A stretch of 64,000 nt of DNA, taken from an uncultured Pelagibacteraceae bacterium. GTDB lineage: Bacteria; Pseudomonadota; Alphaproteobacteria; Pelagibacterales; Pelagibacteraceae. This document shows positions 1 to 64,000 of this stretch, piece after piece (position 1 is the stretch's first letter; the number at the start of each line of letters is the position of its first letter). The translations under genes were made by a program, and so were the position numbers. The stretch spans positions 62,001 to 126,000 of the forward strand of contig CACOXS010000001.1 of the NCBI GenBank assembly GCA_902631255.1. The letters are read 5' to 3'. Under the pieces are notes generated by a model, which saw only the letters and a program-made list of their open reading frames with translations, was not told the DNA's origin and did not search any database.

Positions 1-612
1 AGGTTTTGATTTGTCTAATTCAGCTGGTTTAACATGGTCTATAATTTTATCTAAAAGTGGATTAAGATTCTCTCTTGGACCATCAACTTCAAGATCTGCC
101 CATCCAGACCTTCCACTAGCATATAATACTGGAAAATCTAGTTGTTCTTCATTAGCATCTAGACTCACAAATAAATCGAATGTTTCATCTAAAACTTCAT
201 TAGCTCTTTGATCTGATTTATCCAATTTATTTATAACTACAATCGGCTTTAAACCCTGTTTTAATGCTTTTGCTAAAACAAATTTTGTTTGAGGCATTAC
301 TCCTTCAGCAGAGTCTATGAGTAATAAAGCTCCATCAGCCATGCTAAGCACTCTTTCAACTTCTGCAGCAAAATCTCTATGACCGGGTGTATCAATTATA
401 TTGATTCTTGAATTCTTCCAATTAATCGATGCAGGTTTAGCTAGTATTGTAATTCCTCTTTCTTTTTCTAATTCTCCAGAGTCCATCAGCCTTTCATCAA
501 CAACCTCATTTTCTCTAAATGATCCACTTTGCTTCATTAAGTTATCAATTAAGGTTGTCTTGCCGTGATCAACATGGGCAATTATGGTGATATTTCTTAT
601 AGTATTATTCAT
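1..612 (-). CDS. typA: GTP-binding protein TypA/BipA, N-terminal part (continues beyond window start)
   Basis: Minus-strand translation from 612 begins [60 protein letters not shown]1 [14 protein letters not shown] and NKLD motifs of translational GTPases. Confidence 0.93.
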
Positions 613-697
613 AAATCTGGGTTCTTATACATATTTAAACACTTTTGAAAACTTAAAAAAAACTACACTAGGCTTGAAAAAATTAAGTGCTCTCTTT

Positions 698-814
698 TTA
701 ATTTGCGTTTTTTCGCTTTTCGCGTTTTAATTTTCTTTTTTCTTTAAAACTTAATTTAGGTTTTTTCTTAATACTAGAGTCTTTAAATGATTTTCCACTA
801 TACCTTTTCGACAT
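698..814 (-). CDS. Small highly basic protein (38 aa), MSKRYSGKSFKDSSIKKKPKLSFKEKRKLKREKRKNAN
   Basis: Hand-translated intact ORF between typA and the accessory zone; Lys/Arg-rich; not in the supplied ORF list because it is short. Confidence 0.45.
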   Translation of the reverse strand: MSKRYSGKSFKDSSIKKKPKLSFKEKRKLKREKRKNAN

Positions 815-846
815 AAAAATAATTCAATATTACAAATTTTTTAAAG

Positions 847-884
847 AAAAAAAAAGGGCAGTAAAAACTGCCCTTTTTGAATTT
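847..884. terminator. Rho-independent terminator-like hairpin GGGCAGT-AAAA-ACTGCCC with A-run/T-run on both sides (bidirectional)
   Basis: Perfect 7-bp stem flanked by 9 A and 5 T; identical copy downstream of groEL at 4770-4803. Confidence 0.75.
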
Positions 885-1013
885 TTGTTTGAGATTAATG
901 AGGATTACATTCTCATACTGGTTTCTAATAATACTTGATTTACTTAACATTTTGAAAATTCCTTCATCACTCTTCATCACTATTTAAAGCATGTTAAAAG
1001 ATGATTATTTTAT
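847..1013. repeat. Junction element copy A: duplicated groEL 3'-end/terminator sequence plus tail shared with copy B
   Basis: 847-916 matches 4770-4839 with 2 mismatches in 70 nt; 904-925 (attacattctcatactggtttc) identical to 3496-3517; downstream ttcatcac motifs and aaaagatga.tt.atttta tail also shared with copy B. Confidence 0.8.
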
Positions 1014-1402
1014 TTTTCGAACTCTTTTTTAATTGGAGTAAAATATAAGAAAACTAATATCGCTCCACTATTTGCCCAACCTAATCCATCAAGCAAATAA
1101 GAGATTGGGTCATAAGCACCTATGCCCATTAACAACGCAAATATTGATCCCAAAATGAATAGAAATAAATACATTTGTTTTCCAATATTCTTAAATTTAT
1201 ATAATAGATATAAATTTACTAAGTATAATACCAAAAAAACTAGAGCAATTACTCCAAGCATATCGTTCATATCGTTTGATTGACTTATACCTTCATTAAA
1301 AGCGATAACTATTTCAGATTCAAAAAAAGCAGAAATAAATATTAAAATTATTAATGATAAATCTAATAAAATTAGTCTTTTGAATATTATTTTTAAATTC
1401 AT
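1010..1402 (-). CDS. Hypothetical multi-pass membrane protein (130 aa)
   Basis: Supplied ORF; about four hydrophobic segments; no recognised family. Confidence 0.6.
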   Translation of the reverse strand: MNLKIIFKRLILLDLSLIILIFISAFFESEIVIAFNEGISQSNDMNDMLGVIALVFLVLYLVNLYLLYKFKNIGKQMYLFLFILGSIFALLMGIGAYDPISYLLDGLGWANSGAILVFLYFTPIKKEFEK

Positions 1403-1456
1403 ATTATGTTAATTATTACTACAATTTAAAAAAATACCAAATAAAATTGAATAAAA

Positions 1457-1618
1457 ATGGGACTATATACCAGTAGAAAAAATTTTGATTTTGAAAAATT
1501 TGTAAAAATTCTTGGAAGAGGAAGAAACTCTTATATTATTTTTGCAATAGAGGAGGCATGTGGTGGTGAAGAAAAATTAAAAGCAATTCAAAAGATGATT
1601 TCATTGAAGAGTCAGTAG
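1457..1618 (+). CDS. Small hypothetical protein (53 aa), MGLYTSRKNFDFEKFVKILGRGRNSYIIFAIEEACGGEEKLKAIQKMISLKSQ
   Basis: Hand-translated intact ATG-TAG ORF; its 3' segment (1580-1605) recurs in junction copy B (3589-3614). Confidence 0.4.
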   Translation: MGLYTSRKNFDFEKFVKILGRGRNSYIIFAIEEACGGEEKLKAIQKMISLKSQ

Positions 1619-1662
1619 AAACAGGAAGGAAACGAGAAGGGCAACTCGATTTAATTAATCAA

Positions 1663-1758
1663 CTATAAACCTAAGAATAATTTTACAATATAGAATAGTC
1701 CAAAGCACAATATTATGAATAAAATAGCACCTGATAGTAACTGCCATAGAAAAAACAT
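1663..1758 (-). CDS. Putative single-TM microprotein (31 aa), MFFLWQLLSGAILFIILCFGLFYIVKLFLGL
   Basis: Hand-translated intact ORF with one continuous hydrophobic segment; no other support. Confidence 0.3.
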   Translation of the reverse strand: MFFLWQLLSGAILFIILCFGLFYIVKLFLGL

Positions 1759-1780
1759 AGTAAATTAATAATATAGTAAA

Positions 1781-2212
1781 ATGAGTTGGTTGTATAAGTT
1801 TTTATTGGATGTAATTGAAAAAAAAGATTTTTGTACGCAATGTCATTGTACAACATGTGGTGCAACTGAATTTAGAGCAACTCTTATTTCTAAATTAAAA
1901 ATTTATAGCAAGATTCCAAACATTACAAAATTATCAAAAACTAATGAAAAAAAAAGGTTTATTGCTCCAATGTACCTAGATTTAGAAAAAGAACTACAAA
2001 GAAAAATTGTCAATGAGATAAGTGATGAATTGAGAAAATTGACAGATGATCAGATATCACGTTTAGAAGAATTAAAAAGAGATTTTCCAGTGCTAAGATG
2101 TTTATTTGTTGAATTTGAAAATTCCTCTGATTATTTATACTCCTTACTAGTTGGTACTCCTGCGGGAATTTATTTAAAAGGTATGATTGAACATCATAAA
2201 AATGAATATTGA
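1781..2212 (+). CDS. Hypothetical protein with N-terminal Cys cluster CTQCHCTTCG
   Basis: Supplied ORF (143 aa); first gene of a three-gene overlapping set. Confidence 0.6.
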   Translation: MSWLYKFLLDVIEKKDFCTQCHCTTCGATEFRATLISKLKIYSKIPNITKLSKTNEKKRFIAPMYLDLEKELQRKIVNEISDELRKLTDDQISRLEELKRDFPVLRCLFVEFENSSDYLYSLLVGTPAGIYLKGMIEHHKNEY

Positions 2213-2909
2213 TATTAATTTTAATTTTTATTCTGATACACCCAAAGGAAAAGATCCCGATACATTTAGTGAAACTTTAAGAAAGTATCACCAATTTCTC
2301 TGGAGTAAATCTTTACCAAATGGATCAATTTTTAAACTGGATATTAAAATACCTAAAATTCTACATCATAAATCAGATTTAGGAGAGTTTTTTTTATCCA
2401 GCGATTCACTTGCCCACGATTATAGTAAATGGAAAAGAACAGAAAATATTATTAAACAAATTCCTAAAAAAGAAATAGAATCTTTTTATAATCTTGGTTG
2501 TACTATTGGAGGATATATAATTTTTCCTTCTAACAGAGTTGATGATAAAATGACAATTAATGGTTCTCGTGGAGTAAATAGCAAGATTAAAGATAGATTT
2601 GATTTAACACTTGAGTGCATAAAAAGATTTTATCTAAATGATAAAAGTCCATTAACTGAAACTCTAAATAGATATAAGTCTTTTTTTAAATTATTTAATA
2701 ACTTTGAAGGATATGTAGATTTTTTTCTTCTTCAAGATTTGGTTAAGGAAAAATACTCTAAAATTGATTATTTCTTACCATTTGATAATTTTCAAAATTC
2801 ACCTATCCCAAATGATATACTAGAATACAAATTGTATAGAAAAAATATGATTGAATTTATTAGTAAAAGAAATCAAAGAATTAAAAATTATTTAAATGAA
2901 AAAATTTAA
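2187..2909 (+). CDS. Hypothetical protein (240 aa; start may be the Met at 2202)
   Basis: Supplied ORF; overlaps both neighbours, suggesting co-translation; no recognised family. Confidence 0.6.
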   Translation: MNIIKMNIDINFNFYSDTPKGKDPDTFSETLRKYHQFLWSKSLPNGSIFKLDIKIPKILHHKSDLGEFFLSSDSLAHDYSKWKRTENIIKQIPKKEIESFYNLGCTIGGYIIFPSNRVDDKMTINGSRGVNSKIKDRFDLTLECIKRFYLNDKSPLTETLNRYKSFFKLFNNFEGYVDFFLLQDLVKEKYSKIDYFLPFDNFQNSPIPNDILEYKLYRKNMIEFISKRNQRIKNYLNEKI

Positions 2910-3393
2910 TACAGATATTTTTTTTGATATTCTATCGGGTAAGGATAAAGAAAATCTGGTAAAAAAAATGAATATTCTTCAAAATCCACAAGTATTATTT
3001 CAGTATGCTTTAGCAAAAGGGTATGGTTTTAATAAAAAAGGTCTTTGGTACGACTTCATTAATGATTTATTTGATATGGGTCAATATTCAATAAAATCAA
3101 AACTCAATGAACTTGATAACCAGATTAAGTATAAATCAATTTTAGCAATAAAAGGTGGAGATGAAAAACATGTTTTTTTTTTAGATGTTGGTTTATTAAA
3201 CTTCTCAAGAAAAGATAAGTATTTTCTAATTTATTCGTTTAATTCATCAGATAGTTATGATTACCCAGAAGTTGTAAAAATATACAATTCTCAAAAAAAA
3301 ATAGATAAAAAATTGTTATTTAAGAACATTTATACAGTTCTAAAAAAAAATGGTCTTTTGACTTCAACAATTAAGAAAAAAATCAAAATCTGA
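2896..3393 (+). CDS. Hypothetical protein (165 aa)
   Basis: Supplied ORF overlapping the upstream gene; no recognised family. Confidence 0.6.
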   Translation: MKKFNTDIFFDILSGKDKENLVKKMNILQNPQVLFQYALAKGYGFNKKGLWYDFINDLFDMGQYSIKSKLNELDNQIKYKSILAIKGGDEKHVFFLDVGLLNFSRKDKYFLIYSFNSSDSYDYPEVVKIYNSQKKIDKKLLFKNIYTVLKKNGLLTSTIKKKIKI

Positions 3394-3420
3394 ATGAAAT
3401 TAAAAAAGATATAAAAAAAA

Positions 3421-3456
3421 CCCCCGAAACTTTCGTTCCGAGGGTTCTAATTTTGT
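3421..3456 (+). terminator. Terminator-like hairpin CCCCCGAAAC-TTTC-GTTCCGAGGG followed by a T-rich stretch
   Basis: Imperfect inverted repeat 28 nt after the stop of the 2896-3393 ORF. Confidence 0.6.
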
Positions 3457-3618
3457 TTAGTGTATGTATTTAGAGTGTTCTCTATATGTAAACGTATTAC
3501 ATTCTCATACTGGTTTCAAAAATACGAGTATTTATTGACATATTGGAGATACATTCATCATCATTCATCACTTTTCAAACGCAATTCAAAAGCAATTCAA
3601 AAGATGACTTCATTTTAA
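3421..3618. repeat. Junction element copy B (terminator, spacer, attacattctcatactggtttc, ttcatcac repeats, aaagcaattcaaaagatgacttcatt)
   Basis: 22-bp exact match of 3496-3517 to 904-925; extended similarity to 926-1013; 25/26 match of 3589-3614 to 1580-1605. Confidence 0.7.
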
Positions 3619-3631
3619 TGTTGGGATAGGT

Positions 3632-4690
3632 TTGGGTATGAAAGCAGTATGGACATCAGGAAAAGTAAAAAAAAGTAGTTATAAACTTAGTAATTTGAAA
3701 CTAAATTTTGAACCAGGAGAAATTTTACTTTTATGTAGTTTGAGTGATTTAAAAAAAAAAGAAAATTTAGATAAGGTTAGAAATTTCTTTTCAAAAGATT
3801 TTCAAGATAGAGAAGCAAAAGATTTTTATGGAGACAGATATCCTTATGGAGATTGTCATCTTTTTAATGCAGTAGTATCAAATAAATTTTATGAAAAACA
3901 CAGAATGTACGGTTACAATAAAGAGACAGTTCTTCAAAAAATTAAAGATGACGAAAAAAATAATTACATTGAAAGACATACTCCAGGAAGCGATCATAAT
4001 TATAATTATATTTATTTTTTTGATAACGATAAGGATGGATTGTCACCAAACATTAGCAAAGTAATTAAAAAATCCAATAATAAACAATTAAGTTTTTTTG
4101 TTAATCCTAGTAATATTGCAACAAGTGATTTTATTGATAAGGCAATATTTTTACAGGGTAAGCACAAACCTTACGATGGAAAATTATTTAAGATTAAAAA
4201 AAACGAATTAGTATTTTGTTGTATTCCAGAAACAAAAAATATTAAGTGTAAGACACAATTTACAAAAAGTGATTTAGAAAAATTTGATAACGATATTGAT
4301 TTCTTTATCAAAGATAGAATTAAGAAAAATAAACTTATTAAGTTTAAAGTTCCCAATGGTGTTTATGGAATATATAAAATAAAATATATTACATTTAATT
4401 ATGAAAACCTTCGCGGAATTGCTGAACCTTATGAATTGCTTGGACATTTAATTAAAAAATTCAATCCAAAAGAAGGTACAATAGGTCATGAACAGGAAAA
4501 ATTAGAAAGACTCTTTAAAAATGGCACTCTGTCTAAGTATCAATTTTCTAGGGCACGCATGAGATCATGGGAGGGCGATACACTTTCAGGGGAAATATAC
4601 TCTTTAAAAAGAAAATACAAAAAAGGCACTTTGTCAAAAAAAGATTTTGAAAAAGAAAAAAATAAATTAGTTCTTAGAAAACTCGATTAG
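3632..4690 (+). CDS. Hypothetical protein (352 aa) with two C-terminal SHOCT-like short helical repeats
   Basis: Supplied ORF; C-terminus has LERLFKNGTLSKYQF and LKRKYKKGTLSKKDFEKEKNKL. Confidence 0.55.
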   Translation: MGMKAVWTSGKVKKSSYKLSNLKLNFEPGEILLLCSLSDLKKKENLDKVRNFFSKDFQDREAKDFYGDRYPYGDCHLFNAVVSNKFYEKHRMYGYNKETVLQKIKDDEKNNYIERHTPGSDHNYNYIYFFDNDKDGLSPNISKVIKKSNNKQLSFFVNPSNIATSDFIDKAIFLQGKHKPYDGKLFKIKKNELVFCCIPETKNIKCKTQFTKSDLEKFDNDIDFFIKDRIKKNKLIKFKVPNGVYGIYKIKYITFNYENLRGIAEPYELLGHLIKKFNPKEGTIGHEQEKLERLFKNGTLSKYQFSRARMRSWEGDTLSGEIYSLKRKYKKGTLSKKDFEKEKNKLVLRKLD

Positions 4691-4769
4691 CAAAAAAATA
4701 AAAACCCCTCCCCAAATCTTTCATCATACATTCATCACTATATTCATCACTAATGGTTTTCGTATAAAT

Positions 4770-6803
<2,034 letters not shown>

Positions 6804-6830
6804 ATATTCTCCTATATAAATATTGAGTTC

Positions 6831-6858
6831 ATATAGAGATTGGTAATACTATTTCAAG
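6831..6858 (-). promoter_or_regulatory. Putative heat-shock (sigma-32-like) promoter upstream of groES
   Basis: Minus strand CTTGAAA (6852-6858) and CTCTATAT about 13 nt downstream, resembling CTTGAAA-N11-16-CCCCATNT. Confidence 0.45.
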
Positions 6859-6927
6859 ATATACTTGATAATTAGTTTATTAAAAAAGGTAGGAAATTGT
6901 GGATTTTTTGGTTTATAGATTATTTTA

Positions 6928-7746
6928 ATGACGAAAAATTTAGACATTGAGGGTTTAAGATCAATTGCAGATGACTACGAGTTATTTTATGTGGATATTT
7001 GGGGGGTAGTCCATAACGGGATAAATGTTCATAAGAATGCAATTTCTGCTTTAAAAGAAATTTTAAAATTAAAAAAAGATATTGTTCTTTTAACAAACGC
7101 ACCAAGGCCGAATAAAAATGTTAGGAATTTTTGTGAAAAACTTGGGATGGATAAAACTTTATCAAAATATGTTTTTACATCCGGGGAAGCAGCAATTAAA
7201 TATTTAAAAAAAAATTTATATTCAGACAAATTTTTTCATGTTGGCCCTCCAAGAGATTTTGATTTATTTGAAGATTTTAAAAAAAACAAAACAAGTAATA
7301 TAAATGATGCATCATATTTATTATGCACAGGTTTGTTTGATGAGCAAAAAACTGATTTAAATTATTATAAAGATATTTTAGAAAGCTCAATTTCAAAAAA
7401 AATGATTTGTACTAATCCTGATTTGGTTGTTGATAAAGGTGAAAAAAGAGAACTATGTGCAGGTTCAGTTGCAATAGTTTTTGAAAAAATGGGAGGAAGA
7501 GTTACTTATTTTGGAAAACCTTATCCTGAAGTGTATAATCAATCTATAGATAACACTAATAAAAAAACTCTCTCAATTGGTGATAATTTGAATACAGATA
7601 TAAAAGGCGCGAATCTTTTAAATTTTGATTCTTTAATTATTTCAAATGGTATTCATAAAAATGAAATTAAAGAAAATGGAATTGAAGCAACTGCGAAATC
7701 TTATGAAACAATCTGTAACTATATCCAATCAGATTTAAAATGGTGA
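6928..7746 (+). CDS. HAD-superfamily hydrolase, class IIA, TIGR01459-like
   Basis: FYVDIWGVVHNG, LLTNAPRP, GDNLNTDIKGAN motifs; adjacent to ribF. Confidence 0.85.
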   Translation: MTKNLDIEGLRSIADDYELFYVDIWGVVHNGINVHKNAISALKEILKLKKDIVLLTNAPRPNKNVRNFCEKLGMDKTLSKYVFTSGEAAIKYLKKNLYSDKFFHVGPPRDFDLFEDFKKNKTSNINDASYLLCTGLFDEQKTDLNYYKDILESSISKKMICTNPDLVVDKGEKRELCAGSVAIVFEKMGGRVTYFGKPYPEVYNQSIDNTNKKTLSIGDNLNTDIKGANLLNFDSLIISNGIHKNEIKENGIEATAKSYETICNYIQSDLKW

Positions 7747-8669
7747 AAATAAAATTATATAATAGTTTTAATATTAAAAAAAATCATAAAAACTCAATTA
7801 TTTTAATTGGAAATTTTGATGGACTTCATTTGGGGCATCAAAAATTATTTAGATTAGCAAAAAGATATAAAAAAAAATATTCTACAAAGATTGGTGTTTT
7901 AACTTTTGAGCCGGTGCCAAAAATGTTTTTTAACTCCAACTTAAAAAATTTTAGATTATCGAATTTAAACCAAAAAATTGAAAATCTTAATAAACTCAAT
8001 GTTGATTTTGTTATTATACAAAAATTTAATCGTAATTTTTCAAAAACAAAATCAATTTCATTTATTAAAGAAACTTTAGGCAAAAGACTAGGTCCAAAAT
8101 TTATTTTCGTAAGTAACAATTTCAGATTTGGAAATAAAAGAGAAGGGAATGTAAAACAGTTAATTCATTACGAGAAATTATGTAATTATAAAATTGTTAA
8201 ACCACAACCTTTATCAATTAAGAAAAAAATTATTTCATCATCATTATTAAGAAAATATTTGCAGAGCGGGAAACTCAATAGTGTCAATAACCTTTTAAAT
8301 AGAAAATGGTCTATTGATGGAAAAGTCATAAAAGGTAGACAACTAGGAAAAAAGATTGGTTTTCCAACAGCCAACATAGATATCAAAGATTATGTTTTGG
8401 CAAAACCAGGTGTTTATGCTGTTAAAGCTAAGAAAATAAAAAGTTCAAAATATATTAAAGGAATAGCCAATTTAGGATACCGACCTACATTTAACGGAAA
8501 AAAAATATTGCTAGAAGTTCATTTATTTAATTTTTCTGGAAATTTATATAATAAGTATTTAAGAGTAGAATTTTTAAAATTTATAAGAGCTGAAAAAAAA
8601 TTCAAAAATATAGATCAATTAAAAAAACAAATTAAAATTGATTTAGTAATTGCAAAAAAAACGAAATGA
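7740..8669 (+). CDS. ribF: Bifunctional riboflavin kinase/FAD synthetase
   Basis: LIGNFDGLHLGHQKL and GFPTANIDI...PGVYAV motifs. Confidence 0.95.
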   Translation: MVKIKLYNSFNIKKNHKNSIILIGNFDGLHLGHQKLFRLAKRYKKKYSTKIGVLTFEPVPKMFFNSNLKNFRLSNLNQKIENLNKLNVDFVIIQKFNRNFSKTKSISFIKETLGKRLGPKFIFVSNNFRFGNKREGNVKQLIHYEKLCNYKIVKPQPLSIKKKIISSSLLRKYLQSGKLNSVNNLLNRKWSIDGKVIKGRQLGKKIGFPTANIDIKDYVLAKPGVYAVKAKKIKSSKYIKGIANLGYRPTFNGKKILLEVHLFNFSGNLYNKYLRVEFLKFIRAEKKFKNIDQLKKQIKIDLVIAKKTK

Positions 8670-11383
8670 GTAAAAGCCAAATTAATTTACCCAAAACAGC
8701 TTTTTCAATGAAAGCTAATTTACCAATTAGAGAGCCAGAAATTCTAAAACTTTGGAAAAAAATTGATCTTTACAAAGAGTTAAGGAATTCAAGAAAAGGA
8801 GAAGAAAAATTTGTTCTCCACGATGGTCCTCCATATGCAAATGGAAATATACATATGGGTACTGCGTTAAATAAAATACTAAAGGATATTATAGTAAAGT
8901 TTCATCAAATGGATGGCAAAGACTCTGTTTATGTTCCAGGTTGGGATTGTCATGGTTTACCTATTGAATGGAAAATTGAGGAACAATACAAAAAAAATAA
9001 AAAAAATAAGAATGATGTTCCAATTGTGGAATTCAGAAAGGAATGCCGAACGTTTGCTGAAAAATGGATTGAGGTTCACAAAGACCAGTTTAAAAGATTA
9101 GGTGTTGTTGGTGATTGGGAAAACTATTATTCAACAATGAGTTATGATGCAGAGGCACAAATTGTAAGAGAACTTGGAAAATTTTTAAAAGAAGGGAGTC
9201 TTTACAGAGGATTTAAACCAGTTTTATGGTCAACCGTAGAAAAAACTGCCTTAGCTGATGCCGAGGTTGAATATCAAGACCATAAATCTGATACGATCTA
9301 TGCTTGTTTTCCAATTAAATCATCAAAAATTAAAGAACTTAATGATTGTAATATTGTTATATGGACAACCACTCCCTGGACGATACCAGCAAACAAGGCT
9401 TTAGCTTATAATGAAAGTTTAGATTACTTGATAATTCAAATTAATGATGAAGGAAATTTCAAAAATAAAAAAGTTGTTGTTGCAGAGGCATTATTAGAGT
9501 CAGTTTTAAAAGATTGTGAGATCAAAGAATTTAAAAACCTCAAAAAATTCAAAGGTGAAGATTTAAAAGATACTATATGCAAGCATCCTTTTTTTGATTT
9601 AGGTTATGATTACGATATACCAATGTTAGAGGCACGTTTTGTTACAACCGAGCAAGGAACAGGAATTGTTCATTGTGCGCCAAGTCATGGACCTGACGAT
9701 TTTAATCTTTGCTTAAATAATGGAATAAAGGCAATTGAGACAGTGGATGATGATGGAAAATATACAAATAATGTTTCTCTATTTGAAGGTTTACATATTT
9801 TTAAGGCTAACCCAGTTGTGATCGAAAAATTGAAAGATCAAAATAAACTTCTGTCAAATGGTGAATTGATCCATTCATATCCTCACTCTTGGAGATCAAA
9901 AGCACCTTTGGTTCATAGAGCGACACCACAATGGTTTATTTCTATGGAAAGTCATAAACTGAGAAGTAAGGCGTTGAAAGCAATAGACGATACGACCTTT
10001 TATCCAAGCAAAGGCAAAGAAAGATTAAAATCAATGATCGAGACAAGGCCAGATTGGTGTGTATCAAGACAAAGAGTTTGGGGTGTACCACTTCCTATTT
10101 TTGTAAATAAAAAATCTAATGAAATTTTAATAGACGATAAAGTATTTGAAAATATTGCTAATATTTATGAGAAAGAAGGATCCGATTGTTGGTTTTCAGA
10201 CGACCCACAAAAATTTTTAGGTGATAAATATAAAGCGGAAGATTTTGAAAAGCTTAGCGATATTGTTGAAGTTTGGTTTGATAGTGGATCAACCCATTCT
10301 TTTGTACTGGAGAAGAGAAAAGACCTTAAATGGCCTGCATCAATGTATTTAGAGGGCTCTGATCAACATAGGGGCTGGTTTCATTCCTCATTATTAGAGT
10401 CATGTGGAACAAGAGGTAAGGCACCTTTCGAGTCAATATTATCTCACGGGTTTGTTGTGGATGGAAAAGGTCTTAAAATGTCAAAATCTCTTGGAAATGT
10501 AATTGCACCTGAGGATATTTTGAAAAAATATGGTGCCGATATTTTAAGAATTTGGGTTGCTGCATCAAATTATGCTGAAGATTTAAGAATAGATTATTCT
10601 ATTTTGGACCAGCATTCTGAGTCTTATCGTAAAATTAGAAACACATTTAGATATTTATTAGGAAATATAAATGATAAATATGAGGATGTTAATTTAGATA
10701 AAATTGACGTCAAAAGCTTGCCAGAGTTAGAGAAGTTTATGTTGAGTAAGATTCATTCTCTCAACAACAAATTTGAAAATTATTTTAAAAAATATGATTT
10801 TCACAATCTTTATAAAGAATTATTGAATTTTTGCACAACAGATTTGTCAGCATTCTATTTTGATATAAGAAAGGACACTTTATATTGTGATCCAATTAAT
10901 TCTGAAAAGAGAAAATCTTGTGTTACAATTTTGAATGTCTTATTAAAATCTTTACTCAGATGGTTCGCTCCAATATTATCTTTTACAACTGAGGAAATAC
11001 ATCAACTGATATCAAAGAATACTAAAAGCGTCCATTTAGAAAAATTTCTTATTTTTCCAGATAAATTTAAAAATGAACAGCTTACAGAAAGATGGTCTCA
11101 ATTAATAAAAATTAGAGATGTGTGTAACATAAGTATTGAGGAAAAAAGAGCTAATAAAGAAATTGGTTCAAGTTTAGAAGCTGAACTCAAAATTAAATTA
11201 AATCAAAAATATAAAGATATAATCTCAAAAATTGATTTATCAGAACTTTGTATAGTATCAAAAACTCAAATTAATTTTGATGAAGGTTCAGATATTCTAG
11301 TTGAAACTAAGAAAGCCACAGGTGATAAATGTCCTGTGTGCTGGAAAATAAGTGTTGAGCCTTGTGAGCGACATTCTCAATAA
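8666..11383 (+). CDS. ileS: Isoleucyl-tRNA synthetase
   Basis: HDGPPYANGNIHMGTALNKILKD (HIGH region), KMSKSLGN; 905 aa. Confidence 0.98.
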   Translation: MSKSQINLPKTAFSMKANLPIREPEILKLWKKIDLYKELRNSRKGEEKFVLHDGPPYANGNIHMGTALNKILKDIIVKFHQMDGKDSVYVPGWDCHGLPIEWKIEEQYKKNKKNKNDVPIVEFRKECRTFAEKWIEVHKDQFKRLGVVGDWENYYSTMSYDAEAQIVRELGKFLKEGSLYRGFKPVLWSTVEKTALADAEVEYQDHKSDTIYACFPIKSSKIKELNDCNIVIWTTTPWTIPANKALAYNESLDYLIIQINDEGNFKNKKVVVAEALLESVLKDCEIKEFKNLKKFKGEDLKDTICKHPFFDLGYDYDIPMLEARFVTTEQGTGIVHCAPSHGPDDFNLCLNNGIKAIETVDDDGKYTNNVSLFEGLHIFKANPVVIEKLKDQNKLLSNGELIHSYPHSWRSKAPLVHRATPQWFISMESHKLRSKALKAIDDTTFYPSKGKERLKSMIETRPDWCVSRQRVWGVPLPIFVNKKSNEILIDDKVFENIANIYEKEGSDCWFSDDPQKFLGDKYKAEDFEKLSDIVEVWFDSGSTHSFVLEKRKDLKWPASMYLEGSDQHRGWFHSSLLESCGTRGKAPFESILSHGFVVDGKGLKMSKSLGNVIAPEDILKKYGADILRIWVAASNYAEDLRIDYSILDQHSESYRKIRNTFRYLLGNINDKYEDVNLDKIDVKSLPELEKFMLSKIHSLNNKFENYFKKYDFHNLYKELLNFCTTDLSAFYFDIRKDTLYCDPINSEKRKSCVTILNVLLKSLLRWFAPILSFTTEEIHQLISKNTKSVHLEKFLIFPDKFKNEQLTERWSQLIKIRDVCNISIEEKRANKEIGSSLEAELKIKLNQKYKDIISKIDLSELCIVSKTQINFDEGSDILVETKKATGDKCPVCWKISVEPCERHSQ

Positions 11384-11889
11384 TGTCTAAATATTTAAAT
11401 AAAAGTTTTATCGTTAACCTTTTTATAGTTTTAGGTATTTTTGGTCTCGATAGGTTTACCAAAATCTATGTGATTTCTGAAAATGAAAAAAATTTGTCGT
11501 CTGAATTATTTGTATCAAAATTTTTAAATATAAATTTAATTTATAATGAAGGAATAGCGTTTGGTCTGTTATCATTTGATCAAAGTCATATGTACAACAT
11601 TTTAACAATTTTAATTTTAGCTGTAATTTTAATTATTTTTTTTATGACTTTAAAAAGTGTTGGTTTTAAAAAATATTCACTTTTAATGATATTTGGTGGA
11701 GCCCTAGGTAATTTATATGATCGAATTTTTTTTAAGGCTGTGCCAGACTTTATTGATTTTCATATCGGAAATTTTCATTGGTTTATTTTTAATGTATCGG
11801 ATATATTTATTTCATTAGGAGTATTATTTTTGATTATTTTTGAAATAATTGATAATCAAAAAAATAAAATTAATGAAAAAAATATTTAA
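11383..11889 (+). CDS. lspA: Lipoprotein signal peptidase (signal peptidase II)
   Basis: IYNEGIAFGL, GGALGNLYDR, VPDFIDFH, FNVSDIFI motifs; downstream of ileS. Confidence 0.96.
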   Translation: MSKYLNKSFIVNLFIVLGIFGLDRFTKIYVISENEKNLSSELFVSKFLNINLIYNEGIAFGLLSFDQSHMYNILTILILAVILIIFFMTLKSVGFKKYSLLMIFGGALGNLYDRIFFKAVPDFIDFHIGNFHWFIFNVSDIFISLGVLFLIIFEIIDNQKNKINEKNI

Positions 11890-12196
11890 ACTAACAACAA
11901 TTATAATTTCAATTTTTGTTTTAAATTCTTGTGGAACTATGGGAGAAGGTTTTAGTTCACAGAAAAAAAATAGCATAGATGAATTTTTGGTTGAAAAAAA
12001 ATCACCTTTAGTTATGCCTCCAGATTTCAATGAATTACCATTGCCACAACAATCTAATCAAATATTTGAGAACGAAGCTGAAGTAGATATTAAATCACTG
12101 TTGACTGATCAAAAGGGTGCAGAGCAAGATAATCTTACCACAAATCAAAACACAAATTTTGAAAATTCCATTATAGAAAAAATTAAAAATAATTAA
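11873..12196 (+). CDS. Putative lipoprotein, DUF3035-like
   Basis: Lipobox VLNSC after signal sequence; SPLVMPPDFNELPLP motif; start set to MKKIFKL. Confidence 0.75.
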   Translation: MKKIFKLTTIIISIFVLNSCGTMGEGFSSQKKNSIDEFLVEKKSPLVMPPDFNELPLPQQSNQIFENEAEVDIKSLLTDQKGAEQDNLTTNQNTNFENSIIEKIKNN

Positions 12197-13350
12197 TGAT
12201 AACTTCAGGAATTTATTTTAAAAATTTTAAGATAATAAAACAAAATTCTAAAATAAAAAAAAATCTTATAAAACTAATTAGAGAAAATAATGAAATACTT
12301 CAATCTTTTAGTAAAAATTATAAAGATCAATTTAAAATTAAAAATTTACAAATTTTCAATAAATTTAATGATATCCGTATAATTGGAATTGGTGGCTCAT
12401 CATTAGGCGCAAAAACTATTTACAGTTTTCTTAAAGATAAGATTAAAAAAAACTTATTATTTTTAGATAATTTATCAATCCTCAACAAAAAATCTGTAAA
12501 TAAAAGATATTTAAATTTAATCATTTCTAAATCAGGTGGAACTTTAGAGACAATAGTTAATTCTAATATATTTGTTAAAAAAAGTGATAAGAATATTTTT
12601 ATCACAGAAAATAAAAAAAATTATTTAAATTTGTTAGCTCAAAAATTAAAATCAGAGATTGTTTACCACAATAATTTTATAGGTGGTCGATATGCAGTTT
12701 TATCAGAAGTTGGGATGTTACCTGCGGAATTGATGGGTCTTAATCCAAAAAATTTTAGACAATTTAATAATTTAATTAAAAATAAAAAATATTTAAATGC
12801 GCTTATATCTAATGTGTCTTTTATAATAAATTTAATCAAAAAAAAAAAATTTAATTCAATAATCATAAATTATGATGAAAAATCTCAAAACTTATTTTCT
12901 TGGTATCAACAATTAGTTGCCGAAAGTTTAGGTAAGAATGGAAAGGGTTTGTTACCAGTCGTATCTAACATGCCTAAGGACAACCATAGCGTTATGCAGC
13001 TTTATTTAGATGGTTTTAAAAATAATTTTTATACTTTTTTTTATGCCCACGAAAATAATACTTTTAAAATAAATAATAAGTTTATTTTATCTTCACAAAA
13101 TTATCTTAAAAATAAAAATATTCAAAACATTACTTACGCTCAAAAAAAAGCTACAGAAAAAGTTTTTACAAAAAAAAATATACCTTTTAGAAGCTTTGAA
13201 ATAAAAAAGAGAGATGAAAAAACTTTAGGTGAGTTATTTTGTTTTTTTATGTTGGAAACAATCTTAATTGGAAGAGCTCTAAAAATAAACCCTTATAATC
13301 AACCTGCTGTAGAGTTAATTAAAAAAGAGACTAAGAAAATTTTAATTTAG
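12196..13350 (+). CDS. pgi: Glucose-6-phosphate isomerase, short divergent form (384 aa)
   Basis: IIGIGGSSLGAKTIYSFL, GGRYAVLSEVGMLPAELMG, DNHSVMQLYLDG. Confidence 0.85.
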   Translation: MITSGIYFKNFKIIKQNSKIKKNLIKLIRENNEILQSFSKNYKDQFKIKNLQIFNKFNDIRIIGIGGSSLGAKTIYSFLKDKIKKNLLFLDNLSILNKKSVNKRYLNLIISKSGGTLETIVNSNIFVKKSDKNIFITENKKNYLNLLAQKLKSEIVYHNNFIGGRYAVLSEVGMLPAELMGLNPKNFRQFNNLIKNKKYLNALISNVSFIINLIKKKKFNSIIINYDEKSQNLFSWYQQLVAESLGKNGKGLLPVVSNMPKDNHSVMQLYLDGFKNNFYTFFYAHENNTFKINNKFILSSQNYLKNKNIQNITYAQKKATEKVFTKKNIPFRSFEIKKRDEKTLGELFCFFMLETILIGRALKINPYNQPAVELIKKETKKILI

Positions 13351-13905
13351 ATTACCAAATATAATTTTGGATATTCCATAATTCTTTTTATCCAGAACTC
13401 TGAAATTTTTTGAAAACTCATCATTTTCTCTTTTATGCCTATGCACAATAATCACCCCATCTTTATTGAGTATCTTTTCTTGAAAAATATTTTCAATAAT
13501 ATTTGACAATCTTTTTTCTTTATAGGGAGGATCTAAAAATATAATATTAAATTTGAGTTGAATTTTTTTCAAAAAAGAATTTGACATTAAGTTTTCCTCC
13601 ATAATCTCATATTTTTCTCTCATATTTAAATTATTTAGATTATTTTTTAAAATTGGCAAAACACCATTGTAATTTTCTACAAAAGTAACATGTTCAGCTC
13701 CTCTTGACAAACACTCTAAACCAAATGAGCCAACACCTGCAAATAGATCTAAAACTATTGAATTTTCGATATTGATCTTAAATTTATTTGAGTGATTAAT
13801 AATATTAAAAATAGATTCTTTTGCTAAGTCCTTTAAGGGTCTTGTTTCTTTGTCTTTTGGTTGTAAAATTTTTTTTCCTTTAAATTTTCCACCAATTATT
13901 CTCAT
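13342..13905 (-). CDS. rsmD: 16S rRNA (guanine966-N2)-methyltransferase
   Basis: MRIIGGKFKGKKI...RPLKDLAKESIFNII...DLFAGVGSFGLECLSRGA...FLDPPY. Confidence 0.95.
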   Translation of the reverse strand: MRIIGGKFKGKKILQPKDKETRPLKDLAKESIFNIINHSNKFKINIENSIVLDLFAGVGSFGLECLSRGAEHVTFVENYNGVLPILKNNLNNLNMREKYEIMEENLMSNSFLKKIQLKFNIIFLDPPYKEKRLSNIIENIFQEKILNKDGVIIVHRHKRENDEFSKNFRVLDKKNYGISKIIFGNLN

Positions 13906-15167
13906 TTTTTTATTACTTTATAACCAATATCTTTTCTAAAAAAACCATCTGACCAATTAAGATTGTCGAGAAGTTGATGAATCCTATTTCTTGATTCTTC
14001 AAAACTATCTGATAATGAAACAAAATTTAAAACCCGTCCACCCATTGCTAAAGTAACACCACCTCTTTTAATAGTGCCAGCATGAAATAAGTGATCATCA
14101 GTGTTTAATTCAATTTTATTGATATTTTTGATTTCAATATTTTTTTGGTAGGATTCAGGGTAACCTTTTGAGCACAAGACAACACATACACTTTTTTTAT
14201 CATTCCAATTAATTTTGCTTTCATTTAATCTTCCATTACAGCATGAATCAATAATTTCACCGAAATCTGTATTTAGCTTAGGAAGAATAGTTTGACACTC
14301 TGGATCACCCATTCTAACATTATATTCAATTAAATAAGGTTCATTATTTTTTATCATGAGCCCTGCATATAAAAAGCCTTTATATGATGATTTTAAATCT
14401 TTAAGTGCTCTTAAAGTTGGATTAATTATATTATTTAAAATCTTTTTTTCGAGCTCTTCATTTATTAATCTTGATGGTGAATAAGCACCCATACCACCAG
14501 TATTTTTTCCTTTATCACCTTCCTGAACTCTTTTATGATCTTGAGCCGTACCAAAATTTTTGTAAGTAATGCCATCACTTAAAATGAAAAAGCTCATTTC
14601 TTCACCCTCTAAAAATTCTTCAATAAGAACATTTTTAGCATCACCAAATTTTCCATCAAATATTTCCTTAACTGCTTGATAAGACTCTTCTTTATTTTCA
14701 CAAATATAAACACCTTTCCCTGCAGCCAAATTGTCTGCTTTAATGACTATTGGAAAATTTGATTTATCTAAAAAATTTTTAGTTTGATTAATATCATTAA
14801 ATATACCAAAATTTGCAGTTGGAATATCATATTTTTTACAGATATTTTTTGTAAATATTTTAGACCCCTCTAATTGTGAAGCGACTTTGCTAGGTCCAAA
14901 GACTTTAATATCAAAGCTTTCCAAGTAATCTGTTAATCCATCAACTAAAGGTTTTTCTGGGCCGATTACTACTAATTCTATTTTTTTTGAAAAAATGAAA
15001 TTTTTGATTTCCTCAAATTTGTTTATGTCTAAGTTAATGTTCTCAGCTATTCCATCAGTCCCAGCGTTACCAGGAAAACAATAAATCTTATCAATTTTTT
15101 TTGACTTATTCAATGCATGACAAATAGCATGCTCTCTTCCCCCACTTCCTATAATCCCTACAATCAT
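13902..15167 (-). CDS. purD: Phosphoribosylamine-glycine ligase
   Basis: GSGGREHAI, PGNAGT, IKADNLAAGKGV, VRMGDPECQ. Confidence 0.98.
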   Translation of the reverse strand: MIVGIIGSGGREHAICHALNKSKKIDKIYCFPGNAGTDGIAENINLDINKFEEIKNFIFSKKIELVVIGPEKPLVDGLTDYLESFDIKVFGPSKVASQLEGSKIFTKNICKKYDIPTANFGIFNDINQTKNFLDKSNFPIVIKADNLAAGKGVYICENKEESYQAVKEIFDGKFGDAKNVLIEEFLEGEEMSFFILSDGITYKNFGTAQDHKRVQEGDKGKNTGGMGAYSPSRLINEELEKKILNNIINPTLRALKDLKSSYKGFLYAGLMIKNNEPYLIEYNVRMGDPECQTILPKLNTDFGEIIDSCCNGRLNESKINWNDKKSVCVVLCSKGYPESYQKNIEIKNINKIELNTDDHLFHAGTIKRGGVTLAMGGRVLNFVSLSDSFEESRNRIHQLLDNLNWSDGFFRKDIGYKVIKK

Positions 15168-15188
15168 GTATAAACATATAAACTATAA

Positions 15189-15386
15189 ATGAATAAAAAA
15201 TTAGCAAAAATAAAATATTTACCAAATAATTTTCAAGTAATTGAAAAAGGTGACTATGTAATTTGTGCAGTTTCGGGTAAGGCAATCAGTCTTGAAAATT
15301 TGACTTACTGGAACGTTGAACTTCAAGAACCGTATTATTCATATGTTGAGGCTTCTAAAAAAAAAGAGGAATTAGACAATAAATAG
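15189..15386 (+). CDS. DUF2093 domain protein
   Basis: IKYLPNNFQVIEKGDYVICAVSGKAISLENLTYWNVELQEPYYS matches my recollection of the alphaproteobacterial DUF2093 family. Confidence 0.8.
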   Translation: MNKKLAKIKYLPNNFQVIEKGDYVICAVSGKAISLENLTYWNVELQEPYYSYVEASKKKEELDNK

Positions 15387-15388
15387 TA

Positions 15389-16273
15389 TTATTTCCAACG
15401 ATTATGAGACCATATCCAATTATAAGGATTAGCAAATATCATTTTCTCTAGAGTCTTATTTAATTCGTTTGTAATATTTTCAATAGTATCTTCGTTTGAG
15501 AAGAGAATTGGTTTATGAACTTTCATTTTGAATTTAATGCCTTCATGTCTTTCTATAAAAATAGGAACAACAGGCATATTGAATTTTTTTATCAATTGTG
15601 CTGGAATAGTAGTAGTAAACGCTTTCTCATTAAAAAAATTTGATTTAATACCCTGAGAAACTCTCTGATCTATCATAAGTGCCGTCGAAAAACCCTGGTT
15701 ATTAAGTTTTATTAATTCTTTTAATCCGCCGATTCCTTTTTTAATTTGATTTTTGCAGATATATTTTTTTCTTACTCGCTCCATAAATTTATTTAAAAAA
15801 ATATTGTTTAGTGGTCTATAGATTGCTCCAATTTTAATACCTATTTTGTCTATCTGCATTGCCATAAGCTCAAAGTTACTAAAATGCCCTGATATAAATA
15901 CAACTTTTTGATTTTGATCTTTGATATTCAGAAGGATATCTTTACCGTCTATAGAAATATTTTTACCAAGATTACCATTTCTAAAATTTTTCATATAAAG
16001 ATATTCTGCAAAGACTCTCCCATAATTATTCCACATTGAGGATTTAATTTTTTTTAATTCTTTTGAATTATAATCTGGAAAAGCTTTTCTTATATTATTA
16101 TCAATTATTTTTTTTGACCTAAAAATTGGACCGATAATTTCAAATAATTTTCCACTAAGAAAAGAGGAAAATTTAACTCCAATGATCTTAAAAATAATGT
16201 AAAAAATACAAATTATAATAAATTGTATTAAGTATTTAATTATTCTCATATATCTTTGAAATATCATTAACAA
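15389..16273 (-). CDS. lpxL: Lipid A biosynthesis lauroyl acyltransferase family
   Basis: HFSNFELM (HX4D/E-like), LMIDQRV, VPIFIERHEG; next to lpxK/waaA. Confidence 0.85.
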   Translation of the reverse strand: MLMIFQRYMRIIKYLIQFIIICIFYIIFKIIGVKFSSFLSGKLFEIIGPIFRSKKIIDNNIRKAFPDYNSKELKKIKSSMWNNYGRVFAEYLYMKNFRNGNLGKNISIDGKDILLNIKDQNQKVVFISGHFSNFELMAMQIDKIGIKIGAIYRPLNNIFLNKFMERVRKKYICKNQIKKGIGGLKELIKLNNQGFSTALMIDQRVSQGIKSNFFNEKAFTTTIPAQLIKKFNMPVVPIFIERHEGIKFKMKVHKPILFSNEDTIENITNELNKTLEKMIFANPYNWIWSHNRWK

Positions 16274-17177
16274 AAGTTTTTTGGTTTATAATCTTTAATT
16301 CAGATTTAATATAAACAATTTTATCGTTGTTGTTCAATCTCATGTAGTCTTTTTCAGTAGTCATAATTTTACAATTTAAATCTCTTGAAATTGAAATAAT
16401 ATCATCAATTTTTTTTTGTGAGTATCTATAATGATCAGGAAATTCTATCTCCTTTACAATGTTAATGTTATTATTTTTTAACATCGATATAAAAGTCTTA
16501 TGATTTCCTATACCTGAAAAAACTAAATATTTATCATCTTTATCAAACTCATTTATATTTAACGGGATATATTTTCCTCGATAAATATTGATACTAGCAT
16601 CGATATTATGAATATATTCTATGATATTATTAATATTTTCATTATTTCCATTTAGAAAAACATTTTTGTATTTTTTTAAATTTTTAATATTTTCTCTAAG
16701 TGGTCCAGATGGAATAGTAAAACTGTTACCAATCCAGTTATCAATATTAAAGCAAACAATATTATAATCATAATCTATTGATGGATCTTGCAAACCATCA
16801 TCAAAAATTGCAAGTTCAAAATTTTCATCAATTGCTTGTTTAATAGATAATAATCTATCTTTTGATTTAAAAAGTGTTCCATGATTTGCTAATATCTTTT
16901 GCTCATCAATTTGATCTGAATAATATTTTTTAATAAAACAAGTTTTAATCTTATCTTTTAAAATTTCATTAATCTTTATGCTCAAGGAGGTTTTACCTGT
17001 GCCCCCTAGATATATATTTCCTACACAAATAGTTTTAATTTTTGAATACTTCTTCTTTTTTGTCGTTAAGTTTTTGAGAGATTTAAAAATTTTGAGTAAT
17101 AATGATATAGGCAAAAATAAATAGGAGAGAATGCTAGGTTTGTTGTAATCCCAAAATTTGGGTTTTTTAAATTTCAT
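16236..17177 (-). CDS. lpxK: Tetraacyldisaccharide 4'-kinase
   Basis: CVGNIYLGGTGKTSLSIKI, DDGLQ, GIGNHKTF. Confidence 0.93.
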   Translation of the reverse strand: MKFKKPKFWDYNKPSILSYLFLPISLLLKIFKSLKNLTTKKKKYSKIKTICVGNIYLGGTGKTSLSIKINEILKDKIKTCFIKKYYSDQIDEQKILANHGTLFKSKDRLLSIKQAIDENFELAIFDDGLQDPSIDYDYNIVCFNIDNWIGNSFTIPSGPLRENIKNLKKYKNVFLNGNNENINNIIEYIHNIDASINIYRGKYIPLNINEFDKDDKYLVFSGIGNHKTFISMLKNNNINIVKEIEFPDHYRYSQKKIDDIISISRDLNCKIMTTEKDYMRLNNNDKIVYIKSELKIINQKTFVNDISKIYENN

Positions 17178-18411
17178 TTTGAATTGATTTATCTAACTCA
17201 TTTAGGGTTTTTTTAAGTATAGTTTTACCAAGAAATTTCATTTTTTTTACTTTTTTCATATTTTTTTTAAAAATTATTGAATTGGCACATTGTTGAGGGG
17301 AGTTAATTGTGGATGATATTTTTAATTGATTTAAATATTTGTAAACATCTTTAAAATTATCAATATTAGGTCCATGTAATATTTTTGCTCCAAATCGAGC
17401 AGGCTCTAGTGGATTTTGACCACCTCTTTTTATAATTGAACCACCTAAAAAAACTGTCGCAGCGAGTTTGTAAAACTTTTTAGACTCCCCAAAAGTGTCA
17501 ACAACATAAATATCGATATTTCTCAATTTTTTTTTGTTTGATTTATGCGATACTACATTTAGCCCAAGTTCACTAATTTGTGAGATAATTTGGTCAACTC
17601 TATCAATATGTCTGGGTATTATAATCGTAATAATATTTTTTATTTTTTTTTTCAAAAGAATATGTGTTTTTGCTGCAAATAATTCTTCGGTGTTATGTGT
17701 ACTTGCTGCAACAAAAGTTTTAAATTTTTTAAATTGTGAGAATAATTTTTTATCTGAGTGATTTATTTCTAACATATCATGTTCAATAAATTTTAAATTT
17801 CCAGTAGACTTTATATTTTTAACGTTCAATTTTTTTAGATAATAATTTGTCTCTAAATTTTGTGAATATGCTTTGTCTACTAAACTAAAAATAGAATTAG
17901 AAAATTTTTTTATTTTATTCCAACGATCAAAAGATTTTTTAGTAATTCTAGCATTAAGTAAAATTAAAAGAATATTCTCATTTTTTATAGACTTAAACAT
18001 ACTCGGCCAAACTTCAGACTCTAAAAAAATTGCTACATCTGGTTTCCAGTGACTTAAAAATTTTTTTGAGAAAAATACATGATCTATTGGATAAAATTGA
18101 TGAATAGTTTTTTTGAATTTAATTTTTTCTAATACTTTTGATGAACTCAGTGTGCTAGATGTTATTAATATTCTATTAATTGATTTGTCATTTTCATATT
18201 TTTTAATTACTGGAAGAACACTCAATATTTCACCTACACTAGATCCATGAAACCAAATTAGTTTTCCACTTCCTCTTTTTTTAGAAAATAAACAAAATTT
18301 TTCTTTAAATCTAAATTTGTCCTCTTTGTTTTTAAAGACTCTTACAATTACTATTATTGGAGAGAAGCATATAATTATTGTGAGTAAAATTTGATAAATA
18401 AAAAAAATCAT
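17167..18411 (-). CDS. waaA: 3-deoxy-D-manno-octulosonic acid transferase
   Basis: WFHGSSVGEI, VAIFLESEVWPSM, GGSIIKRGGQNPLEPARFG. Confidence 0.95.
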   Translation of the reverse strand: MIFFIYQILLTIIICFSPIIVIVRVFKNKEDKFRFKEKFCLFSKKRGSGKLIWFHGSSVGEILSVLPVIKKYENDKSINRILITSSTLSSSKVLEKIKFKKTIHQFYPIDHVFFSKKFLSHWKPDVAIFLESEVWPSMFKSIKNENILLILLNARITKKSFDRWNKIKKFSNSIFSLVDKAYSQNLETNYYLKKLNVKNIKSTGNLKFIEHDMLEINHSDKKLFSQFKKFKTFVAASTHNTEELFAAKTHILLKKKIKNIITIIIPRHIDRVDQIISQISELGLNVVSHKSNKKKLRNIDIYVVDTFGESKKFYKLAATVFLGGSIIKRGGQNPLEPARFGAKILHGPNIDNFKDVYKYLNQLKISSTINSPQQCANSIIFKKNMKKVKKMKFLGKTILKKTLNELDKSIQNEI

Positions 18412-20153
18412 TACCTCTGAAATTGTTTATCATGAAAATTTTTATAAATTTTTGAATTAATTAGTAAATCTTCATGTTTTCCATAATCAATTATTTTTCC
18501 AGAGTCTATGACAAATATTTTATTTGAGTTTAAAATAGTCGAAAGTCTGTGAGCAATTACAATTGTAGTTTTATTTTTTGTTAAGATTTTTAAAGCATCT
18601 TGTATTTTTTTTTCAGTTTCTGAGTCTAAAGAGGAAGTTGCTTCATCTAATAAAATAATTGAACTTTTTTTTAGCATTGCTCTTGCTATCGAAATTCTTT
18701 GTTTTTCTCCTCCAGATAATCTAACGCCATCTTCACCAATTAATGTCTCATATTTTTCAGGTAAATTTTTTATAAACTCTTCACAATGTGAAAGTTTAGC
18801 TGCTTCAAATATTTCTTCATCACTTGCATCTAGATTAGCATATTTAATATTGTTTCTAATTGTATCATCAAAAAGAGTTGTTTCTTGACTAACTAAAGAA
18901 ATATTTTTTCTCAAAGAATGTAATGTGACATCATAAATCGATTGATTATCTATTGAAATATCACCAGATTTACAATCGTAAAACCTTGGAATTAAACTTA
19001 AAATAGTAGATTTACCGGAGCCGCTATGACCAACTAGTGAAGTCATTTTTCCTCCTTCAAAATCTAAATTAATTTTTTTTAAAACATCACCATCAGAATT
19101 TTTATAACTAAATAATACATCTTTAAATTTAATGTTTGCATTTTCGATGTAAATTTCTTGAGCATTTTCCTTATTTTTTATAATGTTTTTTGTATCAACC
19201 ACCGGCAAGATCCTTCCAGCCGCAGAAAGACCTTGATTAACTATGATATTCAAGGTCGAAAGAGACCTAACTGGTTGATATGCAAGCATCATCGCAGCGA
19301 GAAATGAAAAAAAATTGTTTACACTTAACTCATTACTGGCAATTAACTTCCCCGAGTAGAAGATTAAAATTGCTATCATAAACCCAGTGAGAACCTCCAT
19401 TATAGGAGATATTCTTACGACCACGATTCCAATTTTTTTATTTTTTTCTTTAAGTTGATCTAAATAATCATTGGCTCTATTAGTCTCATATTTTTCTTTT
19501 TGAAAAATTTTAGTTAATTTGTGATTTTTAAATAGTTCAACTAGGTACCTTGTTAAAAAACCTGACTTTTCTTGAGCCTGAGTTGTAACCTTACCCATTC
19601 TTTTACCAAGGGATCTTGCAGCTGTGCTAGCTATTGGAATCAATATTATTGCAATTAATGAAAGCTTCCAATTTTGTAAAAACATGACAGTTAATAGACC
19701 TATCAAAGTTAAACTATCTTTAAAGAGATTAAGAATTCCATTACTTAACAAATTGGTTATATGAAGAACATCATAAGTTAAATTAGAAATAAATTTACCT
19801 GAGTGCTTTTCATCTATTGATTGAGTATCTGCATTTATTAAAGTACCCAACATATCTATCTGTAGCTTTTTTTTTATTTCTTCTGCAACGTTGATCATCA
19901 TCACTTTAGCCAAATAAAGTGATACACCTTTAGTTGTAAATGCTAAAATTATTAGAATAGGTATTAAAATTAATAATGATTGGTCTTTTTGAATAAAGAT
20001 TTTATCAATTGCTGGGTCTAAGAGCCAAGCGATCGCTGAAGTGCTTCCTGCTACTAACAATGAAAAAAATATTGCCAAAAAAATTTGTTTCAAATATTTT
20101 TTTGTATAATCTTTATAAAGTCTTTTAAGAATTTTTGTCTTGTTCATTATCAA
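18411..20153 (-). CDS. msbA: ABC transporter ATP-binding/permease, MsbA-like lipid flippase
   Basis: TM domain plus GHSGSGKST, LSGGEKQRISIARAML, ILLDEATSSLD; LPS gene context. Confidence 0.88.
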   Translation of the reverse strand: MIMNKTKILKRLYKDYTKKYLKQIFLAIFFSLLVAGSTSAIAWLLDPAIDKIFIQKDQSLLILIPILIILAFTTKGVSLYLAKVMMINVAEEIKKKLQIDMLGTLINADTQSIDEKHSGKFISNLTYDVLHITNLLSNGILNLFKDSLTLIGLLTVMFLQNWKLSLIAIILIPIASTAARSLGKRMGKVTTQAQEKSGFLTRYLVELFKNHKLTKIFQKEKYETNRANDYLDQLKEKNKKIGIVVVRISPIMEVLTGFMIAILIFYSGKLIASNELSVNNFFSFLAAMMLAYQPVRSLSTLNIIVNQGLSAAGRILPVVDTKNIIKNKENAQEIYIENANIKFKDVLFSYKNSDGDVLKKINLDFEGGKMTSLVGHSGSGKSTILSLIPRFYDCKSGDISIDNQSIYDVTLHSLRKNISLVSQETTLFDDTIRNNIKYANLDASDEEIFEAAKLSHCEEFIKNLPEKYETLIGEDGVRLSGGEKQRISIARAMLKKSSIILLDEATSSLDSETEKKIQDALKILTKNKTTIVIAHRLSTILNSNKIFVIDSGKIIDYGKHEDLLINSKIYKNFHDKQFQR

Positions 20154-21013
20154 AACAACTTTCCAATTAAAATGTTAAAAAATATAATAATACCCAGACT
20201 ATTATTGCTCTTAAAAACCTTTAAACATGAAGTGGGATTTTTTGAGTCAAAATTATTTATTTGATAAATTAAGTGTATTATTGGAATTAAAATTAATAAA
20301 AAATATACTGGACTAAAACTCATTATTAGTCCCCCAATAATAAGAGAAGATACCAGTGATACATAGCATAATATTAAAAAAATTTTTGCTGTTCCTTTAA
20401 ACTTTATTGAAGTTGATTTCACTCCTATAATTTCATCATCTTTAATATCTTGGAATCCATAAACAGTGTCATATCCTAGTGTCCAAAATATGGCTCCAAT
20501 ATAAAAAATCATCGGTGTAAGGCTTATTTGTTCTGATATGGAAGTCCAACCAAGTATTAATCCATAATTGAATGTAATTCCTAAAAAAAGTTGTGGCCAA
20601 TATGTAAATCTTTTCATTAAAGGATATGTGAAAGCTAAAGGCATAGATGCCAAGGCAATAATAATTGTAAAATAATTAAAATTTATCAGAACTAAAAAAG
20701 CAAGTGAGCACAAGATTAACACATATAGCAATCCAATTTTAATAGTTATTTTTCCTGAAGCTATTGGTCTATCTTGAGTTCTATCAACTCTTTTATCAAA
20801 TTTTCTGTCTAAAATATCATTAACTATACATCCTGCAGATCTCATTAAAACTGAACCAAGAAAAAAAAGTAAGAGATAATTGAAATAAATTTGAAGATTA
20901 TTAGAAAAATCGTAAATCAAAGTTAATCCCCAAGCGCATGGCCAGAATAGCAACATGTAACCAATTGGTTTTTTTAGCCTCGTAAGCTCAATAAATAAAT
21001 TTAATTGGTCCAT
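20150..21013 (-). CDS. ubiA: 4-hydroxybenzoate polyprenyltransferase
   Basis: RLKKPIGYMLLFWPCAWGL, GCIVNDILDRKFD, GYDTVYGFQDIKDD. Confidence 0.93.
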   Translation of the reverse strand: MDQLNLFIELTRLKKPIGYMLLFWPCAWGLTLIYDFSNNLQIYFNYLLLFFLGSVLMRSAGCIVNDILDRKFDKRVDRTQDRPIASGKITIKIGLLYVLILCSLAFLVLINFNYFTIIIALASMPLAFTYPLMKRFTYWPQLFLGITFNYGLILGWTSISEQISLTPMIFYIGAIFWTLGYDTVYGFQDIKDDEIIGVKSTSIKFKGTAKIFLILCYVSLVSSLIIGGLIMSFSPVYFLLILIPIIHLIYQINNFDSKNPTSCLKVFKSNNSLGIIIFFNILIGKLF

Positions 21014-21065
21014 AAAATTTTACTTGTAAATAACAAAGCCAAGATTGATAATCAAATTGATTCGT

Positions 21066-21473
21066 ATGAATATAGATTACACTGTTACCGCATTAATGTT
21101 TCCTGCAATCCCACTGATAATGGGAGTGTATTCTAATAGGTTTCATACTTTGAGTTCTCTAATAAGAAAAATACATGATGAGTACGTATTTGAAAAACAC
21201 ACCCCACCTGAATGGAAAGACCAATTGATAAATTTAGAGAAAAGAATTGGTGTTTTAAAATTAAGTATTTTATTTGCTGCTTTTGGATTTTTGTTCAATA
21301 TGCTAACTGTTTTCGGTCTTTATTTACAGGAACTTTTTATTGCAAGAATAATTTTTGGATCATGTTGTTTATCAATGATGATTTCAATTATATTTTTTAT
21401 TATTGAAATTCAGATCTCAACTAAGGCTCTTAGACTTCATCTTTCTGACATGGATATTCAATTTAAGGAATAA
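21066..21473 (+). CDS. DUF2721-like membrane protein
   Basis: MNIDYTVTALMFPAIPLIMGVYSNRFHTLSSLIRKIHDEY; C-terminal TM pair; start chosen at MNIDY. Confidence 0.65.
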   Translation: MNIDYTVTALMFPAIPLIMGVYSNRFHTLSSLIRKIHDEYVFEKHTPPEWKDQLINLEKRIGVLKLSILFAAFGFLFNMLTVFGLYLQELFIARIIFGSCCLSMMISIIFFIIEIQISTKALRLHLSDMDIQFKE

Positions 21474-22434
21474 TTACTGCTGGACCCGTTAACAATCTTG
21501 CCTCTAAATCTTTATGAGCTTGAGCAGCATCTGTTAAAGAGTATTTTTTTGAAATTTCTACTTTAAATTTGTTAGATAAAATTGCATCAAAAACTTTTTT
21601 TGCTGACTCAACTAATTCCTCTCTTTTAATCGTATAATGCGCGATGGATGGTCGAGTAAAAAATAATCCTTTAGCATTAATATCTTTTTTTACATCAATA
21701 GTATCAACATACCCAGATGCATTTCCAAATGCTACCATCATACCTCTAACTTTTAATGTTTCAATTGAGCCTTTAAATGTTTTTATTCCAACACCATCAT
21801 AAACAACATCAATACCATTTTTTCCTGTAATTTTTTCAACTTCTTCTGAGAAATTTTTTTCAGAATAATTAATTACATGATGACAGCCATTTTTTTTGGC
21901 AATTTCTTCTTTAGCTTTTGAACCAACTGTTCCAATAACTTCTGCACCTAGAGAATTAGCCCAAGGGCACAAGATTTGACCAAGAGCTCCAGCTGCTGCA
22001 TGATAAAGCACTTTGTCTCCTTTTTTTAATGGATAAGCTCTGTGCAATAGATATTCTGCAGTAATTCCTTTTAATGTTATACAAGATGCCACCTCATCAG
22101 AAATTCCGTCAGGAACTGAAATTAATTTTTCCTCAGGCATAATTTGTTTTTCTGAATACGCTCCAATTGGCATTGATGCATGCGTAACTCTATCGCCAAC
22201 TTTAAATAATTTTACTTCAGATCCTATTTCTTCAATAACGCCACTTGCTTCAAGGCCAATACCACTCGGTAATGGAATAGGGTAGAGTCCTGTCCTGTGA
22301 TATATATCTATATAATTTAGACCTATTGATTTGTTTTTAATTAAGACCTCTTTTGGACCTGGTTTTCCTATGTCTATATCCTTAATAACCAAAACCTCTG
22401 GTCCACCAAATTTCTCTATCTGTATTGATTTCAT
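21463..22434 (-). CDS. NADPH:quinone oxidoreductase (zinc-less MDR family)
   Basis: GPKEVLIKNKSIGLNYIDIYHRTGLYPIPLPSGIGLEASGVIEEIG; AAAGALGQILCPWA. Confidence 0.93.
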   Translation of the reverse strand: MKSIQIEKFGGPEVLVIKDIDIGKPGPKEVLIKNKSIGLNYIDIYHRTGLYPIPLPSGIGLEASGVIEEIGSEVKLFKVGDRVTHASMPIGAYSEKQIMPEEKLISVPDGISDEVASCITLKGITAEYLLHRAYPLKKGDKVLYHAAAGALGQILCPWANSLGAEVIGTVGSKAKEEIAKKNGCHHVINYSEKNFSEEVEKITGKNGIDVVYDGVGIKTFKGSIETLKVRGMMVAFGNASGYVDTIDVKKDINAKGLFFTRPSIAHYTIKREELVESAKKVFDAILSNKFKVEISKKYSLTDAAQAHKDLEARLLTGPAVIIP

Positions 22435-22437
22435 TTT

Positions 22438-23274
22438 TTATTTTACAAATGTGCCGTTATGATAATCTTGAACGGCCTGCAATATCTCTGCTTTAGTGTT
22501 CATTACAAACGGACCACCTCTTGCAATTTCTTCATTTATTGGTTTTCCAGAAATAACTAAAAATTTAGCCTTTGATAAAGCTCTGACTTTCAAATTTTCA
22601 CCTCTTGTAAGTAATATCAAGGTGCTATCCTTAACATTTACATGTTTTTGCTCACCAATCTTTATTTCACCATCTATTAAATAAATAAAACTATTGTGTG
22701 TAAATGGGAGAAGAAAATTAAAATTCTTATCTTTATTTAGTTCGACATCAAAATAAACTGGTTCAACATTGTGACCTTTGACTGGACCTTCTGCCTTTTC
22801 AAACTTACCAGCTATAACTTTTACTTTTTTATCATTATCTTGATGTACGCTCATTTTATCTGCATCAATATAAATATACTCAGGTTTGCTCATTTTTAAT
22901 TTTGCTGGCATGTTGATCCATAGCTGAAATCCATGAAGTTTCCCTTCTTTCATTGCAGGCATCTCTGAGTGGATAATACCACTTCCAGTTTTCATCCATT
23001 GGACATCACCAGCAGTCATTTTACCTTCACCGCCTGTACTATCCTTATGTTCAAAATCACCAGCAAGCATGTAAGTCACAGTTTCAATTCCTCGGTGGGG
23101 GTGTGGAGGAAAACCAGCTACATAATCATCACTATTTTCAGAGCCAAATTCGTCTAGCATCAAAAAAGGATCAAAGTAATTGGGTTCAACTCCAATACTT
23201 CTTTTTAATTTTACTCCAGCTCCATCTGAAGCTGGGATCGGATCGATGATTTGTTTTACTTCAATATTTTTCAT
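22438..23274 (-). CDS. Pirin family protein
   Basis: DPFLMLDEF, FPPHPHRGIETVTYMLAG, GSGIIHSEMP. Confidence 0.95.
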   Translation of the reverse strand: MKNIEVKQIIDPIPASDGAGVKLKRSIGVEPNYFDPFLMLDEFGSENSDDYVAGFPPHPHRGIETVTYMLAGDFEHKDSTGGEGKMTAGDVQWMKTGSGIIHSEMPAMKEGKLHGFQLWINMPAKLKMSKPEYIYIDADKMSVHQDNDKKVKVIAGKFEKAEGPVKGHNVEPVYFDVELNKDKNFNFLLPFTHNSFIYLIDGEIKIGEQKHVNVKDSTLILLTRGENLKVRALSKAKFLVISGKPINEEIARGGPFVMNTKAEILQAVQDYHNGTFVK

Positions 23275-23310
23275 CCGCTTTAATTAACGAATTAATTATT
23301 AATTTCAAGA

Positions 23311-23679
23311 TCACTTTTTATCTAAACAAAAACCTTTAGCACCATTAACTACCAAGAATAAAAAACCACCAGCTAAAGCAATGTTTTTAAGAAAAGCAGT
23401 AAGCTGTACCTGATCAGCAAAATCATTGTGAAAAATAATAGCTGTTGCAAAACAAAATAAACTTAAAGCCGCAGCAGCAATTCTGGTTTGATAGCCGATT
23501 ACAATCAGAATGGGTCCAATTATTTCAAGAGCAATTGCAGGTATAATTAAAATTCCAGGCAAGCCAAAACTTTCCATCCAACCTGTGGTTCCCTCATAAT
23601 TATTGATTTTAAAAATTCCATTTAAAAAAAATAATGCAGATATTAAAACTCTTGCAAATAAATCTAGTAGTTTAATCAT
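23311..23679 (-). CDS. DoxX family membrane protein
   Basis: LARVLISALFFLNGIFKI and four TM segments typical of DoxX. Confidence 0.88.
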   Translation of the reverse strand: MIKLLDLFARVLISALFFLNGIFKINNYEGTTGWMESFGLPGILIIPAIALEIIGPILIVIGYQTRIAAAALSLFCFATAIIFHNDFADQVQLTAFLKNIALAGGFLFLVVNGAKGFCLDKK

Positions 23680-23776
23680 GTTAAATTAATATTAGTTAAT
23701 ACAATGGCGGATTGTAACATTCTTTTCAAGCACAAAAAAAAATATTTTGTCACCTTTGATCCTTATTTTTAAAATA

Positions 23777-24439
23777 TTAAACTAATTGAATTAGTTCGTT
23801 AAGATCTGTAATTTGATATTTTGGTTCAAAATCTAAGTTATCAAAAATGTTATTATTTCTATTTACCCAAATAGATTGGTACCCATAATTTCCACCACCT
23901 GAAACATCCCAAGTATTGGCACTTAAAAATGCAACTTCACTCTTGTTTATATTATATTTTTTTATAGGCATATCATAAACTCTAGAACTTGGTTTATATA
24001 CGCCAACTTTTTCTATAGAAAATATATCATCAAATAAATTGTCCAAATGATTACTTTGAACTAATTCATCTAATAGTGATGGAGTACCGTTTGATAAAAT
24101 AGCTAATTTAAATTTTTTTTCTTTTAGAGTTTTCAAAGTTTCTGGAACCTCTTCAAAAGGTGATAGCACTTTATATAAATTTAATAGTTCATTTCTCATT
24201 GATGGATCAATATCAAAAGCTTTAATTGATTTATCTAAACTATCTTCTGTAACTTGCCAAAAATCTTTGTGTCTATCCATTAAACTTCTAAGCCAAGTAT
24301 ATTCTAATTGAGTGGTCCTCCAAAAGTTTGCAAATCTCTCCCATTTATCTCCAATTTTATCTTTGCATTTTTCTGCAGCTGAATTAACATCAAACAACGT
24401 TCCATAAGCATCAAAAATTATTGCTTTAATATTTTTCAT
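23777..24439 (-). CDS. Haloacid dehalogenase type II family hydrolase
   Basis: IIFDAYGTLFDVNSAA, LSNGTPSLL, YKPSSRVYD, FLSANTWDVSGGGNYG. Confidence 0.9.
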   Translation of the reverse strand: MKNIKAIIFDAYGTLFDVNSAAEKCKDKIGDKWERFANFWRTTQLEYTWLRSLMDRHKDFWQVTEDSLDKSIKAFDIDPSMRNELLNLYKVLSPFEEVPETLKTLKEKKFKLAILSNGTPSLLDELVQSNHLDNLFDDIFSIEKVGVYKPSSRVYDMPIKKYNINKSEVAFLSANTWDVSGGGNYGYQSIWVNRNNNIFDNLDFEPKYQITDLNELIQLV

Positions 24440-24456
24440 AAATTAATTTAACATAT

Positions 24457-25158
24457 ATGAGTAATATAAGATTATTTTTTTCGAGTACATTATCAAAAAA
24501 TATGATCGATAAATTAGATAAATCCCAATCTCATTATTTGACCAAAGTAATGAGACTAAAAAAAAATGATATTTTTTCTTTATTTAATGAAACTGGTGAA
24601 TGGGAAGCAAAAATTTTGAATATCACAAAAGATTTTGTTGAATTTAAATCAACCAAACAATTAAGACTAAAAGAAAATGTCCAAGAATTATGGTTAGCAT
24701 TTTCACCTATTAAATCAAATTATCAAAACTTTATGATTCAAAAAGCAACTGAATTAGGTATTTCAAAATTTTTACCAATAATTTTCGATCGAACTATTGT
24801 AAGAAAGATTAATAAAGATCGGCTAGAAAAAATAGTTGTAGAAGCATGTGAACAATCAAATCGAATTAGTGTTCCAGCCATCGAGCAAGCACAAAATTTA
24901 AAAAGTTTTCTAAATTCTAATTCAATGAATTTAATTTTCACAGATTTAAATTCAAATAATAAAAAAATTGAAAAAACAAAGTTTTCAGATAAACCAATTT
25001 GCATCATTATAGGTCCTGAGGGAGATTTTTCAGAACACGAAAGGCAGGAGATTCTCTCTTTTAAAGGAGTACAAGCACTTAAAATTAATGACAATATTTT
25101 AAGATCAGAAACCGCAGTGATATCTGCAATTTCGATTATAAATTATGTGATTAATTGA
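24457..25158 (+). CDS. rsmE: 16S rRNA (uracil1498-N3)-methyltransferase
   Basis: QSHYLTKVMRLKKND, KATELGISKFLPI, IGPEGDFSEHE, LRSETA. Confidence 0.96.
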   Translation: MSNIRLFFSSTLSKNMIDKLDKSQSHYLTKVMRLKKNDIFSLFNETGEWEAKILNITKDFVEFKSTKQLRLKENVQELWLAFSPIKSNYQNFMIQKATELGISKFLPIIFDRTIVRKINKDRLEKIVVEACEQSNRISVPAIEQAQNLKSFLNSNSMNLIFTDLNSNNKKIEKTKFSDKPICIIIGPEGDFSEHERQEILSFKGVQALKINDNILRSETAVISAISIINYVIN

Positions 25159-25218
25159 TAAATTGTCGCGAAAACTAAAGTGTAATTTTTACAAAAGGGC
25201 TTTATATACCTAGTTAAA

Positions 25219-26031
25219 ATGAAAAAAATTTTATTTATATTTTCAAGTATTTTAATCTCTCAAAATGCTTATGCAAACCAACCTGTTGATTGGCAATTAG
25301 GTTTCCAAAAAGCGGCATCGGAGTCGATGAGAGATATTGTGGCCTTTCACGATAATTTGTTATTACCGATAATAATAGCGATCAGTGTATTCGTTTTATT
25401 TTTAATGCTTTATGCTTGTGTAAGATTTAGAGCTTCAGCAAATCCTAATCCATCTAAGAGAACTCACAATGTAACTGTCGAAGTTTTATGGACTTTAATT
25501 CCTTGCTTAATTTTAATTGTTATGGCGGTTCCATCATTTAAAATTTTATATAAGCAAGACACGATTCCGAAAGCAGATTTAACAATCAAAGCAATAGGCT
25601 ACCAATGGTATTGGGGTTATGAATATCCTGACGAAAATCTGGAATTTGACTCCTACATGATTGAGGAAAAAGATTTAAAAGCAAATCAACCAAGATTGTT
25701 AGCTGTTGATAATGAAGTTGTTGTTCCAGTTGGCAAAGTAGTTAAAGTTTTAATCACAGCAAATGATGTTTTACATGCATGGGCCTTGCCTTCGTTTGGA
25801 GTAAAAAGGGATGCGGTACCTGGAAGAATCAATGAAACGTGGTTTAAGGCTGAAAAAGTTGGTACTTATTATGGTCAATGTTCAGAACTTTGTGGTATAA
25901 AACATGCGTTTATGCCAATTGCAGTAAAAGTAGTTAGTGAGGATGAATATCAAGAATGGTTATCCGAAGCGCGAGTAAAATTTGCAAAAGAAGAAATAGA
26001 AAATCAAAAACTTAAATTAGCGAGTAAATAA
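25219..26031 (+). CDS. ctaC: Cytochrome c oxidase subunit II
   Basis: EVLWTLIPCLILI, GYQWYWGYEYPD, CSELCGIKHAFMPI CuA motif. Confidence 0.97.
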   Translation: MKKILFIFSSILISQNAYANQPVDWQLGFQKAASESMRDIVAFHDNLLLPIIIAISVFVLFLMLYACVRFRASANPNPSKRTHNVTVEVLWTLIPCLILIVMAVPSFKILYKQDTIPKADLTIKAIGYQWYWGYEYPDENLEFDSYMIEEKDLKANQPRLLAVDNEVVVPVGKVVKVLITANDVLHAWALPSFGVKRDAVPGRINETWFKAEKVGTYYGQCSELCGIKHAFMPIAVKVVSEDEYQEWLSEARVKFAKEEIENQKLKLASK

Positions 26032-27666
<1,635 letters not shown>

Positions 27667-27690
27667 TAAAATTAAGAGTATTAAGAACCG

Positions 27691-28602
27691 ATGGATAATT
27701 CAAGGCTAAAAAAAAGAAGTTTAAGCCAAGAAGATTTATTTAATCTTTCAGAATTATTTAAATTGATGAAGCCAAGAGTTATGTCATTGGTAATTTTTAC
27801 CTGTGCCGTAGGTTTATTAACAGCACCCAACATTGTTTCAACTAAAGATGCAATTATTGGAATTCTTCTCGTTTCATTAGGTGCAGGAGCGGCTGGTGCT
27901 TTAAATATGTGGTATGAGTCTGATCTTGATGCTTTAATGACCAGAACCTGTTTAAGACCGATCCCGACAGGGAAAGTCAATAGAAATCAAGCTTTGATAT
28001 TTGGTGTTACATTATCAATTGTTTCAGTTGTAGCTTTAGATTATTTTACCAACAGAGTTTCTGCTGCAATATTATTACTAACAATATTGTTTTATGTATT
28101 TGTTTATACAATCTGGTTAAAAAGAAGAACTCCACAAAATATAGTTATTGGTGGGGCAGCTGGTGCTTTTCCACCAGTTATAGGATGGACTATTGCTACA
28201 GGCACTATATCACTTGAACCATTAACATTTTTTTTAATAATATTTTTTTGGACACCCTCTCATTTTTGGGCGCTTAGTTTATACAAGTCCGATGATTACC
28301 GAAAAGCTAAAATACCAATGTTGCCACTTACCAATGGAATAGAAAGTACCAAAATCAATATATTCATTTATTCTTTATTGATGATACCAGTAATTATTTT
28401 TCCATATTTAATTAATTTTGTTGGCCTAACATTTTTAATTCCATCATTGCTATTAACTTTCTATTACAATTTTTTATGTTATGAGTTGTTGAATTATAAA
28501 AAAAATAGATTTAACTCTAAGAAAGCAAAAGCTATATTTGGATATTCTATATTGTATTTATTTTTAGTTTTTGTTCTGTTTTTGATTGATAAGATAATAT
28601 GA
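27691..28602 (+). CDS. ctaB: Protoheme IX farnesyltransferase (heme O synthase)
   Basis: LMKPRVMSLVIFT, NMWYESDLDALMTRTCLRPIPTG. Confidence 0.97.
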   Translation: MDNSRLKKRSLSQEDLFNLSELFKLMKPRVMSLVIFTCAVGLLTAPNIVSTKDAIIGILLVSLGAGAAGALNMWYESDLDALMTRTCLRPIPTGKVNRNQALIFGVTLSIVSVVALDYFTNRVSAAILLLTILFYVFVYTIWLKRRTPQNIVIGGAAGAFPPVIGWTIATGTISLEPLTFFLIIFFWTPSHFWALSLYKSDDYRKAKIPMLPLTNGIESTKINIFIYSLLMIPVIIFPYLINFVGLTFLIPSLLLTFYYNFLCYELLNYKKNRFNSKKAKAIFGYSILYLFLVFVLFLIDKII

Positions 28603-28724
28603 TTACACCAGATAAAAAAACAAAAAGAAAAAATATTATTACGGCATTAGCTATTATTGCGTTTATGATTTTTCTTTTCTTTTTTACTTTATATAACACA
28701 GGGGTATTTGATAGGTCGATATGA
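28599..28724 (+). CDS. Small single-TM protein (41 aa), CoxF-like position
   Basis: MITPDKKTKRKNIITALAIIAFMIFLFFFTLYNTGVFDRSI; overlaps ctaB stop and the ctaG start; located where CoxF lies in alphaproteobacterial cox operons. Confidence 0.65.
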   Translation: MITPDKKTKRKNIITALAIIAFMIFLFFFTLYNTGVFDRSI

Positions 28725-29254
28725 TAGAAAAAAAGAAATTAACACCATTAGTTCTAGCTGGGATTTTTGTTTTGATGTTAGGTTTATCATACGCATCGGT
28801 GCCTCTTTATGAGATTTTTTGTAGAGTTACTGGTTTTGGAGGAACTACTCAAGTAGCAGATAAAGCTCCAAAAATTGTTTTAGATAAAGTAGTTAGTGTA
28901 AGATTTGATACCAATGTTAATAATTTACCATGGGACTTTAAAGCAAAATCAAATGTGATGGATGTTAAAGTGGGTCAAGTAAACAAAATTGAGTTTGAGG
29001 TAACCAATAATAGCAATGAACCAACTGCAGGTGTAGCAAGTTTTAATGTTTCACCCTCAAGCTTTGGAAAATATTATAGTAAACTTGGTTGTTTTTGCTT
29101 TGAAAAACAAGAATTAAAAGCTGGTGAAACTGCTACCTACGTGATGACTTTTTATTTAGACCCGGAAATGGTCAATGATGCAACAGTAAAAAATTTACAG
29201 GATGTAACTATGTCGTATACTTTTTTCTCGACAGATTACTATAAACAATCATAA
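28721..29254 (+). CDS. ctaG: Cytochrome c oxidase assembly protein CtaG/Cox11
   Basis: SYASVPLYEIFCRVTGFGGTTQ, KLGCFCFEKQ. Confidence 0.97.
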   Translation: MIEKKKLTPLVLAGIFVLMLGLSYASVPLYEIFCRVTGFGGTTQVADKAPKIVLDKVVSVRFDTNVNNLPWDFKAKSNVMDVKVGQVNKIEFEVTNNSNEPTAGVASFNVSPSSFGKYYSKLGCFCFEKQELKAGETATYVMTFYLDPEMVNDATVKNLQDVTMSYTFFSTDYYKQS

Positions 29255-29263
29255 TTCAAAAAA

Positions 29264-30052
29264 ATGTCAGCTGAAAAAAAACATGATTACCATTTAGTAG
29301 ATCCAAGTCCTTGGCCTATCTATGTTTCACTCTCATGTTTAATTTTAGCAGTTGGAGCTGTTTACTACATGCATTATGAGGTTTCATGGGGAATGTACCT
29401 TGGATTTGCTTTATTAATTTATGGAGCATACATGTGGTTTAGAGATGTAGTTATTGAGGCAGAGCATCAAGGACATCATACACCTGTGGTTCAAATACAT
29501 CATCGTTACGGAATGACTTTATTCATTGCCTCTGAGGTAATGTTTTTTGTTGCTTGGTTTTGGGCTTACTTTGATGTGAGTCTTTTTCCAAACGATTTCG
29601 TTGGAAATGTATGGCCGCCAAAGGATATAGAAACTTTTGATCCATGGGATATACCATTAATAAATACATTGGTTCTTTTGTTATCTGGAACTACTGTGAC
29701 TTGGTCTCATCATGCTCTCTTAGAGGATGATAGAAAAGGATTTATTCAAGGATTGGTTTTAACAGTTATATTAGGAGTTTGTTTTACTGCCTTACAAGCT
29801 TACGAATATCATCATGCAACATTTGCTTTTTCAGATCACATATATGGTTCAGTATTTTACATGGCAACAGGATTTCATGGTTTTCACGTGATCGTGGGTA
29901 CAATTTTCTTGGCTGTATGTTTGTGGAGAGGAAAGTTAGGTCACTTTAACAAAGATCATCACTTTGGTTTTGAGGCGGCAGCGTGGTACTGGCACTTTGT
30001 TGACGTAGTTTGGCTATTCTTATTTGCTGCGATCTATATTTGGGGAAGCTAA
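29264..30052 (+). CDS. ctaE: Cytochrome c oxidase subunit III
   Basis: KKHDYHLVDPSPWPIYVSLS; HFVDVVWLFLF. Confidence 0.98.
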   Translation: MSAEKKHDYHLVDPSPWPIYVSLSCLILAVGAVYYMHYEVSWGMYLGFALLIYGAYMWFRDVVIEAEHQGHHTPVVQIHHRYGMTLFIASEVMFFVAWFWAYFDVSLFPNDFVGNVWPPKDIETFDPWDIPLINTLVLLLSGTTVTWSHHALLEDDRKGFIQGLVLTVILGVCFTALQAYEYHHATFAFSDHIYGSVFYMATGFHGFHVIVGTIFLAVCLWRGKLGHFNKDHHFGFEAAAWYWHFVDVVWLFLFAAIYIWGS

Positions 30053-30061
30053 TTTTGAACC

Positions 30062-30715
30062 TTGAAACATAAATTTTTATTTTCAGTTTTTATCATATTT
30101 TTTATATTTGTTTTTGTTGCTTTAGGCATTTGGCAGATTATTCGTTTGAATTGGAAGAACAATCTCATATTAGAAATTGAAAATTCATTAAAAAATCCAC
30201 CAGTTCAACTTTCACAATCTAATCAACAAAATTTTCTCAAAATCAAAACGTCAGGTCGCGTTGATTTTGAGAAACAAATTTACTTATATAATTTGAATGA
30301 CTCTGGAACACCTGGATTTGAAGTTTTAAACCCAATTCTAATAGATGGTGAAAATTATTTACTCAATAGAGGATGGATACCATTTGAAAAAAAAGATACA
30401 CCAGAGATAAATATATTGGATCAAAATAATATAGAAGGAACTCTTAAAACACAGGGAAGAAAAAATATATTTAAACCAGATAATGATATAAAAGAAAATT
30501 ACTGGTTTAGTTTGAATAGAGAAGATATCTCAAAATTTACTGGTAAAGAATTTTCTAAGTACATAATATATTTAGATGGAAACTATCAGTTTCCTAGACC
30601 GAAAAAAATTACTGCTAATATTTCTAACAATCATAAAAAATATGCAATGACATGGTTTTCATTAGCGATTTCAATTCTTTTGCTATATCTATATTTTAGA
30701 AAAAAGAATTATTAA
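30062..30715 (+). CDS. SURF1 family cytochrome oxidase assembly protein (TTG start)
   Basis: ALGIWQIIRLNWKNNLI, LLNRGWIPFEKK; follows ctaE. Confidence 0.9.
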   Translation: MKHKFLFSVFIIFFIFVFVALGIWQIIRLNWKNNLILEIENSLKNPPVQLSQSNQQNFLKIKTSGRVDFEKQIYLYNLNDSGTPGFEVLNPILIDGENYLLNRGWIPFEKKDTPEINILDQNNIEGTLKTQGRKNIFKPDNDIKENYWFSLNREDISKFTGKEFSKYIIYLDGNYQFPRPKKITANISNNHKKYAMTWFSLAISILLLYLYFRKKNY

Positions 30716-32089
30716 ATGAATTATATTAGTACAAGAAATAATCAGAAAAACTTTACTTTTAAAGATGTTTTCCTCAAAGGTTTGGCAGATGATGGGGGAC
30801 TATTTATTCCCAAATCGATTAAACCCTTTAAAGAGGAGGAATTAGATAATCTAAAAAACCTTAGTTACAATGATTTAGCTGCTGAAATAATTTATCCATT
30901 TATAGGAGATTTCATGTCTAAAGATGATCTAATCTCTTTGATTTCAAAATCATATTCAAATTTCAGATCCGATGATGTTGTAAAAATATCAGATCTAGGA
31001 GATTTAAAAGTATTAGAATTGTTTCATGGACCTACACTTGCTTTTAAAGATATCGCAATGCAACTAATAGGTAATTTTTATCAATATCATTTAGGCCGTG
31101 ATGAAAAAAAAATTAATATAATAGTAGCAACTTCAGGCGATACGGGTGCTGCTGCCATAGACGCTTTAAAAGGAAAAAATAATTTAAATGTTTTTGTATT
31201 ACACCCCAACAATAAAATTTCGCCAGTGCAAAGAAGACTAATGACAATACATGAGGAGAGTAATGTATTTAATATTGCGGTGGAGGGTAATTTTGACGAT
31301 TGCCAAAATTTAGTAAAAGCAATGTTTAATGACGAAAAATTTTCTAAAGCAATTAATATGTCAGGCGTAAATTCAATTAATTGGGCAAGAATTATTGCTC
31401 AATCTGTGTATTATTTTTACGCTTACTTTAAAATTGGAAACGGCCAACCTCTATCTTTTTCTGTTCCAACAGGAAACTTTGGTGATATTTACGCTGGTTA
31501 TTTAGCGAAAAAACTAGGTCTTCCAATTGATAAACTAATCGTAGCTACAAATAAAAATGACATACTGCATAGAGCTATATCTGGTGGTGATTATAGTCAA
31601 AAGAAAGTTGAGGAAACAAACACTCCAAGTATGGATATACAAATAGCAAGTAACTTCGAAAGGCTTTTATACGACGTCAAAGATTGTAACTCAGAAGTTA
31701 CAAAAGATGTAATGGGTGAAATAAAAAATAACACTTATAAAATTGATAAAAACGACTTAGATAAAATCAAAAAGAATTTTATATCTGAAATGCTTAATGA
31801 AAACGAAACTGTCGAAATGATTAAAACTATCAATGACGAATATCAGATAGTAGTGGATCCGCACACTGCAGTAGGGATTGGTGCGGTGAGAAAATTAGGA
31901 TTGGAAAAAAATTGTGTTGTATTATCAACTGCACACCCTTGTAAATTTCCAAAAGCAATAGAAGATGCAATTTCAAAAACTGAAAATTTACCAGATAGTC
32001 TAAAATACGTTAATGACAGAAAAGAAAAATTTGAACTTCTATCAAATGATATTGAAAAAGTTAAAAAATATGTAATGAATTCGATATGA
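30716..32089 (+). CDS. thrC: Threonine synthase
   Basis: MNYISTRN, LFHGPTLAFKDIAMQL, VATSGDTGAAAIDAL, VPTGNFGDIYAGY. Confidence 0.98.
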   Translation: MNYISTRNNQKNFTFKDVFLKGLADDGGLFIPKSIKPFKEEELDNLKNLSYNDLAAEIIYPFIGDFMSKDDLISLISKSYSNFRSDDVVKISDLGDLKVLELFHGPTLAFKDIAMQLIGNFYQYHLGRDEKKINIIVATSGDTGAAAIDALKGKNNLNVFVLHPNNKISPVQRRLMTIHEESNVFNIAVEGNFDDCQNLVKAMFNDEKFSKAINMSGVNSINWARIIAQSVYYFYAYFKIGNGQPLSFSVPTGNFGDIYAGYLAKKLGLPIDKLIVATNKNDILHRAISGGDYSQKKVEETNTPSMDIQIASNFERLLYDVKDCNSEVTKDVMGEIKNNTYKIDKNDLDKIKKNFISEMLNENETVEMIKTINDEYQIVVDPHTAVGIGAVRKLGLEKNCVVLSTAHPCKFPKAIEDAISKTENLPDSLKYVNDRKEKFELLSNDIEKVKKYVMNSI

Positions 32090-32574
32090 AACTTAAAATA
32101 AAAGATCAACTACCAGATACAGAGATTTTTCAACTTGTTGATGGTGAACCTCAAAAAAGTAAATTAAGAGAAACTATTGGTAATGGTAAAGCTGTTTTGT
32201 TTGGTTTACCTGGGGCATTTACATCAACTTGCTCTAAGCTTCATCTTCCCGGATTTGTGGCAAATGCAGATAAGATAAAAGCAAAAGGAATACAAAATAT
32301 ATTTTGTTTATCAGTAAATGATCCTTACGTAATGAATGGTTGGGGAGAGATTAATAATACTGGAGATAAGATTAAAATGTTATCTGATCCATATTTGTTA
32401 TTTACTAAAGCAATTGGTGCGGAAGTTGATCGTAATGCAAAAGGTATGGGAATTAGATCAAATCGTTATTTAATGGTGATTGAAAATTTTACAGTTGTTA
32501 ATATCCATGTTGAAAAAGAAACTAAAGAATGTGGTTTAACTTCAGCAGAGAACTTATTAAATAATCTTATCTAG
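32086..32574 (+). CDS. Peroxiredoxin (Prx5-like, AhpC/TSA redoxin)
   Basis: GKAVLFGLPGAFTSTCSKLHLPGFV; LSVNDPYVMNGWG. Confidence 0.94.
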   Translation: MKLKIKDQLPDTEIFQLVDGEPQKSKLRETIGNGKAVLFGLPGAFTSTCSKLHLPGFVANADKIKAKGIQNIFCLSVNDPYVMNGWGEINNTGDKIKMLSDPYLLFTKAIGAEVDRNAKGMGIRSNRYLMVIENFTVVNIHVEKETKECGLTSAENLLNNLI

Positions 32575-32615
32575 GTAGGGCAGTTCTATTGCTAGGTGCT
32601 TCAACTTTATAATGA
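32575..32615. repeat. Zone-2 hairpin-like element copy 1 (gggcagttctattgctaggtgcttcaacttta)
   Basis: Shares GTTCTrTTGCnnGGTrCyyCAACT core with 35021-35050 and, more weakly, 33334-33370. Confidence 0.55.
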
Positions 32616-32622
32616 TTTATTT

Positions 32623-32925
32623 TTATAATACTTTTTCAAAGCCCTCAAAATTAGGTGGACCAATATATAAATCTCTATGTTTTCCAGCATCTTTATGCGC
32701 AAGTCTAAATGCTTCAGACTTTGTCCAATTCCAAAAATCTTCTTTTGATTCCCATATACTATGAGATGCATAAAGAGTATGATCATCGCTACTGTCACCC
32801 TTTACTAAATTAAAGTTTTTAAAACCTGGTACTTCTGCTAAATGAGTTTCTCTATTTTTCCAAACGTTTTCAAACTCAGGTTCTCTCCCTTTTACGATTT
32901 TAAATCTATTCATTGCGATATACAT
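32623..32925 (-). CDS. Antibiotic biosynthesis monooxygenase / IsdG-HmoA-like (start set to MYIAMNRFK)
   Basis: MYIAMNRFKIVKGREPEFENVWKNRETHLAEVPGFKNFNLVKG...YASHSIWESKEDFWNWTKSEAFRLAHKDA. Confidence 0.85.
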   Translation of the reverse strand: MYIAMNRFKIVKGREPEFENVWKNRETHLAEVPGFKNFNLVKGDSSDDHTLYASHSIWESKEDFWNWTKSEAFRLAHKDAGKHRDLYIGPPNFEGFEKVL

Positions 32926-33064
32926 TTTTTCTCCTATACTTTTCCTATTCCGAAAAAAGCACCCGCAATTATCAATAACCAAATAATTCCTTTTATTAAA
33001 AAAAAAGAAAAACTACTTATTAATAAGTACTTTTTAAATTTATTTTTCACAAACATAAATTATC

Positions 33065-33292
33065 AATAAAAATTTTACAATCGATGCGATATTTAGACAT
33101 TCAAAAAACAACACCAATAAAGGTGGTAAATCTACTTTTACGGCTACCTTTTTTTACTTAGTTAGTGGAGGGAGGGGATCGGTTACTTGCTATGATTGGC
33201 ACAAAGATACCGGTTACAAAAAAAATATTGCAGTTTCCATTCAATCTAAAACTGTTTCTGATTGGGTTGATAGTAATTATGGGATGAATTAA
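33065..33292 (+). pseudogene. Possible gene remnant: open frame without ATG, ...NKGGKSTFTATFFYLVSGGRGSVTCYDWHKDTGYKKNIAVSIQSKTVSDWVDSNYGMN*
   Basis: Open frame with protein-like composition in an otherwise AT-rich gap; no in-frame ATG seen. Confidence 0.25.
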
Positions 33293-33333
33293 ATGATTTA
33301 GTAGTTTTATCTAATAGTATTCATTTTTAAAAA

Positions 33334-33370
33334 GGGGATGTTTTGTTGCTTGGTGCCCGAAGTTAGGTAA
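33334..33370. repeat. Zone-2 hairpin-like element copy 2 (ggggatgttttgttgcttggtgcccgaagttaggtaa)
   Basis: Aligned with copies 1 and 3, including the preceding ttatctaatag-like sequence. Confidence 0.5.
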
Positions 33371-33450
33371 ATTTCACTTATTTATACAACCAAAATAAAC
33401 TAATTTTACGTATTAGTACGAGTCGGGCAAATGTGCTAGGATCACTGATT

Positions 33451-34998
33451 ATGAAAAAGGTTTTAGGAGCATTAATTCTCTTTTTATTTTGGTGTAGTGT
33501 TGCAAATGCATTTTTGTTACGAGATGTTTTGATTTTTGAAACTGGCAATGAATCTAAATATCAAGGAAAAACTAATTTTAATGGAAAAAATTATAATGTT
33601 TGGACTATAAAAGATTTTAAAGGTCCAGATAATATTGAAAGAGATGTAGTTCAATTTGTACATACAGACAAGAATACTAATAAAGGAGAACAGATAACGA
33701 TAATATATTACCCATCAGAAAACCGTGTTTCCTATAGATTTTATGAACCTGCAATAATAGACACACCTCAATGGGAAAATTTCTATTTAATTGAAGATTA
33801 TTCAAAATATAAAAAATCCTGGTACACGAATAAATTTGTTTTTAGGGATGCTGCAACAGGTATTGATTATGGAAAATGGTTTTTACGTGATGAAAAAAAA
33901 TGGATGCGTGGAGTCGTAAATCATAATTTACCCGAAAATGAAAATTGGTTAGTATTTGAAGAAAATGAAGAACTGTATACACAAACAGATCTTAGTAAAA
34001 AAAAAATGAAACAAGAATTTAATAAAATATCCCAACATATTTCAAAATATGAAGAGTATAAATATTTTGTGACTCAGATTGAAAAAGACTATTACGCAAA
34101 GGTTCAAAATAACGGTGGGAAAACTAAGATTACTGAAAAAATAAAACCAGATGAAATTCCAGACGATTTAGAGGCTGAAAAGAAAAAAATAGCCCGAGAA
34201 AGGGATGAATTACAGAAAGAAAGAGAAAGAATAACTAAAGAAAAAGAAAAATTGGAAAAAGAGAAAAAAAGAATAGCCAAAGAAAAAAAACAAAAAGAGG
34301 AAGAAAAAAATCTTTACGCATTTAGTTCTGGGTCTGGATTTATTACTAAATCAGGAAATGACGGAAACATAATTACCAATAATCATGTTATAGAAGGCTG
34401 TGACAAAGTTATTGTTTCTCATAAAGGAAATAGAATCATTGCTAAAATTTTTGCAATTGATCAAACTAATGACTTAGCAATTCTTAAAGCAAATGTAAAA
34501 AGTCAAAATGTTTTTTCTGTATCTCTAAAGGATGCTGAATTATTAGAAGACATAATTATTGCAGGATTTCCATTAGGAAAAGAAGTAAGTGCTTCTATAA
34601 AAATTTCAAAAGGTAGCGTCTCTTCGCTCGCAGGTTATGGAGATAATTACTCAAATTTTCAGACAGATGCGGCTCTTAATCAAGGAAATAGTGGAGGGCC
34701 AATTATAAACCTACGTGGGGATGTGATTGGTGTGGCTGTTGCAAATTATGGCAAAAAAGAAGGAATAGAAAGTTTTAATTTTGGTGTCAAATCGTCAACC
34801 CTAAGGGCTTTTGCAAATTCTAATAATATTAAATTCAACATTCCAAGAAACCGTCCTATGTCTAATTCTGATCTTGGTAAATTGATAACAGATGCAACAG
34901 TATTTCTGGAGTGTCAAATGACCATGGTAAAAATAAAAAAAATAATTACAGAAATAGAAAAAAATAGAAAAGCTGTGTACGAAGAATTTAAAGAATAA
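33451..34998 (+). CDS. Secreted trypsin-like serine protease (S1/Deg-like) with novel N-terminal region and charged coiled coil
   Basis: Signal peptide MKKVLGALILFLFWCSVANA; NNHVIEG, NDLAIL, GNSGGP triad motifs; coiled coil RERDELQKERERITKEKEKLEKEKKRIAKEKKQKEEEKN. Confidence 0.85.
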   Translation: MKKVLGALILFLFWCSVANAFLLRDVLIFETGNESKYQGKTNFNGKNYNVWTIKDFKGPDNIERDVVQFVHTDKNTNKGEQITIIYYPSENRVSYRFYEPAIIDTPQWENFYLIEDYSKYKKSWYTNKFVFRDAATGIDYGKWFLRDEKKWMRGVVNHNLPENENWLVFEENEELYTQTDLSKKKMKQEFNKISQHISKYEEYKYFVTQIEKDYYAKVQNNGGKTKITEKIKPDEIPDDLEAEKKKIARERDELQKERERITKEKEKLEKEKKRIAKEKKQKEEEKNLYAFSSGSGFITKSGNDGNIITNNHVIEGCDKVIVSHKGNRIIAKIFAIDQTNDLAILKANVKSQNVFSVSLKDAELLEDIIIAGFPLGKEVSASIKISKGSVSSLAGYGDNYSNFQTDAALNQGNSGGPIINLRGDVIGVAVANYGKKEGIESFNFGVKSSTLRAFANSNNIKFNIPRNRPMSNSDLGKLITDATVFLECQMTMVKIKKIITEIEKNRKAVYEEFKE

Positions 34999-35020
34999 AA
35001 TTTATACTAATAGATGTTAA

Positions 35021-35052
35021 GGGGCGTTCTGTTGCAAGGTACCCCAACTATA
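35021..35052. repeat. Zone-2 hairpin-like element copy 3 at the rnhA 3' end (GGGG-cgttctgttgcaaggta-CCCC)
   Basis: GGGG...CCCC arms around the shared core; overlaps the rnhA stop codon. Confidence 0.6.
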
Positions 35053-35470
35053 AATTAGCAGCATCTTTAGCGAGTAAATCTACTTCATTATTTAATTCAT
35101 CCGCTGAATGAGCTTTTACCCAGTTCCAACTTATTTCAAACTCATTATTTAGTAGATCTAATTCTGTCCAAAGTGCTTTATTACTTACTTCTTTTTTGTT
35201 TGCAGTTTTCCATCCATTTTTTTTCCAATTGTGTATCCACACCGTTATTCCAGATTTTACATATTTAGAGTCAGTAAAAATTTGAACTTTGCTTCCTTTT
35301 GGAATTTTTTTAAGCGCCTCTATAGGTGCTAATAATTCCATCTGATTATTTGTGGTATCTTTTTTACCTCCTTTGAGTTCAGTTTTTTTCCCATCATTTA
35401 ATATTATTGCTGCCCAACCACCATTGCCAGGATTGCCAAGACACGAACCATCAGTGTAAATTTTTATCAT
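35048..35470 (-). CDS. rnhA: Ribonuclease HI
   Basis: IYTDGSCLGNPGNGGWAAI, NNQMELLAPIEAL, FTDSKYV, WNWVKAHSADELNNEVD. Confidence 0.97.
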   Translation of the reverse strand: MIKIYTDGSCLGNPGNGGWAAIILNDGKKTELKGGKKDTTNNQMELLAPIEALKKIPKGSKVQIFTDSKYVKSGITVWIHNWKKNGWKTANKKEVSNKALWTELDLLNNEFEISWNWVKAHSADELNNEVDLLAKDAANL

Positions 35471-36435
35471 TAAACTAAATAATCCTTATAGTTTTTTAAA
35501 TTATTGTGAATTATTAGTTTTTGATAATATTCTCTTGGATCTTTAATTTTTATTAAAGCAGTTTTCGGAGTATTTGTGTAGTCGTAAAGTCTTGTAAGAA
35601 AATATCTCATCGCGGCAGCTCGGCATAAAATATTCAATGATTTTTTTTCAATTCCAGAGATCTTTTTAATTCCTTCATATCCTCTAATTAAATTTTTAAC
35701 CTTTTTTTTATTTAATTTAAATTGCGATTTTTTCTTATCAAAACAAAGAGCGTTAATACATATTGCTATTTCATACATAAAATAGTCGCTTGCAGCAAAA
35801 TAAAAATCAATAATTCCAGAGATCTTATTTTTTTTGAAAAATATATTATCTATAAAAAGATCACCATGTATTATCCCATTTGGTAATTTTTTTGGCCATT
35901 TTTTTTTAATTTCTCTAAAATTACTTTTGAGAAATTTTTCTAAATTAATGAATTTTTTTGATTTAAATTTAATACTTTTTAACAATGGATTTAAATTTTT
36001 TATGTTCATTGAGTTTTTTCTAAACAATCTTATTTTTTTTGAGAAAGAGTGCATTTGAGCCACAGTTTTTCCAATATCGTAACAATTCTTCAAACTAAGA
36101 TTTTTTTTATCTTTTCCATCAAGAAATGAAACAACACAAGCAATCTTATTCTTTATTTTAAATAGATATTTTCCATCACGATTTTTCAATGGTTTTGGAC
36201 ATCTTATCTTTAGATCATTTAGTTGATCCATTAATTTCATAAAAAAAGGTATTTCTTTTTTTTGAACTCTTTTTTCGAATATAGTTAGTATAAATTTATT
36301 ATTTTTTGATTTTAATAAATAATTAGTATTTTCAATTCCTTGCTTTATACCTTTAAAACTTAAAAATTTTTGGTTTTCAAATTTTTTATTAATATGCGAA
36401 ATGTCTTTCTTATTTAACTTTGTGTAAACAGCCAT
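35470..36435 (-). CDS. thrB: Homoserine kinase (ThrB type II, APH fold)
   Basis: MAVYTKLNKKDI, GIENTNYLLKS, NGIIHGDLFIDNIFF, GIIDFYFAASDYFMYEIAI. Confidence 0.95.
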   Translation of the reverse strand: MAVYTKLNKKDISHINKKFENQKFLSFKGIKQGIENTNYLLKSKNNKFILTIFEKRVQKKEIPFFMKLMDQLNDLKIRCPKPLKNRDGKYLFKIKNKIACVVSFLDGKDKKNLSLKNCYDIGKTVAQMHSFSKKIRLFRKNSMNIKNLNPLLKSIKFKSKKFINLEKFLKSNFREIKKKWPKKLPNGIIHGDLFIDNIFFKKNKISGIIDFYFAASDYFMYEIAICINALCFDKKKSQFKLNKKKVKNLIRGYEGIKKISGIEKKSLNILCRAAAMRYFLTRLYDYTNTPKTALIKIKDPREYYQKLIIHNNLKNYKDYLV

Positions 36436-37380
36436 TTAATTTAATTTTTTTGGAACACGAAAAACTACGTTTTCTTTTATAATTTCCACTTCTTCTATAG
36501 TGACTGTAAATTTATTTTTCAATTCTTTAATAAAATTTTCGACAAGTATTTCAGGGGCAGACGCACCAGATGAAATTCCAATTATATTTACATTTTCAAT
36601 TAAGTTGAATGGAATTTCACTTTGTGAGTGGATCAGTATTGAGTTTTCGCAGCCCGATTTTTTAGCTACTTCAACAAGTCTTACTGAGTTAGATGAATTT
36701 CGACTACCAATAACGAAAAATAGATCACACTTTTTTGCAATGTTTTTAACAGCCATTTGTCTATTAGTTGTCGCGTAACAAATATCTTCTTTCGCAGGCT
36801 CTCTAATATTTGAAAATTTTTCTTTAAGTATTGATATTATTTCTTTTGTGTCATCTACTGATAGGGTTGTTTGGGTAACATAGGCAATTTTTTTAAAATT
36901 TTTTGGATCATAATTATTGGCTTCGTCCTCATTTTGGATAAGGTCAATTGATCCTTTAGGCAGTTGTCCCATTGTTCCAATTACTTCAGGATGATTTTCA
37001 TGCCCTATTAAGATTAAATGGTATCCAGCCTTATGAAGATTTTCGGCCTCTCTATGAACTTTAGAAACCAACGGACATGTTGCATCAACATAAGTCATAT
37101 TATAGTTTTTTGCATCTTGTGGAATTTTTTTTGGAACACCATGTGCAGAAAAAATAACTGGTCTTGTTTTATCTTCAATTTCTTCAAGCTCTTCCACAAA
37201 TATTGCGCCTTTATTCCTTAGGTCATCAACAACAAATTTATTGTGTACTATTTCATGTCTAACGTAAACTGGAGAACCATACTTTTGAATTGATTTTTCA
37301 ACAATTTCAATTGCTCGTTCAACACCGGCACAAAATCCTCGCGGAGCAGATAACAATATTTTAAGTTCTTTGTTTTTCAT
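36436..37380 (-). CDS. ispH: 4-hydroxy-3-methylbut-2-enyl diphosphate reductase
   Basis: LSAPRGFCAGVERAIEIVE, VRHEIVHNKFVVDDL, VDATCPLVSKVH. Confidence 0.98.
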   Translation of the reverse strand: MKNKELKILLSAPRGFCAGVERAIEIVEKSIQKYGSPVYVRHEIVHNKFVVDDLRNKGAIFVEELEEIEDKTRPVIFSAHGVPKKIPQDAKNYNMTYVDATCPLVSKVHREAENLHKAGYHLILIGHENHPEVIGTMGQLPKGSIDLIQNEDEANNYDPKNFKKIAYVTQTTLSVDDTKEIISILKEKFSNIREPAKEDICYATTNRQMAVKNIAKKCDLFFVIGSRNSSNSVRLVEVAKKSGCENSILIHSQSEIPFNLIENVNIIGISSGASAPEILVENFIKELKNKFTVTIEEVEIIKENVVFRVPKKLN

Positions 37381-38305
37381 TTTTATCTAAAAGATACTCA
37401 AGTAATATATGTGGAAATGTTAAAGACGCCAAACCTATAAAAATGACTTTAATAATTGAGTTATCAAAATCATATTTAAAATTCAGCAAATAAATACCAA
37501 CTAAACAAATAATAGCAGTTAATATCGTAAGTGGCATAGCCTTTTGAATAAAAATCAATAACCCATTTTTAATATTATTGTTATCTAATTCGTAAATTAA
37601 TGTGATGCTATGTCTTACAGAATGTAAAAAGCAAAAATAAGCAGTAAATGCTATTAAAGGAGAGAGATAGTAATTTAAAATCAATATAGAAAAATAATCA
37701 AAAAAAATTGAAAAATTCCTTAAAGTAAATTTTTTAATAAACAAAATAATACTCGAAATAGAACTTAAGATTATCCCTAAATCTATTAATCTATTATTCT
37801 CAATAAAACTTAAACTTGAGTAAAAATTTTCATTATCAATTAATAATAATTTAAATATTGCTATAGTTTCATCAAAATGAAAATATAATGGTGCCCAAAT
37901 AACAAGTGATCCTTTTAGGAAATATAGTATCCCTATAAAGTGTGAGTTATAGTCATGCAAAAATTGTGTATCCTCTTTACCAAAATGATATGAGGCAACC
38001 AATAGAAATATTATTAACAAGATAGATGGTATAAAAATCCAAAGTATTACAACCACTATAGCTATTAAGATATATGAAATATAAAATAAAGCTATATTTT
38101 CAATTTTAAAAATCTTTAGAAGCTTCCCACCCTTGACGTGATCCAAAGATCCATGTGATACACCAATGATTAAAATCAAAAATAAACAAAATAATGGCGA
38201 CAATATAAAGTTATTAAATTTAAATAGTATTAAAGAAAAAATGTTACAGAATAAAAAAAAAATAAAAGAATGATTTAGATTTATTTTTTTTAGATTCATA
38301 TTCAT
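37361..38305 (-). CDS. blh: Brp/Blh-family beta-carotene 15,15'-dioxygenase (retinal synthesis)
   Basis: GVSHGSLDHVKG, SYHFGKEDTQF, CFLHSVRHS His motifs; next to crtY/crtB/crtI. Confidence 0.93.
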   Translation of the reverse strand: MNMNLKKINLNHSFIFFLFCNIFSLILFKFNNFILSPLFCLFLILIIGVSHGSLDHVKGGKLLKIFKIENIALFYISYILIAIVVVILWIFIPSILLIIFLLVASYHFGKEDTQFLHDYNSHFIGILYFLKGSLVIWAPLYFHFDETIAIFKLLLIDNENFYSSLSFIENNRLIDLGIILSSISSIILFIKKFTLRNFSIFFDYFSILILNYYLSPLIAFTAYFCFLHSVRHSITLIYELDNNNIKNGLLIFIQKAMPLTILTAIICLVGIYLLNFKYDFDNSIIKVIFIGLASLTFPHILLEYLLDKNEKQRT

Positions 38306-38311
38306 TTAGGT

Positions 38312-39382
38312 TTAATAAAATAAAGCTTTGATAAAAATCCATTTTGGCATTTTTAAAATTATAGTCAAATCTTCAAGAAAATTACTCTTATTGGAGAGAA
38401 ATTTGATAATTGTTTTAGGAGAACTTTGAAACATTTTAAAAAAAATTTCTGACATCCTTTTTGGATGTTTTTCAAGAACACGTAAAAATATTTCATCCAA
38501 AAATTGATATTTTCTATTAATTTCAAATTTTTTAACATGGTGAATATTTTCAATATTTTTTCTAATAAATTTACTATGTTCTTGTATGTTTAAAAAAGTA
38601 TATCCAGTACTCAATCTTGTCATGCCGCCGGCAGTTCCAATATTAATTTTATTTTTTTCATTTTGAAATGATGGATAAAAAAGTGGAATTGCACCTATCT
38701 CTTTATAAGTAATTTTATAATTTTTTAAATTTAATTTCTTTTCGATATATTCTTTAATTTGTTGATCATAATCTTTTTGAGAGTCATCATTCATTTTTGA
38801 AAGCCAAGTACTCTCAATCAATGCCTTTTTTTTTGAGAAGGGAAGTGTGTAAAAAAAATGGACGCTTTCCCTTTGATCACAATCAAAATCCATAAGATTA
38901 AAAATGTTTTCATCGAAATAATTACTCTCAGTCTCTATTTCAACTCCACAAAAGTGTTGCCATAAATTTCTAAAGTCTTTTTTGATAGTAGGAACACTAT
39001 TGAATATAAATGAATTTTTGATGCTGATGTCTTTCAGTTCCTTTAAAAAAAAGATATTTTTATTTTTCTTTAATGAATTATTTATTTTCTCATAAAATAA
39101 ACCACTATCGATGCTTTGATATGGATAATTTTCACATTCAAGAAAATTAGTTTTATTAGGTGCATTAACTGAAAAATTTTTCCAATTTTTTATGACACAA
39201 TCATCAAAATTATGCTCAGATACTCTCCAAAAAGACCAGGTCTTATCTCTTTTGTATTCATCTCGAGGCTCGATTATTGCTAAGGTTTTATTTACTAATT
39301 TATTATGGATCTCTAATTCATAGGCTAGAGATAAACCAGCACAACCACCCCCAATAATTATGTAATCAAATTCTTTCATCAA
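38312..39382 (-). CDS. crtY: Lycopene beta-cyclase
   Basis: DYIIIGGGCAGLSLAYEL, DKTWSFW, AGGMTRLSTGYTF. Confidence 0.94.
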   Translation of the reverse strand: MMKEFDYIIIGGGCAGLSLAYELEIHNKLVNKTLAIIEPRDEYKRDKTWSFWRVSEHNFDDCVIKNWKNFSVNAPNKTNFLECENYPYQSIDSGLFYEKINNSLKKNKNIFFLKELKDISIKNSFIFNSVPTIKKDFRNLWQHFCGVEIETESNYFDENIFNLMDFDCDQRESVHFFYTLPFSKKKALIESTWLSKMNDDSQKDYDQQIKEYIEKKLNLKNYKITYKEIGAIPLFYPSFQNEKNKINIGTAGGMTRLSTGYTFLNIQEHSKFIRKNIENIHHVKKFEINRKYQFLDEIFLRVLEKHPKRMSEIFFKMFQSSPKTIIKFLSNKSNFLEDLTIILKMPKWIFIKALFY

Positions 39383-40217
39383 GATTAATTTCTTTATTAA
39401 TCAATAAATGATCGTGTTCAATTTGATCATCATTTTTATTTAATAAAGAAAGTATAATTAGATCATAAATTGATAAAATCGTCTCTAAAACTTTTTCAAA
39501 GTTTGAAACATAAATTTTTCCAGATTTACTATAATTTTCAAAGGTTTTCTTTTTCAAAATTTTATATCCAATTTTTCTGTATATTCGTCTAGCAACTAAA
39601 ATACTAAATCTAAAACTAAATGGAATTTCTCTTATGGAATTAAATGAATTTTCATAAAATGTATCTGCAAGTTTAATAGTTGAGTTAATTTCCTCAAAAT
39701 TCCCATTTATATAAGATCTATTTTTTTTTGAATCCTCAATCACATCTCTTGATATATTGGTGAGTTGCATTGCTATACCAAGATCGATTGCAGATTTAAG
39801 AGATTGTTTTTTACTCACTTTTAAAATTTTTGCCATCATCAGTCCAACTGTTCCAGCTACTCTATAACAATAGATTAAAAGATCTTTTCGAGTATCTATT
39901 TTTACATTTTGTTTTATGTCTGACTCTATCCCATCAAATAAATCATAAATTATTTCCAGAGAAATATTGAATTCATGAATAATATTCCACATATTTTGAA
40001 TAACAGGATCCTCAAAATTTTTTTGTTTAAAATCACTTACAAACTTTTGGAATTTTATTTTTTTTATTTCTATTTCGCCTTCGTCATCTGCAATATTATC
40101 TACAACTCTACAAAAATCGTACAAATAAGAACAATTTTTATAGGTTTTTTTTGGTAAAAAAAAACCAGCCCAATTAAACGATTTTGCGTAAATAGATAAA
40201 TAATTTTTAGACGACAT
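39366..40217 (-). CDS. crtB: Phytoene synthase
   Basis: YAKSFNWAGFFLP, YDFCRVVDNIADD, RVAGTVGLMM, QLTNISRDVIED. Confidence 0.95.
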   Translation of the reverse strand: MSSKNYLSIYAKSFNWAGFFLPKKTYKNCSYLYDFCRVVDNIADDEGEIEIKKIKFQKFVSDFKQKNFEDPVIQNMWNIIHEFNISLEIIYDLFDGIESDIKQNVKIDTRKDLLIYCYRVAGTVGLMMAKILKVSKKQSLKSAIDLGIAMQLTNISRDVIEDSKKNRSYINGNFEEINSTIKLADTFYENSFNSIREIPFSFRFSILVARRIYRKIGYKILKKKTFENYSKSGKIYVSNFEKVLETILSIYDLIILSLLNKNDDQIEHDHLLINKEINLDERI

Positions 40218-41680
40218 TATAAAATTTTATCTAAAACCTTTGCTGAGGAAAGTACTCCAGGTACACCTGCCCCAGGATGAGTTCCCGCACCAACAAAATA
40301 TAAATTGTTATAAATTTCAGATTTGTTGTGAAATCTAAAGTAAGCAGATTGTGAGAATTTTGGTTGTATAGAAAAACCAGAACCATATTTTGTATTGAGA
40401 TCTTTTTCAAAATAGTCAGGAGTCAAATAAAAATCTTCAACAATATTTTCTTTTAGGTTTGGCATTAAATCTTTCTCCATTTTCTCTACCACTAAATTTT
40501 TCATTTTTTCACCTTCTAACGACCAATCAATTTTTGATTGGTTATTGGGAACAGGAACCAAAACATAGAAACAATCATGTCCATCTGGTGCCATGGATTT
40601 ATCAGTGGCAGTGGGTCTATGTAAATAATAACTTATATCGTTATTTAATTTTTTATTATTAAAAATGTCATCAAGATGCTCTTTATATTTATTGCCAAAT
40701 TTAATGGTGTGATGTTCAACGTTATTATAAATTGTCTTGGTTCCAAAATAATAAACAAATAAACCCATTGAATATTCCATTCTATTTTTTTTCCACTTAA
40801 ACATAAAAGAATTATTACTCTGGCCATTTAACATTTTTTCATAAACACCCGGTGGATCTGCGTTACAAACAACTTTGTTAGCGCTTATTTTTTTGGAGTT
40901 GTCTAATTGAACTCCAGTAATTTCATTTTGATTTGAAATTATTTGAGTTACCTCAGAACCTTTTATTACCTCGATACCTTCTTCATTCATTAATTTTTCA
41001 AAACCACTTATGATATTTCCTGTTCCACCCATAGAATAGTGAATGCCCCATTTTTTTTCTAAGTATAAAATCAATCCATATATTGAAGTTGTGGTAAATG
41101 GATTTCCACCAACTAAAAGAGGATGCATGCTCAACATTCTTCTTAATTTTTCATTTTTAATATAAGATGATACCAGAGAATATACTGACTTATAACTTTT
41201 GAGTTTGAGTAGTGAGGGTAATTGTTTCATCATTACTGAGGGCTTATCAAAGGGTACATCAGCTAGTTCTGTAAAACCTTTATCAAAAATTTTTTTAGTA
41301 AAATTAACAAGCTTCTCATATCCTTGAGCATCTTCTTTATTTATAAGCTCAATTTGTCTTTTCATTTCATTTTCGTCACCAGAGTAATTGAACTTTGATT
41401 TATCCTCAAAAATGAATTGATACCAAACTTTAAGAGGTGTTAATTTAATATAATCTTTTGGGTTTTTTTGAAATAATTCAAATAATTCATTAATTAAGTA
41501 TGGAGCTGTAATTACCGTTGGACCACCGTCATAAATGAACCCATTCTTTTTAAAAACTCTTGCTCTACCACCCAGGTCTTTGTGTTTTTCAATTAATGTA
41601 ACATTGTGACCCTTTGCTTTAAGGCGAAGAGCGGCTGCTATACCACCAAAACCAGAACCTATAACTACAGAATTCATCAT
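40217..41680 (-). CDS. crtI: Phytoene desaturase
   Basis: SVVIGSGFGGIAAALRLKAKGHNVTLIEKHKDLGGRARVF, YFVGAGTHPGAGVPGVLSSAKV. Confidence 0.97.
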   Translation of the reverse strand: MMNSVVIGSGFGGIAAALRLKAKGHNVTLIEKHKDLGGRARVFKKNGFIYDGGPTVITAPYLINELFELFQKNPKDYIKLTPLKVWYQFIFEDKSKFNYSGDENEMKRQIELINKEDAQGYEKLVNFTKKIFDKGFTELADVPFDKPSVMMKQLPSLLKLKSYKSVYSLVSSYIKNEKLRRMLSMHPLLVGGNPFTTTSIYGLILYLEKKWGIHYSMGGTGNIISGFEKLMNEEGIEVIKGSEVTQIISNQNEITGVQLDNSKKISANKVVCNADPPGVYEKMLNGQSNNSFMFKWKKNRMEYSMGLFVYYFGTKTIYNNVEHHTIKFGNKYKEHLDDIFNNKKLNNDISYYLHRPTATDKSMAPDGHDCFYVLVPVPNNQSKIDWSLEGEKMKNLVVEKMEKDLMPNLKENIVEDFYLTPDYFEKDLNTKYGSGFSIQPKFSQSAYFRFHNKSEIYNNLYFVGAGTHPGAGVPGVLSSAKVLDKIL

Positions 41681-41717
41681 AATAACTTATATTTTTTTGA
41701 ATAAATTGTAAAAAGTA

Positions 41718-42230
41718 TTATGAGTTAATTTTTTTTAACTCTTCTTTGGTTTCATCTAAATTTTTCTGAAACAACGTATCAAGTTTAGATTTATCAACTG
41801 AGGTTGTTATTATTTTTTTTACAGAGTCTATAGCTATTTTAACAGATGCATCTTTAATCTCTTTAATTGCCACCTCTCTCATTTGATTAATTTTATTTTT
41901 AGCCAAATTTTTCTTAATTTCTGAAGATTTATGAAATTTGTCATTAAGTTCAATGATTAATTTATCAGCATCTTTCTTTGCCTGATCAAGTATTTCCTTA
42001 CTTTCAGATTGGGCTGTGTCTAATTTTTTCTGAGCATTATCTAATAATATCTTTGCTTCACTTCTCAGTTTCTCACTTTCATCAATCTCATTTTTTATGT
42101 CTAAGATTAATTTATTAAGAATAGTATTAATTTTTTGAGGTACTTTTAAATATATCAGACCTCCAAAAAATATTACAAAAGAAACTGCGACCCAAAAAGT
42201 TGAATCAATGACCATAATATTTATCTCCAT
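41718..42230 (-). CDS. atpF: ATP synthase F0 subunit b
   Basis: N-terminal TM FWVAVSFVIFFGGLIYLKVP then long charged helix; downstream of the other F0 genes. Confidence 0.9.
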   Translation of the reverse strand: MEINIMVIDSTFWVAVSFVIFFGGLIYLKVPQKINTILNKLILDIKNEIDESEKLRSEAKILLDNAQKKLDTAQSESKEILDQAKKDADKLIIELNDKFHKSSEIKKNLAKNKINQMREVAIKEIKDASVKIAIDSVKKIITTSVDKSKLDTLFQKNLDETKEELKKINS

Positions 42231-42795
42231 TTTTTTTTACTAGATCATCAACAATTGCAGAGATACTGCTATTATTAACTTCTGCTCCAATTAATTTTTT
42301 TAAAATTTCAGCAGATGTTACAACTGCAATTTTATTAATTTTTTCTGGAGCACTTTGTCTTAAAGTATCTATTTCTACTTCAGCTTTTTTAATTTCATCA
42401 TCAATTTGATTATCTAAAATCTCTTTTTTAGAATTAATATTTTTGATTACTTTTTCTCTAGAATCTTTGAAAATGTTCTTTGCTTCAATTTTACTTTTAA
42501 GAATAATCCCATCAAATTCTTTAAGTTTAGCTTCACTACTTTCTCTTTGTTTTTCAGCTGCCTCAATGTTTTCTTGGATTTGTGATTTTCTCAATTCTAA
42601 GTTTGCACTTATTTTGGGCAATATAAGTTTCGATAAAACAATATACAAAACTCCAAAAGTGAGTACGAGCCAGAAAATTTGTGAAATCCAAAACTCCGGA
42701 TCTAATTGAGGCATTCCTCCACTCTTCGCTGCAAAAATCTTTTTTGCAAAAAAGAAATTTGCAATTAATGAATATAAAAATAGTTTTTTAAACAT
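42205..42795 (-). CDS. ATP synthase F0 subunit b'
   Basis: GGMPQLDPEFWISQIFWLVLTFGVLYIVLSKLILPKISANLELR typical alphaproteobacterial b'. Confidence 0.92.
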   Translation of the reverse strand: MFKKLFLYSLIANFFFAKKIFAAKSGGMPQLDPEFWISQIFWLVLTFGVLYIVLSKLILPKISANLELRKSQIQENIEAAEKQRESSEAKLKEFDGIILKSKIEAKNIFKDSREKVIKNINSKKEILDNQIDDEIKKAEVEIDTLRQSAPEKINKIAVVTSAEILKKLIGAEVNNSSISAIVDDLVKKNGDKYYGH

Positions 42796-42798
42796 TAA

Positions 42799-43026
42799 TT
42801 AAAACGCAAAAAGAATAATCAATGCAACAACTAATCCAAATAATCCTGTTGCTTCTGCAAGAGCAAATCCTAAAAGCAAATTAGGAAATTGTTTTTGCGC
42901 TGCAGATGGATTTCTCATTGCACCAGATAAATAATTTCCAAAAATTATTCCGATGCCTACTCCAGCCCCAGCTAAAGCTATAGCCGCAAGTCCTGCTCCA
43001 ATCATTTTTGCTGCTTCTAATTCCAT
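42799..43026 (-). CDS. atpE: ATP synthase F0 subunit c
   Basis: MELEAAKMIGAGLAAIALAGAGVGIGIIFGNYL...FALAEATGLFGLVVALIILF. Confidence 0.98.
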   Translation of the reverse strand: MELEAAKMIGAGLAAIALAGAGVGIGIIFGNYLSGAMRNPSAAQKQFPNLLLGFALAEATGLFGLVVALIILFAF

Positions 43027-43043
43027 TATATCCTCCTCATAAG

Positions 43044-43778
43044 TTAATGGTGTAAATTTAATGCATCATTTAAATAAATGCATGTTAAAATTGCAAAAAC
43101 ATAAGCTTGAAGAAAAGCAACTAGTATCTCCAAACCAGTTAAAGCAACTGAAAAACTCAGTGGAAGCCATCCACCAACAATTCCGAGACTTACAACAAAG
43201 CCCCCGAAAACCTTCATCATAGTGTGTCCTGCCATCATATTTGCAAACAATCTTACTGATAAACTGATAGGTCTACTTAAATATGAAATAATTTCAATGA
43301 CCACAATTAATGGTAAAAGTACGATAGGAACACCACTTGGGACGAAAAGTTTTAAGTAACCAAATCCATGTTTTATAAAACCAATAACTGTAACCCCAAT
43401 AAAAATAAAAGCTGCTAATATGAAAGTCACAATGATATGACTAGTCACTGTAAAAGTGTACGGTATCATTCCAAACATGTTGCAAAACAAAACAAACATA
43501 AATAATGAAAAGATAAATGAAAAATATGGTTTAGCTTTTGAACCAGCAGTATCACTGATCATTTTTGAGACAAATGAATAGCTTAATTCAGCTAAGAGTT
43601 GGATCTTATTCGGCAGTATTGAATTCTTCTTTGAACCAAGGTTGAATATTATTAAAATCGCAAGAGAACTTATGACCATGAATAAACTCGCGTTGGTAAA
43701 AGAAATATCAAAAGCGCCTACTTTTATTTCTGGACCAATTCTATAAACTTCGAATTGTGTCATTGGGTTAGCTGCCAT
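43044..43778 (-). CDS. atpB: ATP synthase F0 subunit a
   Basis: SLSVRLFANMMAGHTMMKV; LTGLEILVAFLQAYVFAILTCIYLNDALNLH. Confidence 0.98.
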   Translation of the reverse strand: MAANPMTQFEVYRIGPEIKVGAFDISFTNASLFMVISSLAILIIFNLGSKKNSILPNKIQLLAELSYSFVSKMISDTAGSKAKPYFSFIFSLFMFVLFCNMFGMIPYTFTVTSHIIVTFILAAFIFIGVTVIGFIKHGFGYLKLFVPSGVPIVLLPLIVVIEIISYLSRPISLSVRLFANMMAGHTMMKVFGGFVVSLGIVGGWLPLSFSVALTGLEILVAFLQAYVFAILTCIYLNDALNLHH

Positions 43779-43788
43779 AAATCCTCAT

Positions 43789-44064
43789 CTATTTTTGCAT
43801 TTTTTTTGCGGATCTAATTACATTAATTATTCCTGCAACTACCCCTACAAAAAAAAATATTAAAATTAACCAGGGTTTAGTACCAAAGGTCTTGTCCAAA
43901 ATAAACCCAATAATTGTCCCTACGGCGACTGCTGAAACTAGCTCAGTACTTAGCTTAAAAGCAGTGCCAATTGGAGATTGATTATCTTTTTTATTTTCTA
44001 GATCTCTTTTTGAAACCTTTTTCTTTGCAATCTCTAAGCGAGTTTTGAATGGATCTTTGGACAT
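43789..44064 (-). CDS. atpI: AtpI-like F0F1 assembly protein
   Basis: GTAFKLSTELVSAVAVGTIIGFILDKTFGTKPWLILIFFFVGVVAGIINV. Confidence 0.92.
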   Translation of the reverse strand: MSKDPFKTRLEIAKKKVSKRDLENKKDNQSPIGTAFKLSTELVSAVAVGTIIGFILDKTFGTKPWLILIFFFVGVVAGIINVIRSAKKMQK

Positions 44065-44077
44065 TTTAATTAATTAC

Positions 44078-46474
44078 TTAAGCGACCATGCTTTCTGCTT
44101 TTTGTAAATCGACAGCCACAAGCTGACTAATTCCTTTTTCAGGCATGGTGACACCATAAAGTCTATTCATTTTTGACATTGTTAAAGCATGGTGAGTAAC
44201 AATGATGAATTTGGTATTTGTAATTTTAATTAGTTCTTCAAGCAAGCCACAAAATCTTGTTACGTTGGCATCATCTAAGGGTGCATCAACCTCGTCCAAA
44301 ACACATATAGGCGAGGGGTTAGTTAAAAAAACAGCAAAAATTAAAGATAGTGCAGTCAAAGCCTGCTCACCTCCAGATAATAAAGTTATCGATTGGAGTC
44401 TTTTTCCTGGAGGACTTACTAACATTTCCAAACCGGCTTCTAAAGGGTCATCGGAGTCAACCAATTCAAGCTTAGCATTTCCACCATTAAATAATTTTGT
44501 ATAAACCTCATTAAATTTTCTATTAACCTTATCAAATGCCTCAATGAGTCTTTCCCTTCCTTTTTGATTTAATTCATTAATACTATCTTTAAGTTTTATA
44601 ATTGCTGTAACTAAGTCTGCTCTATCTTGTTCCATTTTCTTAATTTCTGTTTCATATTTTACAGTCTCTTCATCAGCCTTTAGGTTGACCGAGCCTAATT
44701 TTTCTCTCTCTTGTTTTTTTTTATCTAATAGGTCTTCTTGATTAACAGCATCAGGCAGTTCTTCGACACCAAATAAATTTGAATTTTCTAAAATGTTTTC
44801 TTCTGTAAGATTTAGCTCAGAAATTATCCTATCAACTAAATCATTTTTTCTTTTTTTAAGTCCTTCAATTGTTGCCCCTGAACTTGCTTTTCGTTCTCTT
44901 ATCTGAATAGATTGTTCTTGTATCTCGTTTAGTTGATTTCTAAGAGTGTCAATTTTTTCATCTGTGGTATTGATAATTTGCTCATTCTCATTTTTTTCAT
45001 TTTCAGAAATTCTTAAATTTTCTGAAATTTGCCCCTTTTTTTCAGCCTGAAATTTTGGTTGATTATCAAGTTTATCTCGCTGCACATTAAGTTTATTTTT
45101 TCTATCACTTAATTCTGCTACCATTTTTTCCGAATTAGATAAAAGATTTTTCCAACTCTCTATCTCTTTATCAATTATTGCAATTCTCTCATTTCTTTTG
45201 ACAGACTCTATTTTGATATTTTGATTTTTACTATAACTATCTGCATATTCTTCGATGACAAATTGGCAATCATCTAGTGATTTGATTGCATCATCATTTT
45301 TTTGTGAATTAATTAATTGTTTAATTTTATCGATTTCTAATTTTAACTTATTCTTGCTGTTTTCCAAATCTTCATTCGATTGTTTCTCAGTTTGATAATA
45401 TTTTGAGTCGATTTCTATAAGCTCACTTTTTTCTTCTTTCAGTCTTTTTTCATTTGAGTTTGCATCAATCACTATTCCTCTTTCCCTACTAATATCATCA
45501 TCTATTGTTTGTAGAGATTTTTTTACGTTTTCTATTTCGTCTTGAATTCTACTATTTTCCTCATCTAGACTTTTTAGTTCTAAGTTTAGCCTTTGTATCT
45601 TCGATAAATTTTCAATATTTTTTTCTCGTAGAGGAGTTATTTTATCAACCTCATTTTTAATCAGTTTCTCTAATTCGTTAATTTTATTATTAAAACCACT
45701 GACTTCAGTTTCTGCTTCTGTATTAATTTCATTTTCTATTTTAATTTCTTTATCGATCTCTAGTAATTTTAGATAATATAGTCCTGCTTCAATTTTTTTT
45801 ATTTCATCAGAAATATTTTTGTATTTTGTAGCCTCTTCAGCCTGTTTTTGTAAATTTGCTAGTTGCCTTTCCTGTTGCCTTCTTAATTCATCAGCTCTCT
45901 TTAGATTATTTTCTGCAGCGCTCAACCTTAGTTCAGCTTCATGTCTTCTGACATGTAATCCAGAAATTCCTGCAGCTTCCTCTAAAATTGCTCTTCTATC
46001 AGTAGGTTTTGCAGTAACAAGGGCACCAATTCTGCCCTGACTAATCATTGATGGAGAGTGAGCTCCAGTTGATAAATCTGCGAAAAACATTTGAGCATCC
46101 CTTGCTCTAACTTCTTTATCATTGATATAAAACTTCGAACCTTTATCTTTTTCTATTTTTCTTCTAACATTTATTTCATCTAACTCTCTAAATTGCACTG
46201 GACCCTCGTTATTTTCATTGGCAACAGTTACTGAAACTTCAGCAATATTCTTAGAAGGTTTGTTTGATGTTCCTGAAAATATGACATCTTCCATGCCTGA
46301 TCCTCGCATGCTTTTTGCAGATGTTTCACCCATTACCCATCTTAAAGATTCAACAATATTTGATTTTCCGCAACCATTTGGGCCAACAATGCCTGTTAAA
46401 CCATTTTCAATTAAGAAATTAGTTTTATCTGCAAATGACTTAAATCCATTGAGTTGGATTTTTTTAAACTCCAT
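44078..46474 (-). CDS. smc: Chromosome segregation SMC protein, shortened (798 aa)
   Basis: GLTGIVGPNGCGKSNIVESLRWVMGE; LLSGGEQALTALSLIFAVF; ICVLDEVDAPLDDANV. Confidence 0.92.
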   Translation of the reverse strand: MEFKKIQLNGFKSFADKTNFLIENGLTGIVGPNGCGKSNIVESLRWVMGETSAKSMRGSGMEDVIFSGTSNKPSKNIAEVSVTVANENNEGPVQFRELDEINVRRKIEKDKGSKFYINDKEVRARDAQMFFADLSTGAHSPSMISQGRIGALVTAKPTDRRAILEEAAGISGLHVRRHEAELRLSAAENNLKRADELRRQQERQLANLQKQAEEATKYKNISDEIKKIEAGLYYLKLLEIDKEIKIENEINTEAETEVSGFNNKINELEKLIKNEVDKITPLREKNIENLSKIQRLNLELKSLDEENSRIQDEIENVKKSLQTIDDDISRERGIVIDANSNEKRLKEEKSELIEIDSKYYQTEKQSNEDLENSKNKLKLEIDKIKQLINSQKNDDAIKSLDDCQFVIEEYADSYSKNQNIKIESVKRNERIAIIDKEIESWKNLLSNSEKMVAELSDRKNKLNVQRDKLDNQPKFQAEKKGQISENLRISENEKNENEQIINTTDEKIDTLRNQLNEIQEQSIQIRERKASSGATIEGLKKRKNDLVDRIISELNLTEENILENSNLFGVEELPDAVNQEDLLDKKKQEREKLGSVNLKADEETVKYETEIKKMEQDRADLVTAIIKLKDSINELNQKGRERLIEAFDKVNRKFNEVYTKLFNGGNAKLELVDSDDPLEAGLEMLVSPPGKRLQSITLLSGGEQALTALSLIFAVFLTNPSPICVLDEVDAPLDDANVTRFCGLLEELIKITNTKFIIVTHHALTMSKMNRLYGVTMPEKGISQLVAVDLQKAESMVA

Positions 46475-46482
46475 GAACTAAC

Positions 46483-47058
46483 TTATATCAGTTTTTCTAA
46501 TGTTTTTTTTAAATTTTTATAATTAAGAGATTTTTCGAACTTTTCGTTATTAATTATTATCGTAGGAGTAGAATTAACTTTAAAATTTTTTGTCCCCTCG
46601 ATTCGATCATTTAAAACATAATCCTCTATTTCTTTATTGTTAATACATTTTTCAAAATCAATATCAAACCCAGCGTTTTTTAGAAATTCTTTTAAATTAT
46701 TATTTACTTCTTCTATTTCCTTACCTTTAATCCAGGCTTGTTGATTAGAGTAGAGTTTTTCCAAAATCTCTAGGCTTTGATCTTGTTTACACAGAGAAAT
46801 TTTTGAAGCATTTAAAGCAGCAATATCTAAAGGAAAGTGTCGAAATTCTATTTTGACTAGTCCTGTATCTATGAAATCTTTTTTAAGAGAGGGGTAAACA
46901 TCTTTATGAAAATTTGCACAATGACTACATGTTAGAGACTCGTAGGCAATTATTGTAATCTTTGCATTTTGATTTCCTGAAACTATTCCCTTTATTTCTG
47001 CATTAGCACTAGTACCGAATCCAAAAATTAGAATTAAAAATAGAAATAATTTATTCAT
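46483..47058 (-). CDS. DsbA-family thiol:disulfide interchange protein (periplasmic)
   Basis: Signal peptide; ITIIAYESLTCSHCANFHKDVYPSLK CxxC; STPTIIIN cis-Pro. Confidence 0.9.
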   Translation of the reverse strand: MNKLFLFLILIFGFGTSANAEIKGIVSGNQNAKITIIAYESLTCSHCANFHKDVYPSLKKDFIDTGLVKIEFRHFPLDIAALNASKISLCKQDQSLEILEKLYSNQQAWIKGKEIEEVNNNLKEFLKNAGFDIDFEKCINNKEIEDYVLNDRIEGTKNFKVNSTPTIIINNEKFEKSLNYKNLKKTLEKLI

Positions 47059-47555
47059 TTTTCTCTAAAAACTTTAGTTAATTCAATTAAAGAATTTTTG
47101 ATTTCTTCATTTTTAACATCATTTAGTTTATTTTTATATTTATTGTTTGTCACAGGTTTATTCTGAATTATCTTCTGATTATCTATTTTATTTTCATCGT
47201 TAAAACTTGTAAATTTTATCCGTTTTACAACTTCATCTTTAAAAAAAGCATTCATTCTATCCATAATTTCTTTTTTCGAATATTCTAACTCAACTTCATG
47301 ACCTCTATGCACCATTATTAAGAGCGTGCTTACACTGAACTTGTTAGTGTTCTTAAAAGATTTTGGATAACAAACTTTAAATAATTTTTCACCAGCAATG
47401 AATTTCCAATTATTGAGTGTTTCGGAATAAATATGACCTCTTTTATTAATAAACTTTTTAATATTTTTTGGCAAAGTGTCATTGAAAGACCTTAATCCTT
47501 GAATGCTACCAGTTCTCTGCTTAATATATTTTTTATATTGCATATGAAAGATCAA
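47055..47555 (-). CDS. DUF721/DciA-like protein
   Basis: NWKFIAGEKLFKVCYPKSFK and LLIMVHRGHEVELEYSKKEIMDRMN pattern of the DUF721 family; adjacent to mutY. Confidence 0.75.
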   Translation of the reverse strand: MIFHMQYKKYIKQRTGSIQGLRSFNDTLPKNIKKFINKRGHIYSETLNNWKFIAGEKLFKVCYPKSFKNTNKFSVSTLLIMVHRGHEVELEYSKKEIMDRMNAFFKDEVVKRIKFTSFNDENKIDNQKIIQNKPVTNNKYKNKLNDVKNEEIKNSLIELTKVFREK

Positions 47556-48527
47556 TTTGTAACAAAAAAAATTCTTAATTGGTACGATTTAAATAAAAGA
47601 TCATTACCATGGCGAAAAAATGTTTCATCCACTAAAAAGCAATATTTTACATTAGTAAGTGAATTTATGTTACAACAAACTCAGGTTGCAACAGTTATTC
47701 CTTATTTTAATCGCTTCATTAAAAACATTCCAAATCTCGATTCACTTGCCAAAACTAGTGACAAAAAATTATATAAACTATGGGAAGGTCTTGGATATTA
47801 TTCTAGAGTAAAAAATTTAAGAAAAACTGCTCAAGTCGTTAAAAAAAATTTTCAAGGGAAATTGCCAGATACTTTTGATGATTTAATTTCTTTACCAGGA
47901 ATTGGAAATTATACTGCAAGTGCAATTTTGGCGATTGCATTTAATAAGTCTTTTATACCGCTAGATGGAAATGTTGAGAGAGTTTTAAAAAGATATCTTT
48001 TTCTTAAAAAAGAAAAAGAAATTAACAAGGAAAATCTTCACAAAAAAAAATCAATATTAGGAACATCTCCAAGATCTAGCGATTATGCGCAAGCTTTAAT
48101 GGAATTAGGGGCTTTGATTTGCAAACCTACAAATCCCAACTGTTTAAAATGTCCAATTTCAAAAAAATGTAAATCATTTCGTAAAAAAGATTTCAAACTT
48201 GTAAAGAATAGTAAAAAAAATATAGATAAATACTTTATTTTAAATGTTTATAAAAAAGATAAAAAATATCTATTGGTTAAAAATACAAAATTTAAATTTC
48301 TCAAAAACTTAAGAATATTTCCAATGCAGGAATTATCTAAACCCAAAAAATTTAATAAAACTATAAATTTTAAAATGTCCAACATGAATATGAATATTAA
48401 AATTCAATATCCAAAAAATGTTAGAGAAATATCCTCTTCATGTTGGGTTGATCAAAAAAAAATTGGTAATTCTATGTTGCCAACATTTACAAAAAAAGTT
48501 GTTAAGTATTTAGAGGGCAACTTATGA
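47544..48527 (+). CDS. mutY: A/G-specific adenine glycosylase (start set to MKDQF)
   Basis: LPWRKN, EFMLQQTQVATVIPYFNRF, LPGIGNYTASAI, CLKCPISKKC cluster. Confidence 0.96.
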   Translation: MKDQFVTKKILNWYDLNKRSLPWRKNVSSTKKQYFTLVSEFMLQQTQVATVIPYFNRFIKNIPNLDSLAKTSDKKLYKLWEGLGYYSRVKNLRKTAQVVKKNFQGKLPDTFDDLISLPGIGNYTASAILAIAFNKSFIPLDGNVERVLKRYLFLKKEKEINKENLHKKKSILGTSPRSSDYAQALMELGALICKPTNPNCLKCPISKKCKSFRKKDFKLVKNSKKNIDKYFILNVYKKDKKYLLVKNTKFKFLKNLRIFPMQELSKPKKFNKTINFKMSNMNMNIKIQYPKNVREISSSCWVDQKKIGNSMLPTFTKKVVKYLEGNL

Positions 48528-49666
48528 AAAAAATAGCCATTATCGGAGCTGGTATTTCAGGATTATTTATTGCTAATTTGTTCAAGAAAAACTCAGATTA
48601 TCAAGTGGTAATTTATGAGAAAAATAATTCGATTAATCTTGAGGAAGGTTATGGAATTCAATTATCCGTAAATAGTGTGAAGCTCTTAAATGAAATTGAA
48701 TTTAATAAATTTGAAAATGCAAGAAAGTTTAATCCAAAAAAGATTATTTTTTTTTCATCTAAAAACTTCAAAAAGATATGTGATTTGAATATCTCTGATT
48801 TTAATTCAAAGAATTGTCAGTACACTACTCTGAAAAGATCTGATTTAATAAATTTTTTGAAAAAGGATATTGAAAATTTAATTAAATTTAATCATAATGT
48901 TGCGAGTATAAATAAAGAAAATCAGAAAATTCAACTTACTTTTGAGAACAATGAAATTTTTGAATGTGATTATTTAATCATTTCTGATGGAGTTTTTTCA
49001 AAAAGTAGGAGTTTGATTTCCAACAATAAAAGTCAACCAAAATACAATAACACACTAGCGATCAGAGGAAAGATAACAAATTCTTCCAAAATCGATAATG
49101 AAAATATTTCATTATTTTTAGGCTCTGATTTTCATCAGGTAATTTATCCAGTAACTCAAAACGGAGACTTAAATTTTATAGCAATTATGAAGTATGAACT
49201 TACTTTAGAACAACAAAAAAATTATTCTTTATTCAAAGAAAATTCCTTCATTAGAAAAGTTTTAGAAAAGGTTCCAAAAGAAAATAAAGAATTTTTTGAT
49301 AAAATTAAGGAGTTAAAAATATTCCCAGTATTTGTTAGTAAAGACTTTTTTAAAACAAATGATAGTAACATTAATTTTATAGGTGATGCTTTTTTTGCTT
49401 TTCCTCCTTCATTTGCTCAGGGGGCATCTCAGTCCATAGAGGGTGCTTATGAATTATATAAAAGTATAGAAAATAACTCAGAATGGAATTTCTTTAAAAA
49501 TAGAGTCATTAAAACTAAAATGGTTAATAAGAGATCTAAACTAAATCAATTCGCATTTCATTTATCCAATCCTGTGGCTGTTTTTTTTAGAAATATTTTT
49601 TTGAAAAAATTTATTAAAAACAAAAGGTTTTTAGATTTTTATTTAGGTAAAATTTATAATAATTAA
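48524..49666 (+). CDS. FAD-dependent monooxygenase (UbiH/PHBH family)
   Basis: IAIIGAGISGLFIANLFKKNSDYQVVIYEK; NFIGDAFFAFPPSFAQGASQSIEGA. Confidence 0.88.
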   Translation: MKKIAIIGAGISGLFIANLFKKNSDYQVVIYEKNNSINLEEGYGIQLSVNSVKLLNEIEFNKFENARKFNPKKIIFFSSKNFKKICDLNISDFNSKNCQYTTLKRSDLINFLKKDIENLIKFNHNVASINKENQKIQLTFENNEIFECDYLIISDGVFSKSRSLISNNKSQPKYNNTLAIRGKITNSSKIDNENISLFLGSDFHQVIYPVTQNGDLNFIAIMKYELTLEQQKNYSLFKENSFIRKVLEKVPKENKEFFDKIKELKIFPVFVSKDFFKTNDSNINFIGDAFFAFPPSFAQGASQSIEGAYELYKSIENNSEWNFFKNRVIKTKMVNKRSKLNQFAFHLSNPVAVFFRNIFLKKFIKNKRFLDFYLGKIYNN

Positions 49667-50733
49667 TTTTTTGAAATTAATCTTTGTCTTAAATTATCTA
49701 TAGGTACTATTTGCCCGTTAAGATTATAATGCCAATAAGTCCAACCATTACAACTTTCTGCTCCCAATATTGATGCAGCTACCTTGTGAATAGAGCCCTC
49801 TTTTTTGGCATGTTTTATACTTCCATCAGCCATAATTTTTGCACTGATTTTCTTTTTATTATCAAAAATAGTAGTGCCTGGTTTAATTATTCCTAATTCA
49901 ACCAATGACCCAAAAGGTATTCTTGGCTTAGATCTACCATTTTGCAAAGTGTCTAAATAATCATCTTCTATAGGTTTTGTATTTTTTAGTCGTTGTTCAG
50001 CAGCCTTATAATAGGTTTTTTCTTTTTCAATTCCGTAATAATTTCTACCCAATTTTTTTGCAACTGTTGCTGTTGTTCCTGATCCTAAAAAAGGATCTAA
50101 AACTAAATCATTTTTATTTGAGGTTGCTAATAAAATTCTGTGAAGTAGTGCCTCAGGTTTTTGAGTAGAGTGAACTTTTTTACCATCCTTTTTAAGTCTT
50201 TCAGAACCATTACAAATCGATAACTCCCAGTTCGATCTCATTTGAAGATCATCATTTAAACATTTTAAAGATTGATAATTAAAAGTGTATTTTGATTTTT
50301 CTGATTTTGATGCCCAAATCAAAGTTTCATGTGCATTAGTAAAACGTGTCCCTCTGAAATTTGGCATAGGATTTTTTTTATTCCAGATGACATCATTTAA
50401 AATCCAAAAACCTAAATTTTGAATAGCGGTGCCAACTCTAAAAATGTTATGGTAACTGCCAATCACCCAAATAGCTCCATTTTTTTTCAAAATTCTTTTA
50501 CATTCTGTTAACCACGAGTAGGTAAATTCATCATACTTTTTAAAATTTTCAAATTGATCCCATTTATCATTGACTGCATTTACCTTAGACCTATCGGGTC
50601 TTAAAAGCTCATTTCTTAACTGTAAGTTGTAAGGAGGGTCGGCAAAAATTAAATCAAAAGTCTCACTAGGGATTTTTTTTAGTTCCCTTAAACTATCTCC
50701 GTTTATTAATTTGTTTCTAAAGTCTAAATTCAT
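49663..50733 (-). CDS. ccrM: Adenine-specific DNA methyltransferase, CcrM (GANTC) type; start set to MNLDFRNKL
   Basis: FDLIFADPPYNLQL, HSTQKPEALLHRILLATSNKNDLVLDPFLGSGTT, C-terminal RAMA-like region ending NGWTYWHY. Confidence 0.93.
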   Translation of the reverse strand: MNLDFRNKLINGDSLRELKKIPSETFDLIFADPPYNLQLRNELLRPDRSKVNAVNDKWDQFENFKKYDEFTYSWLTECKRILKKNGAIWVIGSYHNIFRVGTAIQNLGFWILNDVIWNKKNPMPNFRGTRFTNAHETLIWASKSEKSKYTFNYQSLKCLNDDLQMRSNWELSICNGSERLKKDGKKVHSTQKPEALLHRILLATSNKNDLVLDPFLGSGTTATVAKKLGRNYYGIEKEKTYYKAAEQRLKNTKPIEDDYLDTLQNGRSKPRIPFGSLVELGIIKPGTTIFDNKKKISAKIMADGSIKHAKKEGSIHKVAASILGAESCNGWTYWHYNLNGQIVPIDNLRQRLISKN

Positions 50734-50750
50734 TTTATAAAAATAAATTA

Positions 50751-50766
50751 GACTCCAAAAAGATTC
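50751..50766. promoter_or_regulatory. Two GANTC sites (GACTC 50751-50755, GATTC 50762-50766) just upstream of the ccrM start
   Basis: Direct sequence match, 18-33 nt from the chosen start codon. Confidence 0.5.
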
Positions 50767-50852
50767 TTGGGTCAACCTAGGATTGAATTATTTGGATTTC
50801 ATTTGTATGATGGTGGTTCACAACAACTACATCTGGTGTTTCTACGTGAAAC

Positions 50853-51413
50853 CTATTTTAACTTGCTGATCGGTGAGAAGGTTCTTCTATGGTGAGAAGT
50901 AATCCCAAATTTTTTTATAGCTTTAAGATGTTGTTTAGTCCCATATCCATAATTTTGGCTCCAGTAATAATTTTTAAATTTCTTACCTAACTTAGAGATC
51001 ATTTTATCACGTGTAACTTTTGCTATGATTGATGCTGCAGAAATTGATGGTATTTTTTGATCACCTTTAATAACTGATTGAAGTTTATAATTTTTTAAAT
51101 TTGGTGTTTTATTTCCATCGACCAAAATCAGTTTTGGTTTTTTTTTGAGTTTTTTAATCGCTCTCTCCATAGCCAATAGGCTTGCATGAAGAATATTTAT
51201 TTTTTCAATTTCTAAGACAGAAGCTTTACCTGTAGCCCAAATAGAGTTTTTTTTAATGTATTTAGCTAAAAATTCTCGTTTATTTTTTCTCAAACTTTTT
51301 GAGTCTTTCAATAACTTCTTATTGATGGACTTGTTCAATATTACGGCTGCTGCAAAAACAGGTCCAATTAAGCTACCTCTGCCAACTTCATCAACTCCAG
51401 CAATAGTTTTCAT
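50853..51413 (-). CDS. rnhB: Ribonuclease HII
   Basis: AGVDEVGRGSLIGPVFAAAVIL; SISAASIIAKVTRDKMI. Confidence 0.97.
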   Translation of the reverse strand: MKTIAGVDEVGRGSLIGPVFAAAVILNKSINKKLLKDSKSLRKNKREFLAKYIKKNSIWATGKASVLEIEKINILHASLLAMERAIKKLKKKPKLILVDGNKTPNLKNYKLQSVIKGDQKIPSISAASIIAKVTRDKMISKLGKKFKNYYWSQNYGYGTKQHLKAIKKFGITSHHRRTFSPISKLK

Positions 51414-52129
51414 TAAATCCTAATATTTAAATCTTGAATTTTTTGTTTAATTTTTTTTAGATCTTCCCATGAAAATTTTTTGTTTTCTGGAAATCTAATT
51501 AGATAAGAGGGGCTAAAAGAAATCATGATAGGAATAGTTTTATTCTTCAAAATTATTTCTTTCCACTTACCTCTTTCATTAGATATTTTGCTTAATCCTG
51601 TAATTGCCTCCATTGCTGTGCTACCCATTAAAATTAAAATTTTTGGATCTATTATCGAAATGTGTTCTTTTAAAAATATTGCATAACGTTTTATCTCCTG
51701 TCCGGTGGGTTTTCTATCTTCTGGTGGTCTGAAATTAATTGAGTAGGTAATGTAAATATTTTCTCTTTTTATATTGATTGCTAGTAACATTTTATTTAAG
51801 AGATTACCCACTTCTCCTTGAAAGCATAAACCAGTTTCATCCTCTATTTCGCCTGGAGTTTCTCCAATTAACATAACATCAGCATTAATATTACCTTCGC
51901 CCAGGACTAAATTTTTAGAATTATTTTTTAAATTACAATTTTTAATTGAATTAATCTTTGTTTTAAGATCATTCAGCAATCCATTTTTACTAATTGAAGT
52001 TTCTTTATTTTCAGCTGAGTCGACTTTAAATCTATTGATTGGTCTATCGCTAAAAATAAAATCAGTTTTAATTGTTTTCATGAATTCTTGAGCATATTTA
52101 GCATTTTGATTTAAGGTCTTTTTAATCAT
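51413..52129 (-). CDS. Uracil-DNA glycosylase, family 4-like
   Basis: VMLIGETPGEIEDETGLCFQGEVGNLLNKMLLAI; PPEDRKPTGQEI; ISFSPSYLIRFPENKK. Confidence 0.88.
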   Translation of the reverse strand: MIKKTLNQNAKYAQEFMKTIKTDFIFSDRPINRFKVDSAENKETSISKNGLLNDLKTKINSIKNCNLKNNSKNLVLGEGNINADVMLIGETPGEIEDETGLCFQGEVGNLLNKMLLAINIKRENIYITYSINFRPPEDRKPTGQEIKRYAIFLKEHISIIDPKILILMGSTAMEAITGLSKISNERGKWKEIILKNKTIPIMISFSPSYLIRFPENKKFSWEDLKKIKQKIQDLNIRI

Positions 52130-52140
52130 ACAATGTATTA

Positions 52141-53826
52141 ATGGTTCTTAAAAATATTAAATTTATACTTATTATATTATTATTTTATCAGAACACTTTG
52201 TTTACGAAAAGTAATTCTTTTGAAAAAATTGATTCTAAAAATTTATCAAAATATTTCTCAGGTATAGTTGCTTTTGGTAATAAAAAAAATTCTGAAGCTT
52301 TAGATTTTTTTGATTCATCTAAAATTTTGATTAATGCTCATAATCCATTTTTAAAAAGGTATGTATCTTCATTGGTATTGGAGAATAAAGTATTGCAAGC
52401 GATTCAAATTATTAAACAAAATTATGAAAATGAAAATATAGATTTTTTCGAATTTTATTTATTATTAATAATTGATAGTTTAAAAAAAAACGAGTTAGAT
52501 ATTGCTTACGAATATATTTCTATTGCAAATAATTTTGCAGAGCAGGATAGGTTTAATTTAGCAATTTTAGAAAACTTAAAACAATATGTTTACCTTTTTA
52601 AAGAAAAAAAATTTTTAGACGATAAGAAAAACTTTGGAAGACTATCTTATATTTCAGAAACATTTCAAAAGTGTTATTTAGATGATCCTAATACAGGGAG
52701 ATATTTCTCAAAATTGATTAATGATACTGAGTCGGATTTTACTAGATATATTTATTTTTATATAAGCCACTTAGTTGAAAACGGTAATTTAAACGAAGCA
52801 AAAGTAATTACTGATGAAATAGAATTTTTAAATTCAACATTGCTACTATCACAAGGTAAAAGTTGGATTGACAATGGAAACTTACAAAAGTTTAAAGAGG
52901 TCTTTTCATGTAAAAATCAAAATGATTTAATTGCTGAATTTTTGTTTTTAATATCAAATCTGTATTCTGCACAAGACAATTACGAGATGTCAAATTTTTA
53001 CTTAAATTTATCAAATTTTCTTAATCCTAGATTTGTATTTAATTTATCGCTAGTTGCTGAAAATCATTATTTTAATAAAGATTATGAAAAGGCAAAAAAA
53101 GTTCTTAAAAAATTTAAAAAGGATGATGATTTTTACTATTGGTTTAGATTAAAAAAAGAAGCGCAAATAATTTCAGCGCAAAGAAATAATCAAGAGTCTC
53201 TTAACTTTATTAAATTTAATTTTGATAAAATTAAAAATCCAAATGAAAAAATATTATTTGATGTCGCTAATTTTTACAAAAAAGCAAAAAATTACGAGGA
53301 AGCAATAAGATATTACTCTAAAATTATTAAAAATTTGGATGATAATTCGGATATGAAATCAGATATTCTATATCGAAGAGGAGGTACATATGAACGAATT
53401 AAAAATTATGAAAAAGCCGATAAAGATTTAATTGATGCACTTCAAATTACACCTGACGATGCTTATATACTAAATTACCTTGCTTATTCATGGCTTGAGA
53501 GGGATTATAAAATTAATGAAGCGATAAAAATGCTTGAAACAGCTTACGAACTTGAGAGTGATGATCCATATATAATAGACTCTATAGGTTGGGCTTATTA
53601 TTTAACTGATGATTATCCAAGAGCTGAAAAATTTTTGAAAAGAGCCGTAGAATTGATGCCAGATGATCCGATAGTGAATGACCATTACGGCGATATTTTG
53701 TGGAAGCTCAATAGAAAAATCCAGGCTAGATATTTTTGGACCAATGTATTGAAAATGAAAGATGCTGAAAAAGAATTAATTGAAAAAATTAATATTAAGA
53801 TGATCGAAGGTCTTAAAAGCTCTTAA
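52141..53826 (+). CDS. TPR-repeat protein with signal peptide
   Basis: C-terminal TPRs (AIRYYSKIIKNLDDN, DILYRRGGTYERIKNYEKADKDLIDALQITPDDAYILNYLAYSW); SAR11/alpha-type placement before ispE. Confidence 0.85.
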   Translation: MVLKNIKFILIILLFYQNTLFTKSNSFEKIDSKNLSKYFSGIVAFGNKKNSEALDFFDSSKILINAHNPFLKRYVSSLVLENKVLQAIQIIKQNYENENIDFFEFYLLLIIDSLKKNELDIAYEYISIANNFAEQDRFNLAILENLKQYVYLFKEKKFLDDKKNFGRLSYISETFQKCYLDDPNTGRYFSKLINDTESDFTRYIYFYISHLVENGNLNEAKVITDEIEFLNSTLLLSQGKSWIDNGNLQKFKEVFSCKNQNDLIAEFLFLISNLYSAQDNYEMSNFYLNLSNFLNPRFVFNLSLVAENHYFNKDYEKAKKVLKKFKKDDDFYYWFRLKKEAQIISAQRNNQESLNFIKFNFDKIKNPNEKILFDVANFYKKAKNYEEAIRYYSKIIKNLDDNSDMKSDILYRRGGTYERIKNYEKADKDLIDALQITPDDAYILNYLAYSWLERDYKINEAIKMLETAYELESDDPYIIDSIGWAYYLTDDYPRAEKFLKRAVELMPDDPIVNDHYGDILWKLNRKIQARYFWTNVLKMKDAEKELIEKINIKMIEGLKSS

Positions 53827-54672
53827 ATGCACTTTTCCAGAATAAAATCACACGCGAAATTAAATTTGGCATTAAATGTTATAAGCAAAAGTAAATCTTT
53901 TCACAATATAGAGAGCATAATAAGCTTTGTAGATTTGCATGACATAATTTTGATCAAAAAAATTAAATCAAAAAAAAATTTAATTTCATTCAATGGAAAA
54001 TTTTCTCGAAAGATAGGTAAGAAAAATACTGTTTCTAAATTATTTGAGATCTTAGAAAACAAAAAAATTTTGAAAAACCAAAGATTTCAAATCAAAATCA
54101 AAAAATCTATACCTGATAAAGCTGGTCTTGGAGGTGGCTCAATGAATGCAGCAAGTATACTAAGGTATTTGGCACATAAGAGAATAATCAATATCAAAAA
54201 TAAAGAAATGTTAAAAATTTCTAAGTTAATTGGTTCAGATGTCATGTTAGGCTTAAACTATAAAAGTAAGATTTTAAATTCAAGAAATAAAATAAAGTAT
54301 TTTAACAATGTAAAAAAAATTTACCCATTAATCGTTAAACCAAATTTTGGTTGTTCGACTAAGGAAATTTATTCAAAGGTTAGAAAGTTTGATAAAGCAA
54401 AATTTAGCAACGGAGCAAAAAAAATGTTTGATATCAATTTTTTAAAAGATATGAAAAATTCCTTAGAAACAATAGCTTTTTTAAAATACCCAAGATTAAA
54501 AAATATAAAACTTTATTTAGAGAATTCTCTAAACCCAGTTTTTGTAAGAATGACAGGATCGGGATCAGCTTTAGTTGCATATTTTCAAACAAAAAAAAGA
54601 TGTGAACGTGCGAAAAAAAGGTTTATTCAAAAATACAAAAATATCTGGTGTATAGCCTCAAAAACTATATAA
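53827..54672 (+). CDS. ispE: 4-diphosphocytidyl-2-C-methyl-D-erythritol kinase
   Basis: SHAKLNLALNVISK; IPDKAGLGGGSMNAASILRYL; MTGSGSALVAYF. Confidence 0.94.
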   Translation: MHFSRIKSHAKLNLALNVISKSKSFHNIESIISFVDLHDIILIKKIKSKKNLISFNGKFSRKIGKKNTVSKLFEILENKKILKNQRFQIKIKKSIPDKAGLGGGSMNAASILRYLAHKRIINIKNKEMLKISKLIGSDVMLGLNYKSKILNSRNKIKYFNNVKKIYPLIVKPNFGCSTKEIYSKVRKFDKAKFSNGAKKMFDINFLKDMKNSLETIAFLKYPRLKNIKLYLENSLNPVFVRMTGSGSALVAYFQTKKRCERAKKRFIQKYKNIWCIASKTI

Positions 54673-54705
54673 ATTTGATACTTTTGTGTTATACGAACTT
54701 AATAT

Positions 54706-54779
54706 TGGGGCGTAGCCAAGCGGTAAGGCACGGGTTTTTGGTACCTGCATCCTAGGTTCGAATCCTAGCGCCCCAGCCA
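54706..54779 (+). tRNA. tRNA-Gln (anticodon TTG), encoded CCA
   Basis: TGGGGCG/CGCCCCA acceptor stem, anticodon loop TTTTGGT in CGGGT/ACCTG stem, CTAGG-TTCGAAT-CCTAG T-arm, GCCA end. Confidence 0.95.
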
Positions 54780-54782
54780 AGT

Positions 54783-56057
54783 ATGAAAAATTTTTTAGAT
54801 ACAATTTTTTTTAGATCAAATAATTTAAATTATATAAGTCAAAGTATTCGAGATTTAACAAAAAATACTCCAGCAAATAAAATATTTAAAGCCATAAATT
54901 CTTGTTCATCAGATAGTGAAGTAAGATTTGTAGGAGGTTGCATTAGAAAAATCATTAATAAAGAAATAGTTAATGATATTGATATGGCTACAAATCTTGA
55001 TCCTCAAAAGGTTTGTGAAGTTTTGAGAGAAAATAAAATTGATTATTACGAAACTGGTATTGAACATGGAACAGTTACAGCAATTGTAGAAGGGTATAAA
55101 TTTGAGATTACCTCATTAAGAGAAGATATTTTAACAGATGGAAGACATGCAAAAGTGAAATTTTCAAAAAATTGGAAAGAGGATGCATTGAGAAGGGATT
55201 TTACTATTAATTCCATTTACGCAGATGAAGAAGGAAACTTGTTCGATCCCTTTGAGGGTAAAAAAGACCTAGAAAACGGTTTCGTAAATTTTATAGGAGA
55301 CGCTGATAAAAGAATTAAAGAAGATTATTTAAGAATTTTAAGATATTTAAGATTTTTTGCCCATTACTCTAAGCATCCGCATAATCCAGAATTAATCAGA
55401 AAACTTAAAATTAATATTGGTGGCATCTCAAAATTATCTAAAGAGAGATTGTTAGATGAGTTAAAAAAAATAACTCAGTTAGAAATATTAGAAAAATTAG
55501 CTGATGATAAATTGAGCTCAGAATTATTTTTAATTGTTTTTCCTGAATTAAATAATTTAAAAACTTTTTCAAAATTAAATTCAAAAAAAAAACAAATAAT
55601 TAATAAAGCTGATTTTGTCTTTCTATTATCTTTAATGATTATTGATGAGACAGATAATGCAGATTATTTTATGTACAAATTTAATATTTCTAAAAAAGAT
55701 CAAAAAAGAATTAAAATTATTGATAATTTTTTTAAGGAAAAAATCGGACCAAAAACTTTTAGAGAGGAAAATTTTAATGCTATTTTTTATTATAATGGTA
55801 AACAAGCTGTAACTGATATTCTTAATTATCATTTAATAAAATCAAAAAAAAATTCTGAAAATATTCAAAAATTAATCGATGTCTATAAAGATAAAACAAT
55901 ACCAAAAATGCCTGTAGGCGCAGAATTTTTAATGGAAAAATTCAATATTCCTGAGGGTAAACAATTGGGTGTAAAACTAAAAATAATTGAAGAAGAATGG
56001 GTGAAAAATAATTTTCAAATTTCAAATGAACAAGTAAGTCAAATTGTTAACGATTAG
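54783..56057 (+). CDS. CCA tRNA nucleotidyltransferase / poly(A) polymerase family
   Basis: VRFVGGCIRKIINKEIVNDIDMATN; DGRHAKVKF; DALRRDFTINSIYAD; EDYLRILRYLRFFAHY. Confidence 0.93.
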   Translation: MKNFLDTIFFRSNNLNYISQSIRDLTKNTPANKIFKAINSCSSDSEVRFVGGCIRKIINKEIVNDIDMATNLDPQKVCEVLRENKIDYYETGIEHGTVTAIVEGYKFEITSLREDILTDGRHAKVKFSKNWKEDALRRDFTINSIYADEEGNLFDPFEGKKDLENGFVNFIGDADKRIKEDYLRILRYLRFFAHYSKHPHNPELIRKLKINIGGISKLSKERLLDELKKITQLEILEKLADDKLSSELFLIVFPELNNLKTFSKLNSKKKQIINKADFVFLLSLMIIDETDNADYFMYKFNISKKDQKRIKIIDNFFKEKIGPKTFREENFNAIFYYNGKQAVTDILNYHLIKSKKNSENIQKLIDVYKDKTIPKMPVGAEFLMEKFNIPEGKQLGVKLKIIEEEWVKNNFQISNEQVSQIVND

Positions 56058-56530
56058 ATATATTTTACGTCTTTAATTTCAAAATTTTTGACACCGGCAG
56101 GAGTTCTTATTTCAACTAAATCATTTTTATTTTTTCCTATTAAACCTTTACCTATAGGTGATTGAAAATAAATTAATTTTTGTTTAAGGTCAGCTTCATC
56201 TTTTCCTACAATCTTGTAATTTATTTTTTCTCCAGTATCTAAATTTTCTAAAAACACAGTCGAGCCGAAGATAACTTTTCCATCATTATTTAATTTCGTA
56301 ACATCAATGACATTTGCTCTAGCAATGATATCATTAATTTCAGTAATCCTTCCCTCATTATGAGACTGCTCTTCTTTTGCAGCGTGGTACTCTGCATTTT
56401 CTTTTAGATCGCCATGTGACCTTGCTTCAGCAATCGCCGATACAATCTCAGGTCTTTTTTTTTCTTTTAAAAAGATTAATTCATCTTTGAGTTTATTTAA
56501 GCCATTTAAAGTAATTGGTTCTTTGTCCAT
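56054..56530 (-). CDS. greA: Transcription elongation factor GreA
   Basis: LNKLKDELIFLKEKKRPEIVSAIAEARSHGDLKENAEYHAAKEEQ. Confidence 0.98.
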   Translation of the reverse strand: MDKEPITLNGLNKLKDELIFLKEKKRPEIVSAIAEARSHGDLKENAEYHAAKEEQSHNEGRITEINDIIARANVIDVTKLNNDGKVIFGSTVFLENLDTGEKINYKIVGKDEADLKQKLIYFQSPIGKGLIGKNKNDLVEIRTPAGVKNFEIKDVKYI

Positions 56531-56531
56531 G

Positions 56532-57359
56532 TTATTTCCATTTTGCTAACGGAGGTAATGACATTAAAATACCTTCAACATTTCCACCAGTTTGTAAACC
56601 AAATTTTGTTCCTCGGTCATAGAGTAAGTTAAATTCTGTATAGCGACCTCTTTTTATGAATTGTAATTCTTTATGTTTTTTAGTCCACTTTTTCTTCATT
56701 TTTTTTCTAATGATTTTTTCAAAAATAAATTGAAATGTGATTCCCACATCTCTTACAAATTTAAAATCTTTTTCAAAATTATCTTTTTTATAATCAAAAA
56801 AAATTCCACCAATACCTCTCGGTTCTTTTCTATGAGGTAAATAAAAATATTCATCACACCATTTCTTATATTTTGTATAATATTTCTTATTGTGTTGATT
56901 ACACATTTTTTTTAGAGTTTTATGAAATTCTTTTTTTTCCTTATCATCTTTTATTGACGGGGTTACATCTATACCACCACCAAACCAGTCCTGAGTTGTG
57001 CAGATATATCTTGTATTAAAATGCATGGCAGGGATCATGGGATTTTTCATATGCATCACAACGGAAATACCAGAAGCCCAAAATCTGGGATTTTTTTTTG
57101 CACCTAAAATATTTTTTTGAAATTGTTTTGGGAATTTTCCATGAACTTTAGAAAAATTTACTCCAACTTTATCAAATATTCTTCCATTTTTTAAAATTCT
57201 AAATTCCCCACCTCCTTCATCTCTTTTTTTACTTCTGTTCCAAACAGTGGTTTTGATATCCGCATCTTTTCTTTCAAGGTTGGTTATAGTATGCCAAATA
57301 GCTTCTTGTAACATTTTGAACCAATTACTTGTGATGTCCTTTTTAATTTCTATATCCAT
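56532..57359 (-). CDS. hemF: Oxygen-dependent coproporphyrinogen III oxidase
   Basis: FWASGISVVMHMKNPMIPAMHFNTRYICT; WFGGGIDVTP; RGIGGIFFD; TEFNLLYDRGTKFGLQTGGNVEGILMSLPP. Confidence 0.97.
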   Translation of the reverse strand: MDIEIKKDITSNWFKMLQEAIWHTITNLERKDADIKTTVWNRSKKRDEGGGEFRILKNGRIFDKVGVNFSKVHGKFPKQFQKNILGAKKNPRFWASGISVVMHMKNPMIPAMHFNTRYICTTQDWFGGGIDVTPSIKDDKEKKEFHKTLKKMCNQHNKKYYTKYKKWCDEYFYLPHRKEPRGIGGIFFDYKKDNFEKDFKFVRDVGITFQFIFEKIIRKKMKKKWTKKHKELQFIKRGRYTEFNLLYDRGTKFGLQTGGNVEGILMSLPPLAKWK

Positions 57360-57360
57360 A

Positions 57361-57834
57361 TTAGATTAATTTAGTTTGTTTTAAACTTTCTGCCAATACG
57401 ATTGCAACAGAGGATGCAATATTAAGTGAGCGTTTATTGTTTTTCATAGGAATTTTGAGTTTATCTTTAATTTTTTTGTGAACCTCATTTGGAACCCCGG
57501 CACTTTCTCTGCCAAAAAGAATAGTGTCATTTTTATTAAACTTAAATTTTGTGTAAGCAACAGACGCTTTTGTAGTCATTAGAACTATTCTTTGATCTTT
57601 TTTCGATTTAAAAAAATCGTCTGAGCTTTGATGGAATTTTATGTCTTTTTCATTCATATAATCCATAACGACTCGCTTAAACCTTCTGTCACTTAGCATA
57701 AACCCGCAAGGCTCTATTATTTCAAGTTTTGCACCTAGGCACGCACAAGTTCTGATTATTGCTGCTGTATTTTGAGGTATGTCTGGTTCAAATAAAGCAA
57801 TTTTAGGGCCATGATTTATCAAATTCTGTGTCAT
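57361..57834 (-). CDS. trmL: tRNA (cytidine/uridine34-2'-O)-methyltransferase
   Basis: ALFEPDIPQNTAAIIRTCACLGAKLEIIEPCGF; LFGRESAGVP; RSLNIASSVAIVL. Confidence 0.94.
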   Translation of the reverse strand: MTQNLINHGPKIALFEPDIPQNTAAIIRTCACLGAKLEIIEPCGFMLSDRRFKRVVMDYMNEKDIKFHQSSDDFFKSKKDQRIVLMTTKASVAYTKFKFNKNDTILFGRESAGVPNEVHKKIKDKLKIPMKNNKRSLNIASSVAIVLAESLKQTKLI

Positions 57835-57924
57835 TCTTTCAGTAGTAAATTTATCATTTTATATTATATGAAATCATATATTTAAGTAGAAAAAAGCAAT
57901 ATTGAGTATATTTAACTATTATTG

Positions 57925-58434
57925 ATGTCAGAAAAAAAAACTAATAGACGAGATTTCTTATTCACAGCAACTTATGCGGTTGGTGCGGTTGGTGTTGGTG
58001 CAACGATATGGCCAATGATTGATCAGATGAACCCTGACGCATCAGTCAAAGCTTTGGCGAGCACCGAGGTTGATGTAAGTGCGGTTAATCCAGGTAAAAC
58101 AATTACAGTTTTATGGAGAGGTAAACCAGTTTTTATTCGTAGAAGAACTCAAGATGAGATAGCTGAAGCAAGATCTGTAAAGTTATCAGATTTAAAACAT
58201 CCTGAAAAAGATGAAGATCGTGCAGCGAACCCCGAGTGGTTAGTCATGCTTGGAGTGTGCACTCACTTAGGCTGTGTACCTTTAGATCAAAAAGGTGAAT
58301 ACAATGGATGGTTTTGTCCTTGTCATGGTTCTCACTATGATATCTCTGGGAGAATTAGAAAGGGACCAGCTCCGACTAATATGGAGATTCCTAAATATGA
58401 ATTTGTTAACGCTAATACAATTAAAATTGGATAA
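57925..58434 (+). CDS. petA: Ubiquinol-cytochrome c reductase Rieske iron-sulfur subunit
   Basis: [18 protein letters not shown] Tat-like N-terminus; CTHLGCVPL and CPCHGSHYD. Confidence 0.98.
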
Positions 58435-58439
58435 TTATT

Positions 58440-59702
58440 ATGAGTGATCACGAATACACACCGAAATCAAAATTTGGAAAATGGTTTAACGATCGTTTAC
58501 CGTTACTAACTCTTGCAAATCATTTAACTGATTATCCAACACCTAAAAATTTAAATTATTGGTGGACGTTTGGTGGAATATTAACTTTTTGTTTGATTAC
58601 TCAAATTGTAACGGGTTTAGTTCTTGCAATGCATTATATTGCTCATGCTGATATGGCTTTTGATAGTGTCGAGCATATCATGAGAGATGTTAATTATGGT
58701 TGGTTAATCAGATACATTCATGCAAATGGTGCTTCAATGTTTTTTTTGGCTGTTTATATTCATATATTTAGATCATTGTTTTATGGTTCTTACAAAGCTC
58801 CTAGGGAAATAATTTGGATAATTGGTATCATCATTTATTTATTAATGATGGCAGCTGCATTTTTGGGTTATGTACTTCCATGGGGCCAAATGAGTTTCTG
58901 GGGTGCAACTGTAATTACAAATCTATTTAGTGCAATTCCTTTAGTAGGCGAGGGTATTGTTACTTGGTTATGGGGAGGTTATTCAGTTGATAATCCTACT
59001 TTAACAAGATTTTTTACACTTCACTATTTAATACCTTTTTTAATTTTAGGTTTAGTTGTTCTTCACATATGGGCACTTCATGTTCCTGGAAATAATAATC
59101 CAGTTGGAATTGACATTAAAAAACCTTCAAAAGATACAGTACCATTCCATCCATACATTGTAATTAAAGATGGTTTTGCTTTACTAATGTTTATGATTGT
59201 TTTTGCATTTTTTGTTTTTTATACGCCAAATATTTTAGGTCATGCAGACAATTATATTGAAGCTAATCCATTAGTTACTCCGGCACATATTGTTCCAGAG
59301 TGGTATTTATTACCATTCTATGCAATTTTAAGATCGGTCCCAGATAAACTTTTAGGAGTAGTTGCAATGTTATCTGCTATTTTAATTTTAGCAGCTCTTC
59401 CATGGCTCGATACCTCAAAAATTAGATCAGCAGTATTTAGACCTTTATACAGACAATTTTATTGGATCCTTGTCGCTGATGTTTTGATCCTGGGATACGT
59501 AGGTGCTATGCCAGCAGAGGGATTATATCTGTTAGTTGCTAGAGTAGCTACAGCATACTATTTCTTACATTTTTTAGTGATACTTCCAGTTTTAGGTTGG
59601 AAAGAAAAAACTCTTCCAATTCCATTAAGTATTACCGAACCGATATTAGGTGGTTCACCTAATTTAGCCACAGCAAAGAACAAGGAAAGTCTAAATAAAT
59701 AA
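58440..59702 (+). CDS. petB: Cytochrome b
   Basis: [68 protein letters not shown]. Confidence 0.98.
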
Positions 59703-60482
59703 GTGAAAAATTTTTTTAAAATATTTTCATTTATTATCTTATTTTCAGGACTTTCATTGAGCATTCAAGCTGCAGAAAAAGTTGAATATTTAAAAACTGA
59801 TTGGAGCTTTAAAGGACTCTTTGGAAAGTTTGATCGAGCTGCACTTCAAAGAGGTTATCAAGTCTACACAGAGGTGTGCTCTTCTTGTCATTCGATGAAA
59901 TATTTAAGTTATAGAAACTTAGCTGAAAAAGGGGGACCAGAATTTTCTATAGAGCAAGCAAAAGCTATTGCTGCATCTTTTGAGGTCAAAGATGGACCTA
60001 ATTCAGACGGTGATATGTTTACTCGTCCAGGCAGATTATCAGATAAGTTTGTAATGCCCTATGATAACGTTCAAGCTGCTCAAGCCGCAAATGGAGGTGC
60101 TTATCCACCAGATATGTCTGTATTAGTTAAAGCGAGAGGAGGTGGGGTAGATTATATTTACTCATTGCTTCAGGGATATGAAGACCCACCAGCTGGAGTT
60201 ACTTTAGATGATGGTGTGTATTATAATAAATATATGTATGGGAATAAAATTAAAATGGCTAATCAGTTATCAGATGGATTAGTAGAATACTCAGATGGTA
60301 CAACAGCTTCTGTTGAGCAAATGTCAAAAGATGTAACAACATTCTTGATGTGGTCTGCTGAACCTCACTTAGAGTCAAGACATCAAATGGGTTTTAAAGC
60401 TATCCTGTATTTAATTATTTTAACAATCCTAGTTTATTTTAGTATGAAAAGAATATGGTCACGTATTGAAACGGAAGTTTAG
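59703..60482 (+). CDS. petC: Cytochrome c1 (GTG start)
   Basis: RGYQVYTEVCSSCHSMKYLSYRNL; PPDMSVLVKARGGGVDYIYSLL. Confidence 0.97.
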   Translation: MKNFFKIFSFIILFSGLSLSIQAAEKVEYLKTDWSFKGLFGKFDRAALQRGYQVYTEVCSSCHSMKYLSYRNLAEKGGPEFSIEQAKAIAASFEVKDGPNSDGDMFTRPGRLSDKFVMPYDNVQAAQAANGGAYPPDMSVLVKARGGGVDYIYSLLQGYEDPPAGVTLDDGVYYNKYMYGNKIKMANQLSDGLVEYSDGTTASVEQMSKDVTTFLMWSAEPHLESRHQMGFKAILYLIILTILVYFSMKRIWSRIETEV

Positions 60483-61532
60483 AACGTCTCCATCTTTAAC
60501 TATATAATCTTTCCCTTCTAATCTCATTTTTCCGTTATTTTTTGAATTTACCCAACCATCATTGGATATAAAATCATCGTAAGAAATAGTTTCAGCTCGA
60601 ATAAACCCTTTTTCAAAATCAGTATGAATTTCACCTGCAGCTTTTGGGGCAGTACAATTTTTTTCAATTGTCCATGCTCTAGTTTCTTCTGGCCCGGATG
60701 TAAAGTATGTATCTAGGTCAAGAATTTCGTAACCTTTTTTAATTAATTTATTCAATCCTGTTTCCTTTAATCCAATCATTTCCATATAATTTTTTTTCTC
60801 ATTACTATCCAATTCATTGATTTGATTCTCTATGTCTGCAGAAACGATTAAAGTATTGTTGTTCCCATATTTATCAATAAATGATTGAGTGTAATTATTT
60901 CCACTTTGAACGCTTTTTTCATCAACGTTACAAACAAAAATTTTAGGTTTGAGTGATAATAACCCAGATTGATTAAGTTGCTTTTTATTAAATTGAGTCT
61001 TTAAATCATCAAAACTTTTATTATTATTTATACAATCCATAGCTATTTCAAGAATTTTGATTTGATCCTCATCAACATTTTTTTTATTATTTTTTTCCAA
61101 CCTCTTTTGAATAGACTCAAGATCCGCAAGCATCATCTCTGTTTCTATAATTTCGATATCTCTAACCGGGTCAACAGAGGGGTTTACATTTTGAATATCA
61201 TTAGAGTCAAAGCACCTGATCATGTGAATAATTGCATCGACTTCTCTAATATGAGAAAGAAATTTATTACCCAAACCTTCACCTTTGGATGCACCTTTTA
61301 CCAGTCCAGCAATATCAACAAAAGAGATAGTGGTATTGATTATTTTTTTTGATTTTGAAATTTTAGCTAAATTGTTTAATCTTTCATCAGGAACTATTAC
61401 AACTCCAATATTTGGATCAATTGTACAAAAAGGAAAATTAGCAGCCTGTGCTTTACTGGAATTAGTTAGTGCATTGAAAAGCGTTGATTTACCAACATTA
61501 GGTAATCCAACAATCCCACATTTAAAACTCAT
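60459..61532 (-). CDS. ychF: Redox-regulated ATPase/GTPase YchF
   Basis: MSFKCGIVGLPNVGKSTLFNALTNSSKAQAANFPFCTIDPNIGVV. Confidence 0.98.
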   Translation of the reverse strand: MSFKCGIVGLPNVGKSTLFNALTNSSKAQAANFPFCTIDPNIGVVIVPDERLNNLAKISKSKKIINTTISFVDIAGLVKGASKGEGLGNKFLSHIREVDAIIHMIRCFDSNDIQNVNPSVDPVRDIEIIETEMMLADLESIQKRLEKNNKKNVDEDQIKILEIAMDCINNNKSFDDLKTQFNKKQLNQSGLLSLKPKIFVCNVDEKSVQSGNNYTQSFIDKYGNNNTLIVSADIENQINELDSNEKKNYMEMIGLKETGLNKLIKKGYEILDLDTYFTSGPEETRAWTIEKNCTAPKAAGEIHTDFEKGFIRAETISYDDFISNDGWVNSKNNGKMRLEGKDYIVKDGDVLNFRFNT

Positions 61533-62092
61533 TATTTATTATTAACTGTGCTTGAAAATAAATCTAATTTTTTTTCTACAAGTATCGAAAGTGACTCAGT
61601 TATATTTTTGGATATTTTTTCTACACCCATGATTTCTTCATCATCAAAGTTTTGTAAAACATAATCAGATACTTCAATAGGTCCTTTTGGTTTTCCTATA
61701 CCAATTCTTACTCTTGAGTAATCTTTTCCAATAAATTTATCAATAGAAGATATACCATTGTGACCAGCACTTGATCCACCAAATTTCGCTTTTATTTTTC
61801 CAAATTCAACATCAAGATCATCATGAAAAACAATTACATTTTCTGGTTCAATTTTAAAATATTCGATTAGTTCTCTAATACATATTCCAGAGTTATTCAT
61901 AAATGTTAAGGGCTTTATGGCATAAACTTTTTTACTATCAATATTACCAGTTGTTAACAAACCTTTGAATTTTGGTTTTTGTTTTGTAAGCCCGAACTTT
62001 TTATTGATGGAGTCTATAATTTTAAAACCAACATTATGTCTATTATTTTCACTATCTGGAGTTGGATTACCTAAACCTACAAATAAAAGCAT
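61532..62092 (-). CDS. pth: Peptidyl-tRNA hydrolase
   Basis: LFVGLGNPTPDSENNRHNVGF; PLTFMNNSG; HDDLDVEFGKIKAKFGGSSAGHNGISSI. Confidence 0.98.
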   Translation of the reverse strand: MLLFVGLGNPTPDSENNRHNVGFKIIDSINKKFGLTKQKPKFKGLLTTGNIDSKKVYAIKPLTFMNNSGICIRELIEYFKIEPENVIVFHDDLDVEFGKIKAKFGGSSAGHNGISSIDKFIGKDYSRVRIGIGKPKGPIEVSDYVLQNFDDEEIMGVEKISKNITESLSILVEKKLDLFSSTVNNK

Positions 62093-62124
62093 AAACTATT
62101 AATTAGAATTTCAAATTTAGTGGA

Positions 62125-62853
62125 TTATTTTTTTTCTTCTGGAGCTTTTTTGTCTGCAGGTTTTTTATCATCACCCTCTTTTTTATCGCTCTCCGCAGCT
62201 GTTTTATCTCCCTCAGCTGCAGCTGCTTCCGCTCCTTCAGCACCTTCTTCACCCTCTGCAGCTTCTGCCTCTGCTGGTTTTTCTGGCTCTTTCATTACTG
62301 TCGGTGCTGCCAAGGTTGCAATTACGAAATCTCTTCCTTGAATAGTTGGTGTTACTTCTGCATCTAGTTTAACTGAAGAAATTTTAAAACTTGACCCAAT
62401 ATCTATACCATCCAAATCTAAAGTAATACTTTCTGGTATTTTTTCACTTGGGCATTTTAATTCAACTTTTCTTCTTACAATGTTAAGTACTCCACCTCTT
62501 TTTAAGCCTGGAGATTTTTCATGATTAATAAAGTTAACTGGAACTTCAATCTTAATTTTTACTCCAGGAAGAACTCTTAGAAAATCTACATGGGTAGGTT
62601 CATCACTTATGATGTGATATTTTACTTCTCTAGGTAATACATTTTGAGATTTTCCATCTACATTTAAAGTAATGATATTTGATAAAAAGTTTTCTTTCTC
62701 AATCAAGGTTTTTAATAATTTCTTAGATATAGAAACTTTTTGATTTTGGTCTTTACCCCCATAGATAATCCCTGGAACACTGCCATCATTCCTGATAGCA
62801 TTAAGTTGACCTTTAGTTTTGTTATCCCTGATCTTTGCCTCTAAAGAATTCAT
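62125..62853 (-). CDS. rplY: 50S ribosomal protein L25/Ctc with acidic Ala/Glu-rich C-terminal tail
   Basis: NAIRNDGSVPGIIYGG; HVDFLRVLPGVKIKIEVPV; upstream of pth. Confidence 0.95.
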   Translation of the reverse strand: MNSLEAKIRDNKTKGQLNAIRNDGSVPGIIYGGKDQNQKVSISKKLLKTLIEKENFLSNIITLNVDGKSQNVLPREVKYHIISDEPTHVDFLRVLPGVKIKIEVPVNFINHEKSPGLKRGGVLNIVRRKVELKCPSEKIPESITLDLDGIDIGSSFKISSVKLDAEVTPTIQGRDFVIATLAAPTVMKEPEKPAEAEAAEGEEGAEGAEAAAAEGDKTAAESDKKEGDDKKPADKKAPEEKK

Positions 62854-62896
62854 AAAACAGAGGTTTTTAACCCATGTTCATAAATAATCAAGGTAA

Positions 62897-63829
62897 TTAT
62901 TTGAATAAATCTGAAACTGATGTTGAATTAGAAATTCTTTTTATAGCTTCTCCCATAAGGGCGGAAATTGGTAAAACTTCTATGTTTTTAACATTTTTGG
63001 TTTTTTCGCTGTTATCTATCGTGTCTGTAATAACTAAATTTTTAATAACTGAATTTTTAATTTTTTTAACTGCGTCTCCACTCAATACCCCGTGAGTAAT
63101 ATAAACATAAACCTCTTTTGCACCTCTTTGTTTTAATGCCTTAGCTGCATTGACGATAGTGCCTCCTGAATCAATTATGTCATCAACTAATATACATGTT
63201 TTACCCTTAACATCTCCAATAACATTCATTACTTGTGATTGACCTGGTTTTGGTCTTCTTTTATCAACAATAGCTAAGCCGATGTTTAAGATTTTACCAA
63301 GAGCTCTGGCTCGCTCTGTTCCACCAACATCTGGAGCAACACAGATTAAATTTTTATTTTTGATTCTTTTTTTAATGTGCCGTGCAAAAATTGGAGTTGA
63401 AAAAAGGTTATCTACAGGGATGTCAAAAAAACCTTGAATTTGACCAGCGTGGAGATCAACTGTCACAACTCTATCTGCTCCAGCTTTAGTTATTAAATTT
63501 GAGACAAGCTTTGCTGATATAGATGTTCTTGGTACAACTTTTCTATCTTGTCTCGCATAACCAAAATAAGGAATTACAGCAGTTATATTTTTTGCTGATG
63601 ATCTTTTTAAAGCATCAATACATAATAATAATTCCATTAAATTGTCATTAGCTGGTGAAGAAATAGATTGAATTATAAAAATGCTATTCCCTCTTATATT
63701 TTCATTTATTTCAATGTAAATTTCACCATCTGCAAATTTTCTTATACTAGAATTGACAAGTTTAGATTTTAAATATTTAGCAATATTTTTACTTAGGATT
63801 TTATTACTATTTCCAGTTAATAATTTCAT
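62897..63829 (-). CDS. prs: Ribose-phosphate pyrophosphokinase
   Basis: [50 protein letters not shown]. Confidence 0.98.
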
Positions 63830-63836
63830 GAAAAGT

Positions 63837-64000
63837 TTAATTAATCATAATTATTGAAATATTTCTACCATAATCATTTAGATTTAATTTTAATGATCTT
63901 CTTGCACTAAAAAAATTATTTTTTTTATCGAATGTATCAATTTTAATCATATCAATCTTATCGATTTTTTGTGATTTAAGTTGAGATTTGACATAATTTG
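63837..64000 (-). CDS. PgeF/YfiH-family protein, C-terminal part (runs off window end)
   Basis: Minus-strand translation ends ...[33 protein letters not shown], like the FFSxRR...DYGRxISxI tail of the laccase-domain family. Confidence 0.65.

Follow-up and report, generated by a model that had tools for sequence, protein, structure and literature searches.

A likely junction of two tandem, site-specifically integrated cassettes at the 3' end of groEL in SAR11 bacteria

The 3' end of groEL is already known to serve as an attachment site in staphylococci, where it is used by phage-inducible chromosomal islands such as SeCISE48 (PMC8125051). The units that we describe here at the groEL gene of SAR11 bacteria resemble those islands in that the att site overlaps the last groEL codons and the product is left unaltered. 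However, the staphylococcal islands carry their own integrase, excisionase and phage-interference genes, while the SAR11 units carry none of these, are mostly 0.4-3 kb in length, form arrays and swap terminators, and the hosts and att sequences are unrelated. Tandem additive islands are likewise known at tRNA ends. Methylopumilus fGI-2 consists of such islands with repeats of the tRNA end and units of 330 bp to 42 kb (PMC10872708), and in Alteromonas fGI1 cassettes are added at a tRNA (PMC4119200). The SAR11 locus shares with them the serial gene units at one conserved gene end, the end repeats and the many unknown genes, but its target is a protein gene rather than a tRNA, and neither paper, in the sections that bear on this point, describes defined ends at which matched arm repeats, a promoter and a terminator occur.

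Integrons, like the SAR11 locus, hold tandem one-gene units that are exchanged at one site, with the recombinase lying outside the cassette. Integron cassettes have attC sites and a promoterless gene, whereas each SAR11 unit has an 8-bp core, direct-repeat arms, promoter-like DNA and a terminator of its own, and the site targeted is groEL. No integron integrase was found beside the array among the listed PF00589 matches of 201 genomes, or in the cargo by NCBIfam, and SAR11 hypervariable regions are reported to lack attC (PMC2217521). Tycheposons, too, are cargo elements found in streamlined plankton and have a gene end as their site; they are described as measuring 4-200 kb, being flanked by tRNA genes and carrying a tyrosine recombinase, xerD (PMC10872708). 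The attP of phage lambda is a core with arm sites, a pair of direct repeats lying on one side and a set of three on the other. The SAR11 units differ from it in having no integrase gene and, on one side, a terminator between arm and core.

When compared with the defining features of these systems, the locus showed both filled sites (1-5 units) and empty sites, together with repeats of the target end at the borders, as expected of an additive island. An integrase of its own, which would mark a satellite, was not met in 87 cargo ORFs, while insertion at the groEL 3' end with an unaltered product was. Among the features of tyrosine recombinase att sites, an identical short core, precise insertion and matched arms were met, and inverted half-sites were not. 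Since defining features of integrons and of satellites were tested for and found lacking, we filed the locus under neither, and regard the kind of element as an additive island. Already known are the role of groEL 3' ends as att sites and the occurrence of tandem additive islands at the ends of tRNA genes; what is new is the SAR11 groEL site, the integrase-less units of one or a few genes with matched arms, the terminator swap and the family-wide spread. We found no description of SAR11 groEL cassettes in the open-access literature searched (subscription papers and preprints were outside its scope).

Two units between typA and groEL

The window, which is the whole stretch of 64,000 nucleotides that was analysed, comes from a SAR11 bacterium. 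The region between typA and an intact groEL gene, whose product ends in GGMGM, contains the following features.

1-611, minus strand: typA, the left flank, cut by the window edge; its translation was the tblastn anchor for all loci
842-904, no strand assigned: displaced host groEL 3' UTR and terminator (hairpin 851-878), part of the 96% repeat of 4765-4839
905-912, no strand assigned: core A, TTACATTC, the left border of unit 1, where identity to empty-site flanks stops
905-3496, no strand assigned: unit 1, 2592 bp, by core-to-core segmentation
905-1010, plus strand: left end of unit 1, type T1 (core, arm, direct repeats, AAAGCATGTTAAAAG)
963-970 and 973-980: direct repeats TTCATCAC of the unit 1 left end
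1010-1402, minus strand: unit 1 cargo ORF, 130 aa, membrane-like, no family; homologue in locus L021
1781-2212, plus strand: unit 1 cargo ORF, 143 aa, no family; 100% amino acid identity in locus L035
2202-2909, plus strand: unit 1 cargo ORF, 235 aa, DUF6994 (PF22507, E 1.6e-93); homologue in L035
2896-3393, plus strand: unit 1 cargo ORF, 165 aa, no family
3417-3496, no strand assigned: right end of unit 1 (RE-C), terminator hairpin 3417-3448, then spacer to core
3497-3504, no strand assigned: core B, TTACATTC, the border of units 1 and 2
3497-4827, no strand assigned: unit 2, 1331 bp, by core-to-core segmentation
3497-3614, plus strand: left end of unit 2, a T1 variant (core, arm, direct repeats, CAATTCAAAAGCAATTCAAAAGATGACTTCATT)
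3554-3561 and 3564-3571: direct repeats of the unit 2 left end
3638-4690, plus strand: unit 2 cargo ORF, 350 aa, start 141 bp from core
4720-4827, no strand assigned: right end of unit 2 (RE-A), three direct repeats, terminator 4774-4801, UTR
4720-4727, 4731-4738 and 4743-4750: RE-A direct repeats of unit 2
4828-4835, no strand assigned: core C, TTACATTC, which holds the groEL stop codon; regenerated target site
4828-6489, minus strand: groEL, intact, 553-aa ORF, to the right of the array

We consider it likely, with a probability of about 0.72, that the segment around core B (copy B) is the junction of two cassettes integrated site-specifically, in tandem, at the groEL 3' end. The initial annotation, made from sequence alone, had reported an exact 22-bp repeat, and this held: the 22-mer ATTACATTCTCATACTGGTTTC is present exactly at 904-925 and 3496-3517 (copies A and B), with no third match in the window at up to 3 mismatches, and none of 100 dinucleotide shuffles gave a match by chance. 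Its layout of copy B also held as stated, with the hairpin (3417-3448) followed by a T-rich spacer, the 22-mer, a diverged stretch, the direct repeats TTCATCAT/TTCATCAC within 3554-3571, and CAATTCAAAAGCAATTCAAAAGATGA. The proposed likeness of the two copies, hairpin included, held only in part; the layout is common, but the hairpin sequences are unrelated (GGGCAG...CTGCCC in copy A versus CCCCCGAAA...GAGGG in copy B), and the hairpin of copy B is part of the right end of the preceding unit. The division of the island into two units held, but the borders proposed for them (about 850-3420 and 3421-4770) were not supported, and the corrected borders are the TTACATTC cores, giving units at 905-3496 and 3497-4827. 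A shared minus-strand segment, read as an alternative groEL-like 3' end (SMRM followed by a stop), was not supported either. We rejected it as a remnant of groEL coding sequence, as only ~13 nt around ATGNGAATGTAA are common, and these are the recombination core itself.

The stretch 842-916 is a 96% repeat of 4765-4839 and spans the groEL terminator, 3' UTR and stop codon, and the left flank of copy A is 89% identical over 150 nt to the empty site of locus L074. Terminator-like hairpins were detected at 851-878, 3417-3448 and 4774-4801 in a terminator scan that returned 6 sites on both strands together, versus 1.2 expected. When the region was scanned with Rfam, only sub-threshold chance matches around the terminators were returned, and a sigma-70 promoter scan of the window showed no enrichment. 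Near-identical versions of the T1 left end of unit 1 are found at dozens of SAR11 loci, and the variant of unit 2 is also found at many other loci. The 350-aa ORF of unit 2 matched no family at E 0.001, with a weak sub-threshold match to SHOCT.

Insertion point, unit ends and distribution

Empty sites were seen in 27 fetched loci, with a typA-groEL distance of 160-380 bp, in which the host UTR and terminator are followed directly by the groEL end. At 19 occupied sites, including copy A of the window, the 150 nt left of the core were 87-100% identical to an empty site, and the 8-bp core TTACATTC itself matched at 6-8 of its 8 positions; beyond the core, identity drops to 22-34% over 32 nt. As left-flank identity ends at TTACATTC, the break is at the core, which is present at every delimited unit border. 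The TTA within TTACATTC is the groEL stop codon, and the groEL coding sequence is intact, with its C-terminus kept after insertion. The unit supplies a new UTR and terminator on the groEL side, and the groEL product is therefore unchanged. Site-specific insertion at the groEL core is very likely. Inverted repeats around the core did not exceed those of shuffled arms. A palindrome at the core was convincing by eye, yet proved no better than chance and was rejected. The missing inverted half-sites weaken the case for a tyrosine integrase, although cores in known systems may be imperfect.

In all, 55 distinct units were delimited, with a median length of 1,331 bp (range 138-7,341), and their ORFs are oriented forward in 69 cases and reverse in 21. 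The left end measures ~120 bp and consists of the core, ~40-50 bp, a pair of direct repeats spaced 10-12 bp apart, and a sequence like CAATTCAAAAG or AAGCAAACAGAAAG; GATGACTTCATTGAAGAGTGGGGTTAAAAT often lies immediately before the start codon of the first gene. In 33 of the 44 forward cases, this gene begins at a distance of 100-155 bp from the core. The DNA of the left end is usually promoter-like, and a promoter role is possible but only inferred, given the lack of sigma-70 enrichment in the window. The right end has a terminator, often preceded by three matching repeats, and then the next core. RE-A right ends carry up to three or four TTCATCA[CT] repeats and RE-B right ends two or three TTCATTGMA repeats, whereas RE-C has no repeats and a CCCCCGAAA...GAGGG terminator.

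The cassette repeats that we name are TTCATCAC and TTCATTGCA. Left ends of type T1 (TTCATCAC) were paired with RE-A in 17 cases and with RE-B in none, while the other types had 6 and 5 such pairings, respectively (Fisher p ~0.005, with units that are not independent by descent). The arm repeats therefore match between both ends of a unit, RE-C ends being without repeats. This absence in RE-C implies that some units are not competent, or else that the rules are not the same for all. We also observed three gene-less units with lengths of 138-164 bp (L015:963-1114, L030:1451-1615 and L115:14752-14890, numbered with groEL on the right), in which the left end is joined straight to the right end, as if the cargo had been lost between arm repeats.

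Tandem arrays were found with five left ends (L023), four (L016) and three (genome G446), and an array in genome G123 has three left ends and one more core before groEL. Arrays combine different left-end types and different genes, and serial insertion is very likely to be their origin.

The exact left-end 21-mer was found in 40 stretches among 85,462 species genomes, all of them Pelagibacteraceae. With up to 3 mismatches allowed, it was present in 12 of 201 genus genomes, and every match had 0 or 1. Wherever either flanking gene was checkable by tblastn, typA lay to the left and groEL to the right, in a single orientation; this check was possible only for loci with a flank gene on the same contig or within the fetched DNA. 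A second left-end family, CGCCAATACTSACTTATTTAA, occupies the same groEL-typA location. Its matches with up to 2 mismatches in the 201 genomes were on the groEL contig, within ~7 kb, except for one in G059, a genome in which groEL was not found, and 3-mismatch matches elsewhere were at the level of the reversed control. The composite pattern TTACATTCNCAT(25-55)TTCAT(5-7)TTCAT was found at 24 places in 296 family genomes, covering five genera, with none in the reversed control. Extra DNA without a recognised left end was present at 22 of 60 checked typA-groEL loci, and some of these islands remain unexplained by the cassette model.

The remaining proposals of the initial annotation fared well. 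Matches scattered over unrelated loci, which it had set in advance as grounds for refutation, were not seen, as all placeable matches lie between groEL and typA. Conservation of the 22-mer elsewhere was checked, and it is present across species, with the composite left-end pattern in five genera; the expected association with gene-content change was checked as well, and gene content varies from unit to unit. Its proposal that repeated insertion at a single site produced the cassette-like units downstream of groEL was supported, as was the analogy to integron attC arrays, from which it nevertheless held this array to be distinct.

Further cassette families were observed at the groEL site at L035:7445 and L172:3577 (both in the groEL-on-right orientation) and at L056:13458. 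Their internal cores include 21 nt of groEL-like sequence, TTACATGYCCATTCCACCCAT, and their arm repeats belong to the GACATTGMA type.

The recombinase and competing explanations

No integrase, transposase or recombinase was found in the cargo (87 ORFs; all 24 NCBIfam families and 25 of 36 Pfam families). There was no PF00589 protein near groEL among the listed matches in 201 genus genomes, no serine recombinase was found in 24 genomes, and the search gave no candidate for a cognate recombinase with specificity for the groEL core. Neither a circular cassette form nor an excision event was seen. Seven exact patterns and one composite gave no att-like match in IMG/VR; the matches lay inside phage genes, two of them being phage-borne groEL genes, and blastn of both junctions against INPHARED gave no match. 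A viral origin of the unit ends was rejected, since in these searches no viral contig or GenBank phage carries them. The phage groEL genes of the viral contigs L232 and L241 are ~46% identical and end in the same TTACATTCCCAT, and phage groEL could therefore in principle be a target.

Most Pelagibacter genomes have a single PF00589 protein of ~320 aa, located at the edge of the O-antigen island, which is weakly like XerD, Cre and integron integrase and falls far below the XerC/XerD cut-offs. Examples are found at L222-L230, L217, L219 and L225, and in the genome of the window itself at G000:C7:18047-18571. A palindrome, ATTACTAATGATAATTAATTGTTATCAATAGTAAT (GATAA...TTATC), is conserved just upstream of the gene, and both of its arms have co-changed in L217 and L225. 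It is possible that this protein and ATTACTAATGATAATTAATTGTTATCAATAGTAAT stand in for XerCD/dif. In a few genomes, islands carry other integrases, of phage type; one of these lies at tmRNA and another adjoins tRNA-Met. The island in L216 (~3000-8600) adjoins the tmRNA gene and that in L218 (~1500-6700) lies between two tRNA-Met genes; both are small and contain a large primase-like ORF as well as an integrase of the phage type, and we regard them as satellite-like SAR11 elements. Integrases of the arm-binding type were observed on the SAR11 islands of L216, L218, L220 and L221.

In the mechanism that we propose, the joined ends of a circular cassette would form attP, which would recombine with the core at groEL; both the circle and the enzyme, putatively an arm-binding tyrosine recombinase like lambda integrase, are inferred. 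As the sequence shows, insertion splits the site exactly at the core, such that groEL receives the UTR and terminator of the cassette, and its former UTR and terminator are pushed outward. The regenerated core would allow repeated events and hence an array, and cassettes would spread between species. That a tyrosine-type recombinase is the agent is likely, although this is inferred from the sequence. Because no cassette-encoded recombinase was found, the enzyme would act in trans, supplied either by the host or by a helper element, and on balance we lean towards such action on the present units. The likeliest source would be a helper of the phage-type integrase sort with groEL specificity, which was not found. 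A bolder reading is that of a dedicated SAR11 cassette-capture system, distinct from integrons, in which free cassettes, each equipped with a promoter, a terminator and att ends of its own, would enter the groEL stop codon by means of a recombinase acting in trans. We are tentative about this reading, and the balance tips a little against it.

The units could instead be decayed or deleted remnants of larger, integrase-bearing phages or satellites, in which case the arrays would be piles of such remnants, with no mobilisation in trans today. The gene-less units of 138-164 bp do resemble deletions between arm repeats, and integrase-bearing SAR11 islands exist elsewhere, at tmRNA and beside tRNA-Met. 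However, many species share one compact plan, with 1-2 intact forward genes at a fixed distance from the core, the cargo is intact and recently transferred, and an integrase-bearing relative is absent at groEL in 201 genomes and in viral collections, so that we consider remnants unlikely. More doubtful still is insertion by the conserved ~320-aa tyrosine recombinase of the host, as a counterpart of the integron integrase. This protein is near-universal, is the sole tyrosine recombinase detected in most Pelagibacter genomes, and has the weak likeness to XerD, Cre and integron integrase. It is nevertheless not favoured, because the GATAA...TTATC palindrome upstream of its gene is unlike the groEL core; in addition, it appears to be of the simple Xer/Cre type, without any obvious further domain for arm binding, whereas the units have arm repeats.

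Least likely of all is that the islands differ through homologous exchange of whole typA-groEL intervals, that is, as a replacement island. Conserved genes do flank both sides, and SAR11 is known to recombine often. Against this, several independent lineages lose left-flank identity at one and the same 8-bp core, and the internal cores and the element-borne duplication of the terminator require site-specific insertion. Homologous exchange may still help to spread filled sites.

Cargo and transfer of the cassettes

SAR11 are among the most abundant bacteria and have very small genomes, and how they acquire defence genes is poorly understood. Among the 87 cargo ORFs, many of which have no family, are type I restriction-modification subunits, a C5 methylase with a HaeII-like nuclease, HNH, MORN, DUF805, DUF4116, DUF6994 and HIT proteins. 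With site-specific insertion at groEL as the preferred reading, the turnover of restriction-modification genes would be tied to a concrete insertion mechanism, and the search for a recombinase in trans becomes testable. A single exact capture site would also provide a marker, in the form of the core and arm pattern, for tracking gene gain and loss in wild populations. If the bolder reading were true, streamlined genomes would hold defence genes and others in a common pool and could exchange them.

Over 1,313 nt, unit 1 shares 97% identity with a unit of L035, while the typA genes of the two are 83% identical. Similarly, cargo of L028 and L041 is 96% identical over 768 nt, with their groEL at 77%. 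The near-identity of cargo in hosts with diverged flanks indicates that the cassettes move between species, by a vehicle that is unidentified. A conserved protein of ~110 aa (beginning MQQ-ELFDFRRDILFEKDNEIARFYDVL) was observed as the product of the first gene of units in L029 (628-957), L063, L049 and L032, and in L029 and L063 it adjoins type I restriction-modification genes.
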